Below, piece after piece: positions 1 to 57,045 of a stretch of DNA of 57,045 bases (its first letter is position 1; every line of letters starts with the position of its first letter). The notes below the pieces were generated by a model, which was not told the origin of the DNA, made no database searches, and saw only the letters and a program-made list of their open reading frames with translations. The position numbers and the translations under genes are program-made. The stretch is taken from contig CAISEB010000027.1 of the NCBI GenBank assembly GCA_903884235.1, forward strand, positions 1 through 57,045. Direction: 5' to 3'. Origin of the DNA: an uncultured Pseudomonadota bacterium. Its GTDB lineage: Bacteria; Pseudomonadota; Gammaproteobacteria; Steroidobacterales; Steroidobacteraceae.

Positions 1-1166
1 CCCGCCGCGGGCGCCGCGTCGGCTCGCGCGAGGCGCGTCCAGTCGAGCGGACCGCCGACGCGCTCGGACACCGCAAGCCCCATCGCGGCCTGCCGCGGCG
101 CGGCCGGCGCCGCGGCGGGCGCGCCGGCGAACGCCGAGGAGGCGATGGGCCCTGCCGCATCCGCCACCGGGCGGGTGCCGGCGAGCACGGTCTCCACGGT
201 GCGCCGCACGAAGTCATGGACGGTGCGCGAGTCGCGGAAGCGGACCTCCAGCTTCTGCGGGTGCGCATTGGCATCGACCCGCGCCGGATCGAGGTCGAGG
301 TACAGCACGTAGGCCGGGTGGCGACCGTGGAACAGCACGTCGCGATAGCCCTGGCGGACCGCATTGCCGAGGAAGCGATCGCGCACGGCGCGGCCGTTGA
401 CGACCAGATACTGCTCGTCGGGCTGCGCGCGCGTGTAGGTCGGCAGCCCGACCCAGCCGCGCAGCGACATCCCGAGCGCGGAGTGCTCGACGTAGAGCGA
501 CCCGGCCACGAACTCCGCGCCGAGCATCGCGGCGAGCCGGCGCTCCTCGGCGAGGCGCGTGTCGGCCGCCTCGACGGCGAAGGAGCGTCGCCCGTTGTGG
601 GTCAGCATGAACCCGACCGATGGACGTGCGAGGGCGAGCCGGACCAGCGTGCGCTCGAGGTGCTGGAACTCGGTGGCCGGGCTGCGCAGGAACTTGCGCC
701 GCGCCGGGACGTTGAAGAAGAGATCGCGCACCTCCACCGACGTGCCGGGTGGATGCGGTGCCGGGCGCGGCTCGCCCACGTGGCCGCCATCGACGTCGAC
801 CTGGACCGCGTGGCTCGCGCCCGTCTCGCGCGAGCTCAACCGGAGGCGTGCGACCGAGGCGATGCTCGGCAGCGCCTCGCCGCGAAAGCCGAGGCTCGCG
901 ACGTGCTCGAGGTCATCGAGGCTGGCGATCTTGCTGGTCGCATGCCGCTCGAGCGCGAGCGGCAGCTCGTCGGCCGGGATGCCGCAGCCATCGTCGCGGA
1001 CCGCGACGAGCGCGATGCCGCCCTCCTCGGCCGCGACCTCGATGCGGCGCGCACCGGCGTCGAGGGCGTTCTCGACCAATTCCTTGGCGAGGGATGCGGG
1101 GCGTTCGATGACCTCGCCGGCGGCGATCTGGTTGACGAGGTGGGACGGCAGCAGGCGGATCGGCAT
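1..1166 (-). CDS. mutL: DNA mismatch repair protein MutL (3' end cut by window edge)
   Basis: Only the first 388 codons of a protein that is usually about 600 residues are present; the C-terminal dimerisation part lies beyond base 1. The product is the GHKL ATPase that couples MutS mismatch recognition to strand removal. Visible motifs are the start [19 protein letters not shown], catalytic Glu32 in [21 protein letters not shown] and GFRGEAL, then the transducer domain. The ATG at 1164-1166 begins the conserved MutL N terminus. It follows the amidase gene by 56 bases, probably in one transcript. The last residues seen are a low-complexity Ala/Pro linker, as expected between the two MutL halves. 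Confidence 0.96.
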
Positions 1167-1222
1167 GCGTGGGAACCGCAGGCCGCGTGAGGGGGCGGCG
1201 CGGGCGCCAGTCTACCAGCCGG

Positions 1223-2482
1223 TCAGCGCCTGAGCGTGCGTCCGACGGCGCCGCCGTCCTCGCCCTGCGGCGCGAGCAGCGCCGCGAGGCGCGTGCCGGG
1301 GGGCGGGTTCTCGTGGAAATAGCTGCGCAGGCCCGAGAGGATCGCCTCGGCGAGCCGCGCCTGGTACTTCTCGTCCCGCAGGCGCTTCTCCTCGCCCGGG
1401 TTCGTGATGTACGCCGTCTCGACCAGCAGCGACGGGATATCCGGCGACTTCAGTACGACGAACCCGGCCTGCTGCACGCGCGCCTTGCGCACGTCGCCGA
1501 TCTCGTTGAGCTCGTTCAGCACCTTCTCGGCGGCCACCATGCTGGCGCTCATCGCCGCCGACTGGGACAGGTCGAGCAGCACCGAGGCGAGCACGTTGTC
1601 CTTGTCATCGAGCGACACGCCGCCGACGAGGTCGGCGGAATTCTCCCGATCGGCGAGCCAGCGGGCGGCCTCGCTGGTCGCGCCATGCGCGGAGAGCACG
1701 TAGACCGACGCGCCGCTGACGCCGGGATCGCGGACGGCGTCGGCGTGCACCGAGACGAACAGGTCCGCCTGCGCGAGCCGCGCGCGATGGATGCGCTCGC
1801 GCAGCGGCACGAAATAGTCGCCGTCGCGGGTCAGCACGGCGCGCATGCCGCGCTCGGCGTTGATGCGCGCGGCCAGCACGCGGGCGACGGCGAGGGTGAT
1901 GTTCTTCTCGTGGGTGCCGTCGGGCCCGCTCGCACCCGGATCCTCGCCGCCGTGTCCGGCATCGACGGCAATGACGAGATCGCGAGCCGCGGGCGCCGGA
2001 CGCATCGGCGTGGGCGGGGCGGCCGCGGCGGCCGGCGGCGGCGCGGTGCTGTTGGCCGCCGGCGTTGCCGGATGGCTGTCGTCGGGCACCACCAGATCGA
2101 TCAGCAGGTGCCGCCCGTCCGCGGATGGCGCACGGCGTACGGCGACCGGGCGATCGACGTCGAGCACGATGCGCAGCACCCCGCCCTCGCGCGGCGCGGC
2201 GCGAACGTGGCGCACGAGGCCAGCCCCGGCCGGCAGGTGCACCTGTCGGTCGATCGTCGCCGACTTGATGTCGAGCACCACGCGGGGCGGGTTGTCGAGC
2301 GTGAACAGCTGGTCGGCGACCGGGTCGCTGACGTCCACGGCGAGGCGAGTGCCGCCGGCCACGGCCGCGAGGCGCAGGTCGCGCACCTGCGCGGCGCCGG
2401 CGGGCAGCGCGAGCAGGCACGCGACCAGCGCTGCGGCGCAGCCAGGACGGGTCGAGCGGCGGCTTCGGGCCATCGTACGCAT
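1223..2482 (-). CDS. amiB: N-acetylmuramoyl-L-alanine amidase, AMIN + Amidase_3 (AmiB/AmiC type)
   Basis: A 419-residue periplasmic zinc amidase that cuts the lactyl-L-alanine bond of peptidoglycan during daughter-cell separation. An arginine-rich N terminus and hydrophobic segment to about residue 31 look like a signal peptide. An AMIN domain (about 33-132) should target it to the septum. After an Ala/Pro linker comes Amidase_3, with zinc ligands His177 (DAGHGG), Glu192 (HEKN) and His246 (SVHAD) and catalytic Glu355 (VETAYITN). There is no C-terminal LysM. Its place between tsaE and mutL matches E. coli amiB. Activation by an EnvC/NlpD-type factor is family knowledge, not seen here. Confidence 0.94.
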   Translation of the reverse strand: MRTMARSRRSTRPGCAAALVACLLALPAGAAQVRDLRLAAVAGGTRLAVDVSDPVADQLFTLDNPPRVVLDIKSATIDRQVHLPAGAGLVRHVRAAPREGGVLRIVLDVDRPVAVRRAPSADGRHLLIDLVVPDDSHPATPAANSTAPPPAAAAAPPTPMRPAPAARDLVIAVDAGHGGEDPGASGPDGTHEKNITLAVARVLAARINAERGMRAVLTRDGDYFVPLRERIHRARLAQADLFVSVHADAVRDPGVSGASVYVLSAHGATSEAARWLADRENSADLVGGVSLDDKDNVLASVLLDLSQSAAMSASMVAAEKVLNELNEIGDVRKARVQQAGFVVLKSPDIPSLLVETAYITNPGEEKRLRDEKYQARLAEAILSGLRSYFHENPPPGTRLAALLAPQGEDGGAVGRTLRR

Positions 2483-2522
2483 CCCAAAAGCGTACGCCCT
2501 GATCAGAGAATTTTCAAATTAG

Positions 2523-2528
2523 ATTATA
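2523..2528 (-). promoter_or_regulatory. Candidate -10 box for amiB-mutL
   Basis: On the minus strand this reads TATAAT, a perfect -10 match inside the short A/T-rich gap (2483-2545) between tsaE and the amidase gene. The base 17 positions upstream gives only a poor -35. The predicted transcript start near 2516 would leave a leader of about 35 bases. It would allow amiB-mutL to be expressed apart from nnr-tsaE. Inference only. Confidence 0.4.
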
Positions 2529-2545
2529 GACCTACGAGATTTACC

Positions 2546-3037
2546 TCATCCCGACTCTGCGCCCCAGACCGCAGCCACCGCCTGGCCCCGCGCCGTCCTG
2601 CCCCTCGCAACCAGGTGGCGGGCCTCGCCCGCGTAGGCGAGCTCGACGGCGAGGTCGGCCTCCGCAGCGACGGTTCCGATCCGCTCGGGCCACTCGACGA
2701 TCACCCATTGGCCCGGCCCCGCGAGGTCCCGGAACCCGAGCCCCTCGAGATCCTCGGCCCCGCCCAGTCGGTACCAGTCGAGGTGATGCACGCGCCCGGC
2801 ATCGAGGGCGTAGGTCTCGACGAGCGTATAGGTCGGGCTGCGCACGGCGCCCGTGACGCCGAGGGCCTCGAGCAGCCCCCGCACCAGCGTCGTCTTGCCG
2901 GCACCGAGGTCGCCGGCGAGCGTCACGAACAGGCCCTGGCCGCCGTCGGCGGGGAGCGCGCGCGCAAGCGCGGCGCCCGCCGCTCGGGTCGCGCGCTCGT
3001 CGGCGAGCAGTCGGGTCAGGGCGCGGGGTTCACGCAC
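2546..3037 (-). CDS. tsaE: tRNA t6A37 synthesis ATPase TsaE
   Basis: A 163-residue P-loop ATPase that works with TsaB, TsaC and TsaD to make N6-threonylcarbamoyl-adenosine at position 37 of ANN-decoding tRNAs. Walker A is GDLGAGKTT (42-50), followed by the family signatures SPTYTLVETY and HHLDWYRLGG. The chosen GTG start (3035-3037) lies inside the end of nnr, giving a 22-base overlap and probable translational coupling. A much longer reading in this frame runs antisense-like through nnr and has no TsaE homology, so it was trimmed. Confidence 0.93.
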   Translation of the reverse strand: MREPRALTRLLADERATRAAGAALARALPADGGQGLFVTLAGDLGAGKTTLVRGLLEALGVTGAVRSPTYTLVETYALDAGRVHHLDWYRLGGAEDLEGLGFRDLAGPGQWVIVEWPERIGTVAAEADLAVELAYAGEARHLVARGRTARGQAVAAVWGAESG

Positions 3038-4509
3038 GACGGCAGGCTCGCGAGGACATCGGAGGCCACCAGGCCCCGTTCGCCGGCGCGCGCGGCGAGA
3101 TCGCCGGCCGCGGCGTGCACGGCGACACCGACTGCGGCCGCGGATGCGAGTGCGGCCCGCGGATCCGCCTGCTGCGCCGCGATCGCGGCGATCACGCCAG
3201 TGAGCACATCGCCCATGCCGGCGACCGCCATGCCGGGGTTGCCGCGATCGCAGACCTGCGGCGGCGCACCGCTGGCCGCAACCAGCGTGCCGGCGCCTTT
3301 CAGCACGATCACGCCGCCATAGCGTTCGACCAACGCATGCGCCGAGGCGAGCCGGTCGGCCTGGACGGCCGTCGCGCTGGTGCCGAGCAGCCGCCCGGCT
3401 TCGCCGGGATGCGGTGTCAGGCACCACGCCGGTCCGCACCGGGGACGCTCCGCGAGCAGGTTCAGGGCATCGGCGTCGACGACCAGTGGCCGACCGGAGG
3501 CGAACGCCACCTCGACGAGCCCGCGCGCCCACGCCGAGCGGCCGAGGCCCGGACCGACCGCGACCACATCCGCCGCCTCCAGCGCCGCATGCAGGCTGGC
3601 CGCATCCTCCGTCGGAAGGCAAATCAGTTCGGGGCGGCCCGCCGCGATCATCGCGGCGTGCGCCGGGCTCGTCGCCACCGTCACGAGGCCTGCGCCCGCG
3701 CGCAGTGCCGCCTCGCCGGCGAGGCGCGCGGCTCCCGGCATGCCCGGTCCGCCGCCAATGACCAGCACGCGCCCGTTGCTGCCCTTGTGCGCAGTGCGTG
3801 GCCGGCGCGGCAGCAGGCGGCGGACATCGTCCGCGGTGATCCGCCGCAACCGCGGCTGCGCATCGCCGAAGGCCGACGCCGGCACGCCGAGGCCATCCCA
3901 TTCGAGCCGGCCCACGTGGTCGGGTCCGTCGCCGAGGAAGAGGCCGGACTTTAGGCCGACGAACGTCACCGTCAGCGCGGCCCGGACGGCGATGCCACGC
4001 ACCCGGCCCGTGTCGGCGTCGAGCCCTGAGGGCAGGTCGAGCGCGACCACGGGGCGGTCGGCGCCATTGACCATCGCGATCAGCGCGGCGTACGGCTCGC
4101 CGACGTCGCGCCCGAGCCCGGTGCCGAGCAGGCCGTCGACGACCACCTCGGCCTCCCGGACGAGCGCGGCGCTCCACGGCGTCTCCACCCCGCCACCGTC
4201 GGCCCAGTCCGATCGCGCGCGCGCGGCATCGCCGTCGGCGGCGGCGCCGGCCGGCGCGACGAGCACGACCCCGATCCCCGCGGCCCGCGCGAGCCGCGCG
4301 ACGACGTACGCATCGCCGCCGTTGTTGCCGGGGCCGGCGAGCACGAGCAGGCGTCGCGCGAGGGGCCACTGCCGGCGCAGCAGCGAGAAGGCGGCCTCCC
4401 CGGCGCGCGCCATCAGTTCGGCACCCGGAATCCCGAGCACCTCGGTGGCATGGCGGTCGGCGGCGCGGACGGCGGCGGCGGCGTAGACGGGCGCGGGAAG
4501 TGGGGTCAT
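3016..4509 (-). CDS. nnr: Bifunctional NAD(P)H-hydrate epimerase / ADP-dependent dehydratase
   Basis: A 497-residue metabolite-repair enzyme. The N-terminal YjeF_N half (about 1-215) interconverts R- and S-NAD(P)HX and shows GPGNNGGD (59-66). The C-terminal carbohydrate-kinase-like half dehydrates S-NAD(P)HX using ADP; it shows LTPHPGEAGRLLG and, near the end, CDRGNPGMAVAGMGDVLTG. The length is that of the E. coli fused enzyme. It is divergent from queG and starts the nnr-tsaE-amiB-mutL block, as in enterobacteria. Confidence 0.95.
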   Translation of the reverse strand: MTPLPAPVYAAAAVRAADRHATEVLGIPGAELMARAGEAAFSLLRRQWPLARRLLVLAGPGNNGGDAYVVARLARAAGIGVVLVAPAGAAADGDAARARSDWADGGGVETPWSAALVREAEVVVDGLLGTGLGRDVGEPYAALIAMVNGADRPVVALDLPSGLDADTGRVRGIAVRAALTVTFVGLKSGLFLGDGPDHVGRLEWDGLGVPASAFGDAQPRLRRITADDVRRLLPRRPRTAHKGSNGRVLVIGGGPGMPGAARLAGEAALRAGAGLVTVATSPAHAAMIAAGRPELICLPTEDAASLHAALEAADVVAVGPGLGRSAWARGLVEVAFASGRPLVVDADALNLLAERPRCGPAWCLTPHPGEAGRLLGTSATAVQADRLASAHALVERYGGVIVLKGAGTLVAASGAPPQVCDRGNPGMAVAGMGDVLTGVIAAIAAQQADPRAALASAAAVGVAVHAAAGDLAARAGERGLVASDVLASLPSCVNPAP

Positions 4510-4538
4510 GGGGGAGATTATCCCCCAGCGGCGCGGCC

Positions 4539-4544
4539 TATACT
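4539..4544 (+). promoter_or_regulatory. Candidate -10 box of queG
   Basis: TATACT, ten bases before the queG ATG. The implied transcript start (about 4551) leaves only about three leader bases, and no Shine-Dalgarno sequence is visible before the ATG, so a leaderless mRNA is possible. No convincing -35 is seen. Confidence 0.4.
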
Positions 4545-4553
4545 CGGCGCCCC

Positions 4554-5630
4554 ATGAATGGCCCCCTCCCCGAGACCCTCGCGGACGACATCAAGGCGCT
4601 CGCCCGCGACCTCGGCTTCGACGAGGTCGGGATCGCCGGGCTCGACCTCGCCGAGGACGAGGCCCGCCTCGTCGAATGGCTCGAGGCCGGTCTGCACGGC
4701 GAGCTGCACTACATGGAGCGCTTCGGCGCGCGTCGCGCACGCCCGGCCTCGATCAAGCCCGGCACGGTTCGCGTGATCTCGGTGCGCCTCGACTACTGGC
4801 CGGGCACGGCGCGCGACCCGTTCGCGACGCTGGCGGACGGCCGGGCGGCATACGTCTCGCGCTACGCGGTCGGGCGCGACTACCACCGGCTGATGCGCAA
4901 CCGGCTGCAGGCGCTCGCCGACCGGATCGGCGAGCGCATCGGCGAGTTCGGCTACCGGGTCTTCGTGGACACGGGCCCGGTGCTGGAGAAGCCCCTGGCC
5001 CGCAATGCCGGGCTCGGCTGGATCGGCAAGCACACCAACCTGATCAATGCCCGCGCCGGCTCCTACTTCTTCCTCGGCGAGCTGTACACGGACCTGCCGC
5101 TCCCGGCCGACACGCCGGCGACGGGCCACTGCGGCAGCTGCACCGCGTGCCTGCCCGCCTGCCCCACGGGCGCGATCGTCGCGCCCTACCGGCTCGACGC
5201 GAGACGCTGCATTTCCTACCTGACGATCGAGCTCGAAGGATCCATCCCGGTGGATCTCAGAGCACCGATGGGCAACCGGATCTACGGATGCGACGACTGC
5301 CAGCTCGCGTGTCCCTGGAACAAGTTCGCGCAGGTGTCGCGCGAGACTGGGTTCGAGCCGCGCCACGGGCTCGATTCAGCGGCGCTCGTCGACCTGTTCG
5401 CGTGGACCGCCGCGGAATTCGACGAACGCCTGCGCGGCAGCCCGATCCGTCGCATCGGCCACGAGCGCTGGCTGCGCAACATCGCGGTCGCGCTCGGCAA
5501 CGCCCCGGCCGACCGCGACGTCGTCGCCGCGCTCGAGGCCCGCCGCGAGGACGCCTCGGCGCTCGTGCGCGAGCACGTCGCCTGGGCGCTCGAGGCGCAG
5601 GCGCGCCGGCTCAGCCCCGGAACGGGTTGA
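4554..5630 (+). CDS. queG: Epoxyqueuosine reductase
   Basis: A 358-residue cobalamin-dependent iron-sulfur enzyme that reduces epoxyqueuosine to queuosine in the wobble position of GUN tRNAs. Two ferredoxin-like 4Fe-4S motifs are visible, CGSCTACLPACPTGAI (about residue 190-205) and CDDCQLACPWNK (about 246-257), with a HEAT-like C-terminal helical part. I chose the ATG at 4554 (MNGPLPETLADDIKALARDLG) because the 18 upstream in-frame residues would be read through the promoter and have no homology. Divergent from nnr. Its 3' end overlaps the convergent kinase gene by 20 bases. Confidence 0.95.
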   Translation: MNGPLPETLADDIKALARDLGFDEVGIAGLDLAEDEARLVEWLEAGLHGELHYMERFGARRARPASIKPGTVRVISVRLDYWPGTARDPFATLADGRAAYVSRYAVGRDYHRLMRNRLQALADRIGERIGEFGYRVFVDTGPVLEKPLARNAGLGWIGKHTNLINARAGSYFFLGELYTDLPLPADTPATGHCGSCTACLPACPTGAIVAPYRLDARRCISYLTIELEGSIPVDLRAPMGNRIYGCDDCQLACPWNKFAQVSRETGFEPRHGLDSAALVDLFAWTAAEFDERLRGSPIRRIGHERWLRNIAVALGNAPADRDVVAALEARREDASALVREHVAWALEAQARRLSPGTG

Positions 5631-6276
5631 AGTAGTGCCGGCCGCGCCGCGGCCGGTTGATCTCGGCCTGCAGCTGCGCGAAGTGCGCGTCGTTGCCGAT
5701 GAAGTCGACGTCGCCCGCATTCACGATCAGCAGCGGCGTCGAGTCGTACAGGTGAAAGAAGCGCGTGTACGCATCCACCAGCCGATCGAGGTATTCGCGC
5801 TCCATGCCCTGCTCGTAGCGGATGCCGCGGCGCGCAATGCGCTCCTGCAGCGCCTCGACCGGCGCCTGCAGGTAGACCACGAGATCCGGCACCGGCGTGT
5901 CGATCGCCAGGCGCTCGTAAACCTGCTCGTAGAGCGCGTACTCCTCGTCATCGAGCGTGACACGCGCGAACAGGCGGTCCTTCTCGAGCATGAAATCCGC
6001 GATCCGGACCGGCGCGAACAGGTCGCTCTGGCGCAGCTGCTGCATCTGCCGCGCGCGCTGGAACAGGAAGAACAGCTGCGCCGGGAACGCGCCGGTGCGC
6101 GGGCTGCGGTAGAAGCGCTCGAGGAACGGGTTGTCCTCCGCGTGCTCGAGCACGAGGTCGGCGCCGCTGACCTCGGCGAGCTTGCGCGCGAGGCTGGTCT
6201 TGCCGACGCCGATCGGGCCCTCGATCACGATGTGACGGAGGCTGGGGGCTGCGGCGGAAACGGGCGGAGTCGTCAC
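5611..6276 (-). CDS. Deoxynucleoside kinase (dNK family)
   Basis: A 221-residue P-loop kinase of the deoxyadenosine/deoxyguanosine kinase family, which phosphorylates salvaged deoxynucleosides. Walker A is GPIGVGKTS (20-28); FLFQRARQM and the lid motif RIARRGIRYEQGME agree with the family. Substrate choice cannot be read from the sequence. It sits 10 bases after folK in a pcnB-folK-dNK run, where enterobacteria carry panBCD. Confidence 0.88.
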   Translation of the reverse strand: MTTPPVSAAAPSLRHIVIEGPIGVGKTSLARKLAEVSGADLVLEHAEDNPFLERFYRSPRTGAFPAQLFFLFQRARQMQQLRQSDLFAPVRIADFMLEKDRLFARVTLDDEEYALYEQVYERLAIDTPVPDLVVYLQAPVEALQERIARRGIRYEQGMEREYLDRLVDAYTRFFHLYDSTPLLIVNAGDVDFIGNDAHFAQLQAEINRPRRGRHYFNPFRG

Positions 6277-6286
6277 GCTGGGCGGC

Positions 6287-6781
6287 TCACTGCAGGGTCA
6301 GGTCATCGCCGCGCACCGCGGCCTTCAGTCGAGCCACCCGGCCGCGGCCCGGGATCCACAGATCGGGCGCAAGTTCCGCCAGAGGATACAGGACGAACGC
6401 ACGCTCGTGCATGCGCGGGTGCGGCACTTCGAGATCCGCGAACTGGATCACCTCGGCGCCGAACACCAGCAGGTCGAGGTCGATGCGACGCGGGCCGAAG
6501 CGCACCGCGGGCGGCACCTTGCCGAGCTCGACCTCGGCCGCGCGCAGCGCCGCGTGCAGTGCCGGCGCACCGAGCCGCGTCAGCACGACGGCCACGGTGT
6601 TGAGGAACCGCGGCTGGTCCGCAGGGCCCACGGGATCGGAGCCATAGCGGCGTGCGACGGCGACGAGGCGGGTGTCGGGGATGCGCTCGAGCGCCGCAGT
6701 CGCGGCGTCGAGCTGTCGGGGCGGATCGTCGAGATTGCTGCCGAGGCCGACGAAGGCCGGCGTCCACGACCGCCCGGTCAT
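6287..6781 (-). CDS. folK: 6-hydroxymethyl-7,8-dihydropterin pyrophosphokinase
   Basis: A 164-residue HPPK that transfers pyrophosphate from ATP to hydroxymethyl-dihydropterin in folate synthesis. Motifs: GLGSNL near the N terminus, RFGPRRIDLDLLVFG (magnesium and pterin site) and PHPRMHERAFVLYPLAEL. The ATG at 6779-6781 lies two bases after the pcnB stop codon, so the genes are probably co-translated as in E. coli pcnB-folK. Confidence 0.96.
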   Translation of the reverse strand: MTGRSWTPAFVGLGSNLDDPPRQLDAATAALERIPDTRLVAVARRYGSDPVGPADQPRFLNTVAVVLTRLGAPALHAALRAAEVELGKVPPAVRFGPRRIDLDLLVFGAEVIQFADLEVPHPRMHERAFVLYPLAELAPDLWIPGRGRVARLKAAVRGDDLTLQ

Positions 6782-6783
6782 GG

Positions 6784-8322
6784 TCAGGTGGACGGTGCGC
6801 CGGAATCGGTGCCCGGGGCTCCACCCCGGCCACCGCCGCCACGGCCGCGGCGCCGGCGGCGGCGGCGCGGTCGCCCGTCGCCATCGACCGCATCGGCGGG
6901 CTCCGGCCCTTCGCCCGCCGCGACATTCGCGACGCGCTCCGCGCGCTCGTCGGCGGGCAGCGTCTGGATCTCGGTCCACCAGGCCGCGATCTCGGCGGGG
7001 ATCAACCCGGCCTCGGCGCGCAGCAGCATGAAGTCGTACGCGGCCCGGAACCGGGGATGCTGCAAAAGCGCGAGCGTACGACGCCCGTCGCGACGCTCGA
7101 AGCGCGGCTGCAGCGCGAGCAACTCGCGCAACGGCAGCGTGAAGCGCTTTGGCACGGCGACCCGGCGCAGTTGCTCGGCGAGTACGTCATCGGTCGCGGC
7201 GACCATCGCGAGCGCCTCCGGCATGCCGTCCGCGACGTTCTTCGCCGCGAGGCGCGCAATCGGCCCATACAGCAGCACCGCGAACAGGAACGTCGGCGTC
7301 ACCGACTTTTCGGCGCGCACGCGCGCGTCCGTGCCCTCGAGCCCGAGGCGCAGCAGCTTCGCGGCGGGCCCCTGCGGATCCCGGGCCAGCTCCGCTGCGG
7401 TCGCGGGCAGCAGGTGCGGCAGCAGGTCGAAGTCGATCAGGCTGTCGAGCGAGGCGACGCCGTGGCCGGCGAGGAACAGCTTGTTGGTCTCGTCGAACAG
7501 GCGCGCGGCCGGCACGCCGCCGAGAAGTTCCGCGAGCTCGGTCATCGGCGCGCGGGTACCGGGATGCATCGTGAAGCCGAGCTTGGCTGCGAAGCGCGCG
7601 GCCCGCAGCATGCGCACCGGATCCTCGCGGTAGCGGGTCTCCGGATCGCCGATCAGGCGCAGTACGCGCGCCTGCACGTCGGCGGCACCGCTCACGTAGT
7701 CCCACACCGAGAAGTCGGCGATGTTGTAGTAGAGCGCGTTGCAGGTGAAGTCACGCCGCCAGACGTCGCCGTTGATGTCGCCGTAGACGTTGTCGCGCAG
7801 GATGCGACCGCTGTCGTCGTGGACGCGCTGGTCGTCGACCTCGCGATGATCGTCATCGTCGACCTCGGGCGGGGCCGCGGCCGCGCGGAACGTCGCGACC
7901 TCGATGATCTCGTCGCCGTAGTGCACGTGCGCGAGGCGGAACCGGCGGCCGATGAGGCGGCAGTTGCGGAACAGGCGCCGGACCTCCTCGGGCAACGCGT
8001 CGGTCGCGACGTCGAAGTCCTTCGGGCGGATGCCGAGCAGCAGGTCGCGGACACTGCCACCGACGAGGAACGCCTGGTAGCCCGCATCCTTCAGGCGGTA
8101 GAGCACCTTGAGGGCGGCGGGCGAGACGTGGGCGCGCGAGATCGTGTGCGATGCGCGCGTGATGATGACGGGGCCGCCGTCCGGCGGTACACCGGCGCCG
8201 GGGTTGGCGCTCGAAGCGGGCGTGCTCAGGAACGTTTCTCGCTTGTCGATTGGGATTCTCGTCGTATAATAGCAGGCTAACGTCGACCGGCGCCTCTTCC
8301 GGAACCGACCCAGCGCTCCCAT
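6784..8322 (-). CDS. pcnB: Poly(A) polymerase I
   Basis: A class II nucleotidyltransferase that adds 3' poly(A) tails and promotes RNA decay. The head domain shows LVGGSVRDLLLG, the DFDVAT metal-binding pair and LFRNCRLIGRRFRLAHV, then the RRDFTCNALYYN and PETRYREDPVRMLRAARFAAKLG motifs that mark PcnB rather than a CCA enzyme. An acidic insert rich in Asp/His follows EVATF. The C terminus is Arg/Gly rich ([18 protein letters not shown]), plausible for RNA binding. Start uncertain: the only ATG (8322) overlaps the tRNA gene by 8 bases and would be read through the tRNA promoter. A CTG at 8227-8229 with GAGA upstream is an alternative giving 481 residues. Confidence 0.92.
   Translation of the reverse strand: MGALGRFRKRRRSTLACYYTTRIPIDKRETFLSTPASSANPGAGVPPDGGPVIITRASHTISRAHVSPAALKVLYRLKDAGYQAFLVGGSVRDLLLGIRPKDFDVATDALPEEVRRLFRNCRLIGRRFRLAHVHYGDEIIEVATFRAAAAPPEVDDDDHREVDDQRVHDDSGRILRDNVYGDINGDVWRRDFTCNALYYNIADFSVWDYVSGAADVQARVLRLIGDPETRYREDPVRMLRAARFAAKLGFTMHPGTRAPMTELAELLGGVPAARLFDETNKLFLAGHGVASLDSLIDFDLLPHLLPATAAELARDPQGPAAKLLRLGLEGTDARVRAEKSVTPTFLFAVLLYGPIARLAAKNVADGMPEALAMVAATDDVLAEQLRRVAVPKRFTLPLRELLALQPRFERRDGRRTLALLQHPRFRAAYDFMLLRAEAGLIPAEIAAWWTEIQTLPADERAERVANVAAGEGPEPADAVDGDGRPRRRRRRRGRGGGGRGGAPGTDSGAPST
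8243..8270 (+). promoter_or_regulatory. Sigma-70 promoter for tRNA-Glu
   Basis: TTGTCG (8243-8248), a 16-base spacer and a perfect TATAAT (8265-8270), followed by a G/C-rich discriminator. The predicted start near 8277 leaves about 38 bases of 5' leader before the mature tRNA. Stable-RNA promoters often have such a discriminator, which would fit stringent control. Confidence 0.7.
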
Positions 8323-8390
8323 CGTCTAGAGGCCCAGGACACAGCCCTCTCAAGGCTGGTACGAGGGTTCGAATCCCTCTGGGAGCGCCA
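8315..8390 (+). tRNA. gltT: tRNA-Glu, anticodon CUC
   Basis: A 76-base tRNA with a 7-bp acceptor stem (GCTCCCA with TGGGAGC), D arm TCGTCTAGAGGCCCAGGA as in E. coli tRNA-Glu, anticodon stem CAGCC/GGCTG with loop CTCTCAA (anticodon CTC at 34-36), T arm GAGGGTTCGAATCCCTC, discriminator G and an encoded CCA. It reads GAG, a frequent codon in this G+C-rich genome. The gene symbol is only a convention. Confidence 0.97.
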
Positions 8391-8519
8391 CTTTTCCCTT
8401 GAATTCCAATGGCGTCGCGCGATTACCCGCCGGCCGCGGCGGACGTCGGTCGCTTCCTCGAAGCTTCGCCGATCCATCCCGACCCAGGCCGTGCACCCCC
8501 GGGCAGCGCGCCGACGCGT

Positions 8520-8696
8520 TCAGCCGTTGGCCAGCGAAAATGTAGCCTTGGTCACGCCGCAATCCGGGCAGCCCCAGTCATCCGGCACATCGGCCCAGCG
8601 CGTACCGGGCGGCACGCCATGATCAGGGTCGCCGACCGCCTCGTCGTAGATGTAGCCGCACACCTGGCACTCGTACTTGCGGGATCCCTCGCTCAT
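8520..8696 (-). CDS. Rubredoxin
   Basis: A 58-residue one-iron electron carrier. Iron ligands are Cys10/Cys13 (CQVCG) and Cys43/Cys46 (CPDCG); between them are the family's [16 protein letters not shown] and WADVPDDW. Its ATG overlaps the stop of the TIM-barrel gene (ATGA), so it is translationally coupled to it and to the desaturase upstream. The context suggests that it donates electrons to the desaturase. Bases 8391-8519 between it and the tRNA hold no recognisable feature. Confidence 0.96.
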
Positions 8697-9562
8697 CCGG
8701 CGGCACCCGGTGCGTGGCCGATTTCGCGGTCGAGTTCCGCCCAGATCTCGCGCACCCAGTCTCGGATCATCAGCGCCTCGAGCCAGCGGTCCGACAGCTC
8801 GTTGCGACTGCCGTCGGTGATGGCATAGGGCGGCGGCCCGAGCTCGCACAGGAATACGCACGTCGCATCCGGCGCGTTGCGCGCGCGCCAGCTGCGCAGC
8901 CCCTCCTTCCACAGCTCCTTGAACAGCGCGACCCACGGCGCATGCTGCTCGAAGCCGATCTGCACCTGGATCTGCTCGCGCGAGGCGACCCGGCCCTGGA
9001 AGCAGTCGGTGCGCTCGTGGATGCGCTGCAGGTAGCCATGGTCGCGACGGCTGAGCGGCAGCTGGAACTCCCGCTCCAGCACGAAGTGCGAGAGGTCTGC
9101 CGTGAGCTTGAGCTCGGGTACGGCGTCGAGGACCTCGAGCGTGTAGTACAGGTCGTTCAGCAGGCTGTCGCGATGCGTCTCGAACAGCAGGTCGATCCCC
9201 AGCGCCGCGGCCTGGTCCATCCAGCGATAGATGAGCGGGATCGCGCCGGCGACGCTGACGGGCATCACCTGCCCGATCGTGTTGACCTTCGCGGCACCGA
9301 TGTCGCGGGCGAACTCGAGCAGCGGCTTCATGTCGGCGCTCTGCCGCGGGAACAGGTTCACCATGCTGCCGAGGCCGTGCCGCTCGATGTACGGCACCGC
9401 AGTACGGTACTTCGGGAGGTCGTCGACCGACGGGTCGAGGCACACGCCATCGTAGCCCGCCTCGACGATCATCTCGAAGTTCCGATCGTGCCCGCGCTCG
9501 GGGACGCCGGGCCGGCGAAGTTCCATGGCCCAGAGCGACTGGTAGATCTTCAGCTGCTGCAC
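8693..9562 (-). CDS. Sugar-phosphate isomerase/epimerase-like TIM-barrel protein
   Basis: A 289-residue protein of the xylose isomerase-like / AP endonuclease 2 TIM-barrel superfamily. Likely metal-site segments are [17 protein letters not shown] and the late CELGPPPY. The true substrate is unknown. The GTG start (9560-9562) is chosen because GGAGG lies 6 bases upstream, just after the desaturase stop. It is the middle gene of a desaturase, TIM-barrel, rubredoxin cassette. Its presence implies that the product made by this operon is a carbohydrate or polyol derivative, or that it serves an unrelated epimerase step; this is inference. Confidence 0.8.
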
Positions 9563-9573
9563 GCGCGCCTCCG

Positions 9574-10587
9574 CTAGAACGAGGTCAGGAACGATACCGC
9601 GTTGCCGCCGCTGACGGCGCCGACGCGCGCGAGCGCAAGGTACGCCTCGCCCTCCTCGCTGGTCGACTCGCCGACGACCCGCGATACCCGGTATCGATGG
9701 AAGCTCTTCCACGACGGCCAGAACAGGATCACGCGGCTCTCGTCGTCGCCATACAGCTCGCGGTGCAGCGCCGGCAGCCGGAACCACGGGGTCGTCGGCT
9801 TGGCGTGGTGCGCGTTGTGGTAGCCGAAGTTCAGCACCAGCAGGTTGAGCCACGGATGCCGCAGCGACAGCGGGTTGCTGAACGTGTGCTCCTGCTCGTA
9901 GCCGCGATCGCCGCGATGCGGCATCACGACGTCCTCGAACAGCACCGGGACGCCGCCGTAGTCGTGCTGCAGGGCGTCCATGAAACGCAGCACCGTCATC
10001 ATCAGCAGGTATGCGACGACGTAGCCGAGCGCGGCCCAGGGGAAGAACCACGCCAGCGCCGCAAACAGGCTGCCGCGCACGACGATGACCGTGACGTTGC
10101 GCAGGCGCTGAGCGCGGCGCGCCGGGATGATGAACGAGCCGAACACCATGATGAAGTGCATCACGAGGTCGTGCGCCGGGATGTAGAACCACTCCAGCAG
10201 CTGCACGACGCGGGCGCAGAGCGGATGGGCGTTGAACCACTTGCGCGACTCGAACCACATGACGTCGGCACTGTCGACGTGGTGGCGGAAGTGCTTGACG
10301 CGGATGTCCTCGTAGGTGCCGTAGCAGCTGCCCGTGATCCAGGTCAGCACAGTGCCGAGCCGCGCGTTCTGCGCGTTGGTCCGGAAGACGGCGTTGTGGC
10401 CGCATTCATGCAGCAGGTAGGCGGCGATCGTCATCGAGTGGGCGAGCCAGAGCGTCCCGAGGATCGACGCGACGAGGCCACCATGGATGAGCGCGACCAG
10501 GCCGATCCCGTAGCCGCACGCCACGTACAGCAGTGCGAGGCCATTCCAGGTGGCGTTCTCCGAATCCTTGAAACCATACGCGCTCAT
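9574..10587 (-). CDS. Membrane fatty acid desaturase/hydroxylase family protein
   Basis: A 337-residue di-iron membrane oxygenase. The three histidine clusters are HECGH (60-64), HFRHH (99-103) and HNAHH (257-261), with hydrophobic spans near 15-58, 140-165 and 175-203. It may insert a double bond or hydroxyl into a lipid-type substrate, using O2 and two electrons. It leads a run with the TIM-barrel gene (11 bases downstream) and rubredoxin, which recalls the AlkB-rubredoxin partnership. The exact substrate cannot be told from the sequence. Confidence 0.88.
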
Positions 10588-10713
10588 GACCGCTCTCTCG
10601 CTACGACCTGCACGGGGGACGTACCCGCGCCGACCGCCGCGGGGACTGGCGGCATTCTTTCACACTGGGTCGGGCAGGTCTCGCGCGGCGCGGGACCAGC
10701 GCCGCACCGGCGA

Positions 10714-11076
10714 TCAACGCCTGGATTCGGCCGGGACCTGTGCGATGAGGCCGGCGACGAGCGCGTCGTGGCGAACCTCGAAGTCCGTGAGGAGCGGGTC
10801 GACCTCGGCACGCGGGCGCCGCTCCCGCAGGAACTGGTAAAGGCGGGTCGCGTCGGCATGCAGCTGGCCGGCGCCGATCGTGCCCAGGATTCCCTTTGCC
10901 GTGTGCAGGACCTGCATCGCGCCGTCCTGGTCGCCCGCATCGAGCGCGCGACGGATGTCGTCGGCGACGGTGCCCTGCTGCTCGGCGAACATCCGGAGGA
11001 TCGTCAGGTACGTCGACATCTTCCCGCCGACGTAATGCAGGCCTTGCGTGACGTCGAGCCCCGGAACTTCGAGCAT
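10714..11076 (-). CDS. Orphan histidine phosphotransfer (Hpt) protein
   Basis: A 120-residue four-helix Hpt domain with the phospho-acceptor motif HTAKG at His58-Gly62. The opening GLDVTQGLHYVGGKM is typical of Hpt domains in phosphorelays. I chose the ATG at 11074-11076 because GGAGGGG precedes it; the longer in-frame start adds 30 residues with no Hpt similarity. No hybrid kinase or response regulator is adjacent, so its partners are elsewhere. Confidence 0.85.
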   Translation of the reverse strand: MLEVPGLDVTQGLHYVGGKMSTYLTILRMFAEQQGTVADDIRRALDAGDQDGAMQVLHTAKGILGTIGAGQLHADATRLYQFLRERRPRAEVDPLLTDFEVRHDALVAGLIAQVPAESRR

Positions 11077-11202
11077 GCCCGCCCCTCCTGCCGCACGGCA
11101 GCCTCGCCACGACTTCCATCGCCAGCGTACCGCAACTTCCGCCAACCGCACCTCGCGGTCATCCACGACACCCGGGCGTTTCCTGCCCCGAAGGCAGGAC
11201 CT

Positions 11203-12045
11203 TCAGCGCGGCAGCCTGTCCCCGGCGCCGCGGCGGGGCGCGCGAGGGGTCGCGCGGGACGCAAGCGCGTCCCGGATGGCGCCGAGCGCAAGCGGCCGCA
11301 TCGCCTCGTAGCCGGCGCGACCGGGATGCACGCCGTCCATCGAGTATTCCGGCCGCATGCCGCCCCGTCCGTCACCGAGGACCGCGTGGTAGTCGACGAA
11401 GATCAGGCGCTCACGGCGCGCATAGTCGCGCAGCCACGCGTTGATCGCGGCGATCGTGTCCCCCGACCGCCGCACCGGGGACCAGGGAAACCGGCTCGCT
11501 GGGGGGATCGACCCCAGCACCACGACGATGCCGTTGGCACGCGCCAGCTCGACGATCGAGCGGATGTTGCCTTCGATCGTCGCGACGGTGGTCGCGCCAC
11601 GGTTTCCCGCGACGTCGTTGGTTCCCGCCATGACGTGCACCACCGCCGGATGCAGGTCGGCCACGTCCGCGCGGAAGCGAACGAGCATCTGCTCGGTGGT
11701 CTGGCCGCTGATGCCGCGATCGAGCACGTCGCCGGCGAACATCGCCGGCAGGGCTTCCTTCCAGCCCTCGGTGATCGAGTCGCCGAGGAAGACCACCCGA
11801 TCCGGGGACGGCGGCGCGAGCGCCCGATTCTCGGCCGCGTATCGGCAACGCTGGCCGAAGTCGGCCGCGAGCCAGTCGTGCATCCAGTTGCCGTACCAGT
11901 CGCCCGACGCGCGGTGGGCATCCGTCGGCTGCACGGGCACGCCTGCGCACGGATCGTCCACGACGCCGATGGGCGGGCCATCGGCCCACACGCTGGTCGC
12001 CAGGGCACAGGTCGCCGCCACCACCCACACGCATCGCTTCAGCAT
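11203..12045 (-). CDS. Secreted SGNH/GDSL-family hydrolase
   Basis: A 280-residue esterase-fold protein with a signal peptide (about 1-21, ending VWADG). Catalytic blocks are VVFLGDSITEGW (Ser90), MAGTNDVAG (Asn143) and DGVHP (Asp237, His240). The family includes lipases, acyl-protein or carbohydrate esterases; the N-terminal WYGNWMHDWLAADF segment resembles PAF-acetylhydrolase-like or acetylxylan-esterase-like members. The ATG at 12043-12045 is preceded by AGGGGG and begins a good signal peptide. It stands alone. The gap 12046-12213 to the next gene shows no clear feature. Confidence 0.88.
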   Translation of the reverse strand: MLKRCVWVVAATCALATSVWADGPPIGVVDDPCAGVPVQPTDAHRASGDWYGNWMHDWLAADFGQRCRYAAENRALAPPSPDRVVFLGDSITEGWKEALPAMFAGDVLDRGISGQTTEQMLVRFRADVADLHPAVVHVMAGTNDVAGNRGATTVATIEGNIRSIVELARANGIVVVLGSIPPASRFPWSPVRRSGDTIAAINAWLRDYARRERLIFVDYHAVLGDGRGGMRPEYSMDGVHPGRAGYEAMRPLALGAIRDALASRATPRAPRRGAGDRLPR

Positions 12046-12213
12046 CGATCCCCCTGGCAGCCGCAGCGCCATCCTCGTCCTGATCGGGACGGCGGCTGCT
12101 CATGCCCGCAACGCCGCGGGTCGGGCGCATCGACAGCGCCCGACGCGGACCGCCCTCGGCGGGCCACGGCCGGGTCGACGACGCCTGCGCCGCGCGGCGC
12201 CGCGGGCGTTCCC

Positions 12214-12879
12214 CTACGGCGTCGTCTTGCCGAAGTCCGGGTGGTACGGCCCGAGCGGCAGTTCACGGCCCTTCGTGTAGAAGACCTGCACGTTGGCCAT
12301 CCGGCTGACCCCGTGCCCGAGATCGGACTTCGAGGTCAGCATCTGCGACACGAGCGCATTGACCAGCGCACCGAGCAGGCCCTGGCCACCGTCGCCGGAA
12401 CCCTGCGCGACGGCCCCACGCCCCTCCCAGAGGAGCTTGCCGGAACGCGTGTCGACGAGTCGCACGCTGACATCGACCGTCGTCGTCGAACTCAGGACGA
12501 CGTATTTCGTGCCGTACTGGTGCAGGACCGGGTACAGCACGGCGTCGGCGCCCGTGCTCTCGCGCAGCTTGTCGAGCGCCACCTGGTGCATCTCACCGGG
12601 CGTCGGCATGCCGTTTTCCTTCAGCAACTGGTCGACGACCGCCACCGGGAAGACGTAGTAGCCGCGCTCCGCGATGGGGAAGCTCACGGTCGACAGGTAG
12701 CTGTACGGGCCGATCACCGACGTCGTTTCGTCGAGCGGCGGCAGGACCAGGATCGAGCGCGGCGGGCTCTGCCTGAAGTCCGAGTAGTCATAGGGCGGAG
12801 GCGCCGAGACGCAGCCGGTCAATCCGGCCGCGACCAGCACGAGCATCGCCCACTTGGCGCAACGACGACAGGTGATCAT
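12214..12879 (-). CDS. DUF799 (GNA1162-like) lipoprotein
   Basis: A 221-residue predicted lipoprotein: hydrophobic N terminus and lipobox LTGC. It shows the DUF799 pattern ILVLPPLDETTSVIGPYSYLSTVSFPIAERGYYVFPVAVVD in outline (seen across residues 44-85). The family includes the neisserial surface antigen GNA1162 and has a fold related to TolB/CsgG-type proteins. Its ATG overlaps the stop of the DUF4810 gene (ATGA). It is the last gene of a three-lipoprotein operon. Confidence 0.88.
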   Translation of the reverse strand: MITCRRCAKWAMLVLVAAGLTGCVSAPPPYDYSDFRQSPPRSILVLPPLDETTSVIGPYSYLSTVSFPIAERGYYVFPVAVVDQLLKENGMPTPGEMHQVALDKLRESTGADAVLYPVLHQYGTKYVVLSSTTTVDVSVRLVDTRSGKLLWEGRGAVAQGSGDGGQGLLGALVNALVSQMLTSKSDLGHGVSRMANVQVFYTKGRELPLGPYHPDFGKTTP

Positions 12880-13262
12880 GGTGCCTTCTCCGCCGGCTTC
12901 TCGACCTTGGCGCCGAGGTTCGCGAGCAGCGTGTTGCAGAGCACGGCCGACTCGGGGAAGGCCTCCCGCTCGGCGACGAGCTCGTCATGCGCGAGACCGC
13001 CCTGCCCGACCTGCGTGTAGAGGAAGGCCAGGTGCGCGTGCCAGCCCGGTGGCAGTTTCTGGTTCGCGGCGCGGACCCGCTCGCGGTCCTTTTCCATCTG
13101 CTGGATCTGGACGTCAGGTGCGACTTCGCCCGGCTTGACGGTGCCGGCGTAGACGATGTCCTCGTAGCTGCCCCAGCCATAGAGGAGTTTCGGCTGCGCG
13201 ACGCAGCCACCGAGACCGAGCGCCACCGCGAGCGCAGCGGCGGCGTAGGCCGCGCGACTCAC
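12876..13262 (-). CDS. DUF4810 lipoprotein
   Basis: A 128-residue lipoprotein with lipobox LGGC near residue 20, followed by a YGWGSYED segment and a helical body typical of DUF4810. The GTG start (13260-13262) overlaps the stop of the CsgG-like gene as GTGA, and its end overlaps the DUF799 start, so all three are tightly coupled. Function unknown; the operon suggests a shared outer-membrane complex. Confidence 0.85.
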   Translation of the reverse strand: MSRAAYAAAALAVALGLGGCVAQPKLLYGWGSYEDIVYAGTVKPGEVAPDVQIQQMEKDRERVRAANQKLPPGWHAHLAFLYTQVGQGGLAHDELVAEREAFPESAVLCNTLLANLGAKVEKPAEKAP

Positions 13263-13942
13263 TTGCGGGTCCGCCACTTGCCCTGCTCCAGGCCCTCGAC
13301 CAGGCGGTCGACGGCCTCGCGGATCGCGAGATCGAGCACCTTGCCGTTGAGCGTGGAGTCGTAGCCGGACTCGGAACCGAAGCCGAGCACCTCGCGGCTG
13401 TTGAGCGCGTACTCGCCGCCACCCTGCGCGGAGAAGACGACGCGCGAGGTGTGCACGTCGACGACGCTGACCGTGACCTTCGAGTAGGCGACCTGGCTCT
13501 TGCCCGAGCCGAGGATCCCGAACAGCTGCGTGTCGCCGGTGACCTTGCGGCCGAACTCGCTGACCGCGCCGGTGATGGCGAAGTCCGCGCCCTCGAGCGT
13601 CTGGGCCTGGCCCTTCAGCCCCGCCTCGCGGGCCGTCTCCTCGAGGTTGTCGCGGTCCATCAGGTCGAAGCGACCCGTCTGCTGCAGGTGCGACATCAGG
13701 ATGGTCTTGGCCTGGCCGCCGAGGCGATCGACGCTGTCGGCGAACATGCCGCGCAGGTACGTCGAGCGGTTGTCGAACTTGCCGACGACCAGCGCGCTGC
13801 GCGGCCCGTTGTAGGCCTCCGCCGTGGTCGCGGCGACGGACTTCTCCGCTGCGACGGCTTGATGCGTCTCGGTGGTGGCGCAACCTGCGACGAGCGCGGT
13901 CGCGCAGACCAGCACGAGGCCTGCAAGGTGACGAATGCGCAT
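13259..13942 (-). CDS. CsgG/HfaB-family lipoprotein
   Basis: A 227-residue lipoprotein (lipobox VAGC near residue 20) of the CsgG family, which includes curli secretion pores and LpoB-like activators of penicillin-binding proteins. Visible features are VVGKFDNRSTYLRG, SHLQQTGRFDLMDRDNLEE and VSVVDVHTSRVVFSAQGGGEY in pieces. The ATG at 13940-13942 has GGAGGG upstream; the ATG 15 codons earlier lacks an RBS and would spoil the signal peptide. No curli subunits are nearby, so curli export is unlikely. Confidence 0.88.
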   Translation of the reverse strand: MRIRHLAGLVLVCATALVAGCATTETHQAVAAEKSVAATTAEAYNGPRSALVVGKFDNRSTYLRGMFADSVDRLGGQAKTILMSHLQQTGRFDLMDRDNLEETAREAGLKGQAQTLEGADFAITGAVSEFGRKVTGDTQLFGILGSGKSQVAYSKVTVSVVDVHTSRVVFSAQGGGEYALNSREVLGFGSESGYDSTLNGKVLDLAIREAVDRLVEGLEQGKWRTRK

Positions 13943-13977
13943 TGGGATCCCTCCATGTGACCGGCGTGACAGCTCCA

Positions 13978-13983
13978 TATATA
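13978..13983 (-). promoter_or_regulatory. Candidate extended -10 for the CsgG-DUF4810-DUF799 operon
   Basis: On the minus strand TGG precedes TATATA, an extended -10 shape about 36 bases before the CsgG-like start. The implied leader of about 29 bases contains the GGAGGG ribosome site. Weak but well placed. Confidence 0.4.
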
Positions 13984-14060
13984 CCACGCCGCCCGGCGGG
14001 CCCCGCCCCCCGGCGCACCGATGGTAGGCTTCGGGGACCTACGGTCTCGGGTATCGCCCC

Positions 14061-15755
14061 ATGCGCACGTTCACCCGGTTTCTCGCGGCACTGTCGGCCC
14101 TGGCCGCCGGCGCGGCCGGCGCCGCCGGCCTGCCCTTCGACCTGATCATCGGCAACGGCCGCATCGTCGACGGGTCCGGTTCGCCCTGGTACGCGGCGGA
14201 CATCGGCATCCGCGACGGACGCATTGCAGCAATCGGGCACCTGGCCGGCGCCACCGCACGCGGGCGCATCGATGCGGGCGGGCGCATCGTCGCCCCTGGA
14301 TTCATCGACATGCTGGGCCAGTCGGAGCTGACGATCCTCGTCGATCCCCGCCTGCCCTCGAAGATCCACCAGGGCATCACGACCGAGATCACCGGCGAGG
14401 GCGATTCGGCCGCGCCCCTGCAGGGCGCGGCACGCACCGAGATGCAGGCGCAGATCGACCACTACCGAATCAACGCGGACTGGACCGACTTCGAAGGCTA
14501 CTTCCGCCACCTCGAGCGCCAGGGCATCGGCATCAACATCGCCTCGTACGTGGGCGCGACGACCGTGCGCAAGGTCGTCATCGGCACGAACGACCGGGCA
14601 CCGTCGGCCGAGGAACTGAAGACGATGCGCGGCCTCGTGCGGGAAGCCATGCAGCAGGGCGCGGTCGGCCTGTCGACGTCGCTGGAATACGCGCCGGCGC
14701 CCTATGCGAGCACCGAGGAGCTGGTCGCGCTCGCGAGCGAGGCGGCCCCGTTCGGTGGCATCTACGCGACGCACATGCGCTCCGAGGGCGACGCGATCGA
14801 CACTGCGCTCGACGAGGCGTTCCGCATCGGCCGCGAGGCGCGCATCCCGGTCGAGATCTGGCACCTGAAGTCCGGTGGCAAGCGCAACTGGGGACGCATG
14901 CCCGAGATCGTCGCGCGCATCGAGGCGGCGCGCGCCGCCGGCATCGACGTCGCGGCGGACACCTACGCCTATCCCGCCTGGTACAACGACATGAGCGCCT
15001 TCGTGCCACCGTGGGCGCACGACGGCGGCACGGCGAAGATGGTCGAGCGACTGAAGGATCCGGCGGCCCGCGCGCGGATCCGCAAGGACATGCTGGCGCC
15101 GAGCAGCAGTTGGGACAACGAGTGGGACGAGGTGCGCGGGCCGGAGGGGATCCTGATCGGCGCGACCCTCAACCCGGCACTCCACGACCTGCAGGGCAGG
15201 ACCATCGCCGAGATCGCCAAGGCGCGTGGCACGGATCCGCTCGACACGCTGCTCGACATCCTCGCCGAGGACGGTGGCGGCACCGAGTGCGCCGTGTTCG
15301 GCATGGACGAGCGGGATGTCGCCCTCGCACTCGTGCAGCCCTGGACGAGCGTCAACAACGACAGCTCGGGCACCGCGACCGATGGCCTGCTCGGATCGGC
15401 GCACCCGCACCCGCGCGCCTACGGCACGTTCCCCCGCATCCTGCGCAAGTACGTGCGCGAGGAGCACAAGCTGTCGCTCGAGGATGCCATCCGCAAGTTC
15501 ACCTCGCTCCCGGCCGGCCGGATCCGGCTCGCCGAGCGCGGCCTCATCAAGCAGGGCCTGTGGGCCGACATCGTGGTCTTCGACCCGGCCGAGGTCTCCG
15601 ACAAGGCGACGTTCGACGCGCCGAACCAGCTCTCGGTCGGCATGCAGTGGGTGCTGGTGAACGGCGTGCCGGTGATCGCCGACGGCAAGATGACCGGCGC
15701 CCGGCCGGGCAAGGTGCTGCGCGGCCCCGGCTACGACCGGGCGATGCCGCGCTAG
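14061..15755 (+). CDS. D-aminoacylase-like amidohydrolase with altered metal site
   Basis: A 564-residue exported amidohydrolase (signal peptide about 1-23). It resembles N-acyl-D-amino-acid deacylases: LIIGNGRIVDGSG, DGRIAAIG, VAPGFIDM and the C-terminal GLIKQGLWADIVVFDP. The usual HxH after PGFID is absent: PGFIDMLGQSE (79-89). The segment that normally supplies the bridging Cys reads TEITGEGDS (108-116). His238 (ATHMRSEGD), His268 (IWHLKSGG) and Asp434 (NNDSSG) remain. It may use one metal or a Glu ligand, or act on another substrate. Transcribed away from the lipoprotein operon. Confidence 0.85.
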   Translation: MRTFTRFLAALSALAAGAAGAAGLPFDLIIGNGRIVDGSGSPWYAADIGIRDGRIAAIGHLAGATARGRIDAGGRIVAPGFIDMLGQSELTILVDPRLPSKIHQGITTEITGEGDSAAPLQGAARTEMQAQIDHYRINADWTDFEGYFRHLERQGIGINIASYVGATTVRKVVIGTNDRAPSAEELKTMRGLVREAMQQGAVGLSTSLEYAPAPYASTEELVALASEAAPFGGIYATHMRSEGDAIDTALDEAFRIGREARIPVEIWHLKSGGKRNWGRMPEIVARIEAARAAGIDVAADTYAYPAWYNDMSAFVPPWAHDGGTAKMVERLKDPAARARIRKDMLAPSSSWDNEWDEVRGPEGILIGATLNPALHDLQGRTIAEIAKARGTDPLDTLLDILAEDGGGTECAVFGMDERDVALALVQPWTSVNNDSSGTATDGLLGSAHPHPRAYGTFPRILRKYVREEHKLSLEDAIRKFTSLPAGRIRLAERGLIKQGLWADIVVFDPAEVSDKATFDAPNQLSVGMQWVLVNGVPVIADGKMTGARPGKVLRGPGYDRAMPR

Positions 15756-15770
15756 CCCGCTAGCGGCGGC
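15746..15770. terminator. Inverted repeat between convergent genes
   Basis: A 25-base near-perfect inverted repeat built on two GCTAGC blocks flanked by GCCGC/GGCGGC. It spans the stop codons of the amidohydrolase and the XRE regulator, which converge with 4 bases between them. It could act as a two-way transcription barrier, but there is no T-tract and the loop is short, so this is uncertain. Confidence 0.35.
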
Positions 15771-16212
15771 GCGCGGGCGCCTTGCGCTTGCGCGCCGCGC
15801 CAGCCGCGGGTCGACGCGATCCGCGCCGGCCCTCCTGCGCAACGAAGTGCTCGAGGGTCGACTCCAGTCGCCGGCACGCGTCGACGCCCATCCGTTCGAT
15901 CCGCCGCAGATGGCCGAGCGCGACGCGACTGAGGCGACCGGCCGCATCCGGCGCCACCGCGCGGCCGAGCAGCGCGTCGGTCGAGACCTGGAAGAGGTCG
16001 GCGAGCAGGCCGAGCAGTGCACCCGGCGGGCGGCCTTCACCGCTCTCGTAGTAGGCGATCTGCCGGCGCGACACGCCAAGGCGTGCGGCGAGCTCGCGCT
16101 GGGTCAGCGCGGCGGCCGACCGCAGCGCCGCCAGCCTCGCGCCGAATCCTTCGGCGGCGGCATCGGCGGTCCGCGCGGTACGCTTCGGGCGCGGGCGCTT
16201 CGCGGAACTCAT
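15760..16212 (-). CDS. Small XRE-family helix-turn-helix regulator
   Basis: A 150-residue DNA-binding protein. The HTH is LTQRELAARLGVSRRQIAYYE (split here as LTQRELAARLGVS and RRQIAYYESGEGRPP) followed by LLADLFQVSTDALLG, the usual Cro/CI pattern. Both ends are Arg/Lys rich (KRPRPKRTAR and RKRKAPARRR). No ligand domain is present. The ATG at 16210-16212 is chosen because the upstream in-frame residues lack homology. Target unknown; neighbours offer no clear regulon. Confidence 0.82.
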   Translation of the reverse strand: MSSAKRPRPKRTARTADAAAEGFGARLAALRSAAALTQRELAARLGVSRRQIAYYESGEGRPPGALLGLLADLFQVSTDALLGRAVAPDAAGRLSRVALGHLRRIERMGVDACRRLESTLEHFVAQEGRRGSRRPAAGAARKRKAPARRR

Positions 16213-16321
16213 TCGCGGCAGACTACGCCCGGCGGCCGCACGAGGCAATTGCAGGAAGCGGTATCGCGGCGCGTCCGGATTGCGCAGAATCGCGGCGGTC
16301 CCAACCCTCCCGGAGCCCACG

Positions 16322-16693
16322 ATGACAACCGCGTACTGGTGCGTACTCGCCGCCGCCCTGCTGCCCTACCTCGCGACGATTTCCGCGAAGGCCGGCACCC
16401 GCTTCGACAACCACATGCCACGCGCCTGGCTCGCCGCCCAGACCGGCTGGCGGGCCCGTGCGAACGCAGCCCAGCAGAATGCCTTCGAAGCCTTCCCGCT
16501 GTTCGCCGTCGCCGTGCTCGTGGCGCACCAGACCGGTGCCCCGCAGGGCCGCGTCGACACCCTGGCCCTCGTGTTTGTCGCCGCGCGCGTCGCCTACCTT
16601 GTGACGTACGTCGCAAATCTCGCGCTGCTGCGCAGCCTCGTCTGGATGGTCGGCATCGGCTCCGCAGTGGCAATCTTCGTCGCTGCGACCTGA
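16322..16693 (+). CDS. MAPEG-family membrane protein
   Basis: A 123-residue protein with four predicted membrane helices, of the family that includes eicosanoid and glutathione-dependent membrane enzymes. Signatures: DNHMPRAW and RARANAAQQNAFEAFPLF. The ATG at 16322 has GGAG 7 bases upstream. Bacterial members of this subgroup have no assigned reaction. Divergent from the XRE regulator gene, sharing a 109-base gap. Confidence 0.9.
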   Translation: MTTAYWCVLAAALLPYLATISAKAGTRFDNHMPRAWLAAQTGWRARANAAQQNAFEAFPLFAVAVLVAHQTGAPQGRVDTLALVFVAARVAYLVTYVANLALLRSLVWMVGIGSAVAIFVAAT

Positions 16694-16754
16694 TCGATGG
16701 TCGTGTCGACCCCGGTTGGGTAGGGTGCCGGGGTCGTCACACAGCTGGCCGCGA

Positions 16755-17366
16755 ATGACTCCGACCGAACAGCGCCTGACCGAACTCCTCGACCGCTGGC
16801 TGCGCAGCCTCGAACTGCATCGGCGCTACGCCACGCTCGATGCGGCGACGTACGCGCGGGTCCAGCCCTGGCCGCACCACACCCGACCGGCTGCGTGGAT
16901 CGTCGAGCATGCCCGCGCGCGCGCCCTCGACCTCAAGGCGCAGGTCGAGTCGCGCATCGCCAACGGCGACACCGCGTTCGCGGACGCGCTCGAGCAGATG
17001 TCGATGCTCGCGACGCTGGTCGGCATCCAGGAGATCGAGCGCTTCATCCCGCTCGCGGATCCGGCCCGCGAGGCGCCTCCCGGGGATACCGTGCTGATGC
17101 CCGCGCCCGTCGTCCCGCTCCCCGACCCGTCCGCACCGCCGCCGGCGGCCTCGCCTGTGGTGGCGCCGGCACAAGAAAGCCCCCCGCCACCATCGCCGGA
17201 GGCGCAGATCATCGCCGACGCGGTGCGCCTGCTGAAGTGGGGCCGCGAGTGGCACGAGCTCGCCCCTGCGATCTCGCGCATCGCCGGCCGCCCGGGCATC
17301 GTCGAGATCCGCCGGCTGCTGCGCACCCACAAGGCCGCGATCGAGGCCACCGCCGCCGACGAGTGA
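16755..17366 (+). CDS. Hypothetical protein with Pro/Ala-rich linker
   Basis: A 203-residue protein that I do not recognise. It has an all-helical N-terminal domain (about 1-110, starting MTPTEQRLTELLDRWL), a Pro/Ala/Val-rich linker (about 112-145) and a short helical C-terminal domain (about 150-200, with AIIADAVRLLKWG-like text reading AQIIADAVRLLKWGREWHE). No signal peptide or membrane span. The reading frame has strong third-position G/C bias, which supports coding. It precedes the RDD gene by 58 bases. Confidence 0.7.
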   Translation: MTPTEQRLTELLDRWLRSLELHRRYATLDAATYARVQPWPHHTRPAAWIVEHARARALDLKAQVESRIANGDTAFADALEQMSMLATLVGIQEIERFIPLADPAREAPPGDTVLMPAPVVPLPDPSAPPPAASPVVAPAQESPPPPSPEAQIIADAVRLLKWGREWHELAPAISRIAGRPGIVEIRRLLRTHKAAIEATAADE

Positions 17367-17424
17367 GTCGACGCGGCACCCGGCCGCGTACAATCCGCGC
17401 GCATCCCGACCGCCCGGAGCCGCC

Positions 17425-17952
17425 GTGACCGATTCCCCGCCCCCCACCGCCGCGACCTCGGCCGCGACCTGGCGGGTCCTTGCCGCGACCGCCTACGACG
17501 GCCTGCTGGTGCTGTCGCTGCTGCTGGTCGTGACCGGCGCGCTGCACGTCCTCACCCATGGCGAGGCCATCAGCCGCGACCGCGTCGGCGCCTGGCAGTA
17601 CGCGTACGCGTCGCTGCAGCTGGCCGTGATCGCCGCGTACTTCGGGGTCCCGTGGACGCGCCGCGGGCAGACGCTGGCGATGAAGGCGTGGCGCCTGCGG
17701 CTGGAGGCGATCGACGGGTCGCTCCCGGGCTGGGGTGCGGCATTGCGCCGCCTGGCCGTCGCGCTGCCCCTCTACGTCCTCGCGGTCGCCGGCGGGCTGG
17801 CGTACAAGGCCCACCTTGCCGGTGCCGCCGCCGCGGCCGCGTGCGCGCTGCCGGTGATCGCGAGCCACGCGTGGCAGGTGGCCACCGGACTCGGCACCCT
17901 TCCCGACCGGGCCTCCGGCACGCGGATCGTCGCGGTCGCGAAGGACGCCTAG
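17425..17952 (+). CDS. RDD-family membrane protein
   Basis: A 175-residue protein with four hydrophobic spans. The RDD pattern appears as Arg17 (WRVLAATAYDGLL, with the Asp at 25) and GQTLAMKAWRLRLEAIDG. Starts at GTG 17425 with GGAG upstream. Function unknown; RDD proteins are found near lptF/lptG in several gammaproteobacteria. Its 3' end overlaps the convergent lptG stop by 4 bases. Confidence 0.88.
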   Translation: MTDSPPPTAATSAATWRVLAATAYDGLLVLSLLLVVTGALHVLTHGEAISRDRVGAWQYAYASLQLAVIAAYFGVPWTRRGQTLAMKAWRLRLEAIDGSLPGWGAALRRLAVALPLYVLAVAGGLAYKAHLAGAAAAAACALPVIASHAWQVATGLGTLPDRASGTRIVAVAKDA

Positions 17953-19028
17953 CGCACGCGGGCGATCGCGCCGGCCGTCACGAGCGCGAGCGCCCCGACC
18001 GGAGCCCACGCCACGACCAGCGGGTTGAGGCCGTAGACGTCGCCGCTGTTCTCGAGCGTGCGGTTGACGAGGAAGTACACGACACCGACCACGATGCCGA
18101 TGGCCGCGCGCGAACCCGCGCCGCTCGAGCGCAGCGGCCCGAAGACGAACGGCACCGCGAGCATGCACAGCAGCACGGTCGACAGGCTGCGCGCGATGCG
18201 CGACCAGAGCGCGACTTCCCAGGCCCTGGACTCGAGGCCGTTTGCCTTCAGGTGGGCGACGAAGCGATACAGGCCCCGGATCGGCAGCGATCCCGGATCG
18301 ACCACGGCCGCGCCGAGCACGTCGGGGCTCACGTCGCTCTGCACCAGGAACGTCGACTCGCGCCGCGTCGTCACCACGTCGGCGCCGAGCGCGGAGGTCG
18401 CGAAGTTCCGCAGGCGCCACGTCTTGCCCTGGACCAGCGCGGCGCTGTCCGCATGGTCGATCCTGGTGAGGTGCTGGCGGCCATCGGGCCCGGTCGCGAG
18501 CTCGTACACGTAGATGCCGCCGTACAGGTTGTCGGCGGACTGCTGCTCGATGCTGACGACGCGCGGCCCGTCCTTCAGCCAGATGCCGGCGTGCTCGGCA
18601 TAGTTGAGGTTGGCGTACTTGGCGAGCGCCTTGACCTGGCGCGCGTAGCTCTCGAGCGGCGGTGCGAGCCCCTCGCCGAGCAGCGCACCGAACACGACGA
18701 GCACGCAGCCACCCATCGCCGCCGCGAGCGCGACCCGCGCGACCGAGACGCCCGCCGAGCGGATCACGATCAGCTCGCTGCCACGCGCGAGGTTGCCGAG
18801 GCCGAGCAGCGCACCGATGAGCGCCGCGATCGGCAGCAGCTGGAACGCCTGCTTCGGCACGAGCAGCATCGTGACGAAGAAGGCATCCAGCACGCCGAAC
18901 GAACCGGTCCCGACATCGTCCTGCTGCTCGATGAACGCGAACAGCGCCGCCAGCGTCACCAGCGCGCCGGCGACGAGCAGCGTGAACCAGAGCACCTGCC
19001 GGATCAGGTAGCGGTCGAGCAGCTTCAT
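17949..19028 (-). CDS. lptG: LPS export permease LptG
   Basis: A 359-residue inner-membrane protein with three N-terminal and three C-terminal membrane helices around a periplasmic beta-jellyroll (about 105-260). With LptF and the LptB ATPase it extracts LPS from the inner membrane for transport across the periplasm. Family features: MKLLDRYLIRQVLWFTLLV, ARGSELIVIRSAGVSV and the C-terminal ENSGDVYGLNP. The ATG at 19026-19028 overlaps the lptF stop (ATGA). Confidence 0.95.
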   Translation of the reverse strand: MKLLDRYLIRQVLWFTLLVAGALVTLAALFAFIEQQDDVGTGSFGVLDAFFVTMLLVPKQAFQLLPIAALIGALLGLGNLARGSELIVIRSAGVSVARVALAAAMGGCVLVVFGALLGEGLAPPLESYARQVKALAKYANLNYAEHAGIWLKDGPRVVSIEQQSADNLYGGIYVYELATGPDGRQHLTRIDHADSAALVQGKTWRLRNFATSALGADVVTTRRESTFLVQSDVSPDVLGAAVVDPGSLPIRGLYRFVAHLKANGLESRAWEVALWSRIARSLSTVLLCMLAVPFVFGPLRSSGAGSRAAIGIVVGVVYFLVNRTLENSGDVYGLNPLVVAWAPVGALALVTAGAIARVR

Positions 19029-20104
19029 CGCAGCGCCCATGAGGGCGGCGCGCGGCGCCACCACAGCACGGCGGCGATCGCGAGCACGATCACGTGCGGC
19101 CACCACAGGCCCGCCATGCCCGGCAGCGGCTCCGACCCCTTCTCGAGCCAGGTGCGCGCCGCCGACAGCAGGTTGATGTAGATGAAGAACACGAGGATCA
19201 CGGGCCCGATGCGCGCGTAGCGTCCCTGGCGGGGCTGCAGCTCGGACAGCGGCACCGCGAGCAGCGTGAGCACGATCACCATCAACGGCAGCGACACCCG
19301 CCACTGGAACTCGGCCCGCGCGGCGCGACTCCCGTCTGCATACAGGTCCAGCGTCGGACGCGCCTCCACGCGCAGCGGTCCGCCAGTCGAGGTGCTGAGG
19401 CGCACCGGGATGCCGTGCTCCGCGAACCTGACCCGTCGCGTCTCGGCGACGCCGGGCGAACCTTCGAAGCGCTCCCCGTCATAGAGCACGAGCGTGTGCA
19501 GGTCGCCGTCCTGGCTGACCAGGTGCCGCGCCCGCTCCGCCAGCACGATCTCGACATGGCCGCCCTCGCGGCGCTGCAGGAACACCTTGCGCAGCGTACC
19601 GTCGGGATCGGCCGACTCGGCGTACAGCACGGCCCGCCCGTGCTGGAACGAATGGAACTTGCCCGGCTCCAGCATGCCGAACTCGGCGGTCCGCAGCGCC
19701 TCGCGCTGGATCTGCTGGGCCTGGGCGAAGGCGGCCGGTGCGGTATCGAGGACCAGCCAGCCGACGACGAAGGTCACCGCGGCCGCGAGGATCGCGATCG
19801 GGCGCAGCAGCGCCCCGGGACCCACGCCGCACGCGCGCAGCGCCGACATCTCGCTGTCGTGGTACAGCCGCCCCAGCGCGAGCGCCGTGCCGAGCAGCAG
19901 GCCGATCGGGATCACGAGGGTGCCGTTCTGGATGGACATCAGGCCGATCAGCCGCAGGATCACGGTGCGCGGGTAGCCGCGCTCGGCCGCCTGGCCGAGC
20001 ACCTGGGCGAGCTGGTTGCTGACGAGGATCGCCGCCAGCACCCCGGTCACGGCGAGCCAGGACAGGGCCACCTCGCGCAGCACGTAGCGATCAAGCGTCC
20101 GCAA
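19025..20104 (-). CDS. lptF: LPS export permease LptF
   Basis: A 359-residue partner of LptG with the same 3+3 helix layout and periplasmic domain. Family text: TLDRYVLREVALSWLAVTG, LYHDSEMSALRACGVGP and the C-terminal PVILVFFIYINLLSAARTW. The TTG at 20102-20104 is taken as start because GGAGG lies 5 bases upstream and the coding sequence begins at the conserved RTLDRYVLRE. Divergent from pepA across a 192-base gap, a conserved gammaproteobacterial arrangement. Confidence 0.94.
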   Translation of the reverse strand: MRTLDRYVLREVALSWLAVTGVLAAILVSNQLAQVLGQAAERGYPRTVILRLIGLMSIQNGTLVIPIGLLLGTALALGRLYHDSEMSALRACGVGPGALLRPIAILAAAVTFVVGWLVLDTAPAAFAQAQQIQREALRTAEFGMLEPGKFHSFQHGRAVLYAESADPDGTLRKVFLQRREGGHVEIVLAERARHLVSQDGDLHTLVLYDGERFEGSPGVAETRRVRFAEHGIPVRLSTSTGGPLRVEARPTLDLYADGSRAARAEFQWRVSLPLMVIVLTLLAVPLSELQPRQGRYARIGPVILVFFIYINLLSAARTWLEKGSEPLPGMAGLWWPHVIVLAIAAVLWWRRAPPSWALR

Positions 20105-20296
20105 CCGGCCTCCAGAGGGGCCCCGGACGCGGCATCCGCACGCGCCGGCAGGGCCATGAAGTACACTCCCACCCCGGGGCGAGAGCGGCGACGGGCAGCG
20201 CCGCGCCCCGTACGTTAAACCCAAAGCAGTGCGCTTAGAAGGGCGGTGGGTCCGGCCGGATGGCCGGGTCGCGTCCATCGCGCCACGGAGACGTCG

Positions 20297-21781
20297 ATGG
20301 AGTTTCAAGCACAGGCGGGCGCTGCGCGTCGCGCACGAACGGATTGCGCGGTGGTCGGCGTGCACGAGCGCGGCGAGCTCGGGGGCGACGCAGTCGCCCT
20401 CGATCGCGCACTCGGCGGGCGGCTGGGCAGGATCCTGAAGGCGGGCGACTTCGCCGGCCGCCTCGGCGAGACGCTGCTGCTGCCGGACCTCGGCGCCGGT
20501 CCGGCCGCGCGCGTCCTGCTGGTCGGCCTCGGCAGCGCCAAGTCCTGGGGGCGCAGGCCGTACCGCCGGGCGCTGCTGGCCGCCGCACAGGCCGTGCTGC
20601 GCACGCCGGCGCGTGACGCGTGGGTCACCCTCACCGCGCACGCGGTGCCGGACGTCGACGCCTACTACCGCGCCCGCTACGCTGCGGAGGCCTTCGGCCA
20701 GGCGAGCTACAAGGTGCCGGCGCTGAAGTCCGCCCGCAAGCCGGCGCCGCCGCGGCTCGCGTCGGTGCGCGTCAGCGTCGCCGGGCGCGGTGACCTCGTC
20801 GCGGTCCGTCGCGGCCTCGAGCATGGCGCAGCCATCGCGGTCGGCAGCGCGACGACGCGCGACCTCGCGAACCTCCCGGCCAATGTCTGCACGCCGAGCT
20901 ACCTCGCGAAGTTCGCGCAGGGCCTCGCCCGCAGCCACCGCCGCATCAGGACCCGGGTCCTCGGCGAGACCGAGATGAAGCGCCTCGGCATGGGCTCGTT
21001 GCTGTCGGTCACCGCCGGCACCGAGGAGCCCGCCCGGCTGATCGTCATCGAATACCGTGGCGGCAAGGCAGGCGAAGCGCCGGTGGCGCTGGTCGGCAAG
21101 GGCGTCACGTTCGACTCGGGCGGCATTTCCCTCAAGGATCCGCCCGGGATGGACGAGATGAAGTTCGACATGACCGGTGCCGCCTCGGTCATCGGCGCCG
21201 TCTGCTCGCTCGCCGTGCTCGGCGCGCCGGTCAACGTCGTCGCCATCGTCGCGGCGTGCGAGAACATGCCGAGCGGACGGGCGACGAAGCCCGGCGACAT
21301 CGTCCGCTCGATGTCGGGCCAGACGATCGAGGTCCTCAATACCGACGCCGAGGGCCGCCTGATCCTGTGCGACGCGCTCACCTACAGCCGCCGCTTCAAG
21401 CCGCGCCTCGTGATCGACGTCGCGACGCTGACGGGCGCCTGCGTCGTCGCGCTCGGCGCGCACAACAGCGCCGTGATGAGCAACGACGACGGTCTCGCCG
21501 ACGGGCTCGTCGCCGCGGGCCGCCGCTCCGCCGACACCTGCTGGCGCATGCCGCTCGCCGAGGAATACTCCGAGCAGCTGAAGAGCAACTTCGCCGACTT
21601 CGCCAACGTCGGCGGCCGCGATGGCGGCGCCGTGACGGCGGCGTGCTTCCTGTGGAAGTTCGTCGACGGGCTGAAGTGGGCGCACCTCGACATCGCCGGC
21701 ACCGCATACCAGACCGGCGCCGCGAAGGGCGCGACCGGCCGGCCGGTGCCGCTGCTGGTCGACTTCCTGCTCTCGGCCTGA
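20297..21781 (+). CDS. pepA: Cytosol leucyl aminopeptidase
   Basis: A 494-residue M17 aminopeptidase with two metal ions. Ligands and catalytic residues: Lys268 and Asp273 in GKGVTFDSGG, then NTDAEGRL (Asp350, Glu352, Arg354). In E. coli the protein also binds DNA in Xer recombination and carAB control; whether it does so here is unknown. The ATG at 20297 has GGAG 6 bases upstream. The gene starts the pepA-holC-valS operon; its stop overlaps the holC start (TGATG). Confidence 0.96.
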   Translation: MEFQAQAGAARRARTDCAVVGVHERGELGGDAVALDRALGGRLGRILKAGDFAGRLGETLLLPDLGAGPAARVLLVGLGSAKSWGRRPYRRALLAAAQAVLRTPARDAWVTLTAHAVPDVDAYYRARYAAEAFGQASYKVPALKSARKPAPPRLASVRVSVAGRGDLVAVRRGLEHGAAIAVGSATTRDLANLPANVCTPSYLAKFAQGLARSHRRIRTRVLGETEMKRLGMGSLLSVTAGTEEPARLIVIEYRGGKAGEAPVALVGKGVTFDSGGISLKDPPGMDEMKFDMTGAASVIGAVCSLAVLGAPVNVVAIVAACENMPSGRATKPGDIVRSMSGQTIEVLNTDAEGRLILCDALTYSRRFKPRLVIDVATLTGACVVALGAHNSAVMSNDDGLADGLVAAGRRSADTCWRMPLAEEYSEQLKSNFADFANVGGRDGGAVTAACFLWKFVDGLKWAHLDIAGTAYQTGAAKGATGRPVPLLVDFLLSA

Positions 21782-22215
21782 TGGCACCGCGGGTCGAGTT
21801 CTACGTACTGGAGGGCACGGACGACCGGGCCCGGCTCATGCACGCCTGCCGCCTGGTGGAGACGGCGTACCTCGAGCGGCACACGGTCTGCGTGGCGGTC
21901 GAGACGCCGGCGCAGGCCGAGGCGCTGGACAGCCTGCTGTGGACCTTCGGCGACCACAGCTTCGTGCCGCATGCGATCGCGGCCGCGGGCGACGTCGCCG
22001 CCACGGCGCCCGGCACCCCGGTGCAGATCGCCTGCGGCGAGCCGGTCGCGGCCGACCTGCTGGTGAACCTGCGCCAGGACCTGCCGCCCGCCTTCGAGCA
22101 CTATCCGCGCATCGCCGAATTCGTCGACGCCGACCCCGAACGACGCGAAGCCGGCCGAAACCGGTTCAAGCAGTACCGGGACAGCGGACATCCCCCCGTG
22201 ACACACCGAGTCTAG
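21781..22215 (+). CDS. holC: DNA polymerase III chi subunit
   Basis: A 144-residue subunit of the clamp-loader complex that links psi to single-strand binding protein. Text typical of chi: [46 protein letters not shown] and [13 protein letters not shown]. The ATG at 21781 overlaps the pepA stop. Position between pepA and valS is the conserved one. Confidence 0.94.
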
Positions 22216-22225
22216 AGCCGACGCC

Positions 22226-24988
22226 ATGGACAAGACCTACTCGCCGCGCGACATCGAGGCGCGCCTGTACGCCCGCTGGGAAGCCAAGGGCCGCTTCAAG
22301 CCCGCCGGCGACGGCGCGCCGTACGCGATCGTGATCCCGCCGCCGAACGTCACCGGCACGCTGCACATGGGGCATGCGTTCCAGGACACGATCATGGACG
22401 CGCTCACGCGCTACCACCGCATGAAGGGCGATCGCACGCTCTGGCAGCCGGGCACCGACCACGCGGGAATCGCGACCCAGATGGTCGTCGAGCGGCAGCT
22501 GAATGCCGCCGGCCAGACCCGCCATGACCTCGGCCGCGACGCCTTCATCGAACGCGTTTGGAAGTGGAAGGAGGAGTCCGGCGGCACGATCGCCCGCCAG
22601 ATGCGCCGCCTCGGGACCAGCGTCGACTGGTCGCGCGACCGCTTCACGATGGACGAGGGCCTGTCGCGCGCGGTCACCGAGACGTTCGTGCGCCTGCACG
22701 CCGAGGGGCTCATCTACCGCGGCAAGCGCCTCGTCAACTGGGACCCCGTGCTGCACACCGCGCTGTCCGACCTCGAGGTGCTGTCCACCGAGGAGAACGG
22801 CAGCCTCTGGCACCTGCGCTACCCGCTCGCCGACGGCAGCGGCCACCTCGTCGTCGCGACGACCCGCCCGGAGACGATGCTCGGCGACACCGCCGTCGCG
22901 GTCCATCCCGAGGACGAGCGCTACGCCCATCTCGTCGGCCGCACGGTCCGGCTGCCGCTCGCCGGGCGCGAGATCCCGATCGTCGCCGACACCTATGTCG
23001 AGCGCGAGTTCGGCAGCGGCTGCGTCAAGATCACGCCGGCGCATGACTTCAACGACTACGAGCTCGGCCAGCGCCACGGCCTGCCGTTGATCAACCTGTT
23101 CGACCGCAACGCAACGCTCAACGACGAGGTGCCCGCGGCCTACCGCGGCCTCGACCGGTTCGAGGCGCGCAAGCGCGTCGTCGCCGACCTCGAGGCGCTC
23201 GGCCTCCTCGAGAAGATCGACCCGCACAAGCTGATGGTGCCGCGCGGCGACCGCAGCAACGCCGTGATCGAACCGTGGCTGACCGACCAGTGGTACGTGC
23301 GCATCGAGCCGCTCGCGAAGCCCGCCATCGAGGCGGTCGAGACCGGCCGCATCCGTTTCGTCCCGGAGAACTGGGACCGGACCTACTTCGAGTGGATGCG
23401 CAACATCAAGGACTGGTGCATCAGCCGCCAGCTGTGGTGGGGGCATCGCATCCCGGCGTGGTATGCGCCGGACGGATCGTTCTACGTCGGCCGCACCGAA
23501 GCCGAGGTGCGCGCGCAGCACGGCCTGCCGTCCGATCTCGTGCTGCGGCAGGACGAGGACGTGCTCGACACGTGGTTCTCATCGGCGCTGTGGCCGTACT
23601 CGACGCTCGGCTGGCCCGACAGGACGCCCGAGCTCGCGCAGTTCTACCCGACGGCCGTGCTGGTCACCGGCTTCGACATCATCTTCTTCTGGGTCGCCCG
23701 GATGATCATGATGGGCCTGAAGTTCATGGACGACGTGCCGTTCCGCGAGGTCTACGTCCACGGACTGATCCGTGACGGCGAAGGCCAGAAGATGTCGAAG
23801 TCGAAGGGCAACGTGCTCGACCCGCTCGACCTGATCGACGGCATCGGCCTCGAGGAACTGGTCACCAAGCGCACCACCGGGCTGATGCAGCCGCACCTGG
23901 CGCCCGGCATCGAGAAGGCGACGCGCAAGCAGTTCCCGGACGGCATCGCGCCCTACGGCACGGATGCGCTGCGCTTCACCTTCGCCTCGCTCGCCACGCT
24001 GTCGCGCGACATCCGCTTCGACGTCGGGCGCATCGAGGGCTACCGCAACTTCTGCAACAAGCTCTGGAACGCCGCGCGCTTCGTCGTCATGAACGTCGAG
24101 GGCCAGGACCTCGGCACCGACGACGGCACGCCGACCCTCTCCGACCGCTGGATCCGGTCGCGCCTCGCCGCGGCGCTGGAGTCGACCCGCGCCGGCTTCG
24201 ACGGCTATCGCTTCGACCTTGCGAGCCAGGCGCTGTACGAGTTCACCTGGTACGAGTTCTGCGACTGGTACCTGGAGCTCAGCAAGGCTGTGCTCAACTC
24301 CGACGGGGCGACCGACGCGCAGAAGCGCGCCACGCGCCGCACCCTGATCGGCACGCTCGAGGCGCTGCTGCGCGCGCTGCACCCGCTGATGCCCTACATC
24401 ACCGAGGAGATCTGGCAGCACATCGCGCAGCTGGCCGGCCGCTCGGGACCGACGATCATGCTGCAGCCCTACCCGCTCGCGGAGCCCGACGCGCGCGATG
24501 CCACCGTCGACGGCGAGATGCGCTGGGTCATGGACGTCATCCTCGCGGTTCGCCAGATCCGCGGCGAGATGGACATCGCGCCGTCGCGCAAGTTCGAGGT
24601 GCTGCTCGTCGACGCGTCCGCGGAGGACGCTGCGCGCCTCGGCCGCACGCGCCACCTCGTGGAGCGACTCGCCAACCTGTCCGCGCTCGCCACGCTGCCG
24701 GCGGGCACGACGGAACCGGAATCCGCCGTGGCGCTGGTCGGCGGCATGAAGGTGCTGGTGCCGATGGCCGGCCTGATCGACGTCGCCGCGGAAGTCATCC
24801 GTCTCGAGAAGCGCATCGCCAAGCTCAAGGTCGACCTCGCGAAGACCGAGGGCAAGCTCTCGAACGCCAACTTCGTCGCCAACGCGCCTGCCGCGGTCGT
24901 CGAGCAGGAACGCGGCCGCATCGCCGATTTCGGTCGCGAGCTCGCCGGGCTGGAGACCCAGCTCGAGCGCGTCCGGCGACTCAACTGA
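22226..24988 (+). CDS. valS: Valyl-tRNA synthetase
   Basis: A 920-residue class I synthetase. HIGH-type motif HMGH in [13 protein letters not shown] (about 47-50), a CP1 editing domain with [16 protein letters not shown] at 522-526 ([14 protein letters not shown]), an anticodon-binding domain, and a C-terminal coiled coil (about 850-918, [18 protein letters not shown]) that contacts the tRNA elbow. Length is typical. Follows holC by 10 bases. Confidence 0.98.
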
Positions 24989-24998
24989 GGACCTCGGG

Positions 24999-25934
24999 AT
25001 GAGTACCGCCGCCGACGCGCGCCGCCAGCTGGAACCCGCCCTCGCGGCGCTCAATGGGGTGGTGCTCGGCAAGGACCGGGAGATCCGCCTCGCGCTCGCC
25101 TGCGTGCTCGCGCGCGGGCACCTGCTGATCGAGGACCTGCCGGGGGTCGGCAAGACGACCCTCGCGCAGGCGCTGGCGAAGGTGCTCGGGCTCAGCTACC
25201 AGCGCGTGCAGTTCACGAGCGACCTGCTGCCCGCCGACGTCATCGGCGTATCGGTGTTCGACCGCGAGCGTGGCGGGTTCGAGTTCCGCCGCGGGCCCGT
25301 CTTCGCCCAGCTGCTGCTCGCCGACGAGGTGAACCGGGCGACGCCGAAGGCACAGAGCGCGCTGCTCGAGGCGATGGAGGAGCGCCAGGTCACCGTGGAT
25401 GGCGTGACGCACCCGCTGCCGGATCCGTTCTTCGTCGTCGCGACCCAGAACCCGAGCTACCAGATCGGCACGTACCCGCTGCCGGAGTCGCAGCTTGATC
25501 GCTTCCTGATGCGCATCGAGCTCGGCTACCCGGATCCGGCACACGAGCGCGAGCTGCTGCGCGGCCGCGACCGACGCTCGCTGCTCGCGACGATCGCGCC
25601 TGCGCTCCCGCCCGAGTCGCTGCGCACGCTGCAGGCCACGGTCCCGACGCTGCACGTCGCCGAGCCGCTGCTCGACTACGTCCAGGCGCTGGTCCGCCAC
25701 AGTCGCGAATCGGGACATTTCGAGGCGGGCCTGTCGCCGCGCGCGGCGATCGCGCTGCTGCGTGGCAGCCAGGCCTGGGCGCTGCTGCACGGTCGCAGCG
25801 GCGTGCTGCCGGAAGACGTGCAGGCCGTCGCGCGCGCCATCGTCGGCCACCGCCTGCAACTGCGGTCCGCCGTCGACGGCGACAGCGCGGCGGACCTCGA
25901 GGGCCTGCTGCTGCAGGCCGTCCCCGTTCCCTGA
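24999..25934 (+). CDS. MoxR-family AAA+ ATPase
   Basis: A 311-residue AAA+ protein of the MoxR group. Walker A LPGVGKTT (47-54), Walker B LLLADEVNRATPK, sensor VVATQNP and arginine-finger region follow. These ATPases act as chaperones for a DUF58 (VWA-like) partner, which is the next gene. Starts 10 bases after valS. Part of a MoxR-DUF58-transglutaminase trio. Confidence 0.94.
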   Translation: MSTAADARRQLEPALAALNGVVLGKDREIRLALACVLARGHLLIEDLPGVGKTTLAQALAKVLGLSYQRVQFTSDLLPADVIGVSVFDRERGGFEFRRGPVFAQLLLADEVNRATPKAQSALLEAMEERQVTVDGVTHPLPDPFFVVATQNPSYQIGTYPLPESQLDRFLMRIELGYPDPAHERELLRGRDRRSLLATIAPALPPESLRTLQATVPTLHVAEPLLDYVQALVRHSRESGHFEAGLSPRAAIALLRGSQAWALLHGRSGVLPEDVQAVARAIVGHRLQLRSAVDGDSAADLEGLLLQAVPVP

Positions 25935-25945
25935 GGACCACCCGC

Positions 25946-26938
25946 GTGGGCGCCCCCTCCGGGATCTGGCGGGCGCTCAGGCAGCGGGGACGCGAGCGTG
26001 TCGCGGCCTGGGCCCGACGTCGCCATGGCGCGGAGCCCGGGCCCGTCACGATCAGCCGGCGCCGCGTCTACATCCTGCCGACCGGCCTTGGCCTCGCCTT
26101 CGGCGCGATGGTGTTCGCGATGCTGCTCGCGGGCCTCAACTACGGCAACAACCTCGCGCTCGTGCTGACGTTCGTGCTTGCCGCCACGGGCTGGGTGGCC
26201 ATGCACCGCTGCCACCACAACCTCGCCGGGCTCGTCGTCGCCCCGGCGGGCACGCACTCGCCGTTCGCCGGGAACGACGCGACGTTCTCGTTCCGCGTCG
26301 CCTCCCCCGGACCCCGGATCGACATCGTCGCCAGCTCCGGCGCCGGCACGCCGGCGACGCTGTCGCTGGTGGACGGTGGCTCGACCATCGCGACGGTCAC
26401 GCTGCCGACCCGGCGCCGCGGACGCGTGCACCTCGCGCGCCTGCGCATCGAGACGACGTTCCCGCTCGGCCTGTTCACCGCCTGGACGTGGATCCACGTC
26501 GAGCTCGACTGCCTCGTCTACCCGCGCCCCGCCGAGCGCGCCGACGGCGGCCCGCCACCCGCGGCCGATGCGGGCGCCGCGCGCGACGGCCGGGCGCGTG
26601 GCGAGGAAGACTTCGCCTCGCTGCGCGCATTCCGTGACGGCGATGCGCCGCGGCGCATTGCCTGGAAGGCCTTCGCGCGCGGCGGCGAGCTCGTCGTGAA
26701 GGAGTACGTCGGATCGGCGCGTGCGCCCGTGATCCTCGATCTCGGCGCGGTTCCCGGCCGGGACATCGAGGAGCGACTGCGACGGCTCGCGCGCTGGATC
26801 GTCGACGCCGAGGAGCGCGGCGACCGCTATGGCCTGCGGGTCGGCACCGTTGAAATCGCGCCGGGCAGCGGACCATCCCACCGGCATCGATGCCTCGCGC
26901 CGCTCGCGACGCACGGCCTGCCGTCGGAGGCGCGATGA
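25946..26938 (+). CDS. DUF58 protein, MoxR partner
   Basis: A 330-residue membrane protein with two helices (about 37-80), then a region with degenerate VWA-like fold. The DUF58 signature appears as DFASLRAFRDGDAPRRIAWKAFAR in parts and ELVVKEY. GTG start at 25946; its stop overlaps the transglutaminase start (ATGA). The family's precise role is not known. Confidence 0.9.
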   Translation: MGAPSGIWRALRQRGRERVAAWARRRHGAEPGPVTISRRRVYILPTGLGLAFGAMVFAMLLAGLNYGNNLALVLTFVLAATGWVAMHRCHHNLAGLVVAPAGTHSPFAGNDATFSFRVASPGPRIDIVASSGAGTPATLSLVDGGSTIATVTLPTRRRGRVHLARLRIETTFPLGLFTAWTWIHVELDCLVYPRPAERADGGPPPAADAGAARDGRARGEEDFASLRAFRDGDAPRRIAWKAFARGGELVVKEYVGSARAPVILDLGAVPGRDIEERLRRLARWIVDAEERGDRYGLRVGTVEIAPGSGPSHRHRCLAPLATHGLPSEAR

Positions 26939-28920
26939 CCCCGAACTCCGGCGTGCGCCGCCTGCTCGCGACGGCCGGCGCGCTCTCAATCGCGCTGCTG
27001 CCGCACCTGATCCACCTCCCCGCCTGGGTGACCGCGGCATTCGTCGCGACCGTCGCCTGGCGCATCGCCGCCGAGCAGCGCGCGTGGGCGATGCCCTCGC
27101 GCCCCTGGCGACTCGTCGGCGCCTTCGCGGCGGTACTCGGGGTCCTGCTGCAATTCCACACGCTGAACGGTCTCGACGCCGGGACCGCGCTGCTGACCCT
27201 GATGGCCGCGTTGAAGCTCGCCGAGACGCGCGCACCACGCGACCATGCGGTGCTCGTGTTCGTCGGCTACCTGCTGTGTCTCGCGACCCTGCTGTACGGC
27301 GAGTCGCCGCCCCGCCTCGCGTTCGTGCTGCTGGCGGTGTGGCTGCTGACCGCGGCCCTCGCGCGCGTCCACCGCCCGGTCGGCGCCGACGCACCGGTGC
27401 GCCCGTTCCGCCTCGCCGCGCGCGTGCTCGTGCTGGGACTGCCGCTGGCGGTGATCCTGTTCCTGTTCGTGCCGCGCCTGGAGGGCCGGTTCTGGGCCAT
27501 CCCGGCCCGGGGCGGAGCCGTGACCGGCATCGGCGACGACATGGCCCCGGGCGACGTCGCGAACCTCGCGCTGTCCGACGAACCGGTCCTGCGCGCCTGG
27601 TTCGACGGCCCGCCACCTCCGCTCGCGTCGCGTTACTGGCGGGTGCAGGTGTTCGAGAACTTCGATGGCCGTGCGTGGCACCGCGCGACGACCCGCGCCG
27701 ATGGCGCGCCGCCTCCGATCGCGCCGGCCGGCACCAGCTACCGCTACCGGATCGCGCTCGAACCCACGCACCGGCCGTGGCTCGCCGGCCTCGACACGGT
27801 CTCGGACTGGCCGGCCAGCAGCGTGGAGCGACTGCGCAGCGGCGCGCTCGTGCGCATCGGCGCCGGCCAGGCGCCGAGCCCGGTCGAGGCGCGTCTCGAG
27901 TATGAGCTGCGCTCCTCCCCGCGCGCGCAGGTGATGCCGGACCTGCTGCCCGACGACCTGCGTCGGCGCGACCTCGAGCTGCCCGCCGCCGCCGCCCCGC
28001 GCGCGCGGGCACTCGCCGCGCGACTGCGCGACGGCCGCGACGAACGCGCCTTCGCCGCGGCGGTGCTCGCCCGCTTCCACGACGAGCCCTACGAGTACAC
28101 GCTGCAGCCGCCGCCGCTCGGCGCCGACCCGACCGACGAATTCCTGTTCACGACACGGCAGGGCTTCTGCGAGCACTATGCGGCGGCGTTCGCCGTACTG
28201 ATGCGCGCCGGGGGCGTCCCGGCGCGGGTCGTCGTCGGCTACCAGGGCGGCGAATGGAACGACGTCGGCGACTACCTGCTCGTCGCGCAGGCGAGCGCGC
28301 ACGCATGGAACGAGATCTGGATCGCGGGCGAGGGCTGGGTGCGAGTGGATCCGACCAGCGCGGTCGCGCCGGAGCGCGTGCACCGTGACGGCCGAGGCCT
28401 CGCATTCGCCGGCGGCGGCGTGGGTCGCGCGCTCGCGAGTGCCGCGTGGGTGGTGCGTGCCCGCCAGGCGTGGGACGCCGCACGCACCGCGTGGTCCTCG
28501 GGAGTCGTCGGCTTCGACGCGGCGGCGCAGGACCGGCTGCTCGAACGCATCGGCCTCGGCGGCGCCGGGATCCGGGGCCTCGCGATCGCGCTGACCGCGG
28601 GCTTCGTGCTCGCCGCGCTCGGCCTCGGCGCCTGGCTCGCCCTCGAGCTGCGCCCGCGACGCGAGGATCCGCTGGTGCGTGCGTGGCGGGAGTTCTGCGC
28701 GGCGCTCGCCGCCCGCGGCCTGCCGGCGGGGGTCGCCGAGGGCCCGCTCGACTACGTGCGGCGCGTCGCGCGTGCACAGCCGGCGCTGGGCCCGGCGGTG
28801 ACGGCGTTCGGCGAGGCGTACGTCCAGGCGCGCTACCTGCCCGGCGCCGTGCGCGCGGACGTGGCGCGCGTCGTCGTCCTGTCGCGCGCGGTCCGCGCCC
28901 GGATCCGCGCGGCGCGCTGA
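26935..28920 (+). CDS. Membrane transglutaminase-like protein (DUF3488, TgpA type)
   Basis: A 661-residue protein: about six N-terminal membrane helices (DUF3488), a periplasmic transglutaminase-like domain and a C-terminal helix (near 555) with a DUF4129-like tail. The catalytic triad is intact: Cys412 (TRQGFCEHY), His456 (SAHAWNE) and Asp472 (VRVDPTS). Pseudomonas TgpA is essential, but the substrate is unknown. The ATG at 26935 follows GGAGG and overlaps the DUF58 stop. Confidence 0.92.
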   Translation: MTPNSGVRRLLATAGALSIALLPHLIHLPAWVTAAFVATVAWRIAAEQRAWAMPSRPWRLVGAFAAVLGVLLQFHTLNGLDAGTALLTLMAALKLAETRAPRDHAVLVFVGYLLCLATLLYGESPPRLAFVLLAVWLLTAALARVHRPVGADAPVRPFRLAARVLVLGLPLAVILFLFVPRLEGRFWAIPARGGAVTGIGDDMAPGDVANLALSDEPVLRAWFDGPPPPLASRYWRVQVFENFDGRAWHRATTRADGAPPPIAPAGTSYRYRIALEPTHRPWLAGLDTVSDWPASSVERLRSGALVRIGAGQAPSPVEARLEYELRSSPRAQVMPDLLPDDLRRRDLELPAAAAPRARALAARLRDGRDERAFAAAVLARFHDEPYEYTLQPPPLGADPTDEFLFTTRQGFCEHYAAAFAVLMRAGGVPARVVVGYQGGEWNDVGDYLLVAQASAHAWNEIWIAGEGWVRVDPTSAVAPERVHRDGRGLAFAGGGVGRALASAAWVVRARQAWDAARTAWSSGVVGFDAAAQDRLLERIGLGGAGIRGLAIALTAGFVLAALGLGAWLALELRPRREDPLVRAWREFCAALAARGLPAGVAEGPLDYVRRVARAQPALGPAVTAFGEAYVQARYLPGAVRADVARVVVLSRAVRARIRAAR

Positions 28921-28935
28921 GCCGGGCCGCCCGCC

Positions 28936-30537
28936 TCAGCCCGGGCCGGCCTGGTGCTCGCGCGTCTCGCGGAAGCGGACCGCCGGCCAGCGCTCCATCG
29001 TCAACTCGAGATTCACCCGCGACGGCGCGAGGTAGACAAGCCCACCGGCGTGGTCGAGCGCGAGGTGCTCGTAGCAACGCTCGCGGAACTCGGCGAGCTT
29101 CTTCGCATCGTCGCATTCGATCCAACGCGCGGTCGCGACAGGCACGGCCTCGAACACGCACTGCACGCTGTACTCGTCCTGCAGGCGGAACGCGACGACC
29201 TCGAACTGCAGCTGGCCGACCGCGCCCAGGATCGAATCGTTGTTGCGCAACGGGCGGAACAACTGCGTGGCGCCCTCCTCGCACAGCTGCGCGAGGCCCT
29301 TCTGCAGCGCCTTGGCCTTCAGCGGATCCTTGAGCACGGCGCGCCGGAACAGCTCCGGGGCGAAGTTCGGGATGCCCGTGAAGGTCAGCTTCTCGCCCTC
29401 GGTGAAGGTGTCGCCGATGTTGATCGTGCCGTGGTTGTGCAGGCCGATGATGTCGCCGGCATAGGCCTCCTCGGCCTGCTGGCGATCCGCCGCCATGAAG
29501 GTCAGCGCGTCCGCGACCCGCACTTCCTTGGCGAGACGCACGTGGTAGAGGCGCATGCCACGCTGGTAGCGCCCCGAGCAGATGCGCAGGAACGCGATGC
29601 GATCGCGATGCGAGGGATCCATGTTCGCCTGGATCTTGAAGACGAAGCCGGCGAACTTCGGCTCCTGCGCATCGACCTCGCGTGCGACCGTCGCCCGTGG
29701 TCGCGGGCCCGGCGCGTGCTCGACGAACGAGGACAGCAGCTCCTCGACGCCGAAATTGTTGACCGCGGAGCCGAAGAACACCGGCGTCTGGCGGCCGGCC
29801 CGATAGGCGACGAGATCGAACTCGGCCGTCGCCCCGCGCACCAGTTCGATCTCGTCGATCAGGGCATCGCGCCGGTCGCCGAGCAGCTCGGCGGCGGCGG
29901 CGGAGGACAGGCCGTCGATGACGACGTTGGTGCCCGCGCGCCCCTTCTCGCCCGGCGCGTAGACGTAGATCCGGTCCTCGGCGAGATGGTAGATGCCGCG
30001 CAGGTCCCGCCCCATGCCGATCGGCCAGGTGATCGGTGCGCAGCGCAGGCCGAGCACGCGCTCGACCTCGTCCAGCAGCTCGATCGGCTCGCGGCCCTCG
30101 CGATCGAGCTTGTTGATGAAGGTCATGATCGGCGTGTCGCGCAGCCGGCAGACATCCATCAGCTTGATGGTGCGCTGCTCGACGCCCTTCGCGCAGTCGA
30201 TGACCATCAACGCGGAGTCGACCGCGGTCAGCGTGCGGTAGGTGTCCTCGGAGAAGTCCTCGTGACCCGGGGTATCGAGCAGGTTCACGATCCGGTCGCG
30301 GTACGGGAACTGCATCACCGACGAGGTGACCGAGATGCCGCGCTGCTGCTCGAGGGCCATCCAGTCGGATGTCGCATGCCGCGTGGCCTTGCGGCCCTTG
30401 ACGGTGCCGGCCATCTGGATCGCGCCCCCGAACAGCAGCAGCTTCTCGGTCAGCGTGGTCTTGCCAGCGTCCGGGTGCGAGATGATCGCAAACGTCCGGC
30501 GCCGGACGATCTCGGCGTTGGGAGTGGACTCGGTCAT
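28936..30537 (-). CDS. prfC: Peptide chain release factor 3
   Basis: A 533-residue GTPase that recycles RF1/RF2 from the ribosome. G1 is [11 protein letters not shown]2/G3 RGISVTSSV and [15 protein letters not shown]4 FINKLDRE. The extended-tail features of RF3 follow. The ATG at 30535-30537 opens [20 protein letters not shown], the family start. Convergent with the transglutaminase gene; monocistronic or following rimI. Confidence 0.97.
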
Positions 30538-30572
30538 GGAATACGGCCTCGGGGGGCCGCAATGGTAGCCTC

Positions 30573-31100
30573 TCATCGCGCCGGCCGCACTCCGTTCGCC
30601 GCCCGTTCGCGCGCCGCGGCCCAGGCGTCGAGGTCGAGGCGATAGACGATCGCGTCCTCCCGGCCGCCGACCGCCTGGTAGTAGCCGCGCCTGAGGCCCA
30701 CCTGCGCGAAGCCGAGCGACTCGTACAGCAGCAGCGCCGGCCGGTTCGAGGGCCGCACCTCGAGGAACACCCAGCTCTGGCCCGCCCGGCGGGCCTCGTC
30801 GAGCAACCAGGTCATCAGGCGCCGCCCGACGTTCTGCCCGCGCAGGTCCGCGCGCACGCAGATGTTCAGGATGTGGGCCTCGCCGGCGCCCATCGACATG
30901 ATGCCGTAGCCGCCGAGCCCATCCGGCGACTCGACGATGCGGCACGTGTAGCCGACCCGCAGGCAGTCGCGGAAGATCCCCGCACCCCACGGGAACATGT
31001 ACGACAGGTTCTCGAGGTCGCTGATCGCGCCGACGTCGCTCTCCACCATGGCCCGGTGGGTGACGCGCGCCGGCGTCAGCCGGTCAAGCGCGCTGGCCAC
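30573..31100 (-). CDS. rimI: Ribosomal protein S18 alanine N-acetyltransferase RimI
   Basis: A 175-residue GNAT acetyltransferase. The acetyl-CoA loop is [14 protein letters not shown], and the C-terminal [24 protein letters not shown] (seen in two parts) is typical of RimI. The start at 31100 overlaps the end of the uracil-DNA glycosylase gene by 17 bases; the region [10 protein letters not shown] is needed for the first strand, so the later ATG is less likely. Forms pssA-udg-rimI run. Confidence 0.92.
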
Positions 31101-31860
31101 GGGCGGTCTCGAGCGCGAGGCGGAGGTCGGCCCATGACTTGCGCTTCTCCGAGGGCGAGCGCAGCAGGTAGGCGGGGTGGTAGCTGACGACGACGGGCGT
31201 GCCGAGTGGCGCGAGCCGATGCACGCGCCCCCGCAGCTGGCCGAGCGGCGTGTCGACGCCCAGCAGGTTCTGCGCCGCGATGCGGCCGAGGCACAGCACG
31301 AGGTCCGGGTTCACGAGCGCGATCTGGCGATGCAGGTACGGCAGGCAGCAGCGCGCCTCCTCAGGTCCCGGATCGCGGTTGGCCGGCGGGCGGCACTTCA
31401 GCACATTCGCGATGTACACCTCGCCGCGCTCGAAGCCGGCGGCGCGCAGCATCGAATTCAGCAGCTGTCCGGCGCGGCCGACGAACGGCTCGCCCTGGCG
31501 GTCCTCGTCGGCCCCCGGCGCCTCGCCGACGAGCAGCCAGCGCGCGCGCCGGTCCCCTGTCCCGAACACGGTCTGGGTGCGGGTCGCCGCCAGCGAGCAG
31601 CGGGTGCAGGCGGCGACGCGGCCCTCGAGCTGCGCCCAGTCGAGCGTGGCGACATCGTCGGCGACGGTGGTGGCGGCGGGGGTGGCGACGGCCGGCATGG
31701 CGACGGCGGGCGCGCGGATCGGCCGGCGGCGCGCAGGCGCGGGTGACGAGGCCTCGGCGACCCCGGGATCGGGCGCCGACTCGGCACCCGCCGCGCCACG
31801 GCGCGCGACGAACCTGTCGATGCCGATCGCGTCGAGGATCGCCGCGCGACGCGCGTCCAT
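31084..31860 (-). CDS. Family 4 uracil-DNA glycosylase (Fe-S)
   Basis: A 258-residue glycosylase that removes uracil from DNA. Iron-sulfur cysteines are Cys85 and Cys88 (CTRC), Cys156 (LKCRPP) and Cys171 or 172. The catalytic motif is GEAPGADED (112-120), and SYHPAYLLR is the second active-site motif. An Ala/Pro-rich stretch (25-70) precedes the domain, as in many proteobacterial members. The ATG at 31858-31860 overlaps the pssA stop (TGATG). Confidence 0.93.
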   Translation of the reverse strand: MDARRAAILDAIGIDRFVARRGAAGAESAPDPGVAEASSPAPARRRPIRAPAVAMPAVATPAATTVADDVATLDWAQLEGRVAACTRCSLAATRTQTVFGTGDRRARWLLVGEAPGADEDRQGEPFVGRAGQLLNSMLRAAGFERGEVYIANVLKCRPPANRDPGPEEARCCLPYLHRQIALVNPDLVLCLGRIAAQNLLGVDTPLGQLRGRVHRLAPLGTPVVVSYHPAYLLRSPSEKRKSWADLRLALETARGQRA

Positions 31861-32666
31861 CAGCGCGGGTGCCTCGCACCCTCGAACGGCTTGCGCCGCA
31901 GGCGGCGCCACGCCCAGGCCACCGGCGCGGACAACGCGAACGACCCGAACAACGCCAGCAGCACCGCCGGCGGCTGGATCGAGATGACCACGAACACGAG
32001 CGGGATCAGGGCGGCGGACGTGTAGCGCACGCGGCCGGTCAGCTGGACGCCCTTGAAGCTCGAATACGCGAAGCGGCTGACCATCAGCATGCCGATCACG
32101 GCGGTCAGCACGAACGCGAGCACGAGCAGCGTCAGCTGGCTGAACGGCAGGTCCGCGGCGTAGCGATGGGCACACCAGATGAAGGACGCGGGCACCGCCG
32201 CCGCGGACGGCGACGGCAGGCCCTCGAAGAAGCGCTTGTCGACCGACGCGGTCCGCGTATTGAAGCGTGCGAGCCTGAGGGCCGTCGCCACCGCGTAGAA
32301 GAACGTCACGACCCAGCCGAGCTGGCCCCACAGGACGTTGTGCTCGGTGAGGCGCCCGTGACCCCACTGGTAGACCACCAGCGCCGGCGCGAGCCCGAAA
32401 GCCACGAGGTCCGACAGGCTGTCGTACTCCTTGCCGAACAGGGTCTCGGTGTGGGTCCAGCGCGCCACCCGCCCGTCGAGTCCATCGCACAGCATCGCGC
32501 AGAAGATCGCGATCGAGGCGCGGTCGAAGTTGCCGTCGATCGCGGCGACGATCGAGTAGAACCCCGAGAACAGCGTGCCCGTGGTCAGCAGGTTCGGGAG
32601 GAGGAACACGCCGCGGCGAACGGGCCGGGGCGGCTGGGGGGTTGCGTTTCCGTCGGTGTCGTCCAT
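31860..32666 (-). CDS. pssA: CDP-diacylglycerol-serine O-phosphatidyltransferase
   Basis: A 268-residue CDP-alcohol phosphatidyltransferase with about seven membrane helices. The catalytic signature D-G-x2-A-R-x8-G-x3-D-x3-D is seen as DGLDGRVARW followed by GKEYDSLSD. RLARFNT supports the PssA type that makes phosphatidylserine for phosphatidylethanolamine. The ATG at 32664-32666 begins the coding region; 33 upstream in-frame residues lack homology. Confidence 0.92.
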   Translation of the reverse strand: MDDTDGNATPQPPRPVRRGVFLLPNLLTTGTLFSGFYSIVAAIDGNFDRASIAIFCAMLCDGLDGRVARWTHTETLFGKEYDSLSDLVAFGLAPALVVYQWGHGRLTEHNVLWGQLGWVVTFFYAVATALRLARFNTRTASVDKRFFEGLPSPSAAAVPASFIWCAHRYAADLPFSQLTLLVLAFVLTAVIGMLMVSRFAYSSFKGVQLTGRVRYTSAALIPLVFVVISIQPPAVLLALFGSFALSAPVAWAWRRLRRKPFEGARHPR

Positions 32667-32785
32667 CCCGCGGATCATAGGGCCCGCCGGTGTCAGCAAC
32701 AACCTCGGGGCGGCACCGGGGCCACCCCTGTTAAGATTGCGCCCGGCCCGTACTCCCCGCCCCATCGACCGAGGCTCCGTCCCGC

Positions 32786-34495
32786 ATGCGCCTGTCCGCC
32801 TATCCTGTCGTCAACCTCAAGGAACTCCCGGCCGAGGCCGAGGTGGTCAGCCACCAGCTGATGCTGCGGGCCGGCCTGATCCGCCGCCTGTCCGCGGGCC
32901 TCTACACCTGGCTGCCGATGGGGCTCAAGGTCCTGCGCAAGGTCGAGCGCATCATCCGCGAGGAAATGGACCTGGCCGGCGCGCTGGAGCTGCTCATGCC
33001 CACCATCCAGCCAGCGGAGCTGTGGCAGGAATCCGGCCGCTGGGACCAGTTCGGCCCGGAACTGCTGCGCCTGAAGGACCGCCACGACCGCGGCTACGTC
33101 TATGGCCCGACCCACGAGGAAGTCATCACCGACATCGCGCGCCGCGAGCTCAAGAGCTACCGGCAGCTGCCCGTGAACTTCTACCAGATCCAGCTGAAGT
33201 TCCGCGACGAGGTCCGCCCGCGCTTCGGCGTGATGCGCGCGCGCGAATTCATCATGAAGGACGCCTACAGCTTCCACACCGACGAGGCGTCCCTCGACGA
33301 CGGCTACAAGGCGATGTACGACGCCTACACGCGCATCTTCACGCGCATGGGGCTCAAGTTCCGTGCCGTGCTCGCCGACTCGGGCGCGATCGGCGGCACG
33401 GGCTCGCAGGAGTTCCACGTGCTCGCGTCCTCGGGCGAGGACGCGATCGCGTTCTCGGATGGCGACGACTACGCAGCCAACATCGAGAAGGCCGCGGCCG
33501 TGCCGCCGCGCACGCCGCGCGCCGCCGCGTCGGCGACCATGACCGAGGTGCCGACCCCGCACGCCAAGACCATCGCGGACCTCGCCGCGATGCTGCAGGT
33601 CCCGGCGGCGCAGTGCCTCAAGACGCTGATCGTCGACGGCGCCGACGGCGGCGTGGTCGCCCTCGTGATCCGTGGCGACCACGAGCTCAACGCCGTCAAG
33701 GCGCAGGGCCTGCCCGCGGTCGCAAGCCCGTTGCGCATGGCGGCGGCCGAGAAGATCGTCGCGGCGCTCGGCTCCGAGATCGGCTTCCTCGGTCCCGTCG
33801 GCCTGAAGTGCCCGATCATCGCCGACCACTCTGCGGTTGCCCTCGCCGACTTCGTCTGCGGCGCGAACGTGCGCGACGCCCATTTCACCGGCGTGAACTG
33901 GGGCCGCGACCTGCCGGAGCCGGCGGCGGCCGACCTGCGCAACGTGGTCGAGGGCGATCCGAGCCCGTCGGGCACCGGCACGCTCGCGATCGCGCGCGGC
34001 ATCGAGGTCGGGCATGTCTTCAAGCTCGGCAGCAATTACAGCGAGTCACTCGGCGCGACCGTGCTCGACGCGCAGGGCGCGAAGGTCACGATGCTGATGG
34101 GCTGCTACGGCATCGGCGTAACGCGCGTCGTCGCCGCCGCGATCGAGCAGAACAACGACGAGCGCGGCATCATCTGGCCCGACGCGATCGCCCCGTTCGA
34201 CGTCGTGCTCGTGCCGATGAACTACCAGAAGTCGGAACGCGTGCGCGCGGCGAGCGATGCGCTGTATGCGGAACTTTCGGCCGCCGGCTTCGACGTGCTG
34301 CTCGACGATCGCGACGCGCGGCCCGGCGTGAAGTTCGCGGATGCGGAGCTGTACGGGATCCCGCACCGGATCGTGGTCGGCGAACGCGGCCTCGACTCCG
34401 GCCGGCTCGAGTATCGTCACCGCCGCGCGGCGGAGAACGAGGAATTCGACCTCAACGACGCCGTCGGCTTCCTGCGCGGCCGCCGTACCGGCTGA
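32786..34495 (+). CDS. proS: Prolyl-tRNA synthetase (bacterial type)
   Basis: A 569-residue class II synthetase with the YbaK-like editing insertion (about 220-400, [19 protein letters not shown]). Motif 1-3 regions include [34 protein letters not shown] and the late [13 protein letters not shown]. Charges tRNA-Pro and hydrolyses mischarged Ala-tRNA-Pro. Divergent from pssA across 119 bases. Confidence 0.97.
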
Positions 34496-34511
34496 GCGGC
34501 GCGGCCGCAGG

Positions 34512-35132
34512 ATGCGCGCCCGCCCCCGCCTGCTGCGCGCGACACTGGCCGGCGCGCTGCTGTGCGCGATGGCACCCGTCGCGCGCGCCGATCGCCAGGA
34601 GGACCCAGGGCTGCGCGCCGTGCTGGAGCAGGCGATCGCATCCACCCGCTGCGACGGCCACGACGATCGCTTCGGCAGCGAGGTGTTCTTCAAGCTGCAT
34701 GAGCCGCAGCTGCGAATCATCGTCAAGGACGCCGCGGAGCGGGTCGAGATCCTGCGCTCCGTCTACTGCGAGGCGCACCGGGTCACGGCGCGATACCACG
34801 ACAAGGACGGCGTCGAGCTGCGCCTCACGCCGGAACTGGTACTCGCCGTGATCGACGTCGAGAGCCGCTTCAACCGCTACGCGGTGTCGGGCGCAGGCGC
34901 CGTGGGGCTGATGCAGGTGATGCCGTTCTGGCCGCGCCGCCTCGGCGTCGACAACCGGCTGTTCGGCAGCGTCGAATTCAACGTGCGCATGGGCTGCGAG
35001 ATCCTCGCGTACTACATGCGCATGGAGCACAACGACTACCGCCGCGCATTGTCGCGCTACAACGGCAGCACCGGGCGGCGCGAGTATCCGGACCGGGTGC
35101 TGGGCAGGCTCGCGGACCGCTGGCGCGGCTGA
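34512..35132 (+). CDS. Secreted lytic transglycosylase (SLT fold)
   Basis: A 206-residue protein with a signal peptide (about 1-26) and a single SLT domain. Catalytic Glu117 is in IDVESRFNRYAVSGAGAVG, followed by LMQVMP, EILAYYM and LSRYNGS. It should cleave glycan strands of peptidoglycan with anhydro-MurNAc formation. ATG 34512 follows a CAGGA site. Follows proS by 16 bases. Confidence 0.92.
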   Translation: MRARPRLLRATLAGALLCAMAPVARADRQEDPGLRAVLEQAIASTRCDGHDDRFGSEVFFKLHEPQLRIIVKDAAERVEILRSVYCEAHRVTARYHDKDGVELRLTPELVLAVIDVESRFNRYAVSGAGAVGLMQVMPFWPRRLGVDNRLFGSVEFNVRMGCEILAYYMRMEHNDYRRALSRYNGSTGRREYPDRVLGRLADRWRG

Positions 35133-35135
35133 GCC

Positions 35136-35444
35136 TCAGCGCGGCTGCTGCGTCGCGCTGAGGGCGTCCGCCGCGCTCTGCCGCGCGACTTCGGCCTCAC
35201 GGCGCGCGTCGCGGTACGCCCCGTCGCGCAGCATCTGCTCGGCGCGACGCAGTTCCTCCCGTGCGGTCGCGAGCGCCTGCGGCGCGACGTTAGACGCACC
35301 GGCGGCCTCCGCGGCGCTGATCGTCTGGCGCGTGTCACTCATCATCTGCACGGGCGCCGTCGCGCAGCCCGCGAGCAGCGCGAGCGCGGCCACCGGAGCC
35401 ACGCTCCGGAGCCGGCAAAACGTGCGAACATTGGCTGTCCCCAT
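35136..35444 (-). CDS. Small DUF4398-type lipoprotein
   Basis: A 102-residue lipoprotein with lipobox LAGC around residue 27 and an Ala/Glu/Arg-rich helical body (DTRQTISAAEAAGAS and LATAREELRRAEQML) typical of DUF4398. Such proteins are periplasmic and of unknown role. Convergent with the transglycosylase (3 bases apart). Confidence 0.82.
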   Translation of the reverse strand: MGTANVRTFCRLRSVAPVAALALLAGCATAPVQMMSDTRQTISAAEAAGASNVAPQALATAREELRRAEQMLRDGAYRDARREAEVARQSAADALSATQQPR

Positions 35445-35459
35445 ATCGGCGGACGCTAG

Positions 35460-36472
<1,013 letters not shown>

Positions 36473-37135
36473 CGAACGGCACGGTAAGCCGACGCTGGTG
36501 CGACAGCGAGGCCGCGTCGAGCCGGTCGAGCGCCGCGCACAGGGCGGCGAGATCCCGTGGCAGGCGACGCTGCAAGTACTGCAGCGTCTCGTCGGGCAGT
36601 TCCACGCCGAGGCTGCGCGCGCGCGCTTGCAGCGCGATTCCCTGCTCCGCCTCATCGAGCCCGCGCAGCTGGAACACGACGCAGGCGGCAAACCGGGACG
36701 CCAGGTCCGGCAACCGCACCGGGAGGCCCGCCGGTGCGGCACCGGCGCTCAGCACGAGTCCGCCGCCACGCTCCTGAAGGTCGTTGTAGAGGCCGAACAG
36801 CGCGCGTTCCCACGGATCGCGGCCGAGCACGGCGTCGACGTCATCGAGGCAGACGAGGTCGAGCGTCTCGAGGCCGGCCAGCATGGCCGGGTCGAGCCAG
36901 GGCTCGCCGAGCGGCAGGTAGCCGGCGCGCCTGTCCGCTGCGCCGGCGAGCGCGCAGGTCGCCTGCAGCAGGTGAGTGCGTCCGTGCCCGGCGGCCGACC
37001 AGAGCCACAGCGGCGAGGATCCGGACGTGCCCGCACGCGCCTCGAGCGCCGCGACCAGCGATCCGTTCGCGCCGACGCGGAAGCCTTGCATGGTCGAGGC
37101 GGGCCTGAGCCGGACGCCGAGCGGCAACTGCTCCA

Positions 37136-37699
37136 TCACGAGCGCAGCGCGGGCCGCGACGACTCGCGGTTGGCGGCACGGGCGTAGGTCATCACGTAGT
37201 CGAGCCCGCTGACGATGGTGGTCACGAAGGCTGCGGCACCGAGCGCCATCACGAGGGGCGCCGGCAGGTGCCACGCGGCGTCCGCGATCACCGTCAGGAC
37301 GAACGACAGCTGCAGCAGCGTGTTGAGCTTGCTGATCAGGGTCGGATGCCCCTCGAGGTAGCCGATCAGGAAGTGATAGGCGGCCGCACCGCCGACGATC
37401 ACGAGGTCGCGCAGCACGACGGCGACGACGAACCACGCGGGTACGAGCCGCAGCCACGCCAGGGTCGCGAACACGCTGACCAGCAGCAGCTTGTCGGCGA
37501 TGGGATCGAGGATCTTGCCGAGCCTGCTCGTCCAGCCGAAGCGCTTCGCGAGCCAGCCGTCGAGCGCGTCCGACACGGCCGCCACCCCGAACAGCACGAG
37601 CGTCAGCTCGTACTGGCCCGCGAGCAGCGTCACCACGCTCGGCAGCACGAGCGCGATGCGCGCGAAGCAGATCGCGTTGGGGATCCAGGCCAGCGTCAT
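37136..37699 (-). CDS. CDP-alcohol phosphatidyltransferase (PgsA-like)
   Basis: A 187-residue membrane enzyme with the catalytic signature SDALDGWLAKRFG then GKILDPIADK. It may make phosphatidylglycerol phosphate or a related lipid. In many gammaproteobacteria a gene of this type lies between DUF2066 and hda. Start ATG 37697-37699 overlaps the DUF2066 stop (ATGA). Confidence 0.88.
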   Translation of the reverse strand: MTLAWIPNAICFARIALVLPSVVTLLAGQYELTLVLFGVAAVSDALDGWLAKRFGWTSRLGKILDPIADKLLLVSVFATLAWLRLVPAWFVVAVVLRDLVIVGGAAAYHFLIGYLEGHPTLISKLNTLLQLSFVLTVIADAAWHLPAPLVMALGAAAFVTTIVSGLDYVMTYARAANRESSRPALRS

Positions 37700-38700
37700 G
37701 GGCGCAGCACCAGCGCGAGCCCGCCACCGGCCGCGGCGGATTCGTCGACCTGCAACCGCGGCGAATCGCGCACCGCCCGCCTGAGCGCCTCCGGATCCCC
37801 GTCGAATGCGAGCCGGAAGCGCAGCGTCTCCGGACCCGCCTCCTCGAGCGCGACGGAGCGCACGTTCGGGATCGCGGCGAGTGCCGCGCACGCCGCCGCG
37901 TAGGAGGGCAGGTCGTGGATGCCGCGCACTACCGCGAGCAGGCGACCGGCGTCGGACGGGGCCGAGGCCAGCAGGCTGCCGTAGCGATCGGCGAGATCCT
38001 GCACGGAGTCCGCACCCGGCGCGGAGGACGCGATGTCCCCCGCCGCACCGGCGTAGGACCAGAGCGCGCCGGGCGCCCCGCCCAGGCCGATCCGACCGAG
38101 CAGCACCCCCTCGGCGCCGAACTGGCGCGCGAGGTCCAGCAGCGGATCCATGCGCCCGACCAGCGCGTCCTGGTAGCGGCCCTCCTCGACGCCGGTCGGC
38201 AGGCCCGTCGGCCATGCGAGCGGCAGGCCGCGCAACTGGGCGGCTGCGGCGAGGTCCTTGCGCAGCGCGAGGCCGGACGGCGCCAGCAGGCGGGCCGGGG
38301 CCCCGGCCGTCCCCGAGACGAGCACGACCAGCGTGGCCGGCCGCTCGCGCCCCCAGACGCGCTGACCGGCCTTGCCGAGGCGGCCATCGAGGGTCTCGGG
38401 GTCGAAGACCACGACCACCTGGCCCGGTCCGCCAGAGCGGAACGTCTGCACGAGCCGCGCGGCGTCGGAATACAGGGGCGAAAGTGCTGGATCGGCGGCC
38501 GCAGAACGACGTCCGGTGACCCGGACGACGACTTGCCGGAGCGCCTCCGCCGCGGCGGCGGCGCGGCCGGTTTCCGTCATGTCGCCGGCCACCGTGCCTT
38601 CGTAGAGACCCTCGACGGGCGTGGCAAGCCCTGCCGCGGGCCACGTCAGGGCGCCGGAGAGCACGATGAGGGCGGCGGCGATGCGGTGGACGGCAGCCAT
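37696..38700 (-). CDS. DUF2066 periplasmic protein
   Basis: A 334-residue protein with a signal peptide (about 1-26, ending GLATP). It shows the DUF2066 pattern LYEGTVAGD near the start, EALRQVVVRVTGRRSA and QVVVVFDPETLDGRLGKAG in the first third. Function unknown. It heads the DUF2066-PgsA-like-hda operon and is divergent from purM. Confidence 0.9.
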   Translation of the reverse strand: MAAVHRIAAALIVLSGALTWPAAGLATPVEGLYEGTVAGDMTETGRAAAAAEALRQVVVRVTGRRSAAADPALSPLYSDAARLVQTFRSGGPGQVVVVFDPETLDGRLGKAGQRVWGRERPATLVVLVSGTAGAPARLLAPSGLALRKDLAAAAQLRGLPLAWPTGLPTGVEEGRYQDALVGRMDPLLDLARQFGAEGVLLGRIGLGGAPGALWSYAGAAGDIASSAPGADSVQDLADRYGSLLASAPSDAGRLLAVVRGIHDLPSYAAACAALAAIPNVRSVALEEAGPETLRFRLAFDGDPEALRRAVRDSPRLQVDESAAAGGGLALVLRP

Positions 38701-38721
38701 GGTCTTCCCGGGCGGAACATC

Positions 38722-38755
38722 CCGGCCGTCTCTCGGCCGGCGGCGATCCGGATCG
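38722..38755. promoter_or_regulatory. Hairpin and palindrome in the purM-DUF2066 divergent gap
   Basis: A perfect 7-bp inverted repeat CCGGCCG-tctct-CGGCCGG (38722-38740) is followed by a 12-base perfect palindrome CGATCCGGATCG (38744-38755) directly upstream of the purM -10 box. Their spacing in the -35 area suggests operator sites, but the regulator is unknown. Confidence 0.35.
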
Positions 38756-38760
38756 GCATG

Positions 38761-38766
38761 TAAAAT
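38761..38766 (+). promoter_or_regulatory. Candidate -10 box of purM
   Basis: TAAAAT, the only A/T-rich element before purM. It places the transcript start near 38773, about 27 bases before the ATG. There is no -35 match 17 bases upstream; the palindrome at 38744-38755 is there instead. Confidence 0.4.
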
Positions 38767-38799
38767 ACCACAGCCTACCCTCTGGCCTCGGCGAGCCCC

Positions 38800-39817
<1,018 letters not shown>

Positions 39818-39837
<20 letters not shown>

Positions 39838-40501
39838 GCGCCACGGGCGCCTGCCGGTGGTCGTGCTGCTGTCCGGCAGCGGCACGAATTTCGCAGCGAT
39901 CGCGGCTGCCGCCGCCGATGGTCGCCTGGCGATCGACATCCGCGCGGTCGTCTCGGATCGACCGGCGGCGTTCGGCCTCGAGCGCGCCCGCGCGCTCGGC
40001 ATCCCCGCGATCGCGGTACCTCCCCGCGAGTACCCGGACCGCACGGCCCATGATCTCGCGCTGATCGAGCGCATCGATGCGCACCAACCCGCGCTCGTCG
40101 TGCTGGCCGGCTACATGCGGATCTTCACGCCGGCATTCGTCGAGCGCTACGCGGACCGGATGCTGAACATCCACCCGTCGCTTCTGCCCGCCTACACGGG
40201 CCTCAACACGCACCGCCGGGCACTCGAAGACGCCGTGCAGTGGCATGGCTGCACGGTCCACTACGTGACCGAGGAGTTGGACGGCGGCCCCCTCGTCGCG
40301 CAGGCGCCGGTGCCGGTGCTCCCGGGCGACACCGAGGACACGCTGGCCCAACGCGTGCACCGCGCGGAACACCAGCTGTACCCGACGGTCATAGACTGGG
40401 TGGCGAGCGGGCGACTGCGCTCCGTGGGCCATGTCGTCTCCCTCGATGGCGAGCCGCTCGTCGAGCCGGTGCGCCTGGAGTACGCGAATGTCGTGGACTG
40501 A
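39818..40501 (+). CDS. purN: Phosphoribosylglycinamide formyltransferase (folate-dependent)
   Basis: A 227-residue GAR transformylase. Family text: [14 protein letters not shown], then [19 protein letters not shown] with the catalytic Asn and His, and [16 protein letters not shown] with the Asp. It uses 10-formyl-tetrahydrofolate. The GTG at 39818 lies inside the end of purM (20-base overlap); a later GTG would also keep the core, so the start is not certain. Confidence 0.96.
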
Positions 40502-41243
40502 TCATTCCTGGCGCCGTGCGGCGATGGCGCTGGTGCTGGCTACAACCGCCCACGTGGCCCATGCGGAGGGCCTGCGTGCGCACCAGGTCACCTATCACAC
40601 GACGTTCAAGGGGCTGAGCGCGGGGGATCTGCAGCTCACGCTGAAGCCCGACTCCCAGCCCGATCACTGGACGTACGAGACGCGGGCGTACCCGAGCTTC
40701 CTCGCGAGCTTCGTGATCAGCGGCAACTCGATGGAGCGTAGCGCATTCACGCTGACACCAGCCGGCGTCGAGCCGAACCGGTACCAGCTGAACGACGGCA
40801 GCGGCAAGCACGAGAAGGAAACGGACCTCACGTACGAATCCGGCGGACGGGTCCATGGCGTCGTCGAGGGCCAGCCGCTCGACATGGCGCTCGAGCCAGG
40901 AACGCAGGACGTGACCTCGATCCGCGCGGCCCTGATCGCCGATCTCGTCGCCGGGCGCGAACCGCGCGAGTACGCGATGCTCGACGGCCGCGAGATCAAG
41001 CGCTACGTCTACACCAAGGTCGGTACGGCCAGAATCTCGACCGCCGTCGGACCCGTGGACACGGTCATCTACAGCAGCGATCGCAAGGGGTCGGACGGTC
41101 GCGGCCGGATCTGGCAGTACTGGTACGCGCCGTCCCTCGGCTTTTTGCCGGTGAAGATCGAACAGCGCGAGGACGGCGCCACGCGCATGACCTTCACCCT
41201 GCGCTCGCTGAAGTGGCTGCCCGCCGACGCCGGCGGGCACTAG
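40488..41243 (+). CDS. DUF3108 periplasmic protein
   Basis: A 251-residue protein with an N-terminal signal peptide (WRRAAMALVLATTAHVAHA). The body is predicted all-beta, with the DUF3108 pattern YHTTFKGLSAGDLQLTLK at the start and YWYAPSLGFLPVKIEQRE near the end. Function unknown. ATG 40488 overlaps purN by 14 bases. Convergent with dcd. Confidence 0.9.
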   Translation: MSWTDHSWRRAAMALVLATTAHVAHAEGLRAHQVTYHTTFKGLSAGDLQLTLKPDSQPDHWTYETRAYPSFLASFVISGNSMERSAFTLTPAGVEPNRYQLNDGSGKHEKETDLTYESGGRVHGVVEGQPLDMALEPGTQDVTSIRAALIADLVAGREPREYAMLDGREIKRYVYTKVGTARISTAVGPVDTVIYSSDRKGSDGRGRIWQYWYAPSLGFLPVKIEQREDGATRMTFTLRSLKWLPADAGGH

Positions 41244-41247
41244 CGCA

Positions 41248-42528
41248 TCAGGTCTTCGGCAGCGTCACGCCCCGCTGGCCCTGGTACTTGCCGCTGCGAT
41301 CCTTGTACGACGTATCGCACACCTCATCGGACTCGAAGAAGAGCATCTGCGCGACGCCTTCGTTGGCGTAGATCTTCGCGGGCAGCGGCGTCGTGTTCGA
41401 GAACTCGAGCGTCACATGCCCTTCCCATTCGGGCTCGAGCGGCGTTACGTTGACGATGATCCCGCAATTGTGGACGAACACGCCGGCCTCGAGCGCAAAG
41501 TTCCCGGCCTCGGGAACCGTCAGGCAGTACACGTCGTGGTCTCCCGCGACGGGACGGATCGACGCAACCTTGTGATTGCGGATCGAATGCCGCTCGGCGC
41601 GGAAGCCACTCGCTCGATTCGCGGCAAGGGCAGACTTGCTCGCGACCGAGCGACTAGCGAATGCGAAGCCCTCTTCGCCTGACGCGCGCAGGCGAGCATG
41701 CACGTGCCGGATGGCAGGCGGGGAGCTATTTGCGAGGTCGGATTCGGCGTGCTGGCGGCTCTCGCCCACCAGCCCAGCATGGACGCCATTGCGCACTTTC
41801 CACTCGTCGGCGAGAACGCGGATTGCATCCAGGCGACCGTTCGATGGCTGGTACACCAGATCGTGGCCGGCGCGCACGTGCCGATAGAGCGGCATCAGCG
41901 AGTCCTTCTCGCGAAGGTCGCCCGCCGAGACCATCAGTCCATCGCGCGTGAGAAACAGGTGGTCCGGCGTCGCGCGAATGACCGCGCCGTCATCGAGCGC
42001 GATCTCGAGGAGCGAGTCCCTTCCGATGAAGCGCGGCGCCTCCAGCCGGGCCAGGATGACGCGCCCACGGGCATCAATGCTGTAACCTAAGAAGACCTCT
42101 CCCGACTCCGCACGTCGCGCCATGTCTTCCAGCGACGCGCTCGCTCCATTCGCGAGCGCGACACGCGTATCGCCACTGAAGCAGCGGGCATACGTGGACT
42201 TGCCGACACAAACCGTCAGCGTGCTGCGCGGAATGCGAAAGTACTCGACCGTGCGCGCGAGCGCGAACGAATTCGGCGGGATGATGCAGACGTCCGCGGT
42301 GATGTCGACGAAGCTCTGCGGATCGAACGCCTTCGGGTCGACGATGGTCGAGTTGATGTTCGTGAAGATCTTGAACTCGTTCGCGCAGCGCACGTCGTAG
42401 CCGTAGCTCGAGGTTCCATACGAGACGATCTTGCGACCGTCCACGCTGCGAACCTGGCCGGCCTCGAACGGCTCGATCATGCCGGCGGCAGCCTGGCGGC
42501 GGATCCAGTGGTCGGACTTGATGCTCAT
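41248..42528 (-). CDS. dcd: dCTP deaminase interrupted by an in-frame intein
   Basis: A 426-residue precursor. Residues 1-115 and 355-426 together make a 187-residue dCTP deaminase of the Pseudomonas type, which converts dCTP to dUTP for dTMP synthesis. N-extein: MSIKSDHWIRR, SSYGYDVRCANEFKIF, and the active-site loop GKSTYAR (Ser111, Arg115). C-extein: CGIIVNVTPLEPEWEGHV, then the catalytic Glu in TLEFSN and GQRGVTLPKT. The 239 residues between are an intein with no frame break. Splicing must occur to make a working hexamer or trimer. Downstream of mrp by 54 bases. Confidence 0.95.
   Translation of the reverse strand: MSIKSDHWIRRQAAAGMIEPFEAGQVRSVDGRKIVSYGTSSYGYDVRCANEFKIFTNINSTIVDPKAFDPQSFVDITADVCIIPPNSFALARTVEYFRIPRSTLTVCVGKSTYARCFSGDTRVALANGASASLEDMARRAESGEVFLGYSIDARGRVILARLEAPRFIGRDSLLEIALDDGAVIRATPDHLFLTRDGLMVSAGDLREKDSLMPLYRHVRAGHDLVYQPSNGRLDAIRVLADEWKVRNGVHAGLVGESRQHAESDLANSSPPAIRHVHARLRASGEEGFAFASRSVASKSALAANRASGFRAERHSIRNHKVASIRPVAGDHDVYCLTVPEAGNFALEAGVFVHNCGIIVNVTPLEPEWEGHVTLEFSNTTPLPAKIYANEGVAQMLFFESDEVCDTSYKDRSGKYQGQRGVTLPKT
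41467..42183 (-). other. Intein in dCTP deaminase (239 aa)
   Basis: The insert begins with Cys116 (block A CFSGDTRVAL) and ends with FVHN, followed by Cys355 as the +1 residue. Block B is IRATPDHLFLTRDG (His75 of the intein); block F is VYCLTVPEAGNFAL; block G ends in His-Asn. All residues needed for class 1 splicing (Cys1, block B His, penultimate His, terminal Asn, +1 Cys) are present, so it should be active. Intein residues 100-165 look like a worn HNH endonuclease. By eye, three rows of the insert are 63-68% G+C, against about 83% in one row of the neighbouring mrp gene. Confidence 0.93.
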
Positions 42529-42582
42529 GCTTGCCCCGTTGCGAAGTCTGTCTGCGAACTTGTCACGAATCGCCCGTGCGCC

Positions 42583-43656
42583 TCAATCATCACTTTCCGT
42601 GAGCGTCGGGAACGCAGCACCACCGGCTCCGGCGGCAAGGCGGCCCGCCGCGCGCCGCGCGATGCGGCCATACGCCGCCGCGACGCGGCCTTCTGGCTCC
42701 GCGACCACCGTCGGCCGCCCGCCGTCGGCCTGCTCCCGGATACGGATGTCGAGCGGCAGGCTGCCGAGCAGCGGGATGTCGTAGTCCGCGGCCATCCGTT
42801 CGCCGCCACCGGCCCCGAAGATGTGCTCCTCGTGGCCGCAGTTCGAGCAGACGTGCATCGCCATGTTCTCGACGATGCCGAGCACCGGGACCGAGACCTT
42901 GCGGAACATCTGCAGTCCCTTGCGCGCGTCGGCCAGCGCGATGTCCTGCGGCGTCGTCACGATGATGGCGCCACTGACCGGGACCCGCTGCGCGAGGGTC
43001 AGCTGGATGTCGCCGGTACCCGGCGGCAGGTCGATCACGAGGTAGTCGAGGTCGCCCCAATTGGTGTCGCCGAGCAGCTGCATCAGCGCCTGCGTCACCA
43101 TCGGCCCGCGCCACACCATCGGCTGCTCCGGGTCGATCAGAAAGCCGATCGACATGACCTCGACCCCGTACGCACGCAGCGGCTCGATGCGCTTGCCGTC
43201 GACCGTGTTCGGCCGCTCCCCGGAAAGGCCCATCATCAGCGGCTGGCTGGGTCCGTAGATGTCGGCATCGAGGAGGCCGACACGGGCGCCCTGGGCGGAC
43301 AGCGCGAGCGCGAGGTTGGCGGCGGTCGTCGACTTGCCGACGCCGCCCTTGCCGGATGCGATCGCCAGAATGTTCTTGATATGCGGGAAGGGCTTCAGGC
43401 TGCCCTGCACGGCCTGCGGCTGGATCCGCGCCGTCAGGCGAACCCCCACCGTGCCGACCCAGCCCGCCTGGGCCAGTGCTGCGGCGAGGACCGGCCCGAG
43501 GTCCGCCTCGTAGCCGCCCACCGGGAAGCCGAGCGTGACCTCGACCGTCGCCACGTTGCCGGCGATCGTGACGGCCGTCACGGCGTCGCAGAGTGGACGG
43601 TCGAGGGCGGGATCGATGGCCGCGGAAGCGGCGTCGCGAAGGACCTGGTCGTTCAT
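42583..43656 (-). CDS. mrp: Iron-sulfur cluster carrier Mrp (ApbC)
   Basis: A 357-residue P-loop NTPase that binds and hands on 4Fe-4S clusters. N-terminal FeS_assembly (DUF59) domain about 5-80; Walker A SGKGGVGKST (101-110); CxxC in MHVCSNCGHEEH for cluster binding. In E. coli mrp is divergent from metG; here a kinase-PilT-PilU unit separates them. Confidence 0.95.
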   Translation of the reverse strand: MNDQVLRDAASAAIDPALDRPLCDAVTAVTIAGNVATVEVTLGFPVGGYEADLGPVLAAALAQAGWVGTVGVRLTARIQPQAVQGSLKPFPHIKNILAIASGKGGVGKSTTAANLALALSAQGARVGLLDADIYGPSQPLMMGLSGERPNTVDGKRIEPLRAYGVEVMSIGFLIDPEQPMVWRGPMVTQALMQLLGDTNWGDLDYLVIDLPPGTGDIQLTLAQRVPVSGAIIVTTPQDIALADARKGLQMFRKVSVPVLGIVENMAMHVCSNCGHEEHIFGAGGGERMAADYDIPLLGSLPLDIRIREQADGGRPTVVAEPEGRVAAAYGRIARRAAGRLAAGAGGAAFPTLTESDD

Positions 43657-43733
43657 TCGGGCTGGAGGGTCGTGACGGGGGTCGCCATTCTAGCGGAGCG
43701 GAGGGCCCGGGGGGCGGCCGCGCCGCGACCCTG

Positions 43734-43742
43734 TGGCATAAT
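43734..43742 (+). promoter_or_regulatory. Extended -10 TGGCATAAT before the HEAT-kinase gene
   Basis: An extended -10 (TG-G-CATAAT). Transcription would begin about base 43749, which is the G of the GTG start, so the mRNA could be leaderless. The same nine bases precede metG at 48339. Confidence 0.45.
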
Positions 43743-43748
43743 TCGGCC

Positions 43749-46139
43749 GTGAAATTCCTGACGTCCATCCGCAGCGAACGGATCCTTGCCGACCTCAAGT
43801 CGGCGGGCGACCCGGCGAGCCCGCAGTTTCGCAAGGCGGTCGAGCGGCTGATCGGCCTCGGCAAGGACGCCATCCCGGTGTGCATCGAGGCCCTTCCCAC
43901 CGCAGACAAGCGCGAGACGATGGCCTTCGTCGAGGTGCTCGGAGCGCTCGCCGACGCCAAGACCCTGCCGACTCTGCTCCACGCGCTGTCGGAGCCCAAC
44001 GCCCGCGTGGTCGCCGCCGTGTCGTGGGCGCTGTCCAGCGCCCGCACGTTCTCCGCGAACCTGCTCCTCGACGCCTACAAGGACCCGGAGTTCGCCAGCC
44101 CCGCGCTGCTCGACATCATCTCCGCGCACAAGACCCGGATTCCGCTGCGCGACCTGCTCGCCGCTGCGTACTCCCAGGAGACGGGCGACAAGCAGGGCCT
44201 GTTCAAGATCATCGGCGACGTGGCGGACGAGCAGTCGATCCCGGACCTCGTCGCCCGGCTCGAGGGCAACAACCCGACGGTCCGCGTCTACCTGATGGAC
44301 ATCCTCAGTCGCTTCGGGACCCCGGAGGTCCAGACCGCGCTGATGTCCCAGCTCAGGGATCCGAGCAAGCTCGTGCGCCAGGCCGCCCTCGCGGCGCTCC
44401 TGAAGACGCCGAACCTGCACGACGTCGGCCCGATCGCACCGCTGCTCGGCGACTCGGACATGGAGGTCTCGAACCGCGCGGTCGAGGTCCTGATCCGTGC
44501 CAGGCACCCCGACACCGTGCGCCACCTGGTGCCCGCCCTGCAGGACGAGTCGGAATACGCGCGCCGCGCGGCCGTCGAGGTCCTCAACGAGGTCGGCGAC
44601 GCCTCGTCGGTGAAGTTCCTGCTCGACCGCATCAAGGACAGCGACTGGTGGGTGCGCAGCCGCGCAGCCGACGCCCTCGGGCGCATCGGCGGCCCGCGCG
44701 TCGTCGATGCGGTCCTGCAACTGGTGCGCGACAAGGACGACGACATCCGGCGCACCGCGATCGAGATCCTCAACCTCACCAAGGACGAGCGCGCGGTCGA
44801 CCATCTGCTGCACGCCACCAGCGACACCGACTGGTGGGTCGTCGAACGCGCGGTCGACGCGCTCGCCGAGATCGGCAGCCACAGGGCCGTGCCGCGCCTG
44901 CTGGAGATGCTCAAGGGACCGGCGCACTGCGTGCCGGCGACGATCCGCGCACTCGCCAAGCTCGGCGATTCCTCGGCCGTGAACGCGCTGCTCACCCAGC
45001 TCGCACGCCCCGAGAAGGAAATCCGCGTCGAGACGATCCAGGCGCTCGCCAAGCTCTCGGACGATCGCACGGCGGAGACCGTGCGCACCAAGATCCGCAC
45101 TATCGGCGAGGTCTCCACCGACCAGACGGTGTCGGTCGCCGCGGCCCGCGCGCTGCAGGACCTCGATGCCCGCTTCTCCTCGACGCAGGCCGTCGCGAAC
45201 CGCAGGACCGAGGCCATCGTCGCGGCGCCCGCGCGCACGATGCTGATCGACAACGCCGACGTGCGCGAGCTGGTCGAGCAGAACGAGGCCAGCGCGCAGC
45301 GCCTCGACATCTCGACGCTGCAGCCGGGAGACGTGCTCGACGGCCGCTACAAGTACATCGAGAAGATCGGCAAGGGCGCATTCGGCACCGTGCTGCTGAT
45401 GGAGGACACGGTCGTCGACGAGCGACTGATCCTCAAGTTCCTCAATCCGAGCGTGTCGCAGGACGAGGAGATGATGAAGCGGTTCGTGCACGAGCTGCGC
45501 TATTCGCGCAAGATCACGCACCGCAACGTCATCCGCATCTACGACTTCCTCTTCATTCGCGGCAACTACGCGATCTCGATGGAGTACTTCCCGAGCCACA
45601 CGCTCGGCGCGGAGATCGTCAACGAACAGCCCATGCCGATCGGCAAGGCCGTGCGGTACGGGATCGACATCGCCACGGGCATGGCCGTCGCCCACCAGGT
45701 CGGCATCGTGCACCGCGACCTGAAGCCGGCCAACGTGCTGATCAACGACGATTCGCTGCTGAAGGTCGTCGACTTCGGCGTCGCCGCCGCACAGAAGGAA
45801 GGCGACGCGCAGCTGACCAAGACCGGCTACGTGATCGGCTCGCCTAAGTACATGGCGCCGGAACAGATCCTCGGCAAGCCCGTCGATCCGCGCGCCGACG
45901 TCTACAGCACAGGCGTGATCCTCTACGAGATGCTCACCGGCGTGCCGCCGTATTCGCGCGGCGACCACATGGCGGTGATGTACCAGCACGTGCAGGGCAA
46001 GGCCCGGGCACCGATCGAGGTCAACCCGCGCCTGCCGCAGCAGCTGTCGGACCTCGTCGTGAAGGCGATGGCGGTGGACAAGCTGAAGCGGTTCCAGAGC
46101 ATGGACGAACTCAGGCTCGCGCTCGAAAACTTCCTCTAG
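43749..46139 (+). CDS. HEAT-repeat protein with C-terminal Ser/Thr kinase domain
   Basis: A 796-residue cytoplasmic protein. Residues about 30-480 are a ladder of HEAT repeats (for example RAADALGRIGGPRVVDAVL and ERAVDALAEIGSHRAVPRLL). The kinase spans about 532-796: Gly loop IGKGAFGTV (540-548), ATP Lys563 (LILKFL), HRDLKPAN (Asp657, Asn662), DFGVA (Asp675) and GSPKYMAPEQ. All catalytic residues are intact. No membrane helix or PASTA domain. GTG 43749 opens MKFLTSIRSERIL; the upstream in-frame residues overlap the promoter. It leads an operon with two PilT/PilU-type ATPases, so its likely target is pilus retraction. Confidence 0.9.
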   Translation: MKFLTSIRSERILADLKSAGDPASPQFRKAVERLIGLGKDAIPVCIEALPTADKRETMAFVEVLGALADAKTLPTLLHALSEPNARVVAAVSWALSSARTFSANLLLDAYKDPEFASPALLDIISAHKTRIPLRDLLAAAYSQETGDKQGLFKIIGDVADEQSIPDLVARLEGNNPTVRVYLMDILSRFGTPEVQTALMSQLRDPSKLVRQAALAALLKTPNLHDVGPIAPLLGDSDMEVSNRAVEVLIRARHPDTVRHLVPALQDESEYARRAAVEVLNEVGDASSVKFLLDRIKDSDWWVRSRAADALGRIGGPRVVDAVLQLVRDKDDDIRRTAIEILNLTKDERAVDHLLHATSDTDWWVVERAVDALAEIGSHRAVPRLLEMLKGPAHCVPATIRALAKLGDSSAVNALLTQLARPEKEIRVETIQALAKLSDDRTAETVRTKIRTIGEVSTDQTVSVAAARALQDLDARFSSTQAVANRRTEAIVAAPARTMLIDNADVRELVEQNEASAQRLDISTLQPGDVLDGRYKYIEKIGKGAFGTVLLMEDTVVDERLILKFLNPSVSQDEEMMKRFVHELRYSRKITHRNVIRIYDFLFIRGNYAISMEYFPSHTLGAEIVNEQPMPIGKAVRYGIDIATGMAVAHQVGIVHRDLKPANVLINDDSLLKVVDFGVAAAQKEGDAQLTKTGYVIGSPKYMAPEQILGKPVDPRADVYSTGVILYEMLTGVPPYSRGDHMAVMYQHVQGKARAPIEVNPRLPQQLSDLVVKAMAVDKLKRFQSMDELRLALENFL

Positions 46140-46149
46140 GAGGCAGCGG

Positions 46150-47241
46150 ATGCCGCGCATAGACGCGTTCCTCAAGCTCGGTACGGCCCAGGGCTGCTCG
46201 GACATCCACCTCGCGGTGGGCGTGCCGCCGATGCTGCGGATGAACGGCGACCTGATGCCGATCCGCTTCCGCAACCTCGGCGACAACGAGCTCGAGGGCT
46301 ACGTCAGCGAGATCCTGACCAAGAAGCAGTCCGAGCAGTTCCGCACCGGCCATGACCTCGACTTCTCCTACGTCGCCGAGGACGGCGGGCGATTCCGTGT
46401 CAACATCTTCCGCAAGGAAACCGGCGTCGGCGCCGTATTCCGGGCGATTCCGGCGTCCGTGCCGACGCTCGACAGCCTGAACCTGCCACCGGTGGTCAAG
46501 CGCCTGCTCGACTTCCACCAGGGCATGATCCTGGTCACCGGCTCGACCGGCACCGGCAAATCGACGACGCTGGCGGCGATGATCGACGAGATCAACCGCA
46601 AGCGCCGGCTGAACATCATCAGCCTCGAGGACCCGATCGAGTTCGTGCACCGCAGCCAGGAGGCCCAGGTCATCCAGCGGGAGTACGAGACGCATGTCCC
46701 GTCGTTCGCCGAAGGCGTGCGTGCCGCGATGCGCGAGGACCCTGATGTCATCCTCGTCGGCGAAATGCGCGACGCCGAGACGATCCGCATGGCGATGACG
46801 GCCGCGGAGACCGGCCACCTCGTGCTCGGCACGCTGCACACGACGAGCGCGACGAAGACCATCGACCGCATCATCGATGCACTGCCGATCGAGGAGCGCG
46901 AGCAGACCAAGAGCTTCCTCTCGCAGAGCCTGCTCGCCGTCATCACGCAGGTGCTCGTCAAGCGCGCCGACAGCCGCACGCGCCGCGCGGTGTGCGAGAT
47001 CATGGTGATGAATCGCGCGATCGGCAAGCTGATCCAGACGGACCAGTCGCACCAGATCACGGCGCAGTTGCAGACCGGCAGGGACGCGGGCATGCAGACG
47101 CTGGACCAGGCGCTGATGGCCGGCGTCATCGCCAAGGAACTCGACCCGGACGACGCCTACATCTACGCGAACGACCGCCGTCCGTTCCAGCGCTACGTGA
47201 GCGACACGACCATGCTTCCGAAGAACGAACTGGCGGAGTGA
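46150..47241 (+). CDS. PilT/PilU-family retraction ATPase 1
   Basis: A 363-residue hexameric ATPase of the type IV pilus retraction family. An N-terminal PAS-like domain starts GCSDIHLAVGVPPMLRMNG; Walker A GSTGTGKST (131-139); Asp box EDPIEFVHRSQ; Walker B VGEMRDAETI; His box TLHTTSA. The PilT AIRAG-like motif reads AIGKLIQTDQ, closer to PilU. ATG at 46150 follows AGGAGG. 10 bases after the kinase. Confidence 0.92.
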   Translation: MPRIDAFLKLGTAQGCSDIHLAVGVPPMLRMNGDLMPIRFRNLGDNELEGYVSEILTKKQSEQFRTGHDLDFSYVAEDGGRFRVNIFRKETGVGAVFRAIPASVPTLDSLNLPPVVKRLLDFHQGMILVTGSTGTGKSTTLAAMIDEINRKRRLNIISLEDPIEFVHRSQEAQVIQREYETHVPSFAEGVRAAMREDPDVILVGEMRDAETIRMAMTAAETGHLVLGTLHTTSATKTIDRIIDALPIEEREQTKSFLSQSLLAVITQVLVKRADSRTRRAVCEIMVMNRAIGKLIQTDQSHQITAQLQTGRDAGMQTLDQALMAGVIAKELDPDDAYIYANDRRPFQRYVSDTTMLPKNELAE

Positions 47242-47248
47242 GGGCGAC

Positions 47249-48310
47249 ATGGCGGCAATCGACGAATACCTCGCCGAGGTCCTTCAGAAGAAGGGCTCCG
47301 ACCTGCACTTCCTCGCCGGCGACCCGGCGCGCCTGCGCGTCTATGGCGACCTGCAGGCGCTGCGCCCGGAGCCGCTGAAGGCGGACTTCGTCCGCGAGAC
47401 CCTGCTCGAGATCATGCCGCAGAAGGCGATCAGTCGCTTCGAGGAGAAGGACGGGGCCGACTTCGCCTACCAGGTGCCGGGGCTTGCGCGCTTCCGCGTG
47501 AACGTGATGCGCCACCTGCACGGCATGGGCGCGATCATGCGCGTCATCCCGTCCGCGGCGCTCACGCTCGACCAGCTCAGCATGCCGGACGCGGTCCGCA
47601 ACATGTGTCGGGTGAACAGCGGCCTGATCCTCGTCACGGGCAAGACCGGCTCCGGCAAGTCGACGACCCTGGCCGCGATGATCGACGACATCAATGCGCG
47701 CGTGCAGGGCCACATCCTGACCGTCGAGGATCCGATCGAATTCGTGCACCAGCGCAAGAGCTGCCTGATCAGCCAGCGCGAGGTCGGGGTGCACGCGCCG
47801 TCCTTCTCCGCCGCGGTCCACTCGGCCCTGCGCGAGGACCCGGATGTCGTGCTGGTCGGCGAAATGCGCGACCTGGAGACGATCAGCGTCGCGGTCTCGG
47901 CCGCGGAGATGGGCATCCTCGTGATGGGGACGCTGCACACCAACGGCGCGGCGGCGACGGTCGACCGCATCGTCAATGCGTTCCCGGCCGACAAGCAGCC
48001 GCACGTCCGCACCATGCTCTCGACGAGCCTGCGCGGCGTCGTTTCCCAGCAGCTGATCCCGCGGGTCGGCCAGCCGGGCCGGGTGGCGGCGCTCGAGATC
48101 CTGGTCAACACGCCAGCCGTCGCCAACCTGATCCGGCAGGGCAAGATGGACCAGCTCGAGAACACCATGCAGAGCGGCTCCGCCCACGGCATGCGCACCA
48201 TGGACATGGCGATCCAGCAGCTGCTGGATGCCCGGGCCATCAGCGGCCGGGAGGCCTTCCGCAAGGCCATCAACAAGCAACGCTTCGAGCAGTACCGGGA
48301 AGCCAGCTAG
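47249..48310 (+). CDS. PilT/PilU-family retraction ATPase 2
   Basis: A 353-residue second copy of the same family, diverged from its neighbour. Features: GSDLHFLAGDPARLRVYGD, Walker A GKTGSGKST (131-139), VEDPIEFVHQRKSC, VGEMRDLETI and GTLHTNGAA. The AIRAG-region reads AVANLIRQGKMDQLENTMQ, close to PilT. A PilT-PilU pair acting together would be consistent. Starts 7 bases after the first ATPase. Confidence 0.92.
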   Translation: MAAIDEYLAEVLQKKGSDLHFLAGDPARLRVYGDLQALRPEPLKADFVRETLLEIMPQKAISRFEEKDGADFAYQVPGLARFRVNVMRHLHGMGAIMRVIPSAALTLDQLSMPDAVRNMCRVNSGLILVTGKTGSGKSTTLAAMIDDINARVQGHILTVEDPIEFVHQRKSCLISQREVGVHAPSFSAAVHSALREDPDVVLVGEMRDLETISVAVSAAEMGILVMGTLHTNGAAATVDRIVNAFPADKQPHVRTMLSTSLRGVVSQQLIPRVGQPGRVAALEILVNTPAVANLIRQGKMDQLENTMQSGSAHGMRTMDMAIQQLLDARAISGREAFRKAINKQRFEQYREAS

Positions 48311-48338
48311 GGCGATCCGAGCGGGCTCGGGCGGGCGC

Positions 48339-48347
48339 TGGCATAAT
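48339..48347 (+). promoter_or_regulatory. Extended -10 TGGCATAAT of metG
   Basis: The same extended -10 as before the HEAT-kinase gene. It overlaps an upstream in-frame ATG (48346), which therefore cannot be the metG start if this promoter is used; the leader would be about 25 bases. Confidence 0.5.
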
Positions 48348-48378
48348 GATCGACCGACCAGCCCCATTGCAGAACGCC

Positions 48379-50436
48379 ATGCGCCGCATCCTCGTCACCA
48401 GCGCCCTGCCCTACGCCAACGGCCCGCTCCACTTCGGGCACATCCTCGAGGCCGTACAGACGGACATCTGGGCACGCGCGATGCGCCTGTCCGGCCACGA
48501 TTGCACCTACGTCTGCGCGGACGACACCCACGGCACACCGATGATGCTCAAGGCGCAGGCCGAGGGGATCACCCCGGAGCAGCTCATCGCGGGCGTCGAG
48601 GCCGAGCACCGCGCGACCTACCAGGACTTCCTGATCGACCACGCACAGTTCCACTCGACGCACAGCGAGGAGAACCGCGAGATGACCTCGCGCCTGTTCC
48701 TCGCCCTCGAGAAGGCCGGCTACATCGCGACCCGCAGCATCCGCCAGGCCTACGACGCGAAGGCGGAGATGTTCCTGCCGGACCGCTACGTGAAGGGCAC
48801 CTGCCCGCGCTGCGGCACCAAGGACCAGTACGGCGACAGCTGCGAGTCCTGCGGCGCGACCTATTCGCCCTCCGAACTGATCGACGCGGTCTCGGTCGTC
48901 ACGGGGACGCCGCCCATCGAGCGCGAGTCGGAACACCTGTTCTTCCGGCTCGATCAGTTCGAAGCCATGCTGCGCGAATGGACGCGGTCGGGCGCGCTGC
49001 ACGAGAGCGTCGCCAACAAGCTCGACGAATGGTTCAACGCGGGCCTTCGCGACTGGGACATCTCGCGCGATGCGCCCTACTTCGGCTTCGAGATCCCGGG
49101 CCACGCCGGCAAGTACTTCTACGTCTGGCTCGACGCGCCGATCGGCTACATGGGCGCGAGCCTCGCCTACGCGCGCCGCACCGGCGCCGACTTCGACGCC
49201 TGGTGGAGCAAGGACAGCACCGCGGAGCTGCATCATTTCATCGGCAAGGACATCCTCTACTTCCACACGCTGTTCTGGCCCGCCGTGCTCACCGGTGCCG
49301 GCTTCCGCCGGCCCACGCAGGTGCACGCGCACGGCTTCCTGACCGTGAACGGCGCGAAGATGTCGAAGTCCCGCGGCACGTTCATCACCGGGCGGCGCTA
49401 CCTCGAGCGCCTGCCGCCCGAGCCGCTGCGCTACTACTTCGCCGCGAAGCTGGGACCCGGCATCGACGACATGGACCTCTCGCTCGAGGATTTCGTCAAC
49501 CGCTTCAATTCCGACGTCGTCGGCAAGCTGGTCAACATCGCCAGCCGCTGCGCCGGCTTCATCGCCCGCGGCGGCGGCACGCTGGCGACCGCGCTGCCGC
49601 AGCCGGCGCTGTACGAGGAGTTCGCCTCGGCACGCACCCGCATCGCGAGCCTGTACGAGGCGCGCGACTTCTCGACGGCGATCCGCGAGATCGCCGCGCT
49701 CGCCGACCGCGCGAACCAGTACATCGACGCGGAGAAGCCCTGGAACCTCGCCAAGGACCCGGCGCGCGCCGCCGACGTCACCGCCGTCTGCACGCAGGGC
49801 ATCAACCTGTTCCGGGTCCTGATGACCTACCTGCAGCCCGTGCTGCCGGCGATGGCCGAGGCCGCGGGCCGCTTCCTCGGCAGCCCGATCCGGCACTGGG
49901 ACGACGTCGCCCGGCCCCTGCTCGGCACGGCGCTTGCGGCATACGAGCCGCTCGCCACGCGCCTCGACCCCAAGGTCGTGGCGACGTTGATCGAGACGGA
50001 TGCCGCGGCGGCGCCGGCGCCGGCCGCCGTGGCGCCGAAGCCGGCGCGGGCCGCGAGCAGCACCGCGCCGCCGGCGGCGCCCACGCCCGCCGCCCCCGCC
50101 GAGGCCCCGGGCGAGATCACGATCGAAGACTTCGCGAAGATCGACCTGCGCGTCGCGCGGGTGCTGGCGGCCGACTTCATCGAGGGCTCGGACAAGCTGC
50201 TGAAGCTGACGGTCGACCTCGGCAGCGAGCAGCGCACGATCTTCGCGGGCATCCGTGGGGCCTACGAGCCGGCGCAGCTGGTTGGTCGCCATGTCGTGGT
50301 CGTCGCCAACCTCAAGCCGCGCAAGATGCGCTTCGGCCTGTCGCAGGGGATGGTGCTCGCCGCGAGTGGCGATGGCACGGGCGTGTTCCTGGTCGCCCCC
50401 GAGGAAGGCGGCGCGGCCGGCATGCGCGTGAAATAG
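48379..50436 (+). CDS. metG: Methionyl-tRNA synthetase
   Basis: A 685-residue class I synthetase. HIGH-type motif HFGHI near residue 21, zinc-binding [23 protein letters not shown] in [11 protein letters not shown], then an Ala/Pro linker (about 535-575) and a C-terminal EMAP/Trbp111-like tRNA-binding domain ([16 protein letters not shown]). ATG 48379 opens [15 protein letters not shown], the conserved start. Confidence 0.97.
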
Positions 50437-50440
50437 CGCG

Positions 50441-50995
50441 GTGGCCGCGTCGCTCGAGGACACCCTCGACGGCCTGCTGCCGCAGACGCAGTGCACGCGT
50501 TGCGGCTACGACGGCTGCCGGCCCTATGCCGAGGCGATGGCGGCCGGCCTCGCGGGTCCGGACCAGTGCCCGCCGGGCGGCGCCGGCACGGTCGCCGCGC
50601 TAGCGGCGCTGCTCGGTGTCGGGGCCGGCCCCGTGAACCCGGAATACGGCGCCGAAGCCCCGCCGCGGGTCGCCGTAATCGACGAGAGCATCTGCATCGG
50701 CTGCGCGAAGTGCCTGCCGGCCTGTCCCGTCGACGCGATCATCGGGGCGAGGCGCATGCTGCACACGGTCGTCGCAGGCGAATGCAACGGCTGCGAGCTG
50801 TGCCTGGCACCGTGCCCGGTGGACTGCATCGAGATGGTCCCGGCGGCGCCGGCACCGCTGGCGCTCGAGGCGATCCGCGCGCGTTCGATCCACTACCGCG
50901 CCCGCCATGACGCACACCGCTCGCGCGAGGCCGGGCGGGACGCGCGGCGCGCGGCCCACCTGTCGGCGCGCCGGCCGGCCGGTGACGCCCCATGA
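50441..50995 (+). CDS. RsxB/RnfB-like iron-sulfur protein without membrane anchor
   Basis: A 184-residue protein. A 4Fe-4S domain has Cys18, Cys21, Cys26 and Cys43, followed by two ferredoxin motifs (Cys85-95 [11 protein letters not shown] and Cys115-125 [11 protein letters not shown]). E. coli RsxB has an N-terminal membrane helix; this copy starts directly at [18 protein letters not shown], so it is probably soluble. No other rnf/rsx gene is nearby. It overlaps nth by 4 bases; in E. coli nth follows the rsx operon, so adjacency is retained. GTG start 4 bases after metG. Confidence 0.88.
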
Positions 50996-51660
50996 CGCCG
51001 GCCAAGCGGCGCGCGCTGTTCGCGCGCCTCGCGGCGGAGACGCCCGAGCCCAGGACCGAACTCGTCTACGCGAGCCCGTTCGAACTGCTGGTGGCGGTGA
51101 TCCTGTCCGCGCAGGCGACCGACAAGGGCGTCAACATCGCGACGGCCAGGCTGTTCCCGGTCGCGAACACGCCGGCCGCGATCCTCGCCCTCGGCGTGGA
51201 CGGACTGAAGTCCTACGTCAGGACGATCGGCCTCTACAACGCCAAGGCCCACAACATCATCGCGACCTGCGCCCTGCTGCTCGAGCGCCACGGCGGCGAG
51301 GTGCCGCGCGACAGGACGGCGCTCGAGGCGCTGCCCGGCGTCGGCCGCAAGACCGCGAACGTGATCCTCAACTGCGTCTGGGGGGAACCGACGATGGCCG
51401 TCGACACCCACATCTTCCGCGTCGCGAACCGCACCGGCCTCGCGCCCGGCAGCAACGTGCTGCAGGTGGAGAAGGGCCTGCTGGCGGCGGTGCCCGGGGA
51501 ATACATGCGGCACGCCCATCACTGGCTGATCCTGCTCGGGCGCTACACGTGCAAGGCGCGCAGCCCGGAGTGCTGGCGTTGCACCGTCAGCGGCGAATGC
51601 GGATACCGCCCGAAGGCCCGGGCCCCGGTCAGCGGGGCGGGACGCGCTTCACGGGCTTGA
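50992..51660 (+). CDS. nth: Endonuclease III
   Basis: A 222-residue base-excision repair glycosylase/AP lyase for oxidised pyrimidines. HhH with catalytic Lys120 ([11 protein letters not shown]), Asp138 (VDTHIFRV), and the 4Fe-4S loop CX6CX2CX5C ([17 protein letters not shown]). Positions match E. coli numbering exactly. ATG overlaps the RsxB-like stop. Confidence 0.97.
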
Positions 51661-52012
51661 GCCCGATGTCGTGCAGCGCCCGGCGCAGGTGGTGCACGCC
51701 GTCCACGTAGTGGCCGTCGCGGCAGTCGGCCTCGCCCTGGTCCCGGCTGTGCCGCGCCCCGGCGGCCCGTGGCGAGTCACGGTGCGCGGCCCAGGCGACG
51801 TCGAACTGGCGCAGCAGGTGGTCGCAGTCACCCTGTGTCGCGGTCGGACCATGCGCCTGAGGCGGAGTCGGGGCCGGGGCCGGGGCCGGGGCCGGGGCCG
51901 CCGCGAGGAGTGGCAGCGGGCAGGTCACCAGCCAGGCCAATGCGACGGCGCGGGCCACGCGGCGCCCGCGGGTGCGGATCACTGGACTTGGGAACGGCGC
52001 GCTCACGGGCAC
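51629..52012 (-). CDS. Small secreted protein of unknown function
   Basis: A 127-residue protein with a basic N terminus and hydrophobic signal segment (about 20-38), an (Ala-Pro)n stretch encoded by a GGGGCC-type repeat, then a domain with two Cys residues (GDCDHLLRQFDVAW and EADCRDGHYVDGVHHLRRAL). The mature part looks like a helical periplasmic domain found in other proteobacteria, but I cannot name it. The 3' end overlaps nth by 32 bases. Confidence 0.65.
   Translation of the reverse strand: MPVSAPFPSPVIRTRGRRVARAVALAWLVTCPLPLLAAAPAPAPAPAPTPPQAHGPTATQGDCDHLLRQFDVAWAAHRDSPRAAGARHSRDQGEADCRDGHYVDGVHHLRRALHDIGLKPVKRVPPR
51871..51900. repeat. GGGGCC hexanucleotide repeat
   Basis: Five tandem copies of a six-base unit (GGGCCG, equivalent to GGGGCC) on the plus strand. 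It encodes Ala-Pro repeats on the minus strand in the small secreted protein. G-runs of four could form a G-quadruplex; copy-number change by slippage would keep the frame. Confidence 0.9.
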
Positions 52013-52039
52013 AGCCTAGCGGAGGCCCGGCGCTGCCGC

Positions 52040-52066
52040 CTTAACGTCGCGTTAAGAGTCCTTAAG
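52040..52066 (+). promoter_or_regulatory. TTAA-repeat operator upstream of the response regulator
   Basis: Three TTAA blocks at 52041, 52052 and 52062 (spacing 11 and 10 bases, one helical turn). They form CTTAAC-gtcgc-GTTAAG and a following CTTAAG palindrome. The likely -10 is TATCCT at 52098-52103 and has no -35, so the repeats lie where an OmpR-family activator would bind. The regulator encoded just downstream is the likely ligand. Confidence 0.55.
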
Positions 52067-52122
52067 GTTCGAGGTCGCGGGCCCTGCCGGCGTCCCGTAT
52101 CCTTGGCGCTCGAGGGAACGAC

Positions 52123-52800
52123 ATGAAAATCCTGCTCGTCGAAGACGACCGCCGCGCCAGCGAATACCTCGCCAAGGGTCTGCGTGAGCTCGGCCACGTG
52201 GTGGAACAGGCGTTCGACGGCGAGACCGGACTCGCCGTCGCGGGCAGCGGCACCTACGATGTGCTGGTGCTCGATCGCATGCTGCCGAAGCTGGACGGCC
52301 TCGAGATCGTGCGCCAGCTGCGCGCGGGCGGCAGCACGGCCCCGATCCTGATCCTGAGCGCCCTCGACGAGGTCGACGAACGGGTCCAGGGGCTGCGTGC
52401 GGGCGGGGACGACTACCTCGCCAAGCCCTACCACCTCGAGGAACTCGCCGCGCGCCTCGACGCGCTGTCGCGGCGGCACAGCGAGGCGGGTCCGGCGGGG
52501 AAGCTGCGGCTGCTCGACCTCGAACTCGACGCGCGGACCCGCAAGGTCACCCGTGCCGGTCGCAAGATCGACCTGACCACCCGCGAGTTCCAGCTGCTCG
52601 AGTTCCTGATGCGGCACACGGGCCAGGTCGTGACGCGCACGATGATCCTCGAAGGGGTCTGGGACTACCATTTCGACCCCAAGACCAACGTCATAGACGT
52701 GCATATCAGCCGGCTGCGCCAGGCGATCGACAAGGGCTTCGAGCCGCAGCTGCTGCACACCGTGCGCGGCGCCGGCTACACACTGACCGAAGACCCGTGA
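52123..52800 (+). CDS. OmpR/PhoB-family response regulator
   Basis: A 225-residue two-domain regulator. Receiver: acidic pair EDD (7-9), phospho-acceptor Asp51 (VLDRMLP), Ser79 and Lys101 (AKPY). Winged-helix DNA-binding domain: LTTREFQLLEFLMRH and VIDVHISRLRQAID. Similar to CusR/PhoP-type regulators. RBS GAGGG upstream of ATG 52123. Paired with the sensor kinase 12 bases downstream. Confidence 0.94.
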   Translation: MKILLVEDDRRASEYLAKGLRELGHVVEQAFDGETGLAVAGSGTYDVLVLDRMLPKLDGLEIVRQLRAGGSTAPILILSALDEVDERVQGLRAGGDDYLAKPYHLEELAARLDALSRRHSEAGPAGKLRLLDLELDARTRKVTRAGRKIDLTTREFQLLEFLMRHTGQVVTRTMILEGVWDYHFDPKTNVIDVHISRLRQAIDKGFEPQLLHTVRGAGYTLTEDP

Positions 52801-52812
52801 CGGCCCCCTAGC

Positions 52813-54186
52813 GTGGCCCTCGTCAGCTTCGCGCGATCCTCGATCGCCCGTGTCGCCGTGCTGCACGGCCTGGTGCTCGCCGCCTCGATGGTCGCGGTGC
52901 TCGGCGGCGTGTACCTCGGCACCTCGCGGATCATCGCCAACGAGGGTGACCAGCTCCTGACGCTCGAGGTGCAGAGCCTCGCGGAGGACTTCCGCGAGAA
53001 GGACCTCGACGCGTTCGTCACCGAGGTGGTCGACCGCGCCGAGGATCCGTGGGTGCGCGGTGGCGTCTACGAGCTGCGCGGGCCGACCGGCGACTTCCTC
53101 GCCGGCAACGTCGTCGTGCTGCCCGAGCTCGCGGCCGGTCGCGATGGCTGGGCGGAATTCGACGTCGCCGTCACGCGCGGCGACGCGAACGCGAGCCGCC
53201 GCATCCGCGGGCGCATCACGGCGCTGCGCGGCGGCTTCCAGCTGCTGGTCGGCCACGACGTGCAGGACCGGCATACGTTCCGCGAGGTCATGCTGCGCAG
53301 CCTCGCCTGGGCCGTGCTCGTGACGCTCCTGTTCGGCGCGCTCGGCGGGCTGTGGCTCGGACGTCGCATCTCGCGCACCGCGCAGGCGATCACCGCGAGC
53401 GCCGGTCGCATCGCCGAGGGCAACCTCGGCGAACGCCTGCCGGTCAGCGGCAGCGGCGACGAGATCGATGCTCTGGTGACGCGCTTCAACGACCTGCTCG
53501 GCCGGGTGGAATCGCTGACGACGACGATGCGAGCCGTCCTCGACAGCACGGCCCATGACCTGCGCGGGCACCTGAACCGGATCCGCGGCGCCGCGCAGGA
53601 CGCGCGCAACGGCGCGGCCAGCCCCGAGCAGGTCCGCGCGGGCGACGCGGTGCTCACCGAGATCGACCGGCTGAGCGGCACGCTGCAGGGGCTGCTGCGC
53701 ATCGCGCTCGCCGAATCCGGTACGGCGCCCCTGGAGTCGGTCGACCTCAGTGCCGTCACGGCGGATCTCGCCGAGTTCTACCAGCCGGTCGCGGAACCGG
53801 ACCAACTGCACGCGCAGATCACCGCCGGGCTGATGGTCCGCGGCCACCGCCAGCTGCTCGCGCAGGCGCTGTCGAACCTGCTCGACAATGCCCTGAAGTA
53901 CGGGAACGGATCGCCGGTGAACCTGACGCTCGCGGCAGTCGACGGTCGCGCGCGGCTGTGCGTGTCGGACGGCGGGCCCGGCATCGCGCCGGAGTACCGG
54001 GAGCTCGCGACCGTGCGCTTCCGGCGCCTGCCCGGGAGCTCCGGGCTGCCGGGTTCGGGCCTCGGGCTGTCGCTGGTGGCGGCGGTCGCGCGCCTGCACC
54101 ACGCCAGGCTCGAACTCGGCGACGGCGATCCGGGCCTGCGGGTCACGCTCGAGATCCCGCTGGACGCGGCCCCAGCCGCCACCTGA
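52813..54186 (+). CDS. Sensor histidine kinase
   Basis: A 457-residue membrane kinase: helix 1 (about 15-35), periplasmic domain (about 36-155), helix 2 (about 160-180), HAMP, then DHp with His248 (TAHDLRGHL) and a CatA domain (N box LLDNALKY, G1 SDGGPGI, G2 GSGLGLSLV). The stimulus is unknown. GTG start at 52813. Confidence 0.93.
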   Translation: MALVSFARSSIARVAVLHGLVLAASMVAVLGGVYLGTSRIIANEGDQLLTLEVQSLAEDFREKDLDAFVTEVVDRAEDPWVRGGVYELRGPTGDFLAGNVVVLPELAAGRDGWAEFDVAVTRGDANASRRIRGRITALRGGFQLLVGHDVQDRHTFREVMLRSLAWAVLVTLLFGALGGLWLGRRISRTAQAITASAGRIAEGNLGERLPVSGSGDEIDALVTRFNDLLGRVESLTTTMRAVLDSTAHDLRGHLNRIRGAAQDARNGAASPEQVRAGDAVLTEIDRLSGTLQGLLRIALAESGTAPLESVDLSAVTADLAEFYQPVAEPDQLHAQITAGLMVRGHRQLLAQALSNLLDNALKYGNGSPVNLTLAAVDGRARLCVSDGGPGIAPEYRELATVRFRRLPGSSGLPGSGLGLSLVAAVARLHHARLELGDGDPGLRVTLEIPLDAAPAAT

Positions 54187-54201
54187 GGTCCGCGGCGGGG
54201 C

Positions 54202-55970
<1,769 letters not shown>

Positions 55971-55974
<4 letters not shown>

Positions 55975-57045
55975 GGCACGGCCTCGAGCAGTCCGCGCAC
56001 GTCGGCCAGGGCCGCTGCGAGGGCCGTGGTGAAGCGAGCCGCCTCTGCGCCATCGATGACGCGGTGATCATAGGACAGCGACAGCGGCAGCATCATGCGC
56101 GGCACGAACTGGCCATCGACGTAGACGGGCTTCATTGCGGACCGGGACACGCCGAGGATCGCGACCTCCGGGGCATTGATGATCGGCGTGAAGGCCGTCC
56201 CACCGATGCCGCCGAGGCTCGACACCGTGAAGCAGCCGCCCTGCATGTCGGCGGCGGTGAGCTTCCCCGAGCGCGCCTTGTCAGACAGCACGGCGAGCTC
56301 GCGGGCGATCTCGTAGACGTCCTTGCGATCGGCATCGCGCAGCACCGGCACGACGAGTCCGTTCGGCGTGTCCGCCGCGAAGCCGAGGTGCAGGTACTTC
56401 TTGTAGACGAGGTTCTCGCCCGCAGCGTCGAGCGAGGCGTTGAAGCGCGGGAACTGCGTCAGGACGCGCGCGCAGGCGCGAAGGATGAACGCGAGCGGCG
56501 TGAGCTTGATGCCCTCGTCGAGCGCCTTCTGCTTCAGCTTGCCGCGCGTCTCCTCGAGCAGCGTGATGTCCGCGTCGTCGAACTGCGTGACATGGGGCAA
56601 GTTCACCCAGCTGGCATGCAGGCGGGGACCGGAGATCTTCTGGATGCGGGTGAGCGGCTTGACCTCGATCGGGCCGAACTTCGCGAAATCGACCTCGGGC
56701 ACGCGCGGCAGCGCGCCGCCCGCGCCCGTCGCGGGCGCCGCCAGCGCCTGCTTGACCCACGCCTTGACGTCCTGGTGGGTGACCCGGCTCTTGGGCCCGC
56801 TGCCGCGGACGCGCCCGAGGTCGACGCCGAGTTCACGGGCGAGCAGGCGCACCGAGGGACTCGCGTAGGCCCGCGAGAAGCCGATGTCCTCGACCGGGGC
56901 GCGCCCTGGCTCGAGCTGCGAGCGCACGGCCACGGCCTGGGGTGCGGAGGCGGGCTGTGAGGCCGGCACCGAGGCTGCGGCGACCGGTGCCGGAGCGACC
57001 GGCTTCGGTGGCGCGGCGGGCGGCGGCGCCGCGGCCGTCGGCGCG
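55971..57045 (-). CDS. aceF: Dihydrolipoamide acetyltransferase, PDH E2 (5' end outside window)
   Basis: About 357 codons of the E2 component; the N-terminal lipoyl domain(s) lie beyond base 57045. Visible are the Ala/Pro linker, the peripheral-subunit-binding domain (ASPSVRLLARELGVDLGRVRG) in parts, and the catalytic core with HVTQFDDADI and the active-site YDHRVIDGAEAARF. It forms the acetyl-transfer core of the complex with the E3 gene downstream. Confidence 0.95.

Follow-up and report, generated by a model that had tools for sequence, protein, structure and literature searches.

The window, by which we mean the whole 57,045-nucleotide stretch of DNA that was analysed, raises the question of why its dcd gene, a single open frame on the reverse strand (41248-42528), encodes 426 residues from its ATG, and what the 239 residues that separate the two halves of a dCTP deaminase (Dcd) are. 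A sequence-only reading had assigned the insert to positions 41467-42183 and taken it for an intein, and both its coordinates and its anatomy prove exact. As can be seen from the translation, the insert starts with Cys and ends with His-Asn before Cys, directly after Arg115 of GKSTYAR, a motif with catalytic roles; in E. coli Dcd its Arg takes part in catalysis. Setting the insert aside leaves, as had been anticipated, 426 - 239 = 187 residues of continuous Dcd with the GKSTYAR motif, and TIGR02274 (dCTP_deam) spans both flanks in a profile search. The extein joint resembles that of intein-free congeners, and the insertion is clean, with no target duplication at the dcd junctions. The features are collected in Table 1.

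Table 1. Coordinates of the dcd gene, its intein and their parts, and of the double-intein dcd genes of related genomes
Feature	Coordinates	Strand	Basis
dcd gene with intein, 426-residue precursor	41248..42528	-	open frame; TIGR02274 E 8.8e-39, PF22769 E 6e-29
N-extein, Dcd residues 1-115, ending VGKSTYAR	42184..42528	-	frame; TIGR02274 and PF22769 matches
Intein, 239 residues, Cys1 to Asn239	41467..42183	-	PF14890, TIGR01445, TIGR01443; predicted Hint fold; all 24 scan relatives inserted at this point
N-terminal splicing part, intein residues 1-109, with Cys1 and block B T72-P-D-H75	41857..42183	-	alignment A1; mostly pLDDT >90; cut at 109 is the author's choice
Linker left from the endonuclease region, residues 110-202; 139-199 predicted disordered	41578..41856	-	93 residues versus 229-230 in full-length family members; pLDDT <50 at 139-199
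Wrecked HNH core, intein residues 141-166, ESRQHAESDLANSSPPAIRHVHARLR	41686..41763	-	compared with consensus THRHHxDxxRxNNxPWNIxRM (alignment A1); core pattern absent
C-terminal splicing part, residues 203-239, with block F DHDVYC and block G His238-Asn239	41467..41577	-	alignment; TIGR01443
C-extein, Dcd residues 355-426 and stop, starting with Cys+1 (CGIIVNV)	41248..41466	-	TIGR02274 positions 107-179; joint compared with empty relatives
Double-intein dcd	L013:1105-3804 (G065); also L095 (G009), L102 (G102)		LAGLIDADG at GK/S and shortened Dcd-a at R/C

Splicing Domain of the Insert

Searched on its own, the insert, which opens with CFSGDTRV and closes with GVFVHN, scores above the cut-offs of three splicing profiles, namely Pfam PF14890 Intein_splicing (E 1e-15, 58.3 bits, cut-off 35.8), TIGR01445 intein_Nterm (E 2e-9, 38.3 bits, cut-off 24.5) and TIGR01443 intein_Cterm (E 1.2e-4, 22.2 bits, cut-off 15.6), and phmmer against PDB sequences places DnaE inteins on top (best E 2.2e-7). 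An AlphaFold2 model based on an alignment of 25 inteins has a mean pLDDT of 78.1 and a pTM of 0.71, with 126 of the 239 residues at pLDDT 90 or above and residues 139-199 below 50, and the best PDB matches of the predicted fold in Foldseek are inteins: 1zd7 (E 4e-9), 4kl5 and 2in0. The 239-residue insert in Dcd is an intein. Its Hint domain is found by sequence and by predicted fold alike; the sequence-only reading had recognised blocks A, B, F and G.

Class 1 inteins have Cys or Ser at position 1, TxxH in block B, a terminal Asn and Cys, Ser or Thr at +1. The window intein has the whole set (Cys1, T72-P-D-H75, Asn239 and Cys+1), and the PF14890 match together with the predicted fold, which matches solved inteins, places it among the class 1 inteins with a Hint splicing domain. 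Among 51 distinct inteins at the same site (Dcd-a), Cys1 is present in all, as is Thr-x-Asp/Glu-His in block B, with Ser before the Thr in G024. Block G has His ahead of its terminal Asn in the window and in 27 of the 51, and Arg, Lys, Ser, Leu, Ala or Gly in the rest; a residue other than His is unusual at this place.

The class 1 mechanism consists of attack by Cys1, transfer to Cys+1 and cyclisation of Asn. Applied to the window protein, the precursor would fold its Hint domain and Cys1 would attack the bond to Arg115, after which the chain would be transferred to Cys+1 and Asn239 would cyclise, so that the Dcd halves would join as STYAR-CGIIV to give a 187-residue enzyme. The intein very likely still excises itself from the Dcd precursor. 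We put the probability at about 93% that it is a cis-splicing intein of the class 1 type at the established Dcd-a site (STYAR/C) with a decayed HNH homing endonuclease, a reading carried by the sequence blocks, the predicted fold, the site, the loss of the endonuclease, the pattern of selection and the search of the assembly for a second dcd, each set out here.

Loss of the Homing Endonuclease

Full-length relatives of about 376 residues contain an HNH core, THRHHxDxxRxNNxPWNI, and full-length Dcd-a inteins have, downstream of this core, a segment GSIRGAARxLxCDRSVFRRFPE which we take to resemble a DNA-binding helix pair. The corresponding HNH stretch of the window reads ESRQHAESDLANSSPPAI in alignment A1; it lacks the leading His of HH, the latter Asn of NN and the Asn that should follow PW. 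The SIRGA segment is absent from the window intein by alignment and motif comparison, and a profile search of the insert gave no Pfam HNH match. Pfam HNH_3 recognises only 3 of 26 aligned inteins, and the endonuclease label elsewhere rests mainly on motif and alignment. By motif, the HNH core is intact in 24 of the 51 distinct Dcd-a inteins and absent in the window. With core and SIRGA segment both missing, the window intein falls outside the homing inteins with an intact endonuclease: judged from these motifs it has lost its HNH homing endonuclease, and we infer that it would now be unable to home. The sequence-only reading had passed over this decayed endonuclease.

Erosion and Selection across the Family

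Within the family of the source organism (f1, 217 genomes), 37 genomes match the intein profile at E 1e-5 or better, 32 of them with the intein located in Dcd and five, more weakly, elsewhere in other large ORFs (G007, G012, G052, G054 and G134, E 2.8e-8 or worse). A class-wide sample has an intein in 4 of 369 genomes, the window's own included, at a threshold of 1e-30 that all 32 family copies would pass, and the family is therefore rich in the Dcd-a intein. Twenty-six of the 32 are shortened to 190-307 residues, four keep the full length together with HNH core and SIRGA segment (G084, G099, G132, G133), and two keep it with altered motifs (G016, G047); the HNH core survives in seven. Between the window and its nearest copy, G109, identity is 92% in the extein, 83% in the splicing parts and 31% in the linker.

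Nei-Gojobori dN/dS ratios were computed for 14 chosen pairs, not for all pairs, and every pair with all three ratios follows the order extein < splicing part < linker. The linker of the intact full-length pair G132/G133 is constrained (0.095), as expected of a working endonuclease, and that of the altered full-length pair G016/G047 gives 0.114. In the recent eroded pairs G018/G028, G018/G030, G028/G030 and G021/G024 the linker ratios are 1.00, 0.69, 0.57 and 1.43 and those of the splicing parts 0.24, 0.28, 0.18 and 0.25, with exteins at 0.04-0.12; after recent erosion, then, drift of the linker is close to neutral and the splicing blocks stay constrained. Where one member is decaying, as in G031/G047 and G031/G036, the linker ratios are 1.17 and 0.98. 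Comparisons with the window itself are rough, dS being high: with G109 (dS 1.5, near saturation) the ratios for extein, splicing part and linker are 0.039, 0.081 and 0.493, with G102 0.087, 0.109 and 0.420, and with G100 0.081, 0.150 and 0.376; with G105 the extein ratio (0.039) is the only one computable. Distant eroded copies cannot be aligned reliably in the linker, and the low linker ratio of the distant pair G105/G102 (0.118 at dS 5.2), which runs counter to the trend, is not to be trusted; G109/G105 yielded no splicing or linker ratio. Taken alone, the window intein stands at a late and unremarkable stage of the intein life cycle. Its family is a single bacterial family in which full-length, half-decayed, eroded and empty alleles coexist and selection can be measured at every stage, and this allele series makes the homing-cycle model testable in bacteria.

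Two Intein Sites in dcd

The dcd gene of G065 (L013) contains another intein, at GK/STYAR and of LAGLIDADG type (PF14528 E 8.4e-19). This slot b (GK/S) is filled in at least 15 family genomes, only the stronger matches having been examined, and three genomes of three genera, G065, G009 and G102, have both slots filled, with STYAR as the whole middle extein. Their slot-a inteins measure 196, 191 and 263 residues, that of G102 keeping the HNH core, and their slot-b inteins 411, 411 and 393. Scoring was possible for 186 of the 217 genomes, in the other 31 of which dcd was missing, truncated by the end of a contig or under the cut-off: dcd is uninterrupted over the cut-off in 142, occupied at slot a only in 29, at slot b only in 12 and at both in three. 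We considered whether a slot-a intein shields dcd from slot b and discarded the idea, since three doubles are seen versus 2.6 under independence (relatedness uncorrected). We lean, with some reserve, toward regarding dcd of this family as a two-slot intein site, slot b (GK/S, LAGLIDADG) and slot a (R/C, HNH) lying five residues apart, and the window as its single-slot state with a dead endonuclease. In the double carriers a Hint domain would have to splice on each flank of a five-residue stretch containing the conserved Arg. The passages available to us quote natural double-intein spacings of 85 and 48 residues (PMC8966425) and call haloarchaeal intein sites close without giving a figure (PMC10643990), and a limited literature search found in such passages no stated case of a closer spacing, which is weak evidence. 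If both inteins splice, theirs would be the closest natural intein spacing so far described within that search, and the double carriers would offer a natural test of splicing order and of how near two splicing domains can work. The slot-b intein also has matches outside dcd. One of them is in the window's own genome, in a second intein-bearing gene, which encodes the replicative DNA helicase DnaB interrupted by an intein of LAGLIDADG type (L212:335-3019, contig C13).

History, Persistence, and Alternative Explanations

The tree of the splicing parts (51 rows, 146 columns) has 15 of its 48 inner branches starred and its bootstrap is not settled; it groups the six Dcd-a inteins of the window's genus (99/94, starred) with full-length G099 outermost, and at least 10 changes from full to short are needed on the whole tree. 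The neighbour-gene tree joins the empty G106 with the occupied G109 and G105 (100/100), the empty G101 with the occupied G100 (100/99), and G107 (slot b) with G102 (both slots; 100/99). Carriage at slot a must have changed at least four times on the dcd tree (13 genomes) and at least five times on the neighbour-gene tree (14 genomes); both trees are unrooted and poorly resolved, the dcd tree being the weaker, and gain and loss of the slot-a intein in the genus are indistinguishable on them. The intein probably entered the genus at full length and with its HNH endonuclease, a state still seen in one congener, and would have lost its endonuclease once it had settled. Because Dcd would survive hardly any loss of the intein except a precise, in-frame one, the intein would persist, and the splicing parts would remain under purifying selection as the linker drifts.

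How far the cell depends on splicing turns on whether another dcd exists. In a TIGR02274 search of the window's own assembly (4.12 Mb, 59 contigs, 95.14% complete, which could hide a copy) we found no second, uninterrupted dcd; such a copy supplying the function is what the earlier reading had named as fatal to its proposal. The three matches are the two halves of the window dcd and one locus at 28.7 bits (L005), which was rejected as a second Dcd on the grounds that it is a dUTPase (PF00692 E 6.4e-37). Dcd function in the source organism therefore most likely passes through splicing. The further proposal that dTTP supply depends on splicing is plausible but goes beyond the evidence: Dcd is one of several bacterial routes to dUMP and is dispensable in E. 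coli. ThyA is encoded in the same genome. Elsewhere in the family, G208 has two uninterrupted full-length dcd matches, on contigs C287 and C267.

These data also bear on why the insert is there at all. The intein might be kept as a domesticated switch, with conditional splicing (e.g. redox control via Cys1 and Cys+1) regulating Dcd; conditional splicing is reported for other inteins (PMC5790916, PMC6195587), and 26 of the 32 family copies are shortened yet retain their splicing blocks. We consider this improbable, since close relatives differ in whether dcd is empty or occupied, which fits an element that can be dispensed with, dcd is uninterrupted in 142 of 217 family genomes, and the need for Dcd by itself accounts for the constraint. 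That the insert stays, unspliced, in a working Dcd is less probable still: Cys1, Asn239 and Cys+1 are kept, the insert lies directly behind the conserved GKSTYAR motif with its catalytic Arg, the splicing parts are under purifying selection, and the phage CL131 relative at the same site splices, according to passages of PMC6293099. The fragmentation of the source assembly into 59 contigs could suggest an artefact of assembly or frame, but one clean frame runs through all three parts, and the identical insertion occurs in all 24 scan relatives and in 31 further family genomes (some overlapping with the scan), which leaves this the least credible explanation. An intein that very likely still splices, with a decayed endonuclease, remains our reading of the insert.

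Comparison with Known Systems

A scan of genome collections, seeded with the window's own peptides and so reaching close relatives only, returned 24 inteins, all inserted at STYAR/C of dcd and 51-69% identical to that of the window (alignment A1). By their titles the records belong to gamma- and betaproteobacteria, other Proteobacteria, Gemmatimonadetes, the Chloroflexi and related groups, and in one case to an unclassified bacterium. The shared insertion point, together with common ancestry of the splicing parts as indicated by identity and tree, makes the window intein a member of Dcd-a. The recurrence of the site in other Dcd proteins, which the sequence-only reading had suggested looking for, is thus seen in 24 of 24 scan relatives and in phage CL131. 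Three viral loci with the GKSTYARC context (L129, L132, L159) occur among the best 80 of 214 encoding a relative. In L129:2436-3386 a dcd on a viral contig contains a Dcd-a intein that shares 48% identity with the window intein and is much nearer to it than that of CL131; L129 is possibly a phage vehicle or a misassigned bacterial contig. Phage and plasmid records also contain related splicing domains, weaker relatives, in genes other than dcd, e.g. in gyrB on a plasmid, so that the tie to dcd holds for the close lineage only.

That inteins in dCTP deaminase are seldom described, as first supposed, holds in that few cases are in the literature, but CL131 and two bacterial cases had already been described, and in the passages reached by a limited search we found no further Dcd intein beyond PMC6293099 and its citations. 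Five other papers retrieved as candidates (PMC5371798, PMC7019647, PMC7412058, PMC4853749 and PMC6390638) deal with subjects other than a Dcd intein in the passages concerned. Gp069 of Aphanizomenon phage vB_AphaS-CL131 (MG209611) shares with the window the insertion point GKSTYAR/C...N/CGII, the splicing blocks and the HNH-type lineage. It differs in that its intein, 33% identical and 352 residues long, has an intact HNH core, is phage-borne and has been shown experimentally to be excised, the protein purified from E. coli running at about 25 kDa versus 23.8 kDa predicted without the insert (passages of PMC6293099). The bacterial cases, one proteobacterium and one chloroflexus, are attributed there to MacGregor et al. 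2013 and likewise have an intein in a bacterial dCTP deaminase, a likeness known from the citing description only (PMC6293099).

The best NCBIfam match of the insert, NF052663 (an intein-containing RtcB family; 121.2 bits, E 5.7e-35, residues 1-239), points to a related splicing lineage in another host protein, the score being far under the 1050-bit whole-protein cut-off, as it should be when no more than the intein part is matched. Mini-inteins, as described in passages on GyrB of Desulfonema (PMC6390638) and haloarchaeal MCM (PMC10643990), have kept the splicing domain and lost the endonuclease like the window intein; they differ in their host proteins, and the MCM inteins have lost a LAGLIDADG endonuclease whereas the window has lost an HNH one and keeps a 93-residue decayed linker. 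Inteins at the Dcd-a site are thus known already, and the window adds a further example, with a decayed HNH endonuclease.
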